Shown in pieces: positions 1-64,000 of a DNA stretch of 64,000 bases. The DNA lies in contig OZ025888.1 of the NCBI GenBank assembly GCA_964019415.1, positions 3,061,819 to 3,125,818 on the forward strand. The letters run 5' to 3'. How positions within the stretch are numbered: position 1 is the first letter of the stretch; each line of letters opens with the position of its first letter. A program made the translations under genes and the position numbers. Source of the stretch: Ianthella basta. Its lineage: Eukaryota > Porifera > Demospongiae > Verongiida > Ianthellidae. The notes under the pieces were generated by a model. That model did not search any database. It saw nothing but the letters and a program-made list of their open reading frames with translations, and was not told where the DNA came from.

Positions 1-3000
1 CCTCCATTGATAATGATAACGAGAAAAGACGTTTGAAAGATCTGCAGTTTTCCATCGAAAATTGGCTAAGATTCATTCCTTGCTAATAGGAAGTAGAAAA
101 GAGTTTCGCAACATGTGGAGTCATGCACTTGAGTTTGTCCGGTAAGACTGCCTTCTTGCTAATGGTAGCGAGAAAAGAATTTTGCAACATTTGGAGTCAT
201 GCACTAGAGTTTGGTTGGGTAAGATTCCCTTTTTGCTATTGGGAATGAGTAATAACATCTCAACATTTGCAGTAATGCACTAAAGTTTGATTGGGCAAGA
301 CGACCAGTTGCTAATTAAAGCGAGAAAAGACGTTTGAATCATATAGAGTAGTGCGCCAGAGTTTGATTAGGTAATACTCTCCTTTAATAATGGGAACAAA
401 GAAGATGTCTGCAACATTGAGAGCAATGCACTGGAGTTTAGTTGGGTAAGACTATCCCTTTGCAAATAGTAATGAAAAAAGCAGTTTACAACATAAGGAG
501 TCATGCACTGGAGTTAGGTTGGGTAAGACTCCCCCCATTCGTAATGGGAACGATATACGACTTTTGCAAGGTCTGGATTAATGCACTGTAGTTAGGTTGG
601 TAAGACTGCCCCCATGCTAATGGTAGCGAGAAAAAATGTCTGCAAGATTGAGAGTTATGCACTGGTAGTTTGCAACATTTGGAGTCATGCTTTGGAATTT
701 GATTAGGTAAGACTCTCCCCTTTCGTAATGGGAACGAGAAAAGACGTTTGCAAGATCTGGAGTCATGCACTAAAGTTTGGTTGGGAAAGATTCCTTCCTT
801 GCTAATGATAACGAGATAAGTCGTTTGAAGCCTTTGGATTCATGAGCTAGAGTTTGGTTGTGTATGATTTTTCCCTTTCTAATGGCAACGAGAAAAGACA
901 TTTGCATGATCTGGAAACATGCACTGTAGTTAGATGAGTGAGACTTTCACTTGCTAATGGTAACAAGAAAAGTCTTCATAACTTGGAGTCATGCTCTGGT
1001 GTTTGGTTGGGTAAGACTCTCACCTTGCTAATGGGAGCAAGTAATATCGTTTGCAAGATTAGGAGTCGTGTACTGGAGTTTGTTTGGGTAAGATTCCTCC
1101 CTTGCTAATGGGAACGAGAAAAGACATTTGCAATATCTGAAGCCGTGCACTAAAGTTTGTTTGGGTAAGACTCCCCCTTTTGCTAATGGTTACGATAAAG
1201 AACGTTCGCAACATTTGTAGTGATTCACTAAATATTGCTTGTTTATGGGAAGGCGAAAAGTTCTTTGCAACATTTGGAGTCATGCACTAGAGTTTGGTTG
1301 GGTAAGACTCTCTTTTGCTAATAATAATGCGAAATAACGTTTGAACATTTGTAGTTAAGCACTGGAGTTTGGTTGAGTAAGACTCTCCTCTTGCTAATGG
1401 GAACGAAAGGAGATGTTTAGAATATCTGGAGTGATGCACTGGAGTTTGGCTGGGTAAGACTCTCCCCATGCTAATTGTAACGAGAAAAGACGTTTGCAAC
1501 ATTTGGAGTCTTGCACTGGAGTTAGGTTGAGTAAGACGCCCCCCTTGCTAATGGAAATGAGAAAAGACCTCGGTAACAATTGGAGTCATGCACTGGAGTT
1601 TAGTTAGGCAAGACTCTCCCCTTACTAATGGGATTGTGATAAAACGTTTGCAACAATTGCAGTCATGCACTGAAGTTTGTTTAGGTAAGGCTCTTCCGTT
1701 GCCAATTAAAACAAGAAAAGACGTTTGCAACATTTGAAGTCATGCACTAAAGTTTGGTTGAGTAAGACTTCATCCTTTGTAATGGGAACAAGAAAAGACG
1801 TTTACAACATTTGGAGTCATGCAATGGAGTTTGGTTGGGTAATACTCCCCCTTTGCTAATAATAACGCGAAATCCATCCTTTGTAATGGCAAAGAGAATA
1901 GACTTTTGCAGACTTTGAATTCATGCAGTGGAGTTTGGGTGATGATGATGGCTCTTGCCTTTCTAATGTGAATGAGAAAAAACGTCTGCAACATTTGGGG
2001 TCATGCACTCGAGTTTAGCTGGGTAATACTCTATCCTTTGTAAAGGCAAAAAGAAAAGACTTTTGCAGACTTTGGATTCATGCAGTAGAGTTTGGGTGCT
2101 GATAACTCCTGCCTTTCTAATGTGAATGACAAAAGACGTTTGCGACATTTAGAGTCATGCACTGGAGTTTGGTTGGGTAAAACTCCATCCTTTGTAAAGG
2201 CAAAGAGAAAAGACTTTTGCAACAATTTAATTCATGCAGTGGAGTTTGAGTGCTAATGACTCCTGCCTTTCTAATGTGAATTAGAGAAGACGTTTGCAAC
2301 ATTTGGAGTCATACATAGGAGTTTTAATAAGTAAGATTCAATTCTTGTTTGTCGTTCGGGGTTCATTCTAACATTTGAAGCAATGTAAAGGATTTTTGTG
2401 GGTAATACTCTTATCTTTCTAATGAGAATGAGAATGACGTATAAAACATTTGCAGTCATGCACTAGAGATTGACTACTTTCTTGCTTATAACAATTAATA
2501 AAGTAAGAGTCCCCACTTGCTTATCGGTCGTGGAAAAGCTGCTATCTACATTGGGAGTCATTCACTAGAGTTTTTTGGGTAAGACTTCTGCCTTGCTAAT
2601 GGGAATGAGAAAAGACGTTTGCAACATTTAGAGTCATGCATTGAAGTGCTGCTGGGTTAGACTCCCCCTTGTTAATGAGAACGACATTTGTAATAATTGG
2701 AGTCATGGACTTAAGTTTGGATGTGTAAGACTCCTGGCTTGCTAATAAGAATGAGAAAATACGTTTGCAACAGTTTGAGTCATGCAATGGAGTTTGAATG
2801 GGTAAGCATTTGGAGTCATTCACTGAAATTTTTAAGTAAGAACCCCCTTTGTAATGGGTGTGAGAAAGGTCGTTTGCAGCATTCGAAGTTTTCAATTGGA
2901 ATTTGTATGGGTAAGACACCCCCTTTGCTAATGGGTGATGGAAAAGTCGTTTGCAACATTTGGTGTTATGCACTGGAGTTTGGGTGGATAAGACTCACCC

Positions 3001-3220
3001 TTGTTATGGGAATGAAACAAGGGATTATGAAATTCATCTGCTACATTTGGAGTCATGCTCTTGAATTTGTGTGGGTAAGCCCCCCCCCTTTGCTACTAGG
3101 TATGAGTAAAAACGTTTGCGACAATCGTAGACATGCAAGTTTGGGTAGGTAAGACTCCCCCTAATGGGTCGTGTAAAGTTGTTTTGCAATCTTTAGAGTA
3201 ATGCACTGGAATTAAGCTCT
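1..3220. repeat. 77-bp minisatellite array, first block
   Basis: About 41 diverged tandem copies of a 77-bp unit fill this block and continue off the left edge of the window. Landmarks recurring in each unit are GTAAGACTC, TTGCTAATGGGAACGAG, AAGACGTTTGCAACATTTGG and AGTCATGCACTGGAGTTTGG. Spacing of identical landmarks at 1502, 1579 and 1733, and again at 2148, 2225 and 2302, gives exactly 77 or 154 bp. Units differ by substitutions and small indels, and around 2300-2560 the units are strongly diverged. The many 60-90-residue open frames on the minus strand are the same unit read in different frames, not genes. Confidence 0.93.
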
Positions 3221-4980
3221 CCTTCTCCGTCGCGACGAAAATCTTTTTCTTCATTCCAAACTTCGTATGACCAGGACTGCATTTTGCCTGTTTGACATTC
3301 ATGTAAAAGTGGACGGATCTTTGCTCATCGTGAGGAACCTGCGACTGTCCGAAGTTATATGCCTTCGGTTCAAATTATTACTCCCGGCGCTTTTAATTTC
3401 CACTAGAACTTCTGGAGGAGGGCACCACTATGGTTTTAACCAATTTTACCATGTTTCATTCTAATGTTGAGCGTATAGACCAAGTACCAAGAAAAACGGC
3501 CTGCCTATGATTAGGATCTAGCTTAAGATTTTATAAGACGTCTGAAACAGATGCCTGACCCTACTACTGTATTAATCAGTGCCGATTTACTGCCTGGATG
3601 TCTTCACGACAATTAAACCTTTTTTTACATGGACCGGTTAATCCACATTGAAATTCAGATAAATGTGGGTTTCCGCATTTACTCGGCGATCTAATACCGG
3701 ATCCGAATCCGGGTTAACAATCTGCTGTAGAGGTGGTTTTAATTCAGCATTATACGTTGAATCCGGGGGGTTGATTGCCTTAGCACAAGTTAAACAGCGT
3801 TTAGCGAACTGTTGCACGACGGAACCCGAAAATTGCACTTAAAGTCGCGATCACTCCAACCAGGAACGATATCTTGAAGGAATGCCGCGCTCCTGTGCTT
3901 AACCTACATTGACCTGCTCACTCTCGGAACAGTGAGAGGCGTCGCGCACTCGATAAACGTGCGCAGACGTGTATTTGCTGCTGCAACCCCATTACCGCAT
4001 AGAGTATGTTCTGTATCGCCGTTGTCCGTCGTCGTCTAGCTCACTGCCTCCTCCCTCTTCTTGCGCACAGCCAAAACAACACCAGGATTAAAGGCAGCTC
4101 TTCCGAACGACATGTTGCCGAAAATTAACTGTTCACCAGCAGCGAAAATCGTCAGATTATCTATGGTCTGTGTGAAGACAAACCGGATTTGATCTGGATG
4201 CGAATCCGGTTCTATAATCCGGAATAATGGTCCGCTTGAAAGGGTATTAATGCCATTGGTATCAACCGACCAGTAAACCCTTGGGTAAGCTTAGCTCAAC
4301 CAAACCCAGCCTAGCTAGCTGTCCCTTTCTAAATGTTGCTTGTTGCACCTGTGATACTTGGCTGGGATGATACAAAACTAGGCGCACATACTTGGTATTT
4401 TGTAACAAACTAAACTTGCTTCACCTTCATTGTACCCCCAGAATAATGGTCAGCTATTGGTATCAATGTGGGTTGACGGTCTAAAGAAAGCTGGTACATA
4501 CTATGAAGGGTATGTTGAAAATTTGGCCAGGAGGTCTAACATGGCATTTATAACCGTCTTGCTCCTTACTGGCTACATGAAAAGGCATATACCATCCTTT
4601 CCATAGGTCCAAAGCGTTGTGTATGCTGTAGTGAGCGCATGTTCGTGATGTAAGGCCACAGACTGTGGCTGCTGCATGAACTGTAAAGATAGGAAAAGTT
4701 TGGGGTCCTGGCTGAAAAAAGAAGCCTGTGTACAACAGATGTGTGTTCAACAAGGTAGGACATGCATGGGCATATGCATGCTCTCAGGCACACATTAAGG
4801 TGTTACTATCTAATGTGCCCATTTTAAATCTTTCCTATGCAGGTACACATGTGGCTGTATGAAAGGAGTCATTACAATTTTACTTACCACATGCATAATA
4901 TTGTGAAGAAGCATGCATGTGAAGAAACAAAATTAACCCTCATTCATTTCTTTACTATGACATTGTAGTCTTATCATTGT
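3221..4980. other. Unassigned region, no gene seen
   Basis: No convincing coding sequence. The longest open frames (65-90 codons) show no recognisable domain and most lie antisense to each other. The stretch is identical in layout to 10356-12120 in the second duplicate. It contains short related motifs around CCGGATCCGAATCCGG (3690-3720) and CGAATCCGGTTCTATAATC (4200-4220), suggesting remnants of an old repeat. Confidence 0.5.
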
Positions 4981-4989
4981 ACATAATAG

Positions 4990-5110
4990 GGGCGAGCCTG
5001 AGCGAGTCCCACTTTGTGCGTGGTGTAGCTGGAAGCGCCAATAGGATGTGTATAAATTATGCCGGCAGTCAGTTTGAGCCACGGAGTATAGTTTTGGCTT
5101 AATAATATGT
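4990..5110 (+). repeat. Start of a GGGGCGAGCC-family repeat (half-site)
   Basis: Carries GGGGCGAGCCTGAGCGAG at 4990-5007, then a conserved following segment (a CCACGG motif, a TTTTGGCTTAATAATAT stretch, GGGACTGC). The same motif order follows the half-sites at 5593, 12126 and 15276. Only the right half of the hairpin described at 6506-6566 is present here. About 100 bp further on lies another family segment (CAAACATTGTGGTTGCGC at 5212-5229) that recurs near 6715, 12318, 13822 and 17575. Confidence 0.6.
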
Positions 5111-5592
5111 TGGACTCATCATGGGACTGCAACACATTTTGGGCACAGGGGACTGCTTACACCGTATACTTCTATTCCTAGACAATTTTATACTGGCCAT
5201 TTTGCATGTTACAAACATTGTGGTTGCGCTATCATGCATATCATTAGGCGTGGCATATAATAGTACAGGTATCTCCGGATGTGACGTCACTAGATTCACC
5301 CGTACTGTCGCTGCGGAAAGCTGGGCGAGGCAGACTGCGCGAACGAACGTTGGCTGCTTACCGCCAGTACCGTAGCTCAAGGTTATCTGAAGTATCCCGG
5401 CGATTTCTCTCCCTAAAGCTTCAAAAAACGCTATACTGCCACACCTGATCGCTGCCCAAGGCATCTTGCCGAGTCTTTATAACTTTTAGCATCAACAGTG
5501 TAGCTGTCAGTCATTAACTCTCCATTCCTTGCAACACATCCACTTGCACAATTTTTATGCAAGCTAGGCAAGTTTTGCCAGCACAGTTAATT

Positions 5593-5644
5593 GGGGCGAG
5601 CCTAAGTGAGCCCCACTCTGGCGTGGAGTGTAGGCGGAAGTCTC

Positions 5645-5676
<32 letters not shown>

Positions 5677-6524
5677 CATTATGTATAGATGGTACGTCCG
5701 TTTTGGCCCCGGGGCCGATTTCGTCTAGGTCATAGCCCCAAGCATAAGACGTCTATATATGCCCCAAGCCGAGTATCTTCGCTGGTGTAGAACACGGCTG
5801 CATGCCGTTCGCTTGCCACATCTGCACACTCCGAAACAAAGACGCCTTACCAACCGTGCAGACTGCGGATGCCTTGGCAACTGCATACACCCCGTTGGAA
5901 CGTCCCTCGCACTCACGACGCTATGTCAAGGAAGCTCTCCCCTGCCTTTGTTGTTGTAGCTATGGGAAAGCAGCGGGTCCCCACGTCGGCTAGGATGCCG
6001 ATTTTTGATGCACGGCTTTTGCGTGAACTTCATGCCCAGGCGGCTACAGTCAATGTTTCACTGGAAGGACAGTGCGCTCCAGCCATTGTTGTAGCCAGGA
6101 ACCAGATCGCTTCAGCGATCAAAGTTGGCTGCAGCGAGTTCCCTTGGAGCAGGCTGCTCATCTAGTGCATTCATGCTGATGCAATGACGTTGTCAGTATA
6201 TTTGTGGGCGTTGTCAGTATATTTGCGGGCATGGGTAGTGGTCCGTCTGCTCCACTTCATGACATTACCTTGCTTGTTGCCATGGTGTACCCATTAACGT
6301 ACTAGAGAAAAACTGGTATATATCAATGCAGTAACTTGCTGTCTTATGCTCTGCATTTGGTACTCATGTGGAGGTGTTTCCGTCCTCAGTAGGCCTATCC
6401 ACATTTCATATAACCTATTTCATTCGCCTACACCCATCATACATGTGTGCTCCATTCCTGTCATCGCCCACTCTCTAGGCCACAATCACTGCAAGAGTAA
6501 GTGACGCTCGCTCAGGCTCGCCCC
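5593..6524. mobile_element. Candidate 932-bp terminal-inverted-repeat element
   Basis: Bounded on the left by GGGGCGAGCCTAAGTGAG and on the right by its inverted counterpart CGCTCAGGCTCGCCCC, so it reads as an element with ~20-bp terminal inverted repeats. It holds an ATT/TTA microsatellite at 5646-5676 and a short imperfect direct repeat (TTGTCAGTATATTTG, twice, 6190-6225). Internal open frames of 60-98 codons resemble no family I know. I see no clear target-site duplication. The ends may instead be two independent copies of a hairpin motif. The second copy is at 12700-13630. Confidence 0.4.
5646..5676. repeat. ATT/TTA trinucleotide microsatellite
   Basis: About nine to ten uninterrupted TTA units. 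The duplicate copy near 12753-12781 has fewer units, one of the small indels separating the two 7.1-kb copies. Confidence 0.9.
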
Positions 6525-6566
6525 ATAATGCTTGCATTCGCCTTGTTGGGGCGAGCCTGAGCGAGC
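6506..6566. repeat. Conserved 61-nt hairpin, 19-bp stem
   Basis: The left stem 6506-6524 and right stem 6548-6566 are perfect reverse complements of 19 bp (GGGGCGAGCCTGAGCGAGC). They enclose a 23-nt loop containing AATGCTTGCATTCGCC. Stem and loop recur at 13612-13672, 15233-15290 and 17920-17978, and half versions occur at 15079 and 27172. Conservation of the loop as well as the stem marks this as one unit. Confidence 0.85.
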
Positions 6567-6782
6567 CAAACACTAACGATGTACGTCGCCTCTGTCTGTA
6601 TGTGTATATATATGTGTTTGTCGTACGTCCGTTTAGGTCTGGAACACATGCAGTGGACGTATACACTGTATAGACTGCGCAAATACCATTTATACCATTC
6701 ATTTTGCTTCTCATAAACATTGTGGTTGCACTATCATGCATATAATTAGGCACTGTGCGCGGATACTTGACCCTATATAATA

Positions 6783-7119
6783 CCTATATCGCAAAATTGT
6801 CGCGACCTTAAAATTTCGCAAATCGCTGCCAAAACGGGTGTCAGTAATGTTCGCGAGTAAAACTTTCGCGAAGGAGACTCTACAATGTAGACATTAAAGC
6901 CTTTTTAGTGTAAATAGCAGGAACAATCGCTTCTGAAATCCAGCAAATGGAAGAGCTACACGCTGTTCGTTGATCCGCCATTTTATTGTGACATCACGCA
7001 CATGCACAAGTTATTATTATACCATAGGTATTATATGAATATAAACTTCGCGACAGAAATTTTCGCGGATTTACTTCATTCGCGAAAATGATTGGTCGCG
7101 AACATTTTGCTATATACGG
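6783..7119. mobile_element. TA-flanked MITE, 337 bp
   Basis: Flanked by TA at 6781-6782 and 7120-7121. The ends are diverged inverted repeats: the left reads CCTATATCGCAAAATTGTCGCGACC, the right read in reverse begins CCGTATATAGCAAAATGTTCGCGACC. The interior is rich in TTCGCG motifs and has no coding frame. TA duplication plus short inverted ends is typical of non-autonomous Tc1/mariner-type elements; assignment to a parent family is inference. Confidence 0.65.
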
Positions 7120-7315
7120 TACATTTTTGAAATGGCCGCTGTGAGGAAGTTTCAGCACTGGTTTGAGTGAAAAGCGGATGAATTACCTAACTACCGTCCA
7201 GTCAGCGATCACACGCACCGATGTGGCGAATAATTGTGGAGAGCCTGAGTTTCAACAGCGGTTTCAGCAAACACAAACGCCCGACTTGGCTACCTTAGTA
7301 ACTACCATGCATGAA

Positions 7316-7592
7316 GGATCACTGGGTTTACGCCACCAATTAACTACACCACCAGTATTGGTGTTACAGCTGGTTGGGAGGCCCAAAAGGCCCTATTAAG
7401 TTGGTAAGTTGGCAACCAGTGATTCCCTTCCCCCTAACATCCTACAAAGATGGAAGAGCCACAGACAGCTGTTTCACCCTAATTGGGGCTCATCAGTGTG
7501 GCGTACTGATGGTAATAGGATGAATGCCACCTCCATATGTATCCACCACAAGCTAAAACACTTGTGGTTTCAACACATAGAAGCAGCATAAA
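7316..7592. repeat. Foldback-element fragment (left arm and loop), tandem unit 1
   Basis: This 277-bp segment repeats at 7690-7966 (374 bp downstream) and at about 14421-14697. It contains a left arm (GGATCACTGGGTTTACGCC through GGCCCAAAAGGCCCTATT) and a loop region ending at GAAGCAGCATAAAA. The matching right arm is complete only in the 14.4-14.9-kb copy. The 60-residue open frame inside it is a by-product. Confidence 0.7.
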
Positions 7593-7633
7593 ATTAAGGG
7601 GAAGCCTCAGCCAAAAAGACGGCTGGAGTCAGG

Positions 7634-8017
7634 GTTGTTCAAAAGTGACTCTTGCAGTTAGGCCCCTGCAAAGACTAGGTTTGTTGCTTGAAGGATCACT
7701 GGGTTTACACCACCAACCAACTACACCAGTATTGGTGTTACAGCTGGTTGGGAGGCCCAAAAGGCCCTATTAAGTTGGTAAGTTGGCAACCAGTGATTCC
7801 CTTCCCCCTAACATCCTACAAAGATGGAAGAGCCACAGACAGCTGTTTCACCCTAATTGGGGCTCATCAGTGTGGCGTACTGATGGTAATAGGATGAATG
7901 CCACTTCCATATGTATCCACCACAAGCTAAAACACTTGTGGTTTCAACACATAGAAGCAGCATAAAAATCAATCACTGGTTGTCAACTTACCAACTTAAT
8001 AGGGCCTTTTGGGCCGC
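7634..8017. mobile_element. Foldback (MITE-like) element, cut by the assembly gap
   Basis: The left arm begins at GTTGTTCAAAAGTGACTC (7634). The loop follows, and the start of the right arm (TTAATAGGGCCTTTTGGGCC) runs into the N gap. The intact right arm is at 14704-14866. A long hairpin at the break offers a simple reason for the assembly to fail here. Confidence 0.7.
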
Positions 8018-8217
8018 NNNNNNNNNNNNNNNNNNNNNNNNNNNNNNNNNNNNNNNNNNNNNNNNNNNNNNNNNNNNNNNNNNNNNNNNNNNNNNNNNNN
8101 NNNNNNNNNNNNNNNNNNNNNNNNNNNNNNNNNNNNNNNNNNNNNNNNNNNNNNNNNNNNNNNNNNNNNNNNNNNNNNNNNNNNNNNNNNNNNNNNNNNN
8201 NNNNNNNNNNNNNNNNN
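8018..8217. other. Assembly gap (200 N)
   Basis: Exactly 200 undetermined bases. The round length suggests a placeholder rather than a measured distance. It lies between a hairpin arm and the middle of a minisatellite, both hard to assemble. Any open frame crossing it is meaningless. Confidence 0.98.
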
Positions 8218-10355
8218 TAAGATTCCTCCCTTGCTAATGGGAACGAGAAAAGACATTTGCAATATCTGGAGCCGTGCACTAAAGTTTGTTTGGGTAAGAC
8301 TCCCCCTTTGCTAATGGTTACGATAAAGAACGTTCGCAACATTTGTAGTGATTCACTAAATATTGCTTGTTTATGGGAAGGCGAGTTCTTTGCAACATTT
8401 GGAGTCATGCACTAGAGTTTGGTTGGGTAAGACTCTCTTTTGCTAATAATAATGCGAAAGAACGTTTGAACATTTGTAGTTAAGCACTGGAGTTTGGTTG
8501 AGTAAGACTCTCCTCTTGCTAATGGGAACGAAAAAAGATGTTTAGAATATCTGGAGTGATGCACTGGAGTTTGGCTGGGTAAGACTCTCCCCATGCTAAT
8601 TGTAACGAAAAAAGACGTTTGCAACATTTGGAGTCTTGCACTGGAGTTAGGTTGAGTAAGACGCCCCCCTTGCTAATGGAAATGAGAAAAGACCTCGGTA
8701 ACAATTGGAGTCATGCACTGGAGTTTAGTTAGGCAAGACTCTCCCCTTACTAATGGGATTGTGATAAAACGTTTGCAACAATTGCAGTCATGCACTGAAG
8801 TTTGGTTAGGTAAGGCTCTTCCGTTGCCAATTAAAACAAGAAAAGACGTTTGCAACATTTGGAGTCATGCACTAAAGTTTGGTTGAGTAAGACTTCATCC
8901 TTTGTAATGGGAACAAGAAAAGACGTTTACAACATTTGGAGTCATGCAATGGAGTTTGGTTGAGTAATACTCCCCCTTTGCTAATAATAACGCGAAATCC
9001 ATCCTTTGTAATGGCAAAGAGAATAGACTTTTACAGACTTTAAATTCATGCAGTGGAGTTTGGGTGCTGATGATGGCTCTTGCCTTTCTAATGTGAATGA
9101 GAAAAGACGTCTGCAACATTTGGGGTCATGCACTCGAGTTTAGCTGGGTAATACTCTATCCTTTGTAAAGGCAAAAAGAAAAAACTTTTGCAGACTTTGG
9201 ATTCATGCAGTAGAGTTTGGGTGCTGATAACTCCTGCCTTTCTAATGTGAATGACAAAAGACGTTTGCGACATTTGGAGTCATGCACTGGAGTTTGGTTG
9301 GGTAAAACTCCATCCTTTGTAAAGGCAAAGAGAAAAGACTTTTGGTACAATTTAATTCATGCAGTGGAGTTTGAGTGCTAATGACTCCTGCCTTTCTAAT
9401 GTGAATTAGAGAAGACGTTTGCAACATTTGGAGTCATACATAGGAGTTTTAATAAGTAAGATTCAATTCTTGTTTGTCGTTCGGGGTTCATTTTAACATT
9501 TGAAGCAATGTAAAGAATTTTTGTGGGTAATACTCTTATCTTTCTAATGAGAATGAGAATGACGTATAAAACATTTGCAGTCATGCACTAGAGATTGACT
9601 ACTTTCTTGCTTATAACAATTAATAAAGTAAGAGTCTTCACTTGCTTATCGGTGGTGGAAAAGCTGCTATCTACATTGGGAGTCATTCACTAGAGTTTTT
9701 TGGGTAAGACTTCTGCCTTGCTAATGGGAATGAGAAAAGACGTTTGCAACATTTGGAGTCATGCATTGAAGTGCTGCTGGGTTAGACTCCCCCTTGTTAA
9801 TGAGAATGAGAAAAGACATTTGTAATAATTGGAGTCATGGACTTAAGTTTGGATGTGTAAGACTCCTGGCTTGCTAATAAGAATGAGAAAATACGTTTGC
9901 AACAGTTTGAGTCATGCAATGGAGTTTGAATGGGTAAGCATTTGGAGTCATTCACTGAAATCTTTAAGTAAGAACCCCCTTTGTAATGGGTGTGAGAAAG
10001 GTCGTTTGCAGCATTCGAAGTTTTCAATTAAAATTTGTATGGGTAAGACACCCCCTTTGCTAATGGGTGATGGAAAAGTCGTTTGCAACATTTGGTGTTA
10101 TGCACTGGAGTTTGGGTGGGTAAGACTCACCCTTGTTATGGGAATGAAACAAGGGATTATGAAATTCATCTGCTACATTTGGAGTCATGCTCTTGAATTT
10201 GTGTGGGTAAGCCCCCCCCCCCTTTGCTACTAGGTATGAGTAAAAACGTTTGCGACAATCGTAGACATGCAAGTTTGGGTAGGTAAGACTCCCCCTAATG
10301 GGTCGTGTAAAGTTGTTTTGCAATCTTTAGAGTAATGCACTGGAATTAAGCTCTC
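8218..10355. repeat. 77-bp minisatellite array, second block
   Basis: About 28 copies of the same 77-bp unit as at 1-3220, in the same orientation and the same unit order as 1093-3220, with scattered substitutions. It starts directly at the gap, so its true left end is unknown. Confidence 0.92.
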
Positions 10356-13300
10356 CTTCTCCGTCGCGACGAAAATCTTTTTCTTCATTCCAAACTTCGT
10401 ATGACCAGGACTGCATTTTGCCTGTTTGACATTCATGTAAAAGTGGACGGATCTTTGCTCATCGTGAGGAACCTGCGACTGTCCGAAGTTATATGCCTTC
10501 GGTTCAAATTATTACTCCCGGCGCTTTTAATTTCCACTAGAACTTCTGGAGGAGGGCACCACTATGGTTTTAACCAATTTTACCATGTTTCATTCTAATG
10601 TTGAGCGTATAGACCAAGTACCAAGAAAAACGGCCTGCCTATGATTAGGATCTAGCTTAAGATTTTATAAGACGTCTGAAACAGATGCCTGACCCTACTA
10701 CTGTATTAATCAGTGCCGATTTACTGCCTGGATGACTTCACGACAATTAAACCTCTTTTACATGGACCGGTTAATCCACATTGAAACCCAGATAAATGTG
10801 GGTTTCCGCATTCACTCGGCGATCTAATACCGGATCCGAATCCGGGTTAACAATCTGCTGTAGAGGTGGTTTTAATTCAGCATTATACGTTGAATCCGGG
10901 GGGTTGATTGCCTTAGCACAAGTTAAACAGCGTTTAGCGAACTGTTGCACGACGGAACCCGAAAATTGCACTTAAAGTCGCGATCACTCCAACCAGGAAC
11001 GATATCTTGAAGGAATGCCGCGCTCCTGTGCTTAACCTACATTGACCTGCTCACTCTCGGAACAGTGAAAGAGGCGTCGCGCACTCGATAAACGTGCGCA
11101 GACGTGTATTTGCTGCTGCAACCCCATTACCGCATAGAGTATGTTCTGTATCGCCGTTGTCCGTCGTCGTCTAGCTCACCGCCTCCTCCCTCTTCTTGCG
11201 CACAGCCAAAACAACACCAGGATTAAAGGCAGCTCTTCCGAACGACATGTTGCCGAAAATTAACTGTTCACCAGCCGCGAAAATCGTCAGATTATCTATG
11301 GTCTGTGTGAAGACAAACCGGATTTGATCTGGATGCGAATCCGGTTCTATAATCCGGAATAATGGTCCGCTTGAAAGGGTATTAATGCCATTGGTATCAA
11401 CCGACCAGTAAACCCTTGGGTAAGCTTAGCTCAACCAAACCCAGCCTAGCTAGCTGTCCCTTTCTAAATGTTGCTTGTTGCACCTGTGATACTTGGCTGG
11501 GATGATACAAAACTAGGCGCACATACTTGGTATTTTGTAACAAACTAAACTTGCTTCACCTTCATTGTACCCCCAGAATAATGGTCAGCTATTGGTATCA
11601 ATGTGGGTTGACGGTCTAAAGAAAGCTGGTACATACTATGAAGGGTATGTTGAAAATTTGGCCAGGAGGTCTAACATGGCATTTATAACCGTCTTGCTCC
11701 TTACTGGCTACATGAAAAGGCATATACCATCCTTTCCATAGGTCCAAAGCGTTGTGTATGCTGTAGTGAGCGCATGTTCGTGATGTAAGGCCACAGACTG
11801 TGGCTGCTGCATGAACTGTAAAGATAGGAAAAGTTTGGGGTCCTGGCTGAAAAAAGAAGCCTGTGTACAACAGATGTGTGTTCAACAAGGTAGGACATGC
11901 ATGGGCATATGCATGCTCTCAGGCACACATTAAGGTGTTACTATCTAATGTGCCCATTTTAAATCTTTCCTATGCAGGTACACATGTGGCTGTATGAAAG
12001 GAGTCATTACAATTTTACTTACCACATGCATAATAATGTGAAGAAGCATGCATGTGAAGAAACAAAATTAACCCTCATTCATTTCTTTACTATGACATTG
12101 TAGTCTTATCATTGTACATAATAGGGGCGAGCCTGAGCGAGCCCCACTTTGTGCGTGGTGTAGCTGGAAGCGCCAATAGGATGTGTATAAATTATGCCGG
12201 CAGTCAGTTTGGGCCACGGAGTATAGTTTTGGCTTAATAATATGTTGGACTCATCAGGGGACTGCAACACATTTTGGGCACAGGGGACTGCTTACACCGT
12301 ATACTTTATTTTGCATGTTACAAACATTGTGGTTGCGCTATCATGCATATCATTAGGCGTGGCATATAATAGTACAGGTATCTCCGGATGTGACGTCACT
12401 AAATTCACCCGTACTGTCGCTGCGGAAAGCTGGGCGAGGCTGACTGCGCGAACGAACGTTGGCTGCTTACCGCCAGTACCGTAGCTCAAGGTTATCTGAA
12501 GTATCCCGGCGATTTCTCTCCCTAAAGCTTCAAAAAACGCTATACTGCCACACCTGATCGCTGCCCAAGGCATCTTGCCGAGTCTTTATAACTTTTAGCA
12601 TCAACAGTGTAGCTGTCAGTCATTAACTCTCCATTCCTTGCAACACATCCACTTGCACAATTTCTATGCAAGCTAGGCAAGTTTTGCCAGCACAGTTAAT
12701 TGGGGCGAGCCTAAGTGAGCCCCACTCTGGCGTGGAGTGTAGGCGGAAGTCTCTTTTTTATTATTATTATTATTATTATTATCATTATGTATAGATGGTA
12801 CGTCCGTTTTGGCCCCGGGGCCGATTTCGTCTAGGTCATAGCCCCAAGCATAAGACGTCTATATATGCCCCAAGCCGAGTATCTTCGCTGGTGTAGAACA
12901 CGGCTGCATGCCGTTCGCTTGCCACATCTGCACACTCCGAAACAAAGACGCCTTACCAACCGTGCAGACTGCGGATGCCTTGGCAACTGCATACACCCCG
13001 TTGGAACGTCCCTCGCACTCACGACGCTATGTCAAGGAAGCTCTCCCCTGCCTTTGTTGTTGTAGCTATGGGAAAGCAGCGGGTCCCCACGTCGGCTAGG
13101 ATGCCGATTTTTGATGCACGGCTTTTGCGTGAACTTTATGCCCAGGCGGCTACAGTCAATGTTTCACTGGAAGGACAGTGCGCTCCAGCCATTGTTGTAG
13201 CCAGGGACCAGATCGCTTCAGCGATCAAAGTTGGCTGCAGCGAGTTCCCTCGGAGCAGGCTGCTCATCTAGTGCATTCATGCTGATGCAATGACGTTGTC

Positions 13301-13888
13301 AGTATATTTGTGGGCGTTGTCAGTATATTTGCGGGCATGGGTAGTGGTCCGTCTGCTCCACTTCATGACATCATCTTGCTTGTTGCCATGGTGTACCCAT
13401 TAACGTACTAGAGAAAAACTGGTATATATCAATGCAGTAACTTGCTGTCTTATGCTCTGCATTTGGTACTCATGTGGAGGTGTTTCCGTCCTCAGTAGGC
13501 CTATCCACATTTCATATAACCTATTTCATTCGCCTACACCCATCATACATGTGTGCTCCATTCCTGTCATCGCCCACTCTCTAGGCCACAATCACTGCAA
13601 GAGTAAGTGACGCTCGCTCAGGCTCGCCCCATAATGCTTGCATTCGCCTTGTTGGGGCGAGCCTGAGCGAGCCAAACACTAACGATGTACGTCGCCTCTG
13701 TCTGTATGTGTATATATATGTGTTTGTCGTACGTCCGTTTAGGTCTGGAACACATGCAGTGGACGTATACACTGTATAGACTGCGCAAATACCATTTATA
13801 CCATTCATTTTGCTTCTCATAAACATTGTGGTTGCACTATCATGCATATAATTAGGCACTGTGCGCGGATACTTGACCCTATATAATA

Positions 13889-14224
13889 CCTATATCGCAA
13901 AATTGTCGCGACCTTAAATTTCGCAAATCGCTGCCAAAACGGGTGTCAGTAATGTTCGCGAGTAAAACTTTCGCGAAGGAGACTCTACAATGTAGACATT
14001 AAAGCCTTTTTAGTGTAAATAGCAGGAACAATCGCTTCTGAAATCCAGCAAATGGAAGAGCTACACGCTGTTCGTTGATCCGCCATTTTATTGTGACATC
14101 ACGCACATGCACAAGTTATTATTATACCATAGGTATTATATGAATATAAACTTCGCGACAGAAATTTTCGCGGATTTACTTCATTCGCGAAAATGATTGG
14201 TCGCGAACATTTTGCTATATACGG
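13889..14224. mobile_element. TA-flanked MITE, second copy
   Basis: Duplicate of the element at 6783-7119, one base shorter, again between TA dinucleotides (13887-13888 and 14225-14226). It adds no independent evidence of mobility, because it was carried along with the 7.1-kb block. Confidence 0.65.
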
Positions 14225-14416
14225 TACATTGTTGAAATGGCCGCTGTGAGCAAGTTTCAGCACTGGTTTGAGTGAAAAGCGGATGAATTACCTAACTACC
14301 GTCCAGTCAGCGATCACACGCACCGATGTGGCGAATAATTGTGGAGAGCCTGAGTTTCAACAGCGGTTTCAGCAAACACAAACGCCCGACTTGGCTACCT
14401 TAGTAACTACCATGCA

Positions 14417-14866
14417 TGAAGGATCACTGGGTTTACGCCACCAATTAACTACACCACCAGTATTGGTGTTACAGCTGGTTGGGAGGCCCAAAAGGCACTA
14501 TTAAGTTGGTAAGTTGGCAACCAGTGATTCCCTTCCCCCTAACATCCTACAAAGATGGAAGAGCCACAGACAGCTGTTTCACCCTAATTGGGGCTCATCA
14601 GTGTGGCGTACTGATGGTAATAGGATGAATGCCACTTCCATATGTATCCACCACAAGCTAAAACACTTGTGGTTTCAACACATAGAAGCAGCATAAAAAT
14701 CAATCACTGGTTGTCAACTTACCAACTTAATAGGGCCTTTTGGGCCGCCCAACCAGCTGTAACACCAATACTGGTGTAGTTGGTTGGTGGCGTAAACCCA
14801 GTGATCCTTCAAGCAACAAACCTAGCCTTTGCATGGGCCTAACTGCACGAGTCACTTTTGAACAAC
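14417..14866. mobile_element. Foldback element with loop and complete right arm
   Basis: Left arm 14417-14528 and right arm 14704-14812 are near-perfect reverse complements of roughly 110 bp, including GTTACAGCTGGTTGGG and its inverse, around a ~175-bp loop. The right arm continues to 14866 with sequence matching the inverse of 7634-7690. The left arm here is therefore truncated relative to the 7.6-kb copy. No coding capacity. No target duplication could be identified. Confidence 0.75.
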
Positions 14867-15403
14867 TACCATCCATTCACGGACTGCAGCCATGATCTCG
14901 GCGACGGCAGAGATACAGGGCTCTGCACGGCCATAACCTGGGCAAACTGAAATTGGTCTACAGCTTTGGAGTGCACACCAGCGGGAAAGGCTGCCCGACA
15001 TGTACAAGCAACTGCCCTAAGGAAGGATGCGCAATTATCAACTAGCCTCTACACAAGACCTGACGCTCACACTTCCACTCGCTCAGGCTCGCCCCCATGA
15101 TGTTGAACATCTGCCTAGTTAACTGTGTTGTGTTTGCACATGAATTCACCGTGCTAGCTAGACACTGCGTGCTAGCCTTCTTCATTGCAGTCGCTTGCTA
15201 GTGATTGCAGCCATAGAATTTGCACAGGCACTGCTCAGGCTCGCCCCACAATGCTCTGCATTCGTCTAGTTGATTGGGGCAAGCCTGAGCGAGCCCCTTC
15301 CCTTACGTGTAGTACGGTGGCTCTGTTTGTGTCGTACGTCCGTTTGGGCCACGGGGGAAGTTTTAGCGTAATATTTTGGTCAGGGGACTGCAGCGCGCGT
15401 AGT
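14867..15403. other. Unassigned region with two GGGGCGAGCC-family sites
   Basis: No gene seen. A half-site lies at 15079-15120 and a full hairpin at 15233-15290 (15-bp stems, 28-nt loop with AATGCTCTGCATTCG). The latter is followed by the family segment CGTACGTCCGTTTGGGCC and GGGGACTGC, as near 5690 and 6625. Confidence 0.6.
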
Positions 15404-16359
15404 AGTCTATCGAGCTAGATCTCTTTCGCGTTTTCGCGTAACCGAATGTAACTGGCAGGGAAAGGTGAAAGAGGGTCTAGCAGAGGTCATTAATATTCAT
15501 AGCCGATTGACCAATCAGATCAACTAGCTGGATCCAACTAGTAGTGGCACCTCGTGGATACCTCCACATTAGTTAATCACGGACGGTTTTGTTGCAGCGA
15601 GCAGTAATGGCGGCGCTCTTCACTGTCTAGATGAACGCTATCTCAAGTCACCCAATGTTTCTTCGAACTGCTCGTGAAATGGTAAAACGCACAGGGATTC
15701 TTGAACCTCCTGGAAATAACTCGCGGCGAGGAACAAGCGATGCTGATCGCTCTTCGGTGCTCCCTGTACCAGAAGCTTGTCTTTTGGCAAAAGGGGAGAC
15801 ACCAGTATTAGCCGGAGACAACAGAGGTCGTTTCTGCGAGCGACTAGTCAATCTCCGAGGGCTTATTCTCATCGGAGAGGGAGCAGAGGCGTACTGCAGC
15901 TTGCGAAGAAGTTCCTTCGTAGCGTTTCTTCTGATTCGCAACCACTAGAGGCTTACCCCGGCTTGACAGGCACATAAAGTGGGATCCCAGACTTGCAGAC
16001 AACTCAGCGCCAGCAACTCCTCTCAGCTGATGGTACAACTCGATCGGGCCGCCTCCTCGAGAAAACTCGCGCTGCAAGCGATACTTAATTGCTTTTGGGA
16101 TTGGCCAACTTGTAGACTGCGCATACAGAGCTCAGTGGTTTGGCCATCTTCAGTTCCTAACTGCACTAACTGACTGCACAGACTCGCTACACTGCAGAGC
16201 AATCTTAGCCGGTTTACCTGGGTTGGACGGTCTAGCTAGCCAGACTGCGGTACGAAAGACCTTAGTATGAATATTAATGACCTATGCTAGACCCTCTTTC
16301 GCCTTTCCCTGCCCATTACTTCCGGTTACGCGAAAACGTGAAAGAGGTCTCGATAGACT
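15404..16359. mobile_element. 956-bp element with ~95-bp terminal inverted repeats
   Basis: Left end 15404-15505 and right end 16262-16359 are inverted repeats of roughly 85% identity. Both begin GTCTATCGAG and share TTTTCGCGTAACCG, GGCAGGGAAAGG, GAAAGAGGGTCTAGCA and GGTCATTAATATTCATA. The interior has overlapping open frames of 66-105 codons on both strands with no recognisable domain, so it is best read as non-autonomous. No target duplication is visible at the outer edges. Confidence 0.7.
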
Positions 16360-16557
16360 GTTGAAATACGGAAGTAGGACGCACGTGACTAGATGCTGCG
16401 CAAGCACTCTTCTACGTATACGGGTGGGCAAAATCTCGATCTGCTGCTGTGACATCATGGACAGCAGTCCTAGGGCAAACAAATGCCTAGGTATACCAGA
16501 CCTACCATATAGGATGACGAAATGTATAGAAGAGACTAAAAATAAAACCAGCCATAA

Positions 16558-16575
16558 CCCTAACCCTAACCCTAA
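16558..16575. repeat. Short telomere-like CCCTAA motif
   Basis: Three CCCTAA units in tandem, the metazoan telomere repeat in inverse orientation. Three units could arise by chance or through element insertion; it does not show a chromosome end. Confidence 0.6.
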
Positions 16576-16593
16576 AATCCAAGCATGCTACAT

Positions 16594-16708
16594 TGGCCGA
16601 GCGAGCTAACCCTAGTGGCCGAGCGTGCTAACCCCAGTGGCCGAGCGAGCTAACCCCAGAGGCCGAGCGTGCTAACCCCAGTGGCCGAGCAAGCTAACCC
16701 CAGTGGGG
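16594..16708. repeat. 22-bp tandem repeat, ~5 copies
   Basis: Unit of about 22 bp, GTGGCCGAGCGAGCTAACCC, with alternating GCGAGC and GCGTGC variants. It begins 18 bases after the CCCTAA motif, and its own TAACCC core resembles that motif. Confidence 0.85.
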
Positions 16709-17919
16709 GCAAGCCAGATGAGCAGATTCCAAGAGAGCCACCAGCGAGGACAGCGAGCGGTAACGGTAATAGTACCATCAATCTCAACTGCTCCCGTCCT
16801 ACTCTATTGCGACAACGTAGCTCAACAAGCCAGGAAAGGCAGCAAGCAGTCGACCAAGCGAACCACAAGAACAAACCGCCAAAACCAACCCGCCACTGTG
16901 AGCAACAGTATTTTATAATAGTTACTTAGGGACTGGATAAGTAATGGAACTTATACAGTGTAGAATATAGTCATGTCACGTGCATCTCAAATTACTTCCG
17001 TACTTCAACATTGGTGAACATAGTGAATCCCGTACGTATATACCACGGCTGTTTCACTTGTATCCCGCGTGTACAACTTAGTAATTCTTGCGCAATGGCA
17101 TAATGGCGCCCGTTGCCGTATGCTAGCCATGTATAAAGATATCACTCCACCGGGTTTTCCTAGAGAAATGATATACAGCATTTGATCGTTGGTACTATTA
17201 TAGACGTTTTGGTGTAGGTCCCATCTTACTCCTTTTTTTTCTGCAGGTTTCCAGGACCGGTATGTTTTATATTGTAAACGTGTATATTTAATACTAAATG
17301 TCCATTACGCACATACATTCCTCAAAACTGCAGGAAAAATAAAGAGTAAGATTAGACCAATACCAAAATACCTAAACAATTACCAGCAATAAGATGCACC
17401 AAGCCGTTTCTTCCGAAAAACCCGTAGGAATGATATCCGTTATACATTGCTAGCATAGGGAAAAAGATGCCATTTTTCGAATGCAAAAATGTTGCCTAAC
17501 TACTAAGTTACCCTGGCAAAACAGCCGTGATACACTGTTTAGTACCATACCCAATGCCATTTATAACAGCCACTTTGCATTTCATAAGCATTGTGATTGC
17601 GCTATCATGCATATTATTATACACAATGTATAGCGTCAATACAATGTCCTATAATATGCTGTCATTATTAGACACAAGACCCTACTTAAGGGCAATAGGT
17701 ACAGCATACTACAGCTATGGATCGCACCACGGGCAATTCTACAGACCGTAGGCTGTCAGACTAGCAAGACGGCCAAGTTGACCTAAAATGTATAGCAGCG
17801 CGAATGCATGGAAGAGACAGCGCAAGGCAACAGAAGAGCATCATTCTGTTTAATGTTTAATGCATGTGCAATGCATGCTAAGTGCATGAATAAGTGAAAC
17901 AGCCACTGCATGGCACTTC
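16709..17919. other. Unassigned region
   Basis: No gene recognised; open frames are under 90 codons and featureless. At 17560-17620 it contains a segment (TTTGCATTTCATAAGCATTGTG, CTATCATGCATATTATTA) also found near 5205, 6705, 12310 and 13815, so part of it belongs to the GGGGCGAGCC repeat family. Confidence 0.5.
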
Positions 17920-17978
17920 CTCAGGCTCGCCCCACAATGCTTTGCATTCACTAGTTGGGGCAAGCGAAGCGAAGCCCC
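17920..17978. repeat. GGGGCGAGCC-family hairpin, diverged copy
   Basis: Left stem with GGCTCGCCCC, loop ACAATGCTTTGCATTCACTAGTT, right stem GGGGCAAGCGAAGC. The loop is better conserved than the distal stem. Confidence 0.7.
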
Positions 17979-18004
17979 TCTCATCTGGGTGGTGCGAAAA
18001 CCGG

Positions 18005-18270
18005 AAATTTGGTACGCCTCGGTTGTGCAATAGTTTTTTGTATGTTGCGGTTGTGCAATAGTTTTTGGTACGTCGCGGTTGCGCAATAGTTTTTGGTACG
18101 TCTTGGTTGCGCTAGTAGAGAGTATAAGATTGTCGTATATGCCTAACTTCAAACGTCCTTGTGACGTCACCACATTACATGTTCACATACACATAGGCGT
18201 GTAAGAAAAGTAACTTTAGATTGGCGTGTAAAAAAGTATGCAAATAGTTTTTGGTACGTCGTGGTTGCGC
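18005..18270. repeat. ~32-bp repeats, tandem then dispersed
   Basis: Unit GGTACGTCGCGGTTGCGCAATAGTTTTT. About four tandem copies lie at 18005-18115 and a further copy at 18245-18275, with variants nearby to 18345. Embedded TACGTCG and TGCGCAA motifs are partly self-complementary. Confidence 0.75.
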
Positions 18271-18352
18271 AATACTTTACCTTATATGGAACATTCGCTG
18301 CATTGCGCAATAGTTCGAGTTGTCGCGTTTGTGCAATAGTTTACCATCTTTG

Positions 18353-18646
18353 ATACGTAAGTAAGGTCTCTTACGCTTGCTTGCTGCAGCCGCCTCTGTG
18401 ACGGGCTACTTTTGACTCCTGCGCAATTGCTATTACGCAGTCTCTGGTTGGTACGTAGTTAAGGTCTCTTACGCTTGCTTGCTACAGTCGCCTCTGTGAC
18501 GGGCTACTTTTGACTCCTGCACAATTGCTATTACGCAGTCTCTGGTTGGTACGTAGTTAAGGTCTCTTACGCTTGCTTGCTACAGCCGCCTCTGTGATGG
18601 GGTACTTTTGTCTCTTGCCCTGGTGCAATTACACAGTCTCTGGTGC
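18353..18646. repeat. 98-bp tandem repeat, 3 copies
   Basis: Three consecutive 98-bp units starting at about 18353, 18451 and 18549, each running from TACGTA through GGTCTCTTACGCTTGC to ACGCAGTCTCTGG. The first two are almost identical and the third diverges in its second half. Confidence 0.88.
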
Positions 18647-18947
18647 CGGCTTTTAGTGTACTCTTCTGCTGGACAGGTGACTGTCAAGATAGTGAAGGTG
18701 AACTGGCCGGCTTAGCCATACAAGGACTGTATGGGCCAGGTGGGAGGTGTGCTGTTGCTTTGATAGTTAAGTTCTCTTGCTGGCTATATCAATATCAATA
18801 TCAATAAATATTTAAGTGCACTGTACCCATAGGTACTAGGACACCACGTGGTCCAATGCAGCACTGCACAAATTAGAAAGGATAGGGATAATAATAGTAA
18901 GTGGCGTCATAGTGAATGAGTTAGGCTAGTTAGAATGTACAGGGGGA

Positions 18948-19562
18948 CTAATAGAACCTAGCTGACCACATAGAGTTAATGATAGACAAAATATGATAGT
19001 TCCTACATGCAAGTGATAACACCAGGGCTGCTACATCTCCATTGCTCTTTCCTGAGAGGTCTTCTTTTGCTTCGTCCATGGCTTTCAAGAGAGGCTGTCT
19101 GTGATGATCCCATGCAGAGCACTGCAATAGCCAATGACACACATCCTCAACCTCCCCACTGTCACATTCCTTGCATATCCTGTCCCCCCTCTTCACCCCA
19201 TGCCATCTTCCCATCTCAATCTGAAAAGCGGCAGTTCCACCTCTCAACTTCAACATCATCCTCCTTTCCGCCTTTGACTTCAGTAATGCACAACTTGACT
19301 TAACCTCGCAATCCGATATCAGCTTCATCATTGATAACTTGGGCTTCTCATGTATTTCCTTCCTCCATTCATCTCTTACATTCCTCCAAGCGACACTCAG
19401 CAACATATCTTTCACATCCACCTCAGACAACTCCCTGATCACACCAATATTCACGTCTTGCCACCCAAATTTCTCCACACACTAATACTTCTCATCCAGC
19501 TTCCCCTACTACACTCCACAGCCTCAGACGCCACCTTCCTCAACAGCCTGCCTTCATACACC
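18948..19562 (-). pseudogene. LINE ORF2, C-terminal zinc-knuckle part
   Basis: The open frame 18948-19478 continues the ORF2 product past the reverse transcriptase. It contains the metal-binding pattern C-x2-C-x7-H-x4-C (CKECDSGEVEDVCHWLLQC), typical of the C-terminus of many non-LTR ORF2 proteins. The link from the RT frame (ending at 19563) requires a frameshift between about 19480 and 19565. Confidence 0.8.
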
Positions 19563-20609
19563 TTACTTGTCAGCACCTTGTACCAAAATTGGACACACCT
19601 CACTCTTGCCTCCCATACTACTCCTCTCTACTGTCTTCTTCCTCATATGCATTATGCCTGACTTCCCCACATTGATCTTCACCCCCCATTCTTCACACCA
19701 TTTGACCAACACATCCAAGCTCTTCGTCAATCTTTCTCTGTCAGAAGACGTGTCATCTGCAAACAGGAGACCCGGTACCATATCACCACCACACTGCACA
19801 CCACACTTCCCTTCATGTAACCTGGTCACACCACCATTGATGTACAAGAACAGCAATGGTGAGAGCACACAGCCCTGTCTCAATCCAGTACAAACTTCAA
19901 ATTCTTCACTTAGCCTGTCATGAACCCTCACCCTACATGAGCTGTCCTGGTACAGAGCCTTCAAAAACCTCAAAAACCTACCATTCACACCCAGCTGTTC
20001 CAAGCATCTCCACAACTTCCCTCGGTCTACTTTGTCATATGCTTTTGCGAAGTCAATGAATGCCACCAGCATACCTCCATCAGCTCTAACCATCTCAGTT
20101 TGCCCCAACAGCACCAATGCCAAAACCTGATCCCTACACCCCCTCTGCTTGCGAAAACCACCTTGCTCTTCTGTGATAAGTCCTTCTCTTTCAGCCACAT
20201 CAGATAGCCTAGCATTCAGGATCATACATAGCACCTTGCTCACTGTAGACGTCAACGATATCCCACGGTATGTGTTTGTGGCACACGTACCCCTGGACTG
20301 TTTCTTTGGAACAGGAACAACTAGGCTCTCCTTCCACACTGAAGGTACCAACCCATACTTCCAACACACCTCAAACAAAGCACACCAAACATCAAACAGC
20401 ACCTCTGCTGACATCATGTCGACCGTAACTCCATCTTTTCCAGGTGCAGCGTCCCTCTTCACTTTCTCCAAGGCCCATGCAACCTCCTCTCTGAAGATAG
20501 ACTGACACAGCCTCTCACTGAAGTCCAACCCCTTAGTACAACTCTTGCCATCCATGTTTTCATCAGTTTGCTCTTCCCCATCCACTGTAGCCTCATTACT
20601 AGCACCCAA
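19563..20609 (-). pseudogene. LINE ORF2, reverse transcriptase domain
   Basis: A 348-codon frame with the ordered RT motifs: APGKDGVTVDMM, YRGISLTSTVSKVL, EEQGGFRKQRGCRDQ, catalytic motif A FIDFAKAYDKVDR, GLRQGCVLSPLLF, and catalytic FADDT. Both catalytic aspartate sites (motif A and the FADD box) are intact. A few residues appear to be missing just after FADDT compared with the usual spacing in related enzymes. It joins the endonuclease frame at about 20599-20609 through a frameshift. Confidence 0.92.
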
Positions 20610-22013
20610 GACTTTTGCAGTGTTCTTTCCAAACCTTCACTGCTTCATCACCTGTCTTAATGTTACCATCTTCATCATAAACTTCCAGGAGATCACACAC
20701 TCCTCTTTTCTTGTGGCCAACATTCATCTTCTTCACTGACTTCCAAAACTTCTTCAGGCATTTTAGTTCTTGTTCTAGCTTGTCCCGTGTCCTCCTTTGG
20801 TATGACCTCTTCACCCTTCTCACTGCCTTCGAATAAGTTTGCCTCATCTCCAGATACTTATTCCTCATCTGCTTGCGATCTTCCCCAGCCCTACTTCGCA
20901 ACCATTCGGACTCCCTACGATGAAGCTCCTTCCTCAGGTTCGCCAATTCCTTAGTGAACCACACCTTCCCCTTCTTGCGCTCACCATAACTCACTTCCTT
21001 AAGACCTGCCTTCAGTCTTGTCACCAACTCATCATACACCGCATCAAGTCTACATTGACTGCCCTCAACAGCCCTCAACCCAGCTATGATGCCCTCAATG
21101 AACTTAGTCTCACCCAGCATGTACCCTTCTGGAACCACATACTTCTTCTGCACACCACCACCACCATCTTCCTTGTCTGCAACCTCAGTCAAGTTAGCAA
21201 TACTGTCATCCACCAGCAAGTCCCACATAAGTACAGAATGATCAGGGACCCGGAATCCCTCTTCACTCACACAGAGATGTGCCTCACACTGCGACATAGT
21301 TCTAACCATGAAGTTATCTATGTTAGCCAACTCATCAAATGGAACCAAACAGTAGTCAACCACAGATCGCCCTTTACTGGAGATACAGGTGAACTCATCA
21401 GCCCCCTTACGACCACTGACAAAGCATAACCCCGTGCTCCTCATACACTCCACCAGCGTCTCCCCCTGCTCATTCTTCACCATGTCTACAATACACCTGT
21501 CCACTCTTTCATCATCCACATCTCTCAACCCATCACACCTGGCATTGAAGTCACCACAGATCACCACCTGCCCCTCTGCCTGGAACCTCTGTATCTGTTC
21601 TTCCAATAGGAGGAAGCGCTCAGCTACATCTACATCTCGACTTGAACCAACTGGAGGAATATAGCAAACTGCAACAAAAAACACACAACCACTCTTTTGA
21701 TGCTGGAACTCACTGCTTTCCTACTCAACCTCGACCGGTTATGACCAAACCAATGATAACCTTCAAACACTGCAACTTCATCCCCGTTCAACCATGTCTC
21801 CACCAGACAGGCCACATCAGGTTTATAACAGCTTATAACCTTGGCCCTCATGTCACAGTCCTCCACCGATCGCACTCCTTCATTCCCATCTCCCCTCACC
21901 CAACCAGCTACATTCCAACACATCATTTTCACATTTACATGGTCACAATAGTTCTCATTACACTTCTCCCCAGCATCCACATCCCCCCACCCCTTGGAGC
22001 CTTCGCCCCGCAC
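20599..22013 (-). pseudogene. LINE ORF2, apurinic endonuclease domain
   Basis: Two frames, 21630-22013 and 20599-21684, together give an exonuclease-endonuclease-phosphatase domain. The first has CWNVAGW and the catalytic glutamate context DVACLVETWL. The second has CYIPP, GDFNAR, SVVDYCLV and the terminal PDHSVL (equivalent to the SDH box). One frameshift near 21650-21690 separates them. A lysine/arginine-rich linker (20750-20950) leads toward the RT. Confidence 0.88.
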
Positions 22014-22159
22014 AGAATGGGACTCGTTCAGCGCTGCCTCAATACCCGAACCACTACTGACTCTAAAAAAGGTGACCTCTTCTCAATTCTCCAGAACTCT
22101 CCAAAGTCAACACCATCAAGCAGCTTCAGAAGAGACTCCTCGCCTTCCAACCAAAACCA

Positions 22160-22960
22160 CTATCTCACACGGCCATCTTCACTTTTGAAGACACGCTTCA
22201 CCTCGACAGAGGCTGCCCCAGGGACACTCTTGACTATGAACTCTCTCACCTTCTCAGCTGAATCGTCCCTTTTCGTGCCCCATAGTTTTCTGCGCCCCAC
22301 AAACTCTCTTGACTTCGTTTGTCTCTCTCTCCTCTTTGGTGTACTGGCTTGGGAGGATGGTTTCTTTCTGTTTTTTGACATTTCTTTCAACTTTTTCGCC
22401 GAAGAATGCACCTCCAGCTGCCCCCTACGCACCACCGCACTGTAACTGTTCCCACTATCAGGGCAAGCCAGCTTCTTGGTGTTGGCCTCACCAGCATCCT
22501 CGTGACTTCTTTCATTAGAGAGTGGGAGACTGCTAGCTGTCAGCCCGGAAACATTTCCGCTCCGTTGGCAACCACTACTGCTGCCACTGATTTTTATCAC
22601 ACCTCGCAACTCCCTCACCTCTTCCTTCAACGTCTCAACCTCCCTCAACAGCACAAGAGTTTTTGACGCCAATCAGAAACAGCACACAAAATCCCTCTTC
22701 CCCAGCAGATCTACCTTCTCCTTAAACCGCATACACCGAAAATGAAACCACCCCGAAACAGTTCGCAGCACGCCATCTCACCGAACTCACGATCATTCCC
22801 GCAAAAGCACAGGACTCTTTCGCCATCGGCAGTTTCTCCTCTTCTCTCATACTGCTTCCCATTGGATGCATCAGATTCAACAACCTCCTCCGGCGCTGGC
22901 ACATTCTCAGCTGCTTTCTTCGCGAGCCGTTGACCGCCTGCCGCCATATTATGGAATTGG
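22160..22960 (-). pseudogene. LINE ORF1: PHD finger plus coiled coil, broken
   Basis: From 22950 downward the frame reads a short leader and then the first half of a PHD-like finger (CFCGNDREFGEMACCE). In another frame at 22690-22740 comes the second half (WFHFRC followed by FVCC). After an in-frame TGA (about 22673-22675) a leucine-rich coiled coil (LVLLREVETLKEEVRELRG) and a basic, serine-rich tail follow to 22160. So at least one frameshift and one stop separate the finger from the coil. ORF1 proteins of this type bind the element RNA. Confidence 0.75.
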
Positions 22961-23008
22961 GCAATATTTAGCACACCGCAGCTGCCAGTTCCTGGCTGTT
23001 CAGATGTA

Positions 23009-23185
23009 CAGTTGATTTCAGAATGACTGGCCAACATGGCAAATGGCAAATGACGTGATGTCACAGCAAATGGCAATACTGAACAATAGGCGTGACGTAA
23101 CAGCAAGCAGCAAAACTACTAGTGACGTCATGCCATTTGGCCGTTCTGCCATTTGCCATTTTGGCCAACCATTCTGAAATCAGCT
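23009..23185. repeat. Inverted repeat (~50-60-bp arms) upstream of the LINE
   Basis: Left arm 23009-23055 and right arm about 23126-23185 are inverted copies sharing GATTTCAGAATG, TGGCCAA and ATGGCAAATGGCA. The region between repeats GGCAAATGGCAAATG-type motifs. It sits between the 5' side of the LINE and the 1-kb TIR element and has no coding frame. Confidence 0.7.
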
Positions 23186-23210
23186 GTAGTCTCCGTCATA
23201 CCCAGACCCC

Positions 23211-24235
23211 GGTCCGTGTATATTCCGTCCATTCCAATTTCCATTTCGTTGACGGCCAAAAAATGGAACTGGAGCAGTATTTTTCCATTTCCTTGAAATG
23301 AAAAGTGAATTTCACCATGCAAAATTCAATATTCAATCTTTTTTCTGAAATGAATATTGGATTGTGATGATAGAAAGCGATGTTCAATCCTCAATCATAA
23401 TTGAATATTGAATATTGAAGTCGAGATTGAATATTTCCATTTTCAATTTTTCGATCGGTCAGAATCGTACCGCAAAACGCATAATGACGTAACAGTAAGC
23501 GAGCACGAGGATTGCGACATCGCCAGAGAGGGGGAAGACCCGTATACCAGGCTCTGGCATGAGCTGTGGCCTGAACTGTGAACGTAGGCGAGTGCTCGTC
23601 TCTAGCCAGTGCCAGGACGGTTGCCAGGAGGACATGCTTTCCGTAGAAGGGCGGTACGGCTCGTTTAGACGTCAGCACGCGTGCATACGGTAGGCGACTG
23701 CTCGAGTCATCGAAGACAGTAGTAAATGATCGTCGGTTTTTGTGTGCGTGTTTGTTTGTCGCTGTTCTGTGTAAGTGTGAGTGTCGGGGGGTGCGTGCGT
23801 GCGTGCGTGCGTGCGTGTATGTGTGTCTGTACGCTTGTGATGGGTGTGTGTGTGTTGTGTGCATGTGTTGCATGTGTGCTTAATGATTGCATGTATGCAC
23901 ACGCTTGAGTTGGTATGCGTTGTTTTTCTGTTCAGCCATAGAAGTAACTTTGCTAAAGCATATTCGAAAGCATGTGTGTTAGTGCTTATCTTTGTGCCTA
24001 TGTGCATTTGTGTACCCGAGAGTGCTGTCTGTAGCTATAGGGTTAGGGTGTGTTGCACTGATGAAGGCCAACCAGCCAGAAACAGCTGACAGCACCCTGC
24101 ATGTGCCCACTAGAGTGATGTCAGCTGTCTGCAACTCCTTGTGGTTTACTTATGCGGGTGAGTGGATGTGAATGCTATGTGCCAGTGGCTGGGCGCCAAT
24201 GAGGTCATAATACGGTAATGGCTGTCAGGTCAAAT
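23211..24235. repeat. Left 1,025-bp terminal inverted repeat
   Basis: Contains AT-rich ends, a GTGC/GT-rich stretch (about 23745-23900) and a subterminal block near 24050-24110 (GTTGCACTGATGAAGGCC, CAGCCAGAAACAGCTGACAG). That block is related to the 94-bp direct repeats inside the element. Open frames of up to 160 codons in it come from low-complexity CA/GT sequence and appear identically in the other arm; they show no domain. Confidence 0.93.
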
Positions 24236-24489
24236 GTGTAGGAACTGCTGAATTTGATTTGACAATGTCTTTTGTTTGCATGACACTACATGGAGTGGTT
24301 ATTGTAGGAAAATGTACTTCAATTGACCAATGACCTCATGTTGATCACTGTAAATGTGTGTGGGTGTGGGTGGGTGTGGGTGTGTCTGTGTGTGTGACTG
24401 TGTGGTTGGTGTGTGCACATGCATGTGTTAGAATAAGTCTGTCTTTTAGTGTTTCGGTCACTTCACTTTTGTATGCCCAACTCTGGAGT

Positions 24490-24583
24490 CTGTCCCTGTC
24501 TAGGAAGGGTGCGTTGCACTGATGACGGCCAAGTAGCCAGAAACAGCTGACAGCAGCTGTCTGCAACTCCCTGTGTGTTGTAT
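24490..24583 (+). repeat. 94-bp internal direct repeat, copy A
   Basis: Matches 25902-25995 with one mismatch I can see (TCTGCAAC versus TCTACAAC). It contains GCACTGATGACGGCCAAG and AGCCAGAAACAGCTGACAG. Copy B lies exactly where the transposase frame breaks off and abuts the right inverted repeat. Confidence 0.9.
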
Positions 24584-24836
24584 GATCGTACTGCATACAT
24601 GCCACACTGTGTGTATATATATGTGTGTTAGGTGCATATACGTAGGATCTGTTGTGTGATATACTGATTACAAGTCAATCACATGCTACAGTGTTCCCCG
24701 TCATGTGGCATTCATGTGGACCAATCGCTGAACAGATTTTGACAATTTGCTCCTTGTGTCATGCACTGATAATATGCATGATGTCAGCATGTATACACAA
24801 AAGTCTGCATTCATATTATGATACCAATTAAAAGCA

Positions 24837-25931
24837 TCATTTGGACAGAGACAATCTGTGGGTTACATCTGTGAAGAACAACAAAGCTGTTTCAAATGAT
24901 TCTCCATTGTCATTTACAACACTGTCAAATATGCTTTCCAGTGAAAACTTCCTTTCGAATGCTTCTTCTCTCATAGCTTTTTTCTGCTGGTCATCACTCA
25001 ATGGGTCCATCCCATAAGCCTTCGGTGCAGTGATATGTCCTCCACTGCTCTCATAGCTTGCAACTGCATCCGAAGGTAATGGCAATAACGCAGATGGGAT
25101 ATCCTTTGTTCGATTGTCTCGTAGTTGTAGTTCATTTGGTATGCCTCGTGGCATACTGTCCTTGTGCCCTAAGCACGTGTATGCGTTGATGAACAAAAGA
25201 GCCAGTGTAAAAGCATACAATGATCTTATGGTTGTGTAATTATGTCTCAATTGTATATCTAGCTTGTATAAGATGTATAGCAACACTTTGCATGTTTAAA
25301 GTAAAGCTAACAGCACTAGGTGTGTTTCATGATATTACAATAAATGTACATACCTGGAATGCGGTGACTGTTCCAGGCTGCAATGAAACGAGATAATCCA
25401 ACATTGGCAACCTGTATTACAAGCCAGGAGCAGCAGTACTGGTGCAGTGGATGGTCGGTGATTTTTCCAGCTTCTAGCATCTTGACTAGCACTGCCTTAA
25501 TTGGGTAGTTCACCCTCTGATTTACCTCCACCCACATTCTCTCGACAGTGTGATTCTATGTATGAAGTGTGCAGATGCAAATATAAACAAATGTATAAGT
25601 TGTGCACAGTCAATGTGCATTTAATGGCTACACTAACATTACTCTTCAGTAGATTCCAAATATAATTATAATAATTATTATACATCCATTTGCAGGTATA
25701 GCTAGCTGTTACAGTACTGTACTTCAGCATTACATTTACATAATATATAGTACGAAAGTAATAATATACCTTTTTTGATGATGAAGCAATAAAGGACGGC
25801 TTGTCAGTGCAGTTCCTGTGGTCAGCCAAGCCTTCATGCACATGGAGCATCAAGACCCATTCACTTCCATGGTCAACCCGCACCTGGTCCCACAGTCCAT
25901 ACTGTCCCTGTCTAGGAAGGGTGCGTTGCAC
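24837..25931 (-). pseudogene. Integrase-type (DDE) transposase, 3' three exons only
   Basis: Three exons fit in frame. Exon A ends at 25770 and contains YGLWDQVRVDHGSEW, with the second catalytic aspartate in VDHG. Exon B, 25354-25555, begins NHTVERMWVEVNQRVNYP, with the catalytic glutamate in VER. Exon C, 24837-25168, runs to the stop after SLSK. Introns are 25556-25769 and 25169-25353, with GT-AG borders and matching phases. The region that should carry the first catalytic aspartate is absent: upstream of about 25902 the sequence is the 94-bp direct repeat and then the right inverted repeat. The C-terminal block PRGIPNELQLRDN is typical of this metazoan integrase-like family. The remaining exons show no stop, so the truncation is the main lesion. 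Confidence 0.82.
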
Positions 25932-25995
25932 TGATGACGGCCAAGTAGCCAGAAACAGCTGACAGCAGCTGTCTACAACTCCCTGTGTGTTGTAT
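25902..25995 (+). repeat. 94-bp internal direct repeat, copy B
   Basis: Second copy of 24490-24583. It overlaps the first bases of the right inverted repeat and marks the junction at which the transposase gene is cut. Confidence 0.9.
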
Positions 25996-27018
25996 TTGAC
26001 CTGACAGCCATTACCGTATTATGACCTCATTGGCGCCCAGCCACTGGCACATAGCATTCACATCCACTCACCCGCATAAGTAAACCACAAGGAGTTGCAG
26101 ACAGCTGACATCACTCTAGTGGGCACATGCAGGGTGCTGTCAGCTGTTTCTGGCTGGTTGGCCTTCATCAGTGCAACACACCCTAACCCTATAGCTACAG
26201 ACAGCACTCTCGGGTACACAAATGCACATAGGCACAAAGATAAGCACTAACACACATGCTTTCGAATATGCTTTAGCAAAGTTACTTCTATGGCTGAACA
26301 GAAAAACAACGCATACCAACTCAAGCGTGTGCATACATGCAATCATTAAGCACACATGCAACACATGCACACAACACACACACACCCATCACAAGCGTAC
26401 AGACACACATACACGCACGCACGCACGCACGCACGCACCCCCCGACACTCACACTTACACAGAACAGCGACAAACAAACACGCACACAAAAACCGACGAT
26501 CATTTACTACTGTCTTCGATGACTCGAGCAGTCGCCTACCGTATGCACGCGTGCTGACGTCTAAACGAGCCGTACCGCCCTTCTACGGAAAGCATGTCCT
26601 CCTGGCAACCGTCCTGGCACTGGCTAGAGACGAGCACTCGCCTACGTTCACAGTTCAGGCCACAGCTCATGCCAGAGCCTGGTATACGGGTCTTCCCCCT
26701 CTCTGGCGATGTCGCAATCCTCGTGCTCGCTTACTGTTACGTCATTATGCGTTTTGCGGTACGATTCTGACCGATCGAAAAATTGAAAATGGAAATATTC
26801 AATCTCGACTTCAATATTCAATATTCAATTATGATTGAGGATTGAACATCGCTTTCTATCATCACAATCCAATATTCATTTCAGAAAAAAGATTGAATAT
26901 TGAATTTTGCATGGTGAAATTCACTTTTCATTTCAAGGAAATGGAAAAATACTGCTCCAGTTCCATTTTTTGGCCGTCAACGAAATGGAAATTGGAATGG
27001 ACGGAATATACACGGACC
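25994..27018. repeat. Right 1,025-bp terminal inverted repeat
   Basis: Reverse complement of 23211-24235 without a gap. The adjacent GACCCC at 27019-27024 completes the target duplication. Confidence 0.93.
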
Positions 27019-27024
27019 GACCCC

Positions 27025-28954
27025 ACCCATCCCGCCGGCAATATTATTATGACAGCATGCGCTACAACTAATTCCTAACTAAATCCTGATTGCAATTGTA
27101 CGCATGTGTGCATGTATGCTCTTGATAATTAAAAATAAAACCATTGAGGACAAAAACAAAATAAACTTCCCGCTCGCCCCCACAATGCCTTGCATTCGCC
27201 TAGTACTAGAGAGGTCGGTTCACTGCAGTATTAAGACACTTTGGTGTAGAAGGCTGGTATAGACGTCACAAGCATGACGTCGGATACGCCTACTGCATGT
27301 GCTGCAGACCCAGGTGCCCTAAATATTGCGCCAAAACGTTCCCCCGCCTAAACAGATGTACACCATAAACAAATCGCCGTACAACTGATCAGTGTAGGGC
27401 TTGCTCAGGCTTAGACTCATTGCAGCTTGCACTGTATGGTGTTGGTGATGGTTGCACATCTTGTATAAGAGCACAATTGTGAAGCTCACTGGTGCTATTA
27501 GCATGCTGTTGCTGCATCCAACTCCAACTTGTGGTGAATGAAGCTGGTACCTGATCCAACTTTCAGCTGATGGTGTTTTTCATTCTACTAATTAACTAGC
27601 ACCTACCCTCTACTTGCACTTGAGCTAGTGTTTCTTTCCTAGCTGTGCTGGTGCTACTACTCATGCACATATTGCAACTTGCACTGTACGTGCTGCTTAC
27701 ATGTAGATGTGGTAGTTAGATGAAGATGAATTGGTGGGTCAAAGCTGCATAGCTGATCCTTGAATAGATCGCTATTATTGGCCTCACTACACTAGTTTGC
27801 CACTTGGCAATAACCATGCACCAAGTCCATGCGTAAACACCATTTGCAAAGCATGTGCAATGAGTATGAAGTAGGCAAGAATAGTAGAGTAGCAGGGTAC
27901 ACTAATCATGGCTTGGTCTCTTTGGTCAGTATTCCCTAATGCTTAAGCCACTTTCAGGAACTGCCTTCCAAGTCTTCGTCAATTGATTGAAACCTCTGAT
28001 ATGCAAACAACAAAAGCAGCATGTACATGCAGTAATGAAAACACATGGTGGGGAGCTTCTAGATTCAGTTTAGGATTATTGCTGCATACGCACCTCTGTC
28101 ACAAGGAACTGTTGCTTCTTCTTTGGGGATGCACTTAGCTGCAGTTGAGCAAAGTTGCAGAGCTGCTTACAAGTCAGTTATCTAGGTCATTGTGTGAGAC
28201 TTCACATACATTCTATGACATACATCAAGGCCTAGCCATAGAAATGTGTACAAGATTTTACTCATCCTACAAGGTTCACTGAAGACAATGGTAAATGTCT
28301 TTGCTCAATGGAGTATTAACTAATTCAGTACAATGTAACATTTATAGGCTCCAGTGGAGAAAAGTTCTATTAAATCCTACATGTAAGTAAGATGACATTT
28401 GGTCATGCTTTTACCAGTCACACTACATGTTACAAAATGCAAATGTGGTTGTGGGCTATACATGATGTGAATGTCACTGTGGCATTTGCTGACATGCTGT
28501 TCCTGGCCAGTACATCACATCTGAATGTTCAGTCAATAAAATCACCTTTCATAAGTGGCACTTATTCTTACAACTCCATTAAACTCCATGGGAGTCCAAC
28601 GGAACTATATTTATTGACTCAATTAGTCAGATGGCCTGGGGCAAGAGTCTACTGGTTTGAATTTGAATAATACCTGCACATTCAATGTATATTGGTTGAG
28701 AATATTGTGAATAATCAGTACTCACTCTACTGTATTTCTTGAGTAAATCAGCTTCCATAAGAGATGCCAGAGTCCCAATGTAACAACACACCAGCTACTT
28801 AAGCCCCATATAGACATTCCCCAACCATTGTCTATATTGATACTTTTGATGGGTGGGTATCCATCAAAATTGAGTGAGCAGTTAGTTGAGGGACAAACTC
28901 ACAATAGAAGATATGTCATCAACAAACAACAGCCAGACATCCTCAGCATTAGCT
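27025..28954. other. Unassigned region 3' of the DUF21-CBS gene
   Basis: No convincing gene. It contains a GGGGCGAGCC-family half-site at 27172-27206 (CGCTCGCCCCCACAATGCC...). On the minus strand an AATAAA lies at 28608-28613, about 340 bases beyond the proposed stop of the DUF21-CBS gene, and could be its polyadenylation signal. The 92-codon plus-strand frame at 28392-28670 has no recognisable content. Confidence 0.5.
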
Positions 28955-28969
28955 TCACAGTAAAAACTT
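28955..28969 (-). CDS. DUF21-CBS gene, candidate terminal exon
   Basis: After the donor at 29052 the next acceptor in phase (TTGTTGTCAG) gives Lys-Phe-Leu-Leu and a TGA. A very short last coding exon is plausible but unsupported by any conserved motif. In a different phase the same place opens a 22-codon frame ending at a GTGAGT donor, so another ending is possible. Confidence 0.35.
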   Translation of the reverse strand, partial: KFLL

Positions 28970-31900
28970 CTGACAACAAACAGACAGCATTTCTTGTACC
29001 TTCAGTCACATTACAATGTATGAGATCCTGTCATTAACGTGCCATATGTTACCTTGGTCTGCATTGAAGTTGCACCAGGTCCTGAGACAGAGCGTGCTGG
29101 CACAGTACTCACAGACAACCTGCTACTCCCAGCTCTTTGTTGCTGTGATATTATATCATCATTATCCTGAAACACATATCAAAGTAACCAAGCTTAGTAG
29201 TAGTATATTTGGTAAATATAGTCAATTTGAATGACCATTATGCAAACATAGTATAGTGCAAACATAGTGCAATGGCAAATACATAGTGTCACAGCTCGTA
29301 GCCAATCAAATTAAAGTACAGTGAAGACTCACATCGTCATCATCTCCAACATTAAAGAGCAAGGGAACTTGAGAGGTACCTTGGTTGAAGTCTCCATTGA
29401 AGTCTCCTAGGGTCTGGTAGTCCTGCCTTCTAGCATTGCTGCTATATGTGTGCATAGCCTGCCATGAATAGCCATATAACATAGACAACATTACTGGTTT
29501 AAAACAAAGAGATAATGAATTAAAAGTAGCATCATGGGAAGAAACCATTAAAGGACACATATGCCTTACATTAGGCACAGACATCAGCCGTTGAAACATC
29601 CTGCTGCTTCCCCATTTTGTTTTGGAAACTCCTTCATCACCTATGGTTGAGAGCTGCCGGTGAAAGCCAGCCCTTGTGGCAACTGCTGCAGTTGACATGC
29701 GGCGCTGGATGTCACTTTCATCATAGATCTCCTCTCCAATAAGCTCCTCAATGACATCTTCCAAGGTGATGATCCCAACTAATTGCTACAAGGTAGAGTA
29801 GAGAAGCATGACCACGTGAGGTTATGGTAGAATGTGGGAGAGAGGGTCCTTGACTGTAATACACGAGGTACACCTGTTGAGAATTTTGGCCACAAAAAGG
29901 TGTTCTTCAGTTGCAATGACATACTCAGATTCGTAATAGCTAAATGTCTCACAGTTGGAACAAGTGTACCAGGTGTATTAAGCTGATGAATGCTTCCCCC
30001 TTCTATCATAATTGCTACATACTTATATAAACTAGAAATAATAAACATTTTCTAGAAAAATAGTAAGGATGTAGGGATGGCATAAAAAGGACAGAAACAA
30101 GTAAAGGCTGTTACACAGTGGAGCATTAACCATCGTCCCTACATGCATGTCATGTCACACCTTATTGTCCTACACCCTTGAATGTAGGGTCAATGGTTAA
30201 TGCTCCACTGTGTAACAACCTTTACTTGTTTCTGTCCTTTTTACGCCATCCCTACATCCTTACTATTTTTGTAGAAATTTTTTATTATTTGTAGATTCTG
30301 CACTTTTTATGGAGCATGAGCTAAGTTGCACAGTATAGCTATTTTAACTCTCTTGTGTAGCTCCTGATAGTATTTGCCACAATTTGCATTTGAGAAATTG
30401 TATTAGCATTGTAAATAATTCATTCCACAAGCCAAATGCCACACTAGGTCGTAGGGCAAGGTGAAGAATTCCACTGTGGTGCAAAACAACAGGAGGAGGA
30501 GCCTCCAGAAGCTGTATGCAGCTGCTCGCAATGGCACCAGTCATCCGGTTAAATTATGCTATTTGAAAATGGTGTCCACCCACTTGGTCAAGTAACACGG
30601 CGAGAGTCGTGGCTAGCACCCTCATCTGCACTAAATTGTGCTGCCTTCTAACCTACAAAGGAATGCAGCCAGCCAAAATTGATGCAATATGGTGCAAGAA
30701 GTATTCTCCTGGTCCCTCTGGTTCGTGCTGCTGTCAAAGAAGAAGAAGAAGAAGATGAAGAAGAAGAAGACGAAGACGAAACGTGGAAAAACCCGAGGAC
30801 GCTCTCTACATGTAGGCGCATCTTTGCTGTGAAGTAAGGTTAGCTATGTGCACGTTCAGTCCCCGCTTCCTCATGGGAAGCTTCGTTTGCCGGTTTTCGG
30901 TCGTGCTCAGGAGTAGTGTTACTATTCGTTTGTATCACAGCATACAAATAACCACTGCCATCCTACATAGACAGCACTACTATGCTGTCAAATAAGAAGA
31001 CGACGAAAAGTGGGAAATGTCGAAGGTGTTCTCTACATGTAGGTGCACCTTTGCTGGGAAGTATGGTCAGCTATATGCACTGTTCAGTCACCGCTTCGTC
31101 ATAGTAAGCTTTGTTTGCCGGTTTTTGGTCCTGTTCAGGAATAGCACGACTTTTTGTTTGTATTACAGCATACAAAAAACCACTGCCATCTCTACATAGA
31201 CAGCACTACTGTGCTGTCTGAATGTGTCAAGACATACCCTCATGTTTAGGAATTAATCAGGTCCAGCCACACACGTTACACAAAATGAGCTTTTAACAAT
31301 TTTTCAGCCCATACTGTAAATGCAATGCAATGTAGTGGTACGTGGCTTTCACAGGCATGATTGCTATGCAATAGGAAGTGACACATCCATATGCAGTGAA
31401 CTAACTCTGTCAATGCATTGTGCTATTGTGTTAGGTGTTACTTTCAGATACTCTGATAGGCCGACTAGTTTGAACCAGCCAGTTTTACACATGCTGTTAG
31501 CTTTCTGTGAGTGTGTCAGTGAACCCTTGTATTGAGTTACTGTTTGAATTCATCAGAATTTTCATCAGAATTTTGTGACTCCTGTGCTGGTTACAGTTAG
31601 CATTTGAACGAACTCCTGAGGATCCTTGTTACACTTGGCGTAGTCCACAGGATTGGAACCTTCAATGATGGAGACAGGTGGAGACATTTTGGTCAGTGGA
31701 GGTCTGTCTAGGAATGACCGGGAAGTCAGTCATACATTGCATCCTGTCATCATTTCCGACGCTTATTAAGGGGATGGCAGTTGGGAGGAGTGAATCAAAC
31801 ATCTTTGAGTGTTTGGCAGTGAATGTGTGGGATGCCCCGACTAAACTGCTCTGGCTCAGAGCAAGGTTGACCTCAAGGGCACAGACAGCCACAGAGTCAA

Positions 31901-34900
31901 TTCAAGACCAATTTCCAGATGCTAGAGGGTTACAGTGGACTGTCCATGGGCAGACTCTGGCTTTTCAGAAGACGGATCCACTTTTCATACAAGTGTTGTT
32001 CAACAATGTGATGCACTGGGTGACGGTGGAGGCAGTAGATGACACTACCATCAGAGTCTACGACAGCACCAACTGCAGGCCCAATCTGTCAGTGCAAGTG
32101 CAGGCTTCATCCAAGATGCAGACAGCTAAGGAGCAGATCACTTTTCAACTAGAGAAGATGCAAGTCCAGAAGGGAGCAGTGGACTGTGGGCTTTTGCCAT
32201 TGCTTATGTGATAGAGCTCTGTCATGGTAACTGTCTGACAAGCTACAGGTATGACATTGTGCTTCCTTTTGACAGTTACAATCAGTCTATACTTCTGGCT
32301 GTTGCAATGACTCTTGACTGTTCTTATATTACAGGTATGACCAGTCACGTCTACGCCCAAACTTTCTAAAGTGTGTTCAGGAAAGACGTCTGTCACCCTT
32401 CCCAGCAAAGGAGATTAAAGTGCCAAAGCCTCTAAAGAAATTGCAAGTCAAGCTACACCGCATTTGTAGACTGCTGGAGGATGGGGAGGAGGAGATGGCC
32501 TACATTCCTTCCTGCAATGTGTGGTACCACAAGTCCTGTGTCAACATCCCTTTTAAGGACAGTACAAGTGTTCTGTATGAATCACTTGTAGCTACCTGTC
32601 CTGTACATATATACCAACATTGACATATTTTTTGATCACTCCATGCTAAAGTCTATACTTATTGTAGATTTTTACTTAATGATGCTATATTTGATATGCA
32701 GTTGAAGGATGGTTTATACTAGAATAGCTCATCCCTAGGGATAGACTAAACTGACATAGAATATCCCCCAGGGGGATAAAATATACCGAAGGGGGGGTAA
32801 GACATCCTAGGATATGCTAGCCCAGGGGGATAAAGTATCCTAGTTTATTTTACCCGGGGGGATAAAATTATGGGGGGATAGAATGAACCGTAACACCGGT
32901 CATTGGCAGACTTCATACGTGCCATGCCAGTTAAGGGAGTTGGGGGACATGAGCGAAGAGGGGTACCGTTCACCTAGCTGCCCTGCAGCTGAAAATAGCG
33001 CTTCTTTTTTTCTGCAGGAAGAGGCTCCATTTTTTATTATCGGTCTCTAGGACTTCCAGTTAAGGGAGATCTTATTTGTTGACTGCAAACATTCGAATTA
33101 AACTCTACTGTTGTTATAGCAGCCTCCATTGCTACCTGTGCAGATAGTTCAAAACTGGCAAGGGACCGACTTGCTGGCTTGCGATAGGCTAGGAACTGGC
33201 CCGAAGGGTAGGCATTCAGCTAGTATCCATAATCCATCAAGTTGACAGTTCATATCTTTCCATTAGGTAGTGACATGAGGACAATGACTCTCTAAACAAT
33301 TTCTCTCAGCACATTTGATCTGAGACCTGCTGTGCAATTGCATTGTCTGTAGATGCATTGGCATCTGTATGGCTGCCATAAAGAAGTAACTGAAGCAGTG
33401 TAGGACTTCATACACATTGTGAGCCAAGCATCTAATACTCACTGTAGTACCATTATAAAGTGGGCACATTCACCTGCTTGTGCAATATCAGGTCATGCAT
33501 GAGCTTGTAATGTGACTACATGTCTGTGCTTTCAATGTGCTTAATAGCCCTGTAACTGGAGGTATGTCGTTACAGGGCCTTACCTGAGCGAAGATTACCA
33601 TAACAGTACAACTCAAGTATTTAGTTCTAATAGAAACATAAGAAAACAAACAAAGAGAGCATCTATTTCTAGGAAGGCTTACTTTCTCTTCTTGGGTTAG
33701 TTGTGTGTACACCAAAAACATGTGACCTGTATGGTGAACATAACATAAGAAGCATGTAAAGTATTGTAGTTAATCATAGTAAAGAGGAAAATGTAAGCTA
33801 ACTGCTTGTTCTCACTTACAACATGGACACCTGGGCTCTAACACAAGTGGAGAGTGCACGTTTGGACTCCTTTCACCGTACCCAACTAAAACATCTGTTG
33901 GGAGGTCGGTGCAAATCTGGTGTGGAATCTCTTATTGTTTTTGTTCTGATATTTTGTTATATGACTTTGTGTTACGCTTCCGGTGGTATATATGTATTAG
34001 TTATACCACGGCGCTGAGGTGTATATAGTCTCGTCCCAGCCCCACTTCTGCAAAAATGGCTGCCGCCCGCGAAAAGTGGGTCTGGCACATTTCGCCGCAT
34101 TTCTTGGTCTTGCTGACTCAGCATTACCAGAATCCTGGAGAGCCAATCAGATTGCTTGACAATATTATATTATAAATAACATCGCTATAATAATAATAAT
34201 TGTAATGTGTGCACCGATGGTGAAAGTGGACAGCATTGGCCCTTAGTTCCTTGTCTGAGAATCACGGTGAACGTGCCCTTCATCCAGCAGGCAGTTTTCA
34301 AGAGCGTAGGGAGCTTGGGTACGACAGGCCTAGGCCCGGTCAAGTGGAAGCAATTCTTCTATTAGTCAGTGGGCGAGATACGTACCTTCATTTTGCTACC
34401 TGCTGGAAGTGGCGTCCACCGTGATTTCCAGACGAGGAACTAAGCGCCAATGCCATCCACTTTAATGCGTGGCCCAACGGTGCATACATTACAATTATTA
34501 TTAATATAGTTGTGTTATTCACAATATAATATTGTCTAGCAATCTGATTGGCTCTCCAGGATCCTGGTAATGCTGAGTCAGCAAAACCAAGAAATGCAGC
34601 GAAATGTGCCAGACCCACTTTTCGCGGGCGGCAGCCATTTCTGTGGAAGTGGGGCTGGGGACGAGACTAAGGTGTATATGAATTTTAGACGCACGAGGCC
34701 CGAGGGCGCGCGCGTCTAAAATTCATATACACCGAAGTGCCGTGGTATAAGTGATATATACTTCGCCTAAGCGCGTCTAGGCTCTCATTCGAAAGGCGAG
34801 CTTCTTCCAGGACGGCAGCTCTGAAGAGCGGCTGCCAAGTTTTGTTGAATTCGCCAGTGCTATGAAGTTTTTGCTTTACGTTGAGCCACTGGAGTAACAC

Positions 34901-36322
34901 TCTAAGGGGCCAGTGAAGTGATTGAGGCTTCTGCGACGTTCTCGGCCTTTGAGGGTTCTTTGCGCTCGCTGCTCAACTTTCTGTTCTCCTTGAAACAGTG
35001 CGTTCCCACTGCTGCAGTGAGTTTGAGTGCCCTTGCGTACGAATTAGTGCACGAGCTTGCTGTTTCTCATTTGTGCACTGTGCGGGTCGCGTACGTGGTT
35101 CATCTAGCTCGGCTACGGAGCGCTGTACGTTGTTGGCTTGCGTGCATTGATTGCAGCATGATGGAGGGAAGTATTCTCCTTTTCAATGCTTTGCGGGCTC
35201 TCCCAAAGCCACACAAAGTTGAAGCTGACTGCAAGTCGCTGCATTTGTATGTATGTGTTTTGGTGTGATTTGACACCTTCGTTGTTATCAATAACAACTT
35301 CCATATTTGGGCAGTGATATCAGGATTTAATCGCCCCTATGCAGTATATAGCTTCTTATTGCAGTTATACCCCAATACGGCTTCTTATTGCAGTTATATC
35401 CTGGCGGTTGCCCCGGCAACGGAGTATATGTATGCTTATATAACACATCAACTGTGATAGTACAACTGTGCTAGCATTTATATAATAATGTATTGACGGA
35501 AGTATTGAAGATAGAGAATATATATTGCTGGTCATTATATTTTATCTAAAAACAAGTATTTCGAGTTAAAATGGGGCGCCAGGGCACCCCTGAACCTCGA
35601 ACTACTTGCTAGCAATTATCCCATGTACGTTCAGTAAATCAGATAGTTGGGGGTACAGTATTGTTGTTGGCCTGAAAGATACATCAAGACACACTAGACT
35701 GTTGGGTTTGCAAGAGTTTCAAGTCTCCAGAGCAGCCAGTCATATCCAGTGAAAGCATCCCTACCAAACTGTCAAATGTTTGCCTACTGCTTTTTTAACT
35801 ATATGACATTCTGAATGAGCAATTGTTACTTTGTGCCTGGAGGAGGAGTGTGCTGGCTAAAAGGCTACCCTATGATGACTCTATGAGCGAATCATGGCTA
35901 TAATTATGTGTCATGACTCGCTGGTCTCCCATTATTGGCCTACGGGTCACTAGACTTCTGTTGTATTTAGGGCTGTATCTCGCAGAAAAACAGTTAAGTA
36001 AGCTTCCTACCACAATACTATTACTTAAACATGTTCTAGAAACACTTTGCGTTCTTTGTATACACGGCGAAATCTAAAAAAAGATGGTTTTGAGCCTAGC
36101 AAACAGAAAACGTCGAACGCGCGGCCATTTTACAATGTCCGTCAGTGATAATTGGAGCTGTATCTCGCAGAAGAGACGTTCCTTAGGCTTTTTATTAGTA
36201 TCACTCTATTAACACATGTTTATGACCACATTTCGTTCGATTCAAACACGGCGAAACGTCATTAGAGAGGATTTAAAGCTTTGTAAAGATTGACGTGAGC
36301 GCCGCCATTTGCAATGACAGAA

Positions 36323-36355
<33 letters not shown>

Positions 36356-39300
36356 TACGAACATGAAGCCATACGAATACCTAAATCTGAAAACAATATA
36401 GGGGCGCCTTCGGCGCCCCAATAATACATATTGCTATATAATAATAACAATGGATATAATATACTGCCGAATATAATATAGTTCATTAAGACAGCAAATT
36501 ATAAGCTGTAATAAACTAGCAATGTCAATAACATTAAAATCAAAATTTATTGATGGTGCACTCATGGATGTGTGCCCACATGCAAAGATATCACTGTAAA
36601 TAAATTAAGTCAAAATCAATAGGCGAAGATGTCCCTAGCACGGCTGCTGCGTTCTCGCGCTGTACAGCCACCGAAATCCACTGGAGTAGGTACTGGTAGG
36701 CAAGGGGCTTACTTGACTCCAGCCAGATTCGGTGGCCGAGCTCCCAGAAAAATGACAGGGCCTCTGAGCCAAAAACACCAGATGTTTCGACAGCCACCGG
36801 GATGAAGTGGTGGGTGCTGGCCAGCTCCGCATACTGTACTTGGCCCTCTTCTTCTGTTCCACCTGGTCAGCCACGGCCCCAGCACCCCCAGCGGCCAGGT
36901 CAATGTGGGATGGGGCAAAAGTGTCGGGGCACGTAGTGTGCCACACCAGATTTCTAACACGCCTCCAGGGTAGAACTGTAGCTCCATTGGGCCTCTTCCC
37001 ATCCGATCAGACTCAGACTGACTCAGACAGACTCCTACTGGGTCTAGATGAGCTGAGATCTTGGCAGAGCCAAGTGACCGCTTGATCAGGTCATTAATGG
37101 CTAAATGGTGAGGGTGGCGCCCACACTCTTGCGGCAGTGCAGGCCATGAGTTCTGTGCTCATCCACAGGTGTCCCACACAGCTGATAATTGTGTGGCTGA
37201 CACAAGGGCACACCCAGGCGAAGGGTGACAGCCACACGAAAAACATCGTCTTCCATCCGCAGGCCTAGGGATGACACTGGGAGGGCCTGAAGCCATGCCC
37301 CCGACTCCTTCCTGCAGGCAGCCAGGAGATGGGCTTGGGTAAATGTGTCTGAGGCCCCTTCCCGCAGTGCCTTAAAAAAGGAAGCAACTTTAGGGGCATC
37401 CCATACCTTCTGTCTGGGGGTGTCTGCTGGTAAAGTAGCTGAAGCTTCAAGTCCCTCACTCCACACCTGAAGGGTGTCCTTGCGTGCATTGTAGGTGGTT
37501 TCTCTCAGTCTGGGAGGAAGCAAGTCCTGGGTGATGCTAGCATAACCCGCAGCTGAAGCCAAGAAGGCAGACGGAGCCAGCTGGGTTGCACTCCTGATAC
37601 CCAGACCCCCAGACCCAACTGGGAGGGAGGCTTGTGTCCATGCCATGTCACTGTCCGCTGTGTTGACGTTCACAATCTCCCCTAGGAGCAACTGTAGGAG
37701 GTGATAAAAAGCTGGAGTTGGGGTCTTGGAGCAAGATGAAGTTCTCAAAGTGTAATGTAATTTGTGGAATGTGAAGGAGTGTTGCAGGGGGTAGTAGGCA
37801 TCATGGGCATGAAAATGGCAAAGCATGTTGCCCATGGTATCCAGTGCCTCAATCTTCTCCCTGAGAGCATCACTGATTCCCTCCTCTCCACCAATGGGTG
37901 TGCCTAAGAAGTGAGCTTTATCAGGGGTGACTGGGCAGAGGTTTGGAATCGCTTTCATCATTTCTGCCTTGGCACTTGGGTCCCTACTGATAATCTCGGA
38001 CTTTGAATGGTTTAACTGGAGACCCAGTCCTGCTGCCTCTTCTGTCACTTTCTGTAGGTCACGGAGAACGTCTTTGACTTCCCCACTGAGGGTTCCATTG
38101 TCAAGGTAAAAGATGATCAACTCTGATCTCAGCAGCTTTGTGAGGTCACCTGCTGTGAGGGAGAACAGCAGTGGGCCCAAGGGGTCAACCTGCTGTATCC
38201 CTTCTGCCAATTGAACAATCTTGTCCTGAATAAACAAGAAGGATGGTGTACTGTACACTGAGTGCACCAGTGGGAAAAGGGACCTTCTTGCACACCACCA
38301 GCAGCATTTTATCCCGTCTCAAACTGTTGAAGGCATATCTGAAATCCAGCTTTATGAGAAGATGCCAATCAGGCATATCTTGCAGGTAGACTAAGGTGGC
38401 GTGTACCGCTGCCTCCACCCCCAAAGGAAAACCAAAGCCCAACTGGTGGGGCACTGGGAGCGCCGCCATGGCCTGCTTTACACTGTTGCAAGCACACTTG
38501 GCCACCAGGCGGCATAGTGTGCACCCTACTGCAATGGGCCGCACACCACCATCCTTTTTCCCCAAGGCAATTAATGTCGCTCCAAAGAAGAAATGCCTTG
38601 CAGGTGAGGTGACCCCCCCTCCAGCACCAGGTTGATGAACCTGGTTAGAGCCTGCAACAAGAGGCTTCCACCTCCCCTGCCACAGCTCCAATCATGTCCT
38701 TCAGATGCTGGGAGCGTAGGCCATCAGGCCCTGCTGCAGAAGCACAGGGGAAGGAGCGAATAGCCCTGCCAGCTTCTTCTGCTGTCACCTGGAGAAGTGT
38801 CACTTGGCTTGAGGAGGAAGCAGGGGGGATGTCAGTGTCAAGGTGAGGTGCTGGATATTTGTCCCTGAGGAATGAGAGCATCTCTTCGTTAAGTTCTCTG
38901 ACAGTGTCCTCTGAAGAGGCTAAGCAGACAGCCCCTTTGAAGTTCCTTTCATCAAGTTTTGAAGAAATGCGAGCTGTTAGTGACTCCCAGGACTGTTGGA
39001 GATGCCTATACGGTTGTTTTCTTACGGAGCACTGTTCTAGTTCCGGGTCCCTCTCCTCTCTGATCATCTGAGAAGTGAGGGTTATTATTTTATTTTATTT
39101 TTTTAGGTACACACTGAGCAGACAAAATTTGATAATAACTACATAGGCAAGCATGCGCACTGCCTCACATGGATAAAATAAAATCAAAATTGTCATGCAA
39201 CATCAATGGTCAAGTCAAATATATTGAAATATTGTTTGCCATTTTATTTGCCTCTCTCATACCAGAAGGACCAAGGGAAGGACTTTGAAACTGGCTTCCA

Positions 39301-40019
39301 AAAGTTGCTCCGCGTAGAGCATAGGCATCTTCTGCCTTCAAAAGTCGTAGAACAGGCAACCGCACCACCTCTGGTTTGAAGACGTACAGAAAGCAGTGGG
39401 ATAGCACCCAGCAGTTCGGTGACTTGGTTCACATGACACTTTCAATCATGGCCGCCCTGTTGAAGGACTTCAGTTCCCTGTCTCAGAGAAGTGACAGGAG
39501 CGACAAAGAACTTGGTACGCCCCAAGAATTCTGTAAGCAAATACTTGCTAATGGCCTATAGCATTTAAAGCTAAGCGCACACAGTTACCCTTCGAAATTT
39601 CCTCCAGATGGTGTGCATAGTGTGGTCAAGTGAACTGCCTTCTGCCACAACAGAATCCTAGCCGCTGCAATGACCGCTGTGCACATAGAGAGAATACAAG
39701 GAGTAAGTAGAATGGAGAGAATATGGAGTGAACATATTAGACAGCATCTTGGGCAGGAAAGTATATTAGATGTGATAAGGAGAAGGCAGGAAAATTGGGA
39801 GGGCAGGTTAAATGAGATGAACAGCGACAGAGTGACAAAGAAGGTGTATGTAGGAGAGATGAAAGGAAGAAGGCTGAGAGGTATGCCAAGGATGAGATGG
39901 AGTGGTAATTTTAAGTGATTTATGTACTGGTATGTAATGTTCAGACTGATATAATATATGTTGTCTTAAGACAGCTTGTTTTAGGGATGACCTCCAGAAA
40001 CTGGAGATATGTATCCTTC

Positions 40020-40055
<36 letters not shown>

Positions 40056-43000
40056 CAATGATCGTGGGTGTGTGTATGTTCAACAATCACTAAACTGAAC
40101 GAGCACATTTGACCTGACAAACAGCATTTTTCTGTCGTCTGCATAATCCATGAAAGTTATGAGGGGTTTCATTCCATAGATATTGACTGACTCACAAACG
40201 AAACTAGTTTTATGTGGCTGGAAGCCATTTTTATGATGTCATAAACCTACACAAATACTCAAATGAATAAAATTATTCTTTGAATATTCGGCTACCAAAT
40301 GAACATTCGATTATTCAGTTATTCATTCAACACTTAGTTCTTGCGTCTTTTATGGTCACTGCAAAATCTAAGATATAGAGAAAAGATCGTGTTTTGGTTG
40401 AAAGCAAACTCCTCCTTGTGTCACTTTGCCGCAAACAAGGCACATCACTACAGGATTATGACAGGGGTTCATTGTTGTGTGAGTAGAAATGGTAGTAGAT
40501 TTTTGAGCACGACACAGCAGTCACTTCACTTGAGAACAGGATGTTTCAATCCGTGGATCTTCTTCAGCTGTTACAAAGCTTAGCAGAGTGCGACTCCAAT
40601 AAATAATAGGTGGGTGTGTCAAAATGCTGTCATAAAAGTGTAAAAATGGCAGGAAAGTTAGTGATGATGTATGAATAACAATTAAGCTGTCAAGGGGATA
40701 ATGGTTGGCCTAGCAGTGGTAGCCATGAGAGATTAATAGCCAGCCCACAGTCTAGGTTGGATGTTTGCTGCTGTTGGTGGATGTGCGGGCTTCCAGCACT
40801 CTTCTTCTCCAGTAGTTTACTTCAACTTCTCTTGTCTTGGCTGCCTCCCAGACCACCTGGTGTTGGTTTGTCCAGGAGTGGACTGCAATTCCATTGCTGG
40901 CATCATGTTTCTTCATCGCATTCTTGTGTTCACTCAGTCGTTTCTGGAGGGTTCTGCTTGTTTCTCTGACGTAAACACTCGCATTCTTTGCACAGCACTT
41001 TGTAGATGACACCTTTCTTCTTCTGATCTTCTCTGGGCTGTTTCACCTGTGCAAGGGAGCAGCTCAAGGTACATGCATTTCAAAACTCAAACTAATGAGC
41101 ACCTTTTCCCAGGCCTCTAAAATCTTACTGATTAGATGGAAGAGGAAGACAATGAACTGTTTTGAAGCCAACACATCCTTCCAGCAAGCCGTTGCAAGTG
41201 GTCTGTTAGTTGTCATGCACTCATGTTACCAGGAAAGCCATCTTGCTGGAAATGGGAGTAATCCTGGACATATGAGCTAGAACCTTCACTGAAGTCTCTT
41301 CATCCAAGTAGAAAGTGTATCACACAAAGGAACTGTCACACCAACCAATTCTCTCGCCAGCTAATCCTGCTGAAAGGGCGATTGTGGAGCCACAGCGATG
41401 GGCAATATACCAGTCATATCCCTCGTAGTGCATGTTACGATGCATACACAGCACTTGCCCTTGGCATCGTGCCCCTGGGCCTCCTGCTGGGTATTAGTCT
41501 TGTACCCAGATCCACGAGATTAGCTGTGTATGTGTTGTATCACATACTAAGAAGCCTATAACTATAACATACAACAACAGGACATCAGTGCAGGATGCTT
41601 GCTCATGGGCAGGTTGTACCTTGCCTAGTGACCATATATTGATGACTTATGGACCTCATTGCACCCAAACAACATCAGTATAACAGATGCAACAATCACA
41701 ATCCTATCATTGACACAGAGAGTCCAAATACATACAGGGATAGACAGAAGGATTATATTAAATCTGTTTCATCAAAGTTAGCAAACACCCCACACAATGA
41801 ATCTAGCTGGGTTCATTTTGGCTACAAGAGAAACAATTGGGTTGAAGCTACAGAGTGTTCATAAGACAAAGGCTGCAATGGAGGACCCTGAAGTGAATTT
41901 GCTGGTGGGGAGGTTAAGAAACTGGGGATAGATGAAAATGCCACATGAACAAGAAGTCAGAAAGCTGCTAAAAGAGCAGAGCTCAGTAGGAATGCCGAGA
42001 GGTAACTATTATACTCAGATGTAATGGCAGGCAAAGGTTGGAGAAGAAAGTAGCAGAAGCTGAAAAGGTTGTGAGGGAAGAGAGGTGTTTGCAGATCTTG
42101 GTGCACTGAGCATTTGACCACAAAATGCACTGTGTATGGTGACAAAGGTGGTAGAACAATACATAACAACAACCCACAGGGAGTCATTGTTTGAAAAAAA
42201 AACACAGAGGAAGGTCAATGACAGGGATGAATATAGAAATAGGAATCATTTCACTAGATAGTAAGCCCCATACCATATCCCTGAACTGATGTAAGGCAGT
42301 GGACAAACACCATCATGGTGAGAAAGCGTAGATGAACAATGATTTAGCATCAGCTGTATACAGGCGGCATTAACCAATCGTCAAAAGATGGTTGCTTGAT
42401 GACATCTGGATGCTGCCTACCCAGTGCTACTGATGAGGAGTGGTATTATCCAAAAAGGCCTTTTAGCACAGTGGTTATCCAGCAATTTGCCAACTTTTAC
42501 ACAGAGGTAAGTGACCATTTTAAACCATTCTTAATTCCTGCTGGACTGAATCTTTATGCGATTCTAACAGTACCCAATGTGTTACTCAAATGTGCCTATC
42601 TGACATGACTGTTCAGTGGATAGCAGATCATCTTAATGATGATCATTTATGGGACCTGGGTGCAGGCACACTAATCCCACTACAGAACGAGCCTCCATGA
42701 CTCATGACAAATCTCTGCTCATCATAATACTAAGTGGAATCTGGTAAGATTCTTTTGTGGACCAAACTGGAAAGATTCAGACCCCATGCAGAAAGTTACA
42801 TCCTGTCAGTCAATCTGACTTTTGCAAAGGTCACAGCTGTAAAGATATTATATTCACTGCAATCATGTATAATGTAGATGTATACTTCCTCTGTCTGGAC
42901 CTCAGAATGACCTTTGACACACCAACTAGAGCTCAGCTTCTCGAATCTATTCACACTGCAAGCAGCAATGATGAAGACATCCTTCAAATTGCTACTACGC

Positions 43001-44577
43001 CACTACTGTCAAACATCAGTCTCAGTGTATGTGTCAAAGACTTAATGGGTAGAGCTTTTAAGTCAATGAAGGATTCCACAAGGGTATGGTTTCACCCCAG
43101 TGGCCTTCACTACAACCTTGAGATTGTGCTTCAACAAATGTGGGCAGAGTTCCCAACAACATCATCAGCAGATGTTTAACTAGGAATTTCAATAGAGATG
43201 CAATAGGCTGATGACACTGACTTAATTTCCACCACTGACAGCTTTCTTGAAGATGTGATGAAAGTGCTAAACAATGAATTACCCCCACGTCATCTACCAT
43301 GCAACACAGAGAAGCCGAAAGAGTACATGTGTATACAGAAAGTCAGGAATAGAAGCCACCAAAGACATTGCGTACACTACTAGGTAAAGAATAGGATGTG
43401 ACTTAAAGGATGTGGCTAGCAGGCCTGGCATTTCATTGTATGCTTGGACTGTTTGTGGGAATTGGTGCCTCACCAGAACCCAAGATTTGTGTATGGAATG
43501 TCTTGGTCAGATTAGTGTCACTTTACGGCTGTGGGACATGGAGGCTAACAGCATCCCTTGCAAAGACGTTGTGTGCTTTACACTGTAGACACCTCTGGAT
43601 CGTAGCAGGAGATTGCTGTTCAAAGCAAACAAGTAGTGATACTCCCTTTCAGTTGCCCTACAACAAGCCAGACTGCATCTCTTAAGACATTGCCTTTGCA
43701 TGCCTCATGACACCCCAGCACAGTTGACCCTGGATATAGCTGTTAATCCTTCCTTAAAGGCAGACGGGTAAGACCCCCAAAGCCTTTAATGAGTGTTTAA
43801 AAAGCCAAAATGGATAAAGTCAGACTAGATCTAAGAAGCAGAAAGGGGCTAAAAGAAATACGTAGGCTTGCAGCAGACAAAGATCTATGGGAACAGATAA
43901 TTGGGCACACAATACTATTTTCAGTCTAGTATCATAGTATGCATATTTCTTTGCAAGACTCTTGTTGCCATCACCCTTCCACAATGGGAATCTGTTGTGG
44001 AATCATTACAATCCTACTGTACATCCACATTCAAACTGTTACAAGTCATAAAGAGCAATCTCATAGCAACTAGTTCAGTGATAGCATGCATAATATACTA
44101 ATAGGCTTGCACATGCTCACTTTTGCCTGTCTGAAATCTGTTTAAGATCTCATACAGAGGATCATCCTGGAAGCATATAGGTAGCCTGCTCTGTAGGTCC
44201 ATTAGGTCCTTAACTCGTATCTTACTGGCAGGGTTAATGCAAATTAGCCTCTTCACCAACAAGATGCTTACTACATTCTCAGGGTCCCCATCATATAGTG
44301 GTATCCTGGAGTGTCCCTTCTGAAGGATCTACGCAGACAAACATACATGGTAGAGTCACCATAGACCACTAAGGAATGCCATAGAACTATCTGCAAGTCC
44401 TAAGTACCTCATCAACAGGACTAAATCCATCCTAAAATACTGACATGCAAAATGAAAAGGAACAAGTATTTCAAGTTAAACACTCGTGGGGCTACCGTCC
44501 CAACTTGAAATACTTGTTCTCTTCGGTCACAATAGGTAAACACGACATTGTGTCATACACTTCAGTGACCTCAGCAT

Positions 44578-44636
<59 letters not shown>

Positions 44637-47600
44637 CACGCACGCACACACGCACGCATGCATGCACACACCACACACAAGCACAGAAAAATCTCTACCA
44701 GCACAGACAGACACATGACTGCTTACAGCACATGCATATACAATGAGTATTTACAACAACATAGAAATAATAAAAATTTTCTACAAAAATTGTAAGGATG
44801 TAGGGATGGCATAAGAAAAAGGACAGGAAACAAGTAAAGGCCGTTACACAGTGGAGCATTAACCATGGTCCCTACATGCAAGAGTGTTGCACTTTATAGT
44901 TCTACATCCTTGAATGTAGGGACGATGGTTAATGCTCCACTGTGTAACAGCCTTTACTTGTTTCTGTTCTTTTTATGCCATCCCTACATCCTTACAGTTC
45001 TGTAGAAAATATTTATTATTTCTAGTTTCTGTACTTTTTATAGTGGGCAGCTAAGCTGAAGCAACACACTTAGTCTGAACCATAGGGCATTGGTGCAGGC
45101 ATTATACCTCATTTCTGTAATCCTGGAGCTCAAGGTGTGGGCTAGCACCTAGGTTCCATGCTAACCCAGCGAGAAACGGTGACAGGAAGCCAATCGTGGC
45201 GGGGAAATGCATGACCGTGAAAGTCCTTCAAACGGCGCACAAGCTAACTGCTGCAGCTGCTAACAATGGCACCAGTCACTCCGGTTTCATCCGGTTTAAT
45301 TACATAATTTGAAAATGGCGTCTGTCCCGCTTGGCCAAGCAACACAGCAGGAGTCGTGGCAAGCACCGTCTTCCGCAATACCTCGTGCCGACTTCTAACC
45401 TACAAAGGAATGCAGCCAGCCAAAAATGGTGCAATATGATGCGAGAAGTATTTTCCTGGTTTCTCTGGTTCGTGCGCTATGGCTGTCAAAAAAGAAGAAA
45501 AATAAGAAGAATAAGAAGAATAATAAGAAGACAAAACATGAGAAATGTCGAGGGCGCTGTCTACGTGTAGGCACACCTTCGCTGGGAAGTAAGATTAGCT
45601 ATGTGCACTATTCAGTCCCTGCTTCCTCGTGGTAAGCTTTGCTTGCCGGTTTTCGGTCCTATTCAGGAGTAGTGCGACCTTTCGTTTGTATTATGGCATA
45701 CAAACAACCACTGCCATCCCTACATAGACAGCACTACCATGCTGTCTAGCTAGAAATAATAAAAATTTTCTACAAAAATTGTAAGGATGTAGGGATGGCA
45801 TAAAAAGGACAGAAACAAGTAAAGGCTGTTACACAGTGGAGCATTAACTATGGTCCCTACATGCAAGAAAGTCGCACCTTGTATTCCTACATCCTTGAAT
45901 GTAGGGATGATGGTTGATGCTCCACTGTGTAACAGCCTTTACTTGTTTCTGTCCTTTTTATGCCATCCCTACATCCTTACAATTTTTGTAGAAAATTTTT
46001 ATTATTTCTAGTTTCTGTACTTTTTATAGTGGGCAGCCAAGTTTAAGCAAGACACAGTCACTTAGTCTCAACCATAGGGCATTGGTGCAGGCATTATACC
46101 TCATTTCTGTAATCCTAGAGCTCAAGGTGTGGGCTAGCACCTAGGTTCCGCGTTAACCCAGCGAGGAATGGCGACCGGAAGCCAATCGTGGCTGGGAAAT
46201 GCATGCATGACCGCGAAAGTCCTTCAAACGGCGCGCAAACTAACTGCTGCAGCTGCTAACAATGGCACCAGTCACTTCGGTTTCATCCGGTTTAATTACG
46301 TAATTTGAAAATGGCGTCCGTCCCGCTTGGCCAAGCAACACGGCAGGAGTCGTGGCAAGCGCCGTCTTCGGCACTAACTCGCGCCGCCTTCTAACCTACA
46401 AAGGAATGCAGCCAGCCAAAATGGTGCAATATGGTGTGTGAAGTATTCTCCTGGTCCCTCTGGTTCGTGCGCTACGGCTGTCAAAGAAGAAGAAGAAGAA
46501 GAAGAAGAAGAAGAAGAAGAAGAAGATGAAACGTGGGAAATGTCGAGGGCGCTATCTACGTGTAGGCACACCTTCGCTGTGAAGTAAGGTTATATATGTG
46601 CACTGTTTAGTCCCTGCTTTGTCATGGTAAGCTTCGTTCGCCAGTTTTCGGTCCTGTTCAGGAGTAGCGCGACTTTCCGTTTGTATTACAGCATACAAAC
46701 AACCACTGCCATCCCTACATAGACAGCACTACTGTGCTGTCTGATAATGTACCAAGGAGTGCACAGTTGAGAGAGTAGCTAGTGTTCTGTGATGGCAAAA
46801 GCTACGTACGTGGTTTGCTACAGCACAGTATGCATGGACCAGTTTCTGAAGAGCATTTAGAAGGCAGCTGTGCGTGCTAAGCTTTTCAACGCTACAGATG
46901 TTGAAAATGTTAGCGTGTACATATCACGGAGCTCACCAGTTTCTACGTTACTCCTGTTATGTGTTCCACACGGCGGAGTGAAGTCCTCCGAGGTGGCCAT
47001 GGCCATTATCGAAGAAGACGCCAGGTGATGTTGATGACCTGTTGGGCGCTGTCTCGAAGCTGTCTCTTTGCCTGTCGACTAGAAGTCCTGTAGGAGTCTG
47101 TTCCACGATTGGCGGCAGATGAGGACGTCCAAAGTTCGCTAAGACTACGTTTAGAAGCCGCACACAATATAAATTCCCTATCCTCAATACTTTGGTCACT
47201 ACATTATAATATAAAAGCTAGCACAGTTATACTACTGCAGTTTATGTATTATATAAACTGACATACCAACATATATACCACTGGAAACAGGACACGAAGC
47301 CATACAACAAAATGTCAAAACTAAAACAATTTTAGGGGTTGCCGCAGGCAGCCCCTAAAAATGCTAAAAGGGTGAAGAGAACACTTCACAGTTATCAAGT
47401 TTTGAATTAAGGTCTGGAAACCCAAGTAACTCTACAAACTCTCACAGGAACCTGAAGATCCTCATAGGCACCAGTGGACATGCATCTGTTGCATCTATTG
47501 AGTGCATTACTGGAGAAGATGAATAACCTATGTAGCTTATACTATGGTACACATAGTATGCTTTGATCCCCTTAGGTGCTAATGAGGTCTCATAAAAGGC

Positions 47601-50600
47601 ATGCACAAGATCTTAGTGATTATGGTAATGGGGAGCCAGCCTAAATCACCTAGATGAGCTACAATCGGCCGCAAGGCAGCTAGGTGAACAACACCCCGCT
47701 ATGAACATGGCCCCATCAGTCCCTCAACTGGCACGAAGCGTTCCGAGCCAATTTCCGGCAAGGCGCCGATTTTATGGCTGAACAAACATACATAAAAATC
47801 CTAGATCCCGTGAATTATAGTAAGATTATATACCCCTATGCCATAGCGGTGCATGGATGTGTGTACATGTATAACACCATGCACCACCACAAACTGTGTA
47901 GCTAATCTGTGTATGTGCCATAAACATTTGTAGCCAGGGAGAGGTGAACATCATAGGAAATCTGTAGCAGCTATATTTCGTACCACTCAAGGACATCCTG
48001 GGCAATATTCATATTACCCAGGATATCCTGAGCAATATTCATATTACCCAGGATATCCTGGGCAATATGAATATTGCCCAGGGTGTGGCTTGTATTTCCA
48101 GGATGTGGCTGTATGAAATCTCGAAGGTCTCAAGCATGCAAGCTAACTAGCTTGCTGCATGTGAGAGAGCATAGGCATTGCCGTTGACACTTCCAGCACG
48201 ATGGCGGATGGTGAACTGAAAGAGTTGTAAGGCAAGTCGGTTGCTGGTGTTTTTAAGCCTCTCCATCCATACAAGTGAGCGATGATCAGTCTCAATGCAA
48301 AAGGGTCAACTAAGCAGATATACACAAAAAGCACGGACCCCCAGCTTTATAGCCAAACACTGCTTTTCGGTGGTGGAGTACTTTTGTTCACTGAATAGTA
48401 GCTTTCAGCTCCAGTACGCCACTGGCTGTTCAAGACCATCATCACCAGTTGGCTTAGAATGGCACCAACACCATGCTCTGATGCATCGGTCTGGAGTATA
48501 AATGACTTTTCAAAGTAGTGACTCATGCGTATGGGCACAGTGATGAGCAACTGCTTGAGCTTGGTGAAAGCTTACTCACATGCCTCTGTCCATACTACCT
48601 TATGGGGGCTGTTCTTCTTGGCGAGGTTAGTGAGGGGCACTGCGACTGCCGAGTAGTACTCCACAAAACGACGGTAGTAGCCTGTGAGTCCTTAAAAGGA
48701 ACGTACTGCTTTCTTGGTCTCAGGAGTTGGAAACTGTCACACTGCAGTGGTCTTATCTCCCTCAGGCTTGACAGTTCCACTGCCAACAATATGACCTAGA
48801 TAAACACATTTAGAAGCCCCAAACTCACATTTTCTGGCCTTTACAGTCAATCCTGCCTGACGGAGTTGTCCCAGGACCATTTGGATGTGGACAGGTGGTC
48901 CTCAAACAGTCAAATGATCTCAGCATGCAGCAGCAAGGTCGAGTCCATCAGTCTCGGGAAGGTTGCGGGTGCCCCTTCAACCCAAATGACATCATGTTGA
49001 ACTGGTACAATCCAAATTGGAGTAGTAAAGGCTGTCTTTCACCTGTCTTTCATAGCCACCGAGACCTGCCAATAGCCTTGTGTCTGATCCAGAGTCGAGA
49101 TGTAGGTGGACTTCCCTACATGATTAATGAGGTCATCTACCCTGGGCATTGAATAGGCATCACTGAAATCTGGTTGAGTCGCCGATAGTCCACACAGAGT
49201 TGTAATGACCCCTCCTTGTTCTTACTGGAACAATTGGGACACTCCACTCATTTGCCGCTGGTTCAATAATTCCTGAGGAACCATCTCCTCTAGTACATCC
49301 TTCACTGCCTGACGGTAAGCATGTGATAACCTATACTGTGGAAGTCTCACCGGCTGTGTTGAACCCGTCTCAATAGCGTGCTCCATCACCAAAGTCGTCC
49401 CAGGCTTTTCCTGGAAGATATCTGAGAATTCCTCCAGTACACCTAGTAATGCAACATGGTGAGCCTGGCTCAACCTCTCTGCAAGTCCAGCTTCAGTGAC
49501 TGTGCTGCCCTTGTTACCACTCCATACCGGCAGATCATGCTCACTGGTTTCCAGCACTTCCTCACACCAGTAGCTAGTTTCAGTGGGGTCAATCACCTGC
49601 CATTTCCGCAACATGTTTATATGGAAGAGTCGTTTTTTTTCCTGCGATCATGCACATGATCAACATAGTTGACTTCTCCTACTCGCTTAACAATGCAGTA
49701 AGGTCCTTACCACTCCGCTGCCAGCTTGCTGGTCGTGGTTGGAAGGAGAATCAATACCTGATCTCCTACCTGGAAGGAACTCTCTTGCTGCCTGATCATA
49801 CTACTCCTTCTGGGTGCTCTGTGCTGACTGCAGGTTGGTACAAGCCAGCTGAGACATCTTCTCCAGCTACTCTTGCAGTAACAGTATGTACAGTACAACA
49901 CTCGCATCGGGGCTTCCCAGGATTCATAAGATGTCCAGAGGTCCTCAGACAGCCCTCCCATAAAGGAGTTCAAATTGGGAGAACCCGTGGAGGCTTGGGG
50001 TACTTTCTGATACGCAAATAGCAGGAATGGGATGAGCTTATCCCAGTCCTTGCCTTCTGTTTGTGCAACCTTCCGGAGCATCACTGTGAGCGTCTGATTA
50101 AAACGCTCAACCAGTCTGTCAGTTTGAGGATGGTAAGAGGAGGTGTGAATTTGATGCACATGCAGCAGCAGACGGTACAACTCGTTGAGAAGACAAGATG
50201 TGAAATTGCTTCCTTGATGAGTTAGTATTTCTCAAGGGACTCCAACTTGAGATAACACCGTCAGCAATTCCTCTGTGACATGCTCAGCATCAATGGATCA
50301 AAATGCCACAACCTCAGGGTACCGTGTGGCATAATTGCATATGACCAGGACATATCGTATCCGCTCTAAAAATTCGTCACCCTTATTGCAGCGAAAATTT
50401 CGTCTTTTGAGGCAATTAGAGCTGAAATGGAGAAGACCATCGAAGGTGATGAATATTTAGAGTTTTCGAACCAAACATTAGAGCAAAGGCGAAACATTAG
50501 AGAGCTTTTCAGTATGGGTGTTCCTTGCTGAAATGGCCACTTTCACGTTGACTGTGCGAACAGCAGTGCGAGGCTACTGTCCGAACAAGAAGGATCTGGA

Positions 50601-53600
50601 GACAATTCGCAATCGCTGAACTCCATTGTCGCACCAAAAGGAAAATGAACGACGTACACAGCGTTGAGAAGGCTTATAGACGAACGAACAATGCCAGAAG
50701 GACAAAGACAACAGCGAGCGTTGTTGGCTTTGTTCCTAGGCTTTGTTCCTTGGCTGTCACAGCCATATTGCAGGCATTTCCGACGAATATTTAGAATGCT
50801 TCCTGTTCATGACAAACATTAGAGGCCAATGGCAGAAATTAGAGAGACAGGAAATTCGTCACGACTAGAGTACACACTTTGAGCATATTTTTTCCCCTGA
50901 CAAAAATTAGAATGATGAATTTTTAGAGCGGATACGGTACCTCTTTCCTGCACTGCTCTTGGGCAATGGACCCACAATGTCTTGCAATTCAGCCAAATGG
51001 CTCCTCAATCACCAGCAGGGGTGACAGCAGCACGCTCCAGGGCCTGCGTTGAGATGTCTTCTGGCACACTTCACAAGTACAGCAGTGGTCTGCAACATCA
51101 CGGTACAATGTAGGGCAGTAAAATCTCTGCAAATGCATAGAGCAGTCTTCCTTTTCCCAGATGGCCCGATAATGGGATATCTTGGGCTACTCAATGACTG
51201 TTTTACGGCACTGCATGGGGAGGACGAGCTGTTCTGTGGCCACCTCCTCGTCACGCCCAGGTGGAGCCCACTGGTGATAGAGCAGCCCATCCTTTTGGAA
51301 GAACCCAACTCCCACTTAACATGGTTGCCCATCTGCTGCATTCTGGACTGCCTCCAGGGCTGTGTTAGATGACTGTAAGGTTCCTAGGTGGTCTGCGGAG
51401 ATGTCAAGGGGGTGAGAACCCTCTTCCAATGGCACATTAACCACTGCTGAATCATCCTCTTCCGCCATGACCCCAGCATAGGTAGGCTGTTCTTCCCATT
51501 TCGAATCTGAGCCCCGAAACATCGGGTTCGAATTCGTCCTCCTCTGAAGAGATCATCCTCAAGGTTGGACATCCACTCGACCACTTCTTCTACTCTTGTG
51601 CTTCCAGTACCCGACTCACGTTTCTTCTGGCGAGTGTCCTTCTCTGTGAGCGTCTGACGTCTCTGAGTCCGTGTCACTATTGCCATGGCATCAGCACAGT
51701 AGTCGGTACGCAGCAGGTAGGGGAGCTTGGGAACATCAGTCCCCAGTAGCATGTCAACAGGTAGCTGACACTGCAGCTCTCACCTCCATGGTCCTCATAC
51801 TCACAACAACCTGCAGCAGTGCTACCGGATACAACACTGTGTCCCCATGTGCACAGTGAATGACCATGGCCTCTCCTTCCAGCAACCGGCTTCTGGGAAC
51901 CAACTCCTGATGCACTAGTGTCTTTGAACACCCAGTGTCAAGGAGGATCTTGTCCACAGGCCTCCCTTCAACTGACCCCTTCCTGGTCAAGTCTGTGCCG
52001 GTCATCATTCACTCTGCCATCTTCTTTAGCAACTTCTCCCTGCAGAATAGAGCATTACTAGGACAGTTAGGGGCACAGTGACCCTTCTAGTGACAATTGA
52101 AACATTCAATGTCCTTGAGGTCTCTCTTAGGCTTCCTGCCAGCCTCCCTTTTGCCCTTCTCTTGCTCCTAAGTTAGGTACAGACTGCAGTCTCGTGCCAA
52201 GTGACCAAACTTTCGGCACTTACCACATCCGAGAGATTGGTGTCAATCAGGGGCTTTCTCCTCTTCTCCTTTCTCTGCAGCATCATCCTTTCTCGCTGCG
52301 ATATAATCATTAGCCAGTCTACCAGCTTCTGCACTGGTCTTTGGCTTCCACTCTTTGACAGAAATGAAAGCATCCTCAGGGAGTGTGTTCAGGAGTTGTT
52401 CCAGGACTACCAGGTCCCTGGGTTCCTCAATGGATGTGCATGATTTCATCCACTTACCTGCAAGGTCTTCAAGCCTTGCTGTCAACTCCCGATTGGACTC
52501 TCCCGGTCCCGACTTTGCTGCTCTGAAGCGCTGACAGTAACTCTCCTCTGCTATATGATACCGCTGTAGAGCTGCTGACTTCAGCTGATCATATTTACTA
52601 GCATCAGTGACTGAGAGCTCAGCATACGCCTGCTGTGCTTTCCAACCAACTGTGGAGCCAACTTGAAGGTCCACTTGTCCTTCTTTACCCCGTATGCACC
52701 CATCAGCCATTTAAAGGTCGCTTCAATGTTGTCATTCTCTGTCAATTTTGCCACCTTCATGTCCTTATTGCTCTCAGATTTGCGTGCAGCAGCCTTACCT
52801 TGCTTCTTTACACCTTCAGCAAGTGCCTGCAACAGGAGCATCTGCTTCTAGGACTCTTCTTCACGCTTCGTGAGATCTTCCTTGCGTCTCCAGTGTTCTT
52901 TGCATAGTTCCACCTCTTGCACTCCACACTGTTTTCTTCCTTGTGCCGTCGCCGTTCTTCCATCAGCTCCTCTTCGTGCCGCTGTCTATCTTCCAGGAGG
53001 GTCTTCCATCATCTGCACCAGGTCCACTGACTCTCTACCTTCTGAGATACTGGACTCTTCTTGTTGTATTGGACACCCAATCTTGTTGTCATTTTCTAAA
53101 CAGTCATTCCGCGGTGTTCATCTCGGCAACTCTTGCTGTCGATCAATCCCACCATTGCCACCACGTGTAGAGGATTGGAGGATAGCCCCTGCAAACGCTA
53201 ATGGTCATGATCAGCAAAGGATCGATCAAATGACAAGAACAACTACAAAAAAGCACTCACTACACGTAGTCACTGTCTTGTCCTACAATACACGTGCTGT
53301 AGCCAACTATAGGTACAATATATATGCAGCACCACTAAAAACAGACACACTAATTAACTAACACATAAAAGCAACTATTTTAAGATTACAGGTTACTATC
53401 ACATCATAACTGCACAACTCAACAGGCCTATTACAAAAATCAACAAACTCACACACAGCTAGAAACACAATAGAGGTCCAGTCCTCCATACAGTGCCACC
53501 ACCACCGTCACTGCCACCACCACTGCCATCACCACCACACAATGCAAGTTACAATATGTGTATCCAGTATATGCGCCAGCGCAACAAGAAAAAATACCAT

Positions 53601-56600
53601 CAGTGCAAGCTACATAGGGTCACCACCACCAGTGCAAGCAGAGAATTAGCGCTAGTTGCTGGAAGGATAAACACCACCAGTGCAAGTTCTGACAGTAACC
53701 ACCACAAGTGCCAGTAGAGTTCTGCACTTTTTGGCCACAGGAAACCATCACCAGCGCATGTACTAGCAGTTCAGGACTAAATGCGCAAGTACAGTGTTTG
53801 CGCCATTGAAGGTAGAAAAGATCCACCAGCACAAATTGCAGAGGGACAGGACCAGCATGGGCACCATTGGAGTGCATCATGTGGCAAGGAATTGTCACTT
53901 GCACAAGAGTCTGCCATTCTGTACTCTTAATACTCTTGTGCAAGTAACATTAGCTTGGTGCATCCGTGCTTGTCCTGCATTTCTAGAACTTGCACTGGTG
54001 GTCTTTTATGGCTTACAGTACCAAGTGAGGTCGAAGTTCAGAGTTCAGCCTGGAGTCGCTTGATGTTTGTGCCAAGTGAGGTCAAAATTCTGAGGTGAGC
54101 TTTGAGTTGATTGACATTTGCGCCAAGCATTTATCAAACTGCTGCAGCACTGACTACCACATATACTTCATTGGCACATGTGGTCCCAAACCTTCTGTTA
54201 TACTTGCGCTGGTGGTCTTTGTCTACCACTAACTGGCAGATCTACTCTGCTGGCACTTGTGGGCCTGAGCCTCTGTTACTTGCGCTGGTGATTTTTCTTC
54301 TAACAACAATTAGTGCACATACTCTACTGGCACATGTGGTGTTCATATTGTTACTTGCACTGTGTGGTGGTGGTGGTGGTATAAACATACTTAGACCACG
54401 ATGCAACAAATTGCTGTAATCTGGTTAGTCCAATGGAGGTGTTCTAAATCGCCTATACCACCTCTGATTCACTTATACCACCTCTGATTCAACTTATACC
54501 ACCTCTGGTAGCTTCTGGCACTTCAAGGCAATTTTTGACAATGTAGCCACGACAAGCTTGGAGCGAATTAACTTTAGCAACGTTCTGAGGTACTTCACAG
54601 CAGCTGGGCTTCGCAGGGTCGTTTCCGCACACTTTATGCTGCCGTTTGACTATTCGGCTACCTTTTGTCGTCATTTCTCGATAGAACTGGCCAGCGCGGT
54701 CCTCCCCTGTATTGACGCTGGTTGCTATCACAGTCTAAACACCTTATACTGAGCTCTTTCGGTGTCTACTGGATTTCGAACACCTAGGAAACCGATATAG
54801 AGGTCCTAGCGCTTTACGCGTGGCCTATATAGTAATCAGTTTCCCACGGTGTTCTAAATCCTGTAGACACCTTGGACCTCGGTATAACCTATATATATAT
54901 TATACAACCAGAAGCGTAGCACGAAGCCATACAACAAAATTGCAAAACAAAAACAATGTAGAGGCTACCCCCTGCTGTGGCAGCCCCTAAAACATCACTT
55001 TCTAATCCTGCAATACAAACTAGTCCCAAATGTCCTTCACAGCATTTTGCCAAAGATATTTCATGCAATAATATAATGTGCAATGTTTTCTACAAGTGAA
55101 CATTAACAACAGCACAACTCACCAAGTCAATCATATCCTCATCAAGGACAGTATCCATGCTAAGCTTGTACACGATATGTAGGGGAGTCATTGCATCTTT
55201 TACTAACTTCTCCTTCATCTCCAAAGCACACTGTATAAGACCATAACAATCCAATGTGTTGTTGGTGCATCAAATGCAATTACGTGCTTTCATTGGGACT
55301 ATACAACCATAGATAGAAAACTAAGGTTAAACACTTGGAAAATTGCAACCATGGGTAATTCAACGCATACTTTGCAACTTTATAAAGAATACAGTATAAC
55401 TTTGTACTACACTATGTGTGTGATTACATAGAAGATTAACATAAGCAGCCCTCTACTCGAAGGGAAAAGGAAGAGTAACCCCATGAGACTGCTTGAATGT
55501 ACACAGTTATAGAGCTGTACCTTGATAATGAGCACTTCATCATAAGACAGGGGCTCTTCTTCTTCATCACTGTCAGGCGTCTCTACATGAGTTTCACCAT
55601 GCAACTTGACAAGCTCACGTAGCTCTGAGAACAAAGCACAGAATGATATCACACTAAGGAGGTCCGCATGACTATGGCAGTATGCACATCCATGATAGCG
55701 CCTCCCCACCCCCTTGCAAAGTGACATAGCCTAGTTGTTGTTTATCAATACATTTTCTGCTGTACAACGATTACTCACAGTTAATACATTGTACACTGCT
55801 GAGGGTGGTTCTTTCATGCAGCTAGCTACAAATGTTTATGAGTATAACTGAACAAGAAAACAATTGCTTTGCTTGTGAGTAAGTTTGCTTTGTTCAATTG
55901 TACTACAGTATCAAGAAAGCTACAAGCTAATAAATATGCAGTGAGTACAATGTGTGGTGAGTACAACTTTCACAAAGCAAACAAGTTTGTTTTGTTCAAT
56001 GGTACTCTGAAGAAGGCTGCAGCATGCAGCTGAGACGTCAGTAATGATTCAATGAACAGATTTGGGTCGGAAGTGATTGATTTTGATCTATGATTACATA
56101 AGCAACTTGTGATATGTATCGTATGTTCCAGATATCTCTTCTGTAACAGCATAGGCCCTGAGTTCAAGCCTAGGTTGCGACTAATTTCCCAACTGTTGCT
56201 ACCTTTCCCGTTAAGATGTGAGGTTGGATACCTTTGCCACAGTGTGAAGACAGCAAACCAGCCACATTCTTATGTCATTCAATAAACACCTACAATCATA
56301 TGTTATACAGATGTGCACACCCATAAGAGCTAGGCTCATGCAATTACAGGTATGTTCAGAGGCATATAACAACATGCACTTTACTGCTTGGTAGTCATTT
56401 GGTTGGAAGCTAACCTGCTCTTCGGTAGAAAGTGCCATGGTTTCCCCCTATTAAGCAGTCAAGGAGCTTCGCAATTGGGTAAGCAATAATGAAGAACAAT
56501 GCCATTAGGAAGATCACCAGTCTAATGAAGAGGGAGAAGACACCACCTATGCATATACAGTGTAAGAGCACATTTGCCATTTCATATAGTACATGAAAGT

Positions 56601-59600
56601 ATAATACCAAACAGTAACACATTGCAGAATTGGTTTTGGTCTAACCTTCACAGAATATCAATTCAGCCCTATTATATTGCATTTGACAATTTTTGCTATA
56701 GTATGTAACATGGATAAATTACGTACATACTTTTCTCGTTCTGCGTAGGCATTCCACTGAAATCCCTTGATGCCTGCCTGGCAGTGGGCGGGCATTAGCA
56801 CAGCAATGGGTGGACCATCCATTTTGAAGTAGGGGGAGATGAAGATTGCCTAGTGAGAGTATGTAGCCTCACTGTGGTCACAAATGAAGACGGGCACTGG
56901 CTGCTGAAAGAGTATTCTAATGGTCATCATTGAAGACAGTGCTTGGCTAATGGAGCAGTTTCTAAATGATTGTCAGTCATTAAGACAGCGCTCAGCTGCT
57001 GAAACAGTTTCCTCACAGAATGGATTCATGACTTGCTGGTTAGCCATTTTGTCACATTCTATTGTCCAATAATAAGCCTTGTTGGCATCTGGCAAGCCAC
57101 AGTGCTTGTTTAGAAAGCACACTGAGCAAGGGAATGCAAAGATCATGTAGAGATAATTGCAAGAAGTGAGTTCAGTATAAGCATGCTCCAGCACAGAATA
57201 GGCACAATCTCTTCTTCAAACACTTGTACATGGTGTGGGAAATTAACTTCCCACAGTCACCAACAATGCCTAAAACGTGAAGCCATTTTCTGCAAATGTG
57301 GCAAGAAAGGTCACTATCAAGCTGTGTGCTGGTCAACCAAGTCTGTCAACCTGGTTACAACAGAACAAAGAAAGGTTTTCAGTGCCGCTGTACAAGGTTA
57401 CTCCCACTGTGATGCTGGAGGCAATCCCTGGATGGTGTCCATCTCAATCAATGACTCTAAAAGACTGACATTGGGACAGATGTCAGTGTCATTCCAACAC
57501 CACTTACAAGGCAAGAACTGGGAAGACATTCCTGATGACAACAAGGAAATACTTCCTAGCTCCCAGCTGCCAACCTCCTGATATCTGTCGTCAGTTCACA
57601 GGCATTCTCCAGACTAGAGATTGCACATCGGATGAGGAGATATTTGTTGTGAAGAGTGTACAGATATCTTTACTAGGACACCCAGCCATTGAATTTCTTG
57701 GACTAGTCTCAGGGGTCAATACAACTGAAGGTGCCAGGGGAGAAACGCTGCTGTACATTGTGGCAACAGGTCTCATGCATTTCATTAAACAAGTTACTTC
57801 TGAGCAACGCGAAGATGCTTCATTGCTAACCACCCAGTGGCCATCTTTAATCATGGTGGTTGCCACGGGGGATTTGAGCACCTGTTGTCTTATCTTTTCT
57901 CCCGCGGCTGTTAGCGGATAACCACCAAACTTTTCCAGAGCTACAATGCAGTGCATGAGGGTGCACTGTAGCATCAGCGTTCTCTGATAGCTTACAGCTA
58001 AGGAGGGAGTGGCGTCAGAGCTTTGGGCTATTTTGTCTGCCAGCCTCCCGTGTATGGGAACAGCTTATCATCGAATGCTCACAGGCACATCACGTCATGT
58101 CATCAAGCTTGGAGGGGAAGCTTAAGGCTTGTGGGAACAGCCGTATGGGACTACGCTCAGGGATAGCCGAAGGTGGGCATTGCAGCTAGCAATATTTGGA
58201 GCAATTCAAGAAGGCGGCACTCAAGGTCTATGCTTTACAAGGCTTACAATCATCTTTGTTTGCATTTCGCTGTCTGTGATAGCGTAACTACTAACGAACT
58301 GTAACAGTAAAGTTCATGGACACTGTAACTCATGTAACACTTATTGTGTTAGACTGTTTTAGTCTTTAGCAGCTCGACTAGATAAACTCATGCAGTTGTT
58401 GCTGTGGTCATTCTTATTGCTTTTTACTGCTGTTGATGTTGCCGTGAGTTCCTGTATTTGCAGTTGTACTGAGTAATGCTGTATTGAACTGATGACTGTT
58501 ACAGCACCATCTATCTATCAATCAAAATTATGCCATAGGTACGTATTTTCATGGTAATGCTAGTATGAAGCCTATTGAATGACTCTCCTGTGAGATATAG
58601 CTCCAAATATCATGAAGACCGAGTGATGGGCATTTTAAAATGGCAGAGCTTTGATGTGAGTCTATAGACTTACGTACATTTCAACTTCCTCTCTCATGGC
58701 TGAAGGGGGGTTAGAACCATTTGTTCATTATAATATACCAATGTGAAGAGGTTCCTAGGATGAATTGGCTTGAGTTTCAACCAAAAAGCCTGATATTGCA
58801 CATGATGGGAAACTAGCTACCCTTGTGGAGTTTGTTGAGACAGTGGAATAGCGCGACGCACTTCAGGAAATCATGGCACCGAAGTGTGCAAAGGTTAGTG
58901 CTCTTAGTTGTTGGCAATTTTGCCGCTGGATTCTTTTCGATGAAATGAATGGATATCAGAAAATTTTGTAGCCTAGAGTTCAACTAGTAAGAGTAATAAG
59001 GAAAGATGACAAATATAGAAAAGACTGAGGTTACTTTTATGTAATAGTTAAATGCTGACCAAGAGGTGTGTCTGAGATTTAGAGCACGAGGCACGAGGGC
59101 GTGAAGCGCCCAAGTGCTGAGTGGTCCAAATCTTCAAAGACACCGATTGGTCAGCATGTAAGTGTTATAGATCCCAAATAATTGGGTAAGGAGCTGGCAG
59201 TGAATCAGTTTATGTACTCGTCCTTGCGTCATCACGTGTCTACCAGAAATAGTTAGCTACTCCTGACAATAGCAGAAAAAACGTTGTGTGATTCGGGTCT
59301 CAAGTTGGGTTGTTCATCTCGCAGCGGACGTTTCCTACAGGTCGGCAGTGGATGCAGCGCATCAGCTAAGCCTAAGCTTACTTACTCACTGTCAGCCACG
59401 TCAGCCACAGCGTTTCCCTTAGCCATGCACATAGCTACCAAAGCCTGTTCCCCGTGTAGCTTGTAACTAGCTACAGTTCCAATTTCTTGGCTTTGGTTCA
59501 TAGCTGGATTGTTGCTGTACCCTGTTTATTGACGAAACAAGTAAGCCGGGCGACCTGTGCATTGTATCATAATTATGTTATGGCGCTACAATTGTTATCA

Positions 59601-62600
59601 CAGCTGCAGTTCTGTTCAGCTGCAGGGATCTACGGGATTTAGACACCCGGTATCTAAATGATTTAGATCCCACGCGAAATACAAGAGAAAGTTAACGAGA
59701 TTTAGAAACATCGCTTAGAATGCCTGTTACCATGGTAACATGAGCTATGTAGTGTGCAGCAATAGTGCTACTTTTTAGTTGTAATACAGCATACAGACAA
59801 CCACTACTTTCCCTACAAAAGACGAAGGAATATGGAAATGCCAGGGTTGCTTTTTACACTAGCACACAGTTATGCTTGAAAGTATTGTATGGTTAGACCC
59901 ACATGGCATACAAAAGCCACTTCCTTGGGCAGCCTATTTAATGGTATGCAGCTCAATACAGGAATAGTGCTGCTCATTGGTTGTATTGCAATATACAACC
60001 ATAGTTACCTACACAGTTAGCACAATGGTGCCGTCTGACATATCCGTCACACAATACCACATAATGTGGACATGAGACTATGTGAATACCGTAATTCGGA
60101 AAATTTTCATGTTCGGAAATTTTCGTGTGATAAATTTTCGCGTGAGAGTATTTTCGTGGTCTGTGGCAACCACGAAAATATTTCAACAACGAAAATTCTT
60201 CGCGTAATATATATCAAGTCAATGCCAGAGCCAAGCAGAACTGGTCTACCGCGCTTCGATCTGCAAGGGAAGCACTGTTACGTCTCCACCCGGTCCACCA
60301 CTCCTCTTCCGTTGTACTTCTCGAACGTACGCAGCCTTAATCGATCGTACGGTTGTTTCGCGTACGATTCTCTTCAACTGTCGTGAAAAGTCCCTTGCTG
60401 CTGCAGCCACACCGTGTTGTGAAGCGTACCTTCCAGTGGCAGCGCGATCCCAGGGACTGTAACGGTTGTATGCGCCACGTTTCAGAGTGACGGTGACGGT
60501 TTCTCCTTCTCTCTTACCTCAACTTCCGAATCCAAGGCTGCCTGCAACTCTTGGTTCACACTAGCGATTGCTTGACGTGGTACTGCGGACGAGTGAGCCT
60601 CTGGGGTCCGGTAAACCGTCTGTACGCTGCAGGTACCGCACTAGAGCCATTTTAACCCGCGCTCAGCTGTTGGCGTGACCGTTTTGTATGTATAAAGAAC
60701 GCGTTGTTAACAATATTTTGTGTGATAAATTTTCGTGCTTTGAGCCAACCACGAAGATATTTTAACAACGAAAATTTCCCGAATTACGGTAGTAGTGGCA
60801 TCTGTGTAATACACTATTAGCAATAGCCTTGCTAACTCATCCTCATGCTCACCACACTAAAGCCATGCATTTGACTAGTACAATGCACACAATGGTAATG
60901 CCGAAATGACCACAAAAAGAAGGAACTTACGGAGAAGCATAATAACCAATAGCAAGGCCATATCGTGTACATAGAGCTTGTGGTATGATTCTGAATGGGA
61001 TAAATGCAGACAGGCATGCAAAAAAACATCCATGCAGCGACACACACTATATAATAACAATATCACTAACTCGCCAAAGAGTAGTACAGCCGTGACAGAA
61101 ATTAGGATGGCCACTACTTCACTTGTTATCTTTCCAAGAAAGATAGGCATCGTTTCAGCAGCAGCAGCATTGGCCAACAGCAGCGTTACCAGTAGGAGAT
61201 GGTGATTCTTCACGACACCAATTATCCGAGAAGCATATTTTTTCTCTTTTGGTTTTCCTCCCTGTTGTAAAACCTTCAGGCTGGTTGTATCCAAAGACAG
61301 GAGGCCCATTGTCAGGCCTGAAGCCACACCTGACAAAACACAAAAGAGGCACAGTGCAAGTAACAGTACACATGCACATACAGTGCTCTACACCATGGAT
61401 GCTTGCAGTGGAAAGGTAACAGCTACGTACGTATGTCAACAGAACAAGCAAATACACATCAGTAGTGAGTTCCAAAAAATGGTTGAAACCATGAACTATT
61501 GTGCAACCTGTTTTAACAGAAGTAAATTAAGGATTCGTGGCACCAATGATGTGTGTTTGCAAATCATTGTGGCCACAAGGGAAATCTCAATTGTTTGCTT
61601 TGCATAGGGTATCAAATTGCAGCTTTTGAGCAGTACATAGGTTTGAATCTTCTGGTATGAAAATGCCTTCCCAAAATTTTAACATGCTCTCATAGGGTAA
61701 ACTGCAGTTTTGGAGGTTTCTCAAGCCCCTCTAGACAGAATGCAGACCTTACCACAAGATTTGGTTCTTCGGGGCATAGATTCCACCATTTTGGATAGCA
61801 ACTTCTGCTTGGCCAGTCAGCCTTCATTGGAAAACTACGTAGCTAGGTATCTAATTTATTGTGTTCAAGATAAAGAGTAAATAGCTCCATAAAATGGCAG
61901 GTTGACACCCTACATGCCTTTCTGCTTCAACCAACTGTTACGAAGTAAACGATCCACTATCAAAATTGCCCCCCACCCCTCCCCCCCCTAAATCGAGTGC
62001 GGCAAAATGCACTTGCTGTAATCAATCCTCCTGCTGTAAGATATCCTCGTATGTTGCCAATACCAAATACCCAGGAATCCTGCTTGATGGTACATTGACT
62101 GAACAAGAAGAGAATGTAGGTTTGGGTTTATAGCTAAGTTTAAATGTACCTGCATACCCCTACATACCAGTGAATCCCTTACTAGTAACCAGCAGGTGGA
62201 AGCCTCCTTCACTTCCATTTGTACAGATTTTCAATCAGAATGGGTGCCACTGGGTCATGGATCGATGATTGGCTGCAAAGCTGGCTGTGTGCCTTTGCCA
62301 CAGCCCTTGTCTTTGGGCAGTGCCCAACCGACTGCGTTACACGCAGAAGAAGATGCGAAAGTACTTGCTTGACTGCCTGGAAAATAACACTATTTCTCAT
62401 TTTCCATCATGAGTAGTGAACAAGAAGTACCACCGTATAGTTCTCTACTCAACAATACTGCCTACTATAACCCTAACCTTTCTCACTTCTTTGCCAATTG
62501 GCCACATTTTGCAGAAGAATTGGTTCTCTACTCTGTTGGTACGTTGTATTCTTGGTGCTGGCATGAACAACAAATTCTAGACTGCGTAAGTAGTTAACCT

Positions 62601-63466
62601 CATCAGCAGTGGCTAGGAGTGCTTTACGCGATTTATGGCACTTGGTGTGGGGGTCTCGTTGCGTGATAAATAGCGTTATATTAGCAATTCGACCCCCACA
62701 CCTCAAGCCATAAATCGCGTAAAGCACTCCCAGCCCACTTTAAGTAACATAAATGGTAACTGCAAATCAGTCCTCCTCTGATTGTGCAGTGCTGCCATTT
62801 GCATTGTCAGCCATATTGAAAAATGGGTACTATCCATAAGTTGTCTAACATGGTGCTCAACTTTGCAAGATCATATCTGCAGACTGAATGGCAATGCACG
62901 TATATCAGAGATATACATATCGATCAGTTGCTCAAATATTGATCTATGCTTCTGTTGCGAAAATATTTCTAGTTAAATAAGTAGCTCACTTCCTTTGGAC
63001 TAGCTAACATCAGGCCAAATGGCTGGACACTGCCGGTGCATATCCTTGTACCAACAGTTCTGTAAGCTAGCAGTGTGAACCGCTGTTTTATAAACTCAAT
63101 CCCACAGTCTGACACCATGCTCGCAGCCCAAATATAAATACCTAGAAAGGTGAGTGTCCTGGGACACTATTAAAACTACGTAGAAGGTTGGGGATAGGGA
63201 GACAGCTTCATCGGGAGTGATTCCGGGTAACTAGGATATTCCATCACTACACAGGTTATGCATCACTGGCTGAGTTTAGCTACACTTGATAAAGTAGAAC
63301 TAGATCTACCCATATGCCTACCTGCGGCGAGAACAAGGGCAGCATAGAGAACGAGGTACGTCCAGAACAGCGGAGACGTTGGCCCCAGTACTTCTCTTTC
63401 CGTATAATGTGTTCCACCGCACACGATAACGCCCGCCTCCTCTGTTGTAGTACAATTCAGAAACAT
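28955..63466 (-). CDS. DUF21-CBS (CNNM/MAM3-type) membrane protein, 12-exon gene
   Basis: Reconstructed from GT-AG borders with matching phases. Order: 63466-63322, 61329-61071, 60990-60931, 56546-56415, 55624-55521, 55230-55123, 44328-44121, 33726-33683, 29785-29570, 29422-29333, 29166-29053 and tentatively 28969-28955. The product (~495 residues) has a short extracellular N-terminus, a DUF21 transmembrane core (VASGLTMGLLSLD, NAAAAETMPIFLG, FGEIIPQALCTRYGLAIG, YPIAKLLD), then a CBS pair (KDAMTPLHIVYKL, KGHSRIPLYDGDPENVV, GKSHMFLVY, QLVGIITLEDVIEELIGEEIYDESD) and a low-complexity tail. CNNM/ACDP and yeast Mam3 proteins act in magnesium or other divalent-metal homeostasis. No cyclic-nucleotide-binding-like domain follows the CBS pair, so it resembles plant/fungal members more than vertebrate CNNM. 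One junction (exon 3 to 4) is out of phase by one base, so a microexon or sequence error is likely there. Confidence 0.88.
29053..29166 (-). CDS. DUF21-CBS gene exon 11 (serine-rich tail)
   Basis: 38 codons in phase 0, acceptor TTTCAG and donor GTAACA. It begins DNDDIISQQQRAG, continuing the acidic end of exon 10, and goes on with a serine-rich stretch (SSRLSVSTVPARSVSG) that could be a cytoplasmic phosphorylation region. Confidence 0.7.
29333..29422 (-). CDS. DUF21-CBS gene exon 10
   Basis: 30 codons (DYQTLGDFNGDFNQG... to an acidic GDDDD) ending at a GTGAGT donor. The acceptor is ambiguous. The upstream CAG at 29423-29425 preserves phase 0 with exon 9. The stronger-looking acceptor near 29442 would put a stop in frame. 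The tail lies outside the conserved domains. Confidence 0.6.
29570..29785 (-). CDS. DUF21-CBS gene exon 9 (end of second CBS domain)
   Basis: 72 codons in phase 0. It begins QLVGIITLEDVIEELIGEE, the hallmark end of the CBS pair in this family, followed by IYDESD and a basic, alanine- and serine-containing tail. Acceptor TTGTAG, donor AAT|GTAAGG. Confidence 0.92.
30032..31222. mobile_element. Foldback-headed ~1-kb repeat, copy 1 (in intron 8)
   Basis: The head, 30032-30294, is a near-perfect palindrome with ~100-bp arms (AGTAAGGATGTAGGGATGGC, ACAAGTAAAGGCTGTTACACAG and inverses). A tail follows with AAG/GAA-type repeats (about 30738-30790), CACCTTCGCTG-like and GTTTGTATTACAGC motifs. The tail ends with a small hairpin, GACAGCAC-TACT-GTGCTGTC. 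In this copy the last ~230 bp of tail is present twice (to about 30990 and to 31222). Related copies are at 44762-45749 and 45750-46742. Confidence 0.8.
31678..32623 (+). pseudogene. Ulp1-like (C48) cysteine protease with C-terminal zinc finger, transposon-derived
   Basis: On the plus strand inside intron 8, opposite to the host gene. The catalytic histidine lies in NNVMHWVTVEAV, the aspartate in IRVYDST and the cysteine in GAVDCG, the H-D-C order of Ulp1/SENP peptidases. One base is out of register directly after the cysteine. The continuation FAIAYVIELCHGNCLTSYR is in another frame, followed by an 86-bp GT-AG intron (32249-32334). The last exon reads YDQSRLRPNFLKC, then a PHD-like finger (CRLLEDGEEEMAYIPSCNVWYHKSC) and a stop at 32621-32623. 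Ulp1 plus zinc-finger proteins of this kind are widespread in metazoan transposons; the parent superfamily is not determinable here. Confidence 0.78.
32730..32890. repeat. GGGGGATAAA-motif cluster
   Basis: Five irregular repeats of a CC(A/C)GGGGGATAAA core with CCTAG/TAT spacers, separated by 25-45 bases. Some occur inverted (ATATCCCCCA). No coding content. Confidence 0.7.
32891..33682. other. Remainder of intron 8, unassigned
   Basis: No gene. A block at about 32920-33000 (ATGCCAGTTAAGGGA, GTTCACCTAGCTGCCCTGC) is related in inverse orientation to about 47660-47740, so it is a remnant of a dispersed repeat. Confidence 0.45.
33683..33726 (-). CDS. DUF21-CBS gene exon 8 (44 bp)
   Basis: A small exon that completes the serine codon left by exon 7 and encodes HMFLVYTQLTQEEK, the core strand of the second CBS domain (GKSHM is diagnostic). 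Acceptor ATACAG, donor GTAAGC. It is isolated between introns of 10.4 kb and 3.9 kb, yet the phase fits exactly on both sides. Confidence 0.9.
33965..34775. repeat. Older inverted repeat split by the foldback insertion
   Basis: The left arm (TTATACCACGGCGCTGAGG, before 34026) and its continuation after 34678 (TGAATTTTAGACGC) match inverted 34711-34765 (GCGTCTAAAATTCA, ACCGAAGTGCCGTGGTATAA). The centre GCACGAGGCCCGAGGGCGCG at 34693-34712 resembles the centre of the inverted repeat at 59049-59165. Confidence 0.75.
34017..34678. mobile_element. 644-bp foldback transposon with 9-bp target duplication
   Basis: The element spans 34026-34669, flanked by AGGTGTATA at 34017-34025 and 34670-34678. Its arms are inverted repeats of about 250 bp each, beginning TAGTCTCGTCCC(C)AGCCCC and running through GGCTGCCGCCCGCGAAAAG, to a ~130-bp centre. 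It has no coding capacity. Removing it with one flank copy re-forms the palindrome into which it inserted (see findings), which fixes its borders. A 9-bp duplication suits Mutator-like elements, 8 bp (GGTGTATA) would suit hAT; the sequence cannot decide. Confidence 0.88.
34780..36585. other. Unassigned intronic region with minor repeats
   Basis: No gene recognised; the 116-codon plus frame at 34918-35268 shows no domain and overlaps frames on the other strand. Contents: a two-copy ~45-bp repeat at 35340-35400 (GCTTCTTATTGCAGTTAT), two diverged ~170-bp blocks at 35968-36137 and 36151-36317, an AT microsatellite at 36322-36350, and a stable hairpin at 36399-36420 (GGGGCGCC-TTCG-GCGCCCC). Confidence 0.55.
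36590..39070 (-). pseudogene. Dead reverse transcriptase with nuclease-like C-terminal domain
   Basis: In intron 7, same strand as the host gene. Frames in order: 38645-39067 (N-terminal part, ending SAAGPDGLRSQHLKDM), 38185-38691 (GKKDGGVRPIAVG and motif A KLDFRYAFNSLRRD), 37101-38267 (motif region QVDPLGPLLFSL, FYLDNGTLSG, FLGTPIGGEE, a long C-terminal extension), then fragments to 36590 in three frames (NDLIKRSLGS, a GVLEIW stretch, PDTFAPSHIDLAA, AVETSGVFGSEALSFF). The second catalytic aspartate of the usual Y-L-D-D box is asparagine, and at least four frameshifts are needed, so it is inactive. This RT family is common in cnidarian and sponge genomes. Its tail resembles a PD-(D/E)xK-type arrangement, but that is a weak inference. 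Confidence 0.78.
39071..39660. other. Unassigned intronic stretch
   Basis: Begins with a T-rich tract (about 39080-39105). No gene or clear repeat structure recognised. Confidence 0.45.
39700..39920 (+). pseudogene. Non-LTR retrotransposon fragment, ORF2 C-terminus
   Basis: Plus-strand frame with WSEHIRQHLG, DVIRRRQENWEGRLNEM and GEMKGRRLRGMPRMRW. It follows the (R)RRxxWxGH...GxxxGxRxRGRPRxRW pattern that ends ORF2 in several LINE clades. Only about 75 residues survive and no RT core is nearby on this strand. Confidence 0.7.
40019..40054. repeat. TTGA/TGAT tetranucleotide microsatellite
   Basis: About nine uninterrupted GATT units. Lying ~100 bases downstream of the LINE fragment, it could be that fragment's simple-repeat tail, though the distance makes this uncertain. 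Confidence 0.85.
40700..41040 (-). pseudogene. Penelope-like element remnant, GIY-YIG endonuclease part
   Basis: The minus frame 40752-41012 has YVRETSRTLQKRLSEHKNA, GIAVHSWTNQHQVVWEAA and VNYWRRRVLEA, the GIY-YIG nuclease signature of Penelope-like retroelements (normally Y-x-G-E-T at the start, here Y-V-R-E-T). The first strand (GVIYKVLCKECE) lies in a different frame at about 40985-41025, so a frameshift breaks the domain. No reverse transcriptase part is recognisable next to it. Confidence 0.75.
41650..43930 (+). pseudogene. Heavily decayed non-LTR reverse transcriptase
   Basis: Fragments on the plus strand in several frames. About 41880-42110 has EVNLLVGRLRNW and KLLKEQSSVGMPR. 42757-43179 has SQSDFCKGHSCKDIIF, FLCLDLRMTFDTPTR (motif A region) and QMWAEFPTTSSADV. 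43190-43320 reads ADDTDLISTTDSFLEDVM with a stop codon in place of the residue before ADD. 43410-43690 has VLVRLVSLYGCGTWRLTASLA, then CMPHDTPAQLTLDIAVNPSLKAD. Many stops and frameshifts make this the oldest retroelement in the window. Confidence 0.72.
44121..44328 (-). CDS. DUF21-CBS gene exon 7 (CBS domains)
   Basis: 69 codons plus one base. It begins ILQKGHSRIPLYDGDPENVVSI, the conserved centre of the first CBS domain, and continues through VKDLMDLQSRLPICFQDDPLYEILNRFQTGK into the second. Acceptor GCGTAG, donor AAAA|GTGAGC. Its phase matches exons 6 and 8 exactly despite introns of 10.8 and 10.4 kb. Confidence 0.93.
44578..44634. repeat. CA dinucleotide microsatellite
   Basis: About 27 CA units followed by CACG/CATG-rich degenerate sequence. 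The cysteine/valine- or histidine/threonine-rich open frames across it are artefacts. Confidence 0.95.
44762..45749. mobile_element. Foldback-headed ~1-kb repeat, copy 2
   Basis: Palindromic head 44762-45024 (arms with TAAGGATGTAGGGATGGCAT and inverse), then a ~725-bp tail with an AAGAA-rich stretch (45490-45535) and a terminal hairpin near 45727 (GACAGCAC...ATGCTGTC). It is followed immediately by copy 3, so the two form a ~990-bp tandem pair. Confidence 0.85.
45750..46742. mobile_element. Foldback-headed ~1-kb repeat, copy 3
   Basis: Head 45750-46011, tail 46012-46742 with a GAA microsatellite at 46485-46527 and terminal hairpin GACAGCAC-TACT-GTGCTGTC at 46723-46742. It is about 90% similar to copy 2 over its full length by inspection, including the ATACCTCATTTCTGTAATCC and GGTGTGGGCTAGCACCTAGG segments. 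Confidence 0.85.
46743..48130. other. Unassigned intronic region with hairpin repeats
   Basis: No gene. It includes a short family repeat at 47290-47358 (GAAGCCATACAACAAAAT followed by the hairpin AGGGGTTGCC-GCAG-GGCAGCCCCT), related to 36360-36420 and 54920-54990. At 47990-48081 there are three ~30-bp self-complementary units (CCTGGGCAATATTCATATTA, ACCCAGGATAT). A 3' LTR of the Gypsy element could lie here, but I could not pair it with a 5' copy. Confidence 0.5.
48143..49614 (-). pseudogene. Gmr1-like RT and RNase H region
   Basis: 49222-49614 is the RT leader (FSDIFQEKPGTT, HAIETGSTQPVRLPQYRLSHAYRQAV). From about 49200 down, in broken frames, come LCVDYRRLNQ, RVDDLINHVGKSTYISTLDQ and GYWQVSVAMKDR, with stops. 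The YxDD region is not readable. 48347-48550 has FILQTDASEHGVGAILSQ, the RNase H start, and 48143-48334 its end (PFALRLIIAHLYGW, LEVSTAMPMLSH). At least five lesions. Confidence 0.8.
49650..51270 (-). pseudogene. Gmr1-like integrase, interrupted by a MITE
   Basis: The HHCC zinc-binding part lies at about 51240-51030 (HLGKKEDCSMHLQRFY, CCTCEVCQKTSQRR). The core is split at 50938: KRYVLV / ICNYATRYPEV continue on opposite sides of the inserted element. Then come GSNFTS, HTSSYHPQTDRLVERFNQT with the catalytic glutamate in VERFNQ, FLLFAYQKVPQASTG, and a C-terminal GPY-type module (AAEW-GPY-IVKRVGEVNY) at about 49690-49720. It runs directly into the RT leader. Confidence 0.82.
50355..50937. mobile_element. 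583-bp TA-flanked MITE inside the integrase
   Basis: TA at 50353-50354 and 50938-50939. The ends are inverted repeats, CGTATCCGCTCTAAAAATTC on the left and the same sequence inverted on the right, differing by one terminal base. The interior (CGAAAATTTCGTC, ATTAGAG-type motifs) has no coding frame. Removing the element with one TA restores an unbroken integrase frame through the site, which defines the borders precisely. Confidence 0.9.
51384..52240 (-). pseudogene. Gmr1-like zinc knuckle and aspartic protease
   Basis: The knuckle at about 52090-52130 reads CFNCH-stop-KGHCAPNC, the CCHC pattern with a stop inside. The protease frame 51754-52008 has the active site LLDTGCSKTLV; the next frame (51384-51752) gives the flap-distal LLGTDVPKLPYLL. 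An acidic linker with WMSNLEDDLFRGG precedes the integrase. Frameshift near 51750. Confidence 0.78.
52243..53030 (-). pseudogene. Gmr1-like gag with SCAN-like capsid domain
   Basis: The charged coiled-coil leader (about 53030-52900, EERRRHKEEN) is followed by ATFKWLMGAYGVKKDKWTF, KLAPQLVGKAQQAYAELSV after a frameshift near 52640, then YCQRFRAAKSGPGESNRELT, RLEDLAGKWM and LEQLLNTLPED. This is the SCAN-like helical domain of Gmr1-type gag, ancestral to vertebrate SCAN domains. It ends toward the zinc knuckle. Confidence 0.8.
53480..54400. repeat. Mirror-arranged cluster of CACCAGTGCAAG motifs
   Basis: At least six CACCAGTGCAAG-type motifs point right between 53590 and 53840. Their inverse (CTTGCACTGGTGG and variants) occurs at about 53990, 54205, 54250, 54285 and 54355. 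The turning point is a palindrome near 53893-53945 (CTTGCACAAGAGT...ACTCTTGTGCAAG). No coding frame is credible. The left edge begins with a CCACCA-rich simple repeat. Confidence 0.75.
54440..54990. repeat. Tandem 20-bp repeat, small foldback and hairpin family member
   Basis: 54455-54512 holds three copies of TATACCACCTCTGATTC. 54761-54871 is a foldback with 24-bp arms (GGTGTCTACTGGATTTCGAA and inverse). 54915-54990 repeats the GAAGCCATACAACAAAAT plus GC-hairpin unit seen at 47290. No gene. Confidence 0.7.
55123..55230 (-). CDS. DUF21-CBS gene exon 6 (start of first CBS domain)
   Basis: 36 codons in phase 0, CALEMKEKLVKDAMTPLH to DEDMIDL. The DAMTP motif opens the CBS pair in this family. 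Acceptor ATACAG, donor GTGAGT. Confidence 0.93.
55521..55624 (-). CDS. DUF21-CBS gene exon 5
   Basis: 34 codons after two bases that complete the glutamate codon of RRAELRELVKLHGE. An acidic insert (PDSDEEEE) is followed by PLSYDEVLIIK, which matches the conserved link between the membrane domain and the CBS pair. Acceptor TTCTCAG, donor AAG|GTACAG. Confidence 0.92.
56415..56546 (-). CDS. DUF21-CBS gene exon 4 (last membrane segment)
   Basis: 132 bp encoding GVFSLFIRLVIFLMALFFII then AYPIAKLLDCLIG and NHGTFYRRA. This is the last hydrophobic segment of DUF21 plus the conserved YPIAKLLD. Donor GCAG|GTTAGC matches exon 5. At its 5' end the only acceptor (GCATAG) leaves the frame one base out of register with exon 3. 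Confidence 0.85.
57183..57770 (+). pseudogene. LTR-retrotransposon gag/protease fragment
   Basis: Plus strand, within intron 3. Contains CTWCGKLTSHSHQQC and a canonical CCHC knuckle CKCGKKGHYQAVC, then in shifted frames DVSVIPTP (protease active-site region, with Asp-Ile-Gly where Asp-Thr-Gly is expected) and YFLAPSCQPPDI, leading to VKSVQISLLGHPAIEFLGL. This is the gag-protease order of Ty3/Gypsy elements unrelated to the Gmr1-like one. No RT follows. Confidence 0.72.
57771..60088. other. Unassigned part of intron 3 with repeat remnants
   Basis: No gene. 57970-58535 ends in a CTATCTATCAATCA run that may be the simple-repeat tail of a retroelement. 59049-59165 is an inverted repeat (TGCTGACCAAGAGGTGT against GACACCGATTGGTCAGCA) around a GCACGAGGCACGAGGGCG core. 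59757-59830 resembles the tail of the foldback-headed repeat (GTAATACAGCATACAGACAACCACTAC). Confidence 0.55.
60089..60789. mobile_element. 701-bp TA-flanked MITE-like element
   Basis: TA at 60087-60088 and 60790-60791. Terminal inverted repeats are CCGTAATTCGG(A/G)AAATTTTC. Subterminal blocks (GTGTGATAAATTTTCG, CAACCACGAAAATATTT, AACAACGAAAATT) are shared by both ends. The centre (60230-60700) lacks a recognisable protein. It resembles the elements at 6783 and 50355 in TA duplication and CCGTA-type termini. Confidence 0.82.
60931..60990 (-). CDS. DUF21-CBS gene exon 3 (60 bp)
   Basis: Completes the glutamate of FGE and encodes IIPQALCTRYGLAIGYYAS, the best conserved loop of the DUF21 domain. 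Acceptor ATTCAG and donor CC|GTAAGT are both strong, and the phase with exon 2 is exact. Confidence 0.92.
61071..61329 (-). CDS. DUF21-CBS gene exon 2 (DUF21 core)
   Basis: Encodes VASGLTMGLLSLDTTSLKVL, a charged loop (KPKEKKYA), then VVKNHHLLLVTLLLANAAAA, ETMPIFLG and VVAILISVTAVLLFGE: two to three membrane segments and the DUF21 signature. Acceptor TTGTCAG; donor GGCGA|GTTAGT. Its first two bases complete the glycine codon begun in exon 1. Confidence 0.94.
62608..62739. repeat. Small foldback element, ~45-bp arms
   Basis: Arms with GGAGTGCTTTACGCGATTTA and GTGTGGGGGTC at the left and their inverses at the right, around a ~40-bp centre. It lies in intron 1 of the DUF21-CBS gene. No target duplication is clear. 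Confidence 0.82.
63322..63466 (-). CDS. DUF21-CBS gene exon 1 (start codon, first membrane segment)
   Basis: The ATG at 63466-63464 is preceded in frame by a TAG ten codons upstream, so it is the first possible start. The 33-residue N-terminus has one N-glycosylation sequon (NCT at residues 4-6), then the first membrane segment LFWTYLVLYAALVLAAG. Donor GCAG|GTAGGC. Vertebrate CNNM proteins have a much longer extracellular N-terminal domain. Confidence 0.88.
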
Positions 63467-64000
63467 TGCCTCTACTCTGGGCGCAGGTGGCTAAAGCGCT
63501 TCCTACTTAGTCCCAACTGGTGATGTGACACTGATTATTGCGAAATCACCGGGACGAGTTGCTTAAGTTGGGAGGTGACAAGATGCAAGTTGTGTAATCA
63601 TACTATTATAAATAAATAATTGAAGTCTTCGGGAGGCCCCGATGAATAGGTGCTTGCTATGCCTATAACTTATGGGAGATACAGTAGGTTTTAATTCAGG
63701 CAGCCACACCTTCATTCTCCAGAAAATCGCATCATGCTAATATTAAATGCTTTTAATGTATAAAAATGTATCATACATTTACATTGATACATAGTGGTAT
63801 TTGTAGATTCATCAAAGATGGCTCATATACATTAGCTAGCCAAGAAACTTGATTGACATGGTTGGGTGGTCCATCTTCCTATATAATTAGCAGGATTTCT
63901 TAACTAGTCTTAGAATGGCTGAGATAAGCAGCAATTGAAATACCAATTAGCATGGAGTGTGGCACCTGTAAAGTTGCAAAGACCTTAGCGCAGTAAACTA
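63467..64000. promoter_or_regulatory. Upstream region of the DUF21-CBS gene
   Basis: Expected to hold the promoter and 5' untranslated sequence of the minus-strand gene. An AT-rich stretch at 63603-63622 (ATTATAAATAAATAAT) lies about 140 bases upstream of the start codon, but no element can be proven. No other gene seen. Confidence 0.35.

Follow-up and report, generated by a model that had tools for sequence, protein, structure and literature searches.

A short element in the genome of the sponge Ianthella basta raises two questions: how the two ends of a transposon come to be identical over a kilobase, and to what kind of transposon such ends belong. The element occupies positions 23211-27018 of the 64-kb stretch of DNA analyzed here, which we term the window; it is 3,808 bp long and bounded by GGTCCG and CGGACC. 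A preliminary description of the window had claimed apparently perfect 1,025-bp arms without indels, flanked by a 6-bp target duplication, GACCCC, and enclosing the C-terminal exons of an integrase-like transposase with its catalytic glutamate. Direct, base-by-base comparison bears out the first of these claims: segments 23211-24235 and 25994-27018 are reverse complements over 1,025 bp with 0 mismatches. (A repeat search gives arms of 1,026 bp because one base of each duplication pairs too.) The second-longest perfect inverted repeat in the 64-kb window measures only 95 bp, so that chance is excluded as a source of the arms. The features of the locus are listed below.

22943-27206, no strand: multicopy host repeat (about 22943-23210 plus 27025-27206), split by the insertion; from joined-flank matches
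23205-23210, no strand: left target-site duplication, GACCCC; present once in 10 of the 12 empty sites that were read
23211-24235, plus strand: left inverted arm, 1,025 bp, beginning GGTCCGTGTATATTCC; same as the right arm
24236-25993, no strand: core, 1,758 bp; corresponds to inner sequence of the 2,692-bp arm in the relative L009, plus 89 bp of filler
24837-25168, minus strand: copy of transposase exon 5 with stop codon; from the gene model of the relative
25354-25555, minus strand: copy of transposase exon 4, both splice sites retained (GT donor, AG acceptor); includes the catalytic E, at 25541-25543
25770-25904, minus strand: copy of transposase exon 3 without its first 13 nt; second catalytic D at 25872-25874; exon limits from the relative's gene model
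25902-25995, no strand: 94-nt filler repeating 24490-24583 (1 mismatch); shared CTG at the join to the arm copy
25994-27018, minus strand: right inverted arm, 1,025 bp, finishing GGAATATACACGGACC; same as the left arm
27019-27024, no strand: right target-site duplication, GACCCC

The core thus carries exons 5, 4 and most of 3, with the second catalytic D in addition to the E that had been noted. Exon 4 of the window element, taken alone, scored 21.8 bits against PF24764, below the cut-off of 26. An Rfam scan of 22000-28500 gave no match.

We searched the window's own assembly (209 Mb, 96 contigs) with the two flanks joined. Among the 40 candidates scored of 462 in this genome, 39 other copies span the junction at 94-96% identity. 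Twelve of these 39 empty sites were read. Ten have GACCCC once, reading CCCAGACCCCACCC or CCCAGACCCCACCC with one later base changed, and the remaining two have one C fewer. The single GACCCC of the empty sites indicates that the window element inserted in another multicopy repeat and that the 6-bp duplication proposed earlier is real. The host repeat around the element itself holds 42-nt arms, 90% complementary, at 23007-23188 of the window. Elsewhere in the window, endonuclease and reverse transcriptase frames (PF14529, PF00078) lie on the minus strand at 19563-21720, which we read as a non-LTR-type retroelement, and another frame, on the minus strand at 37101-38318, matches reverse transcriptase below threshold. 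The 95-bp inverted repeat is at 45750 and 45917, with a 64-bp match at 30063.

A full-length relative and the missing segment

With the window arm as query, four full-length matches were found among the 40 of 70 candidates scored: the two window arms and two arms on another contig. The latter belong to a longer element in the same genome, L009, which carries the missing first catalytic D, as the preliminary description had anticipated. L009 (661-9868) is 9,208 bp long and has its own 6-bp duplication, CCACGC. Its arms measure 2,692 bp, with 3 mismatches, and their inner edge lies inside exon 3 of the transposase, a gene whose five exons have GT-AG borders and join into a 409-aa open frame. The gene model of this relative places the first catalytic D in exon 2, which is absent from the window element. 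We term the two elements family A; the family is known from these two, and the order of events given below rests on the one pair. Further matches to the arm query fall on inner arm sequence; they include family-B arms, at 71-72%, as well as stretches near the simple-sequence part.

The window element is collinear with L009. Its core matches L009 twice, at 100% as rounded, over core positions 1-1758 and 1-1669. Positions 1-2783 of the element follow the right end of L009, and positions 2784-3808 follow its left end. The lengths agree (3,808 + 5,402 - 2 = 9,208), making the window element L009 minus 5,402 bp, plus one 2-bp indel and point changes. The missing 5,402 bp run from position 1,026 of one arm to the filler beside the other, and the deletion junction falls at 25993/25994, with 0-2 bp of shared sequence. 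The window arms are cut off at 1,025 bp by the end of the deletion, which falls within the 2,692-bp parental arm. Past the arm edge, the window element has 89 bp that in L009 follow the arm on that side only. This one-sided piece shows that the exons in the window core are the arm-duplicated 3' set and not the stump of the main gene. What was earlier described as a half-deleted transposase is accordingly a duplicate of the 3' exons that was made as the arms grew; exon 2 with the first D is absent. At the arm edge of L009, again on one side only, there follow 270 bp that duplicate an arm segment at 97.4% and are joined to it over the shared CTG, which may be read as copying with a template switch.

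We conclude with considerable confidence that the window element is non-autonomous and derives by internal deletion from a DNA transposon whose transposase is integrase-like (IS3EU-related, Pfam rva_4). As the element is single-copy in the assembly, internal deletion after insertion and movement in trans as a deletion derivative are equally possible.

Perfect arm identity would also be expected if the second arm were an assembly artefact, either a fold-back or a collapsed repeat. We find this scarcely credible, since the duplication lies outside both arms, the empty sites join both flanks, and L009 has the same architecture, assembled with distinguishable arm mismatches. An alternative almost as improbable is a foldback-type transposon that moves by its long arms and has captured the exons as a fragment. 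Long arms with simple-sequence stretches would suit such an element, as would arm growth of the kind that the available part of a study of Galileo describes (PMC3573991). The exons, however, belong to the transposase of the same family and are collinear with L009, and no arms were found around another core; among the 40 candidates scored, the only other matches to the arm terminus besides the two elements were pieces of 164 bp (87%) and 64 bp (84%).

Comparison with L009 also shows part of the course of events. The parental type has arms of 2,692 bp, with the 3' half of the transposase at both ends and the filler at one inner edge. Such long arms would have arisen, and would be kept alike, when one end suffers a break or an excision gap and its repair draws on the opposite arm, with an occasional template switch. 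The internal deletion could be an aborted or end-joined form of such repair, or an event after insertion. A family-A element inserted in the multicopy repeat, with duplication of 6 bp, and the pattern of arm sites described below shows that arm sequence was copied between arms after the two elements had separated. Movement would be by cut-and-paste, and a full-length element could still mobilise the window element through a transposase that acts on the GGTC termini. If transcribed, the window arms might in addition fold into double-stranded RNA, as the preliminary description proposed. The authors of the Galileo study, in the part available, propose that repair of one end from the other can overrun the arm and carry inner sequence with it (PMC3573991). 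The junctions seen here fit that model, in another transposase class and with the copying reaching coding exons.

L009 lies in a cluster (L009, L010 and L012, C2:8334300-8361000, with matches to C2:8374659) of related elements and fragments that contains, side by side, family E, A, an A-like end, B and then B fragments. Directly outside the family-A element of this cluster is a decayed fragment of a RING gene (see below).

Copying between arms

The preliminary description had also suggested homogenisation of the arms. Within elements, the arms of the window element show no difference; those of L009 disagree at two sites of the outer 1,025 bp and at one deeper site. When the two family-A elements are compared, ten arm sites differ and are equal in both arms of each element (95, 176, 210, 353, 621, 633, 637, 688, 705 and 1021). 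Ten sites in shared states can hardly have arisen by independent mutation, and at least one end-to-end copying of arm sequence therefore followed the split. Two observations count against the explanation. Five of the ten fixed sites, at 621-705, lie in or beside simple-sequence DNA, and the arms have a higher density of fixed differences (10/1,025) than does the core (5/1,758; Fisher p 0.028).

Youth alone offers a simpler account, in which the two arms entered the site identical and have had too little time to diverge, so that no copying after the split is needed. The absence of differences over 1,025 bp and the existence of very similar family-B copies agree with it. Nevertheless, ten sites differ from L009 in both arms at once, independent divergence to this state is very unlikely, and the site pattern contradicts such an account unless an ancestor outside the sample had both states in both arms. 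Even a recent insertion would still need at least one copying event after the split from L009. We therefore regard youth alone as improbable, and prefer copying between arms.

Signs of homogenisation in families B and C are weaker than in family A. In the C15 copy of family B, both arms carry a substitution (331) and a 6-bp length change (757), neither of which occurs in the other 9 of 11 arms. Of the five family-B copies whose two arms are complete, four have arms that differ from each other: L010 and L011 by 1 substitution each, L029 by 1 substitution and 2 indels, and L030 by 2 indels. For family C the comparison involves one complete copy, both arms of which depart at 2 sites from the left arms of four further copies; between themselves, these two arms show 3 substitutions and 3 indels over 1,360 bp. 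Inward of its 1,363-bp arm (99%), the same family-C element has 718 bp of inverted sequence at 86%, which may be read as an older arm layer in which copying ceased. The arms of family E are at least 713 bp long, at 99.7%. It thus appears from these comparisons that arm copying recurs and that not every element is kept homogeneous.

Termini, transposase and a RING-like partner

Families A, B and C have GGTC[C/A]GTGTA at both ends, and a family-E copy has GGTCTGTGTA at the expected left end; the ends of family D were sought in L036 and not found. The expectation that the family would share termini and 6-bp duplications held for the termini, which are GGTC..GACC in A, B and C, and partly for the duplications. 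These are exact in six of the nine elements with both ends read (the window element, L009, L011, L029, the C22 copy in L032/L033, and L037), but the other three (L010, L030 and L031) have no matching duplication. The three exceptions are complete family-B elements with different 6-bp flanks, as in chimeric Galileo copies, and ectopic recombination between copies is a possible cause. A 409-bp family-B end in L034, at 8607, has an AGGAAA flank like that of the complete L029 copy, about 20 kb apart on the same contig.

The transposase of family B has the same five exons as that of L009. Both spliced proteins match PF24764 (rva_4; cut-off 26), with 64.4 bits and E 1.5e-17 for family A and E 1.2e-15 for family B. 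Catalytic D, D and E are aligned in the transposases of this group, and we read the region ahead of the core as helix-turn-helix-like. Matches to the integrase family PF00665, 150 of which were scored in this genome, are not part of the results.

Elements of families A and B include a second gene, with a weak RING match (best E 0.0022 for A and 0.00024 for B, both under Pfam cut-offs). Its RING-like protein has 22 matches in the genome, of which 19 have a transposase exon of this group no more than 8 kb away and 3 do not. Conversely, a RING match lies within 8 kb of 18 of the 29 exon-4 matches; the other 11 include the window element and six copies of family C in which that side is outside the sequence read. 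None of the 22 strongest rva_4 loci (best 22 of 102) has a RING match within 8 kb. RAG1, which is also derived from a transposase, carries a RING, and the RING-like partner is of interest for that reason. A literature search for IS3EU together with RING gave no closely matching paper.

Two peptide patterns from the transposase were used to search for relatives beyond this genome. In bacterial and archaeal genomes they found one, on a contig (L064) in the Cycloclasticus symbiont bin of a poecilosclerid sponge, with 39-43% identity over the core. Its match is split into pieces where our first intron lies, and we therefore take it as sponge DNA; it is probably DNA of the sponge host in a bacterial bin. 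The same patterns found no relative in viral contigs, and plasmids gave matches at E 3 or worse only. Two solved-structure matches at E 0.7, obtained with a profile of five alignment rows, one of them a strong rva_4 protein, were taken as chance. The NCBIfam IS481 model gave 23.9 bits (E 2.7e-5), far under its cut-off of 224.

Relation to IS3EU and other transposons

The preliminary description placed the element among the eukaryotic IS3-related transposons. The rva_4-type integrase core with its DDE triad, the helix-turn-helix-like region that we read ahead of it and the 6-bp duplications fit IS3EU, but the GGTC..GACC termini do not. According to the available part of one account, complete IS3EU families always have TA..TA termini and usually have 6-bp target duplications (PMC10045372); for fungal members, a second account, likewise available in part, gives TAYGG..CCRTA (PMC12730594). 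The ends of families A, B and C are set apart by these descriptions, as far as they go, and our elements differ further in their five-exon gene (A and B), RING-like partner gene and long arms. The spacing from the second D to the E is 38 residues here and 33-36 in five strong rva_4 proteins of the same genome, which we took as the IS3EU side. We infer the link between rva_4 and IS3EU from a CCATA end in a single strong rva_4 family: two copies of this element (the L039 family) end ...CACCCCATA, which fits CCRTA, one end of each having been read. Among the five strong rva_4 proteins, the L039 family alone had an end read. Elements with one read end fitting IS3EU coexist with the GGTC-ended ones in this genome.

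A nine-sequence unrooted tree, drawn from this genome throughout, without outgroup, Repbase or bacterial references and with one of the five other proteins lacking the second D, places our four transposases in a clade with support of 1.000, on a long stem and apart from the five strong rva_4 proteins. Identity is 16-23% across this split and 43-67% within our four; the five others share 36-56%. In view of the GGTC ends and of this split, we call the group IS3EU-related, not IS3EU.

Other known groups differ in one or more respects. Polintons (Mavericks) have long arms and carry a DNA polymerase B gene. They were considered for the 6-bp duplications and long arms and rejected: the longest stop-to-stop frame is 195 aa in L009 and 220 aa in L011, not polymerase-sized, and Pfam searches of ten frames and two spliced proteins found no polymerase, giving rva_4, RING-type zinc fingers and other weak, sub-threshold matches. 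The elements here are also about 9 kb long, with GG..CC ends. Polintons likewise have 6-bp duplications and an integrase-like enzyme, as noted in the available part of PMC10045372. GingerRoot, in the summary that the same part provides, resembles our elements in its integrase-related transposase and 6-bp duplications, but has TA..TA or TG..CA termini rather than GGTC..GACC.

The likeness to Galileo and Foldback lies in the arms. In both cases arms lengthen by inner sequence copied to the other end (TIR1-F1-F1-TIR2), deletion derivatives consist mostly of arm, and some copies have no matching duplications (PMC3573991, in part). Galileo, however, has a transposase of the P superfamily and 7-bp duplications, in contrast to the rva_4 integrase-like transposase and 6-bp duplications found here. 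For D. mojavensis, the available part of that study gives Galileo a maximum arm length of about 1.26 kb, and the copies with the longest arms there are in no case nearly complete, whereas L009 combines 2,692-bp arms with an open transposase frame.

The kind of element is thus known in outline, and a lineage with its own ends and partner gene does not fit the IS3EU description in the published parts cited. No GGTC-ended lineage was found in the literature on IS3EU, GingerRoot and RING-encoding DNA transposons, with Repbase outside the scope of the search; this need not mean that it is unpublished. We suggest, tentatively and with somewhat less than even confidence, that the GGTC-ended elements may form an undescribed lineage, of subfamily or superfamily rank, with a RING-finger-like partner and with arms kept by repeated end-to-end copying that can sweep exons into the arms and spawn deletion derivatives.

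Because its junctions are legible, the pair formed by the window element and L009 provides a readable case of how long terminal inverted repeats grow, stay alike and yield non-autonomous copies. The rva_4 label, for its part, covers at least two well-separated groups in one genome, which differ in ends, gene structure and partner gene, and automatic labelling of such matches as IS3EU could therefore mislead.
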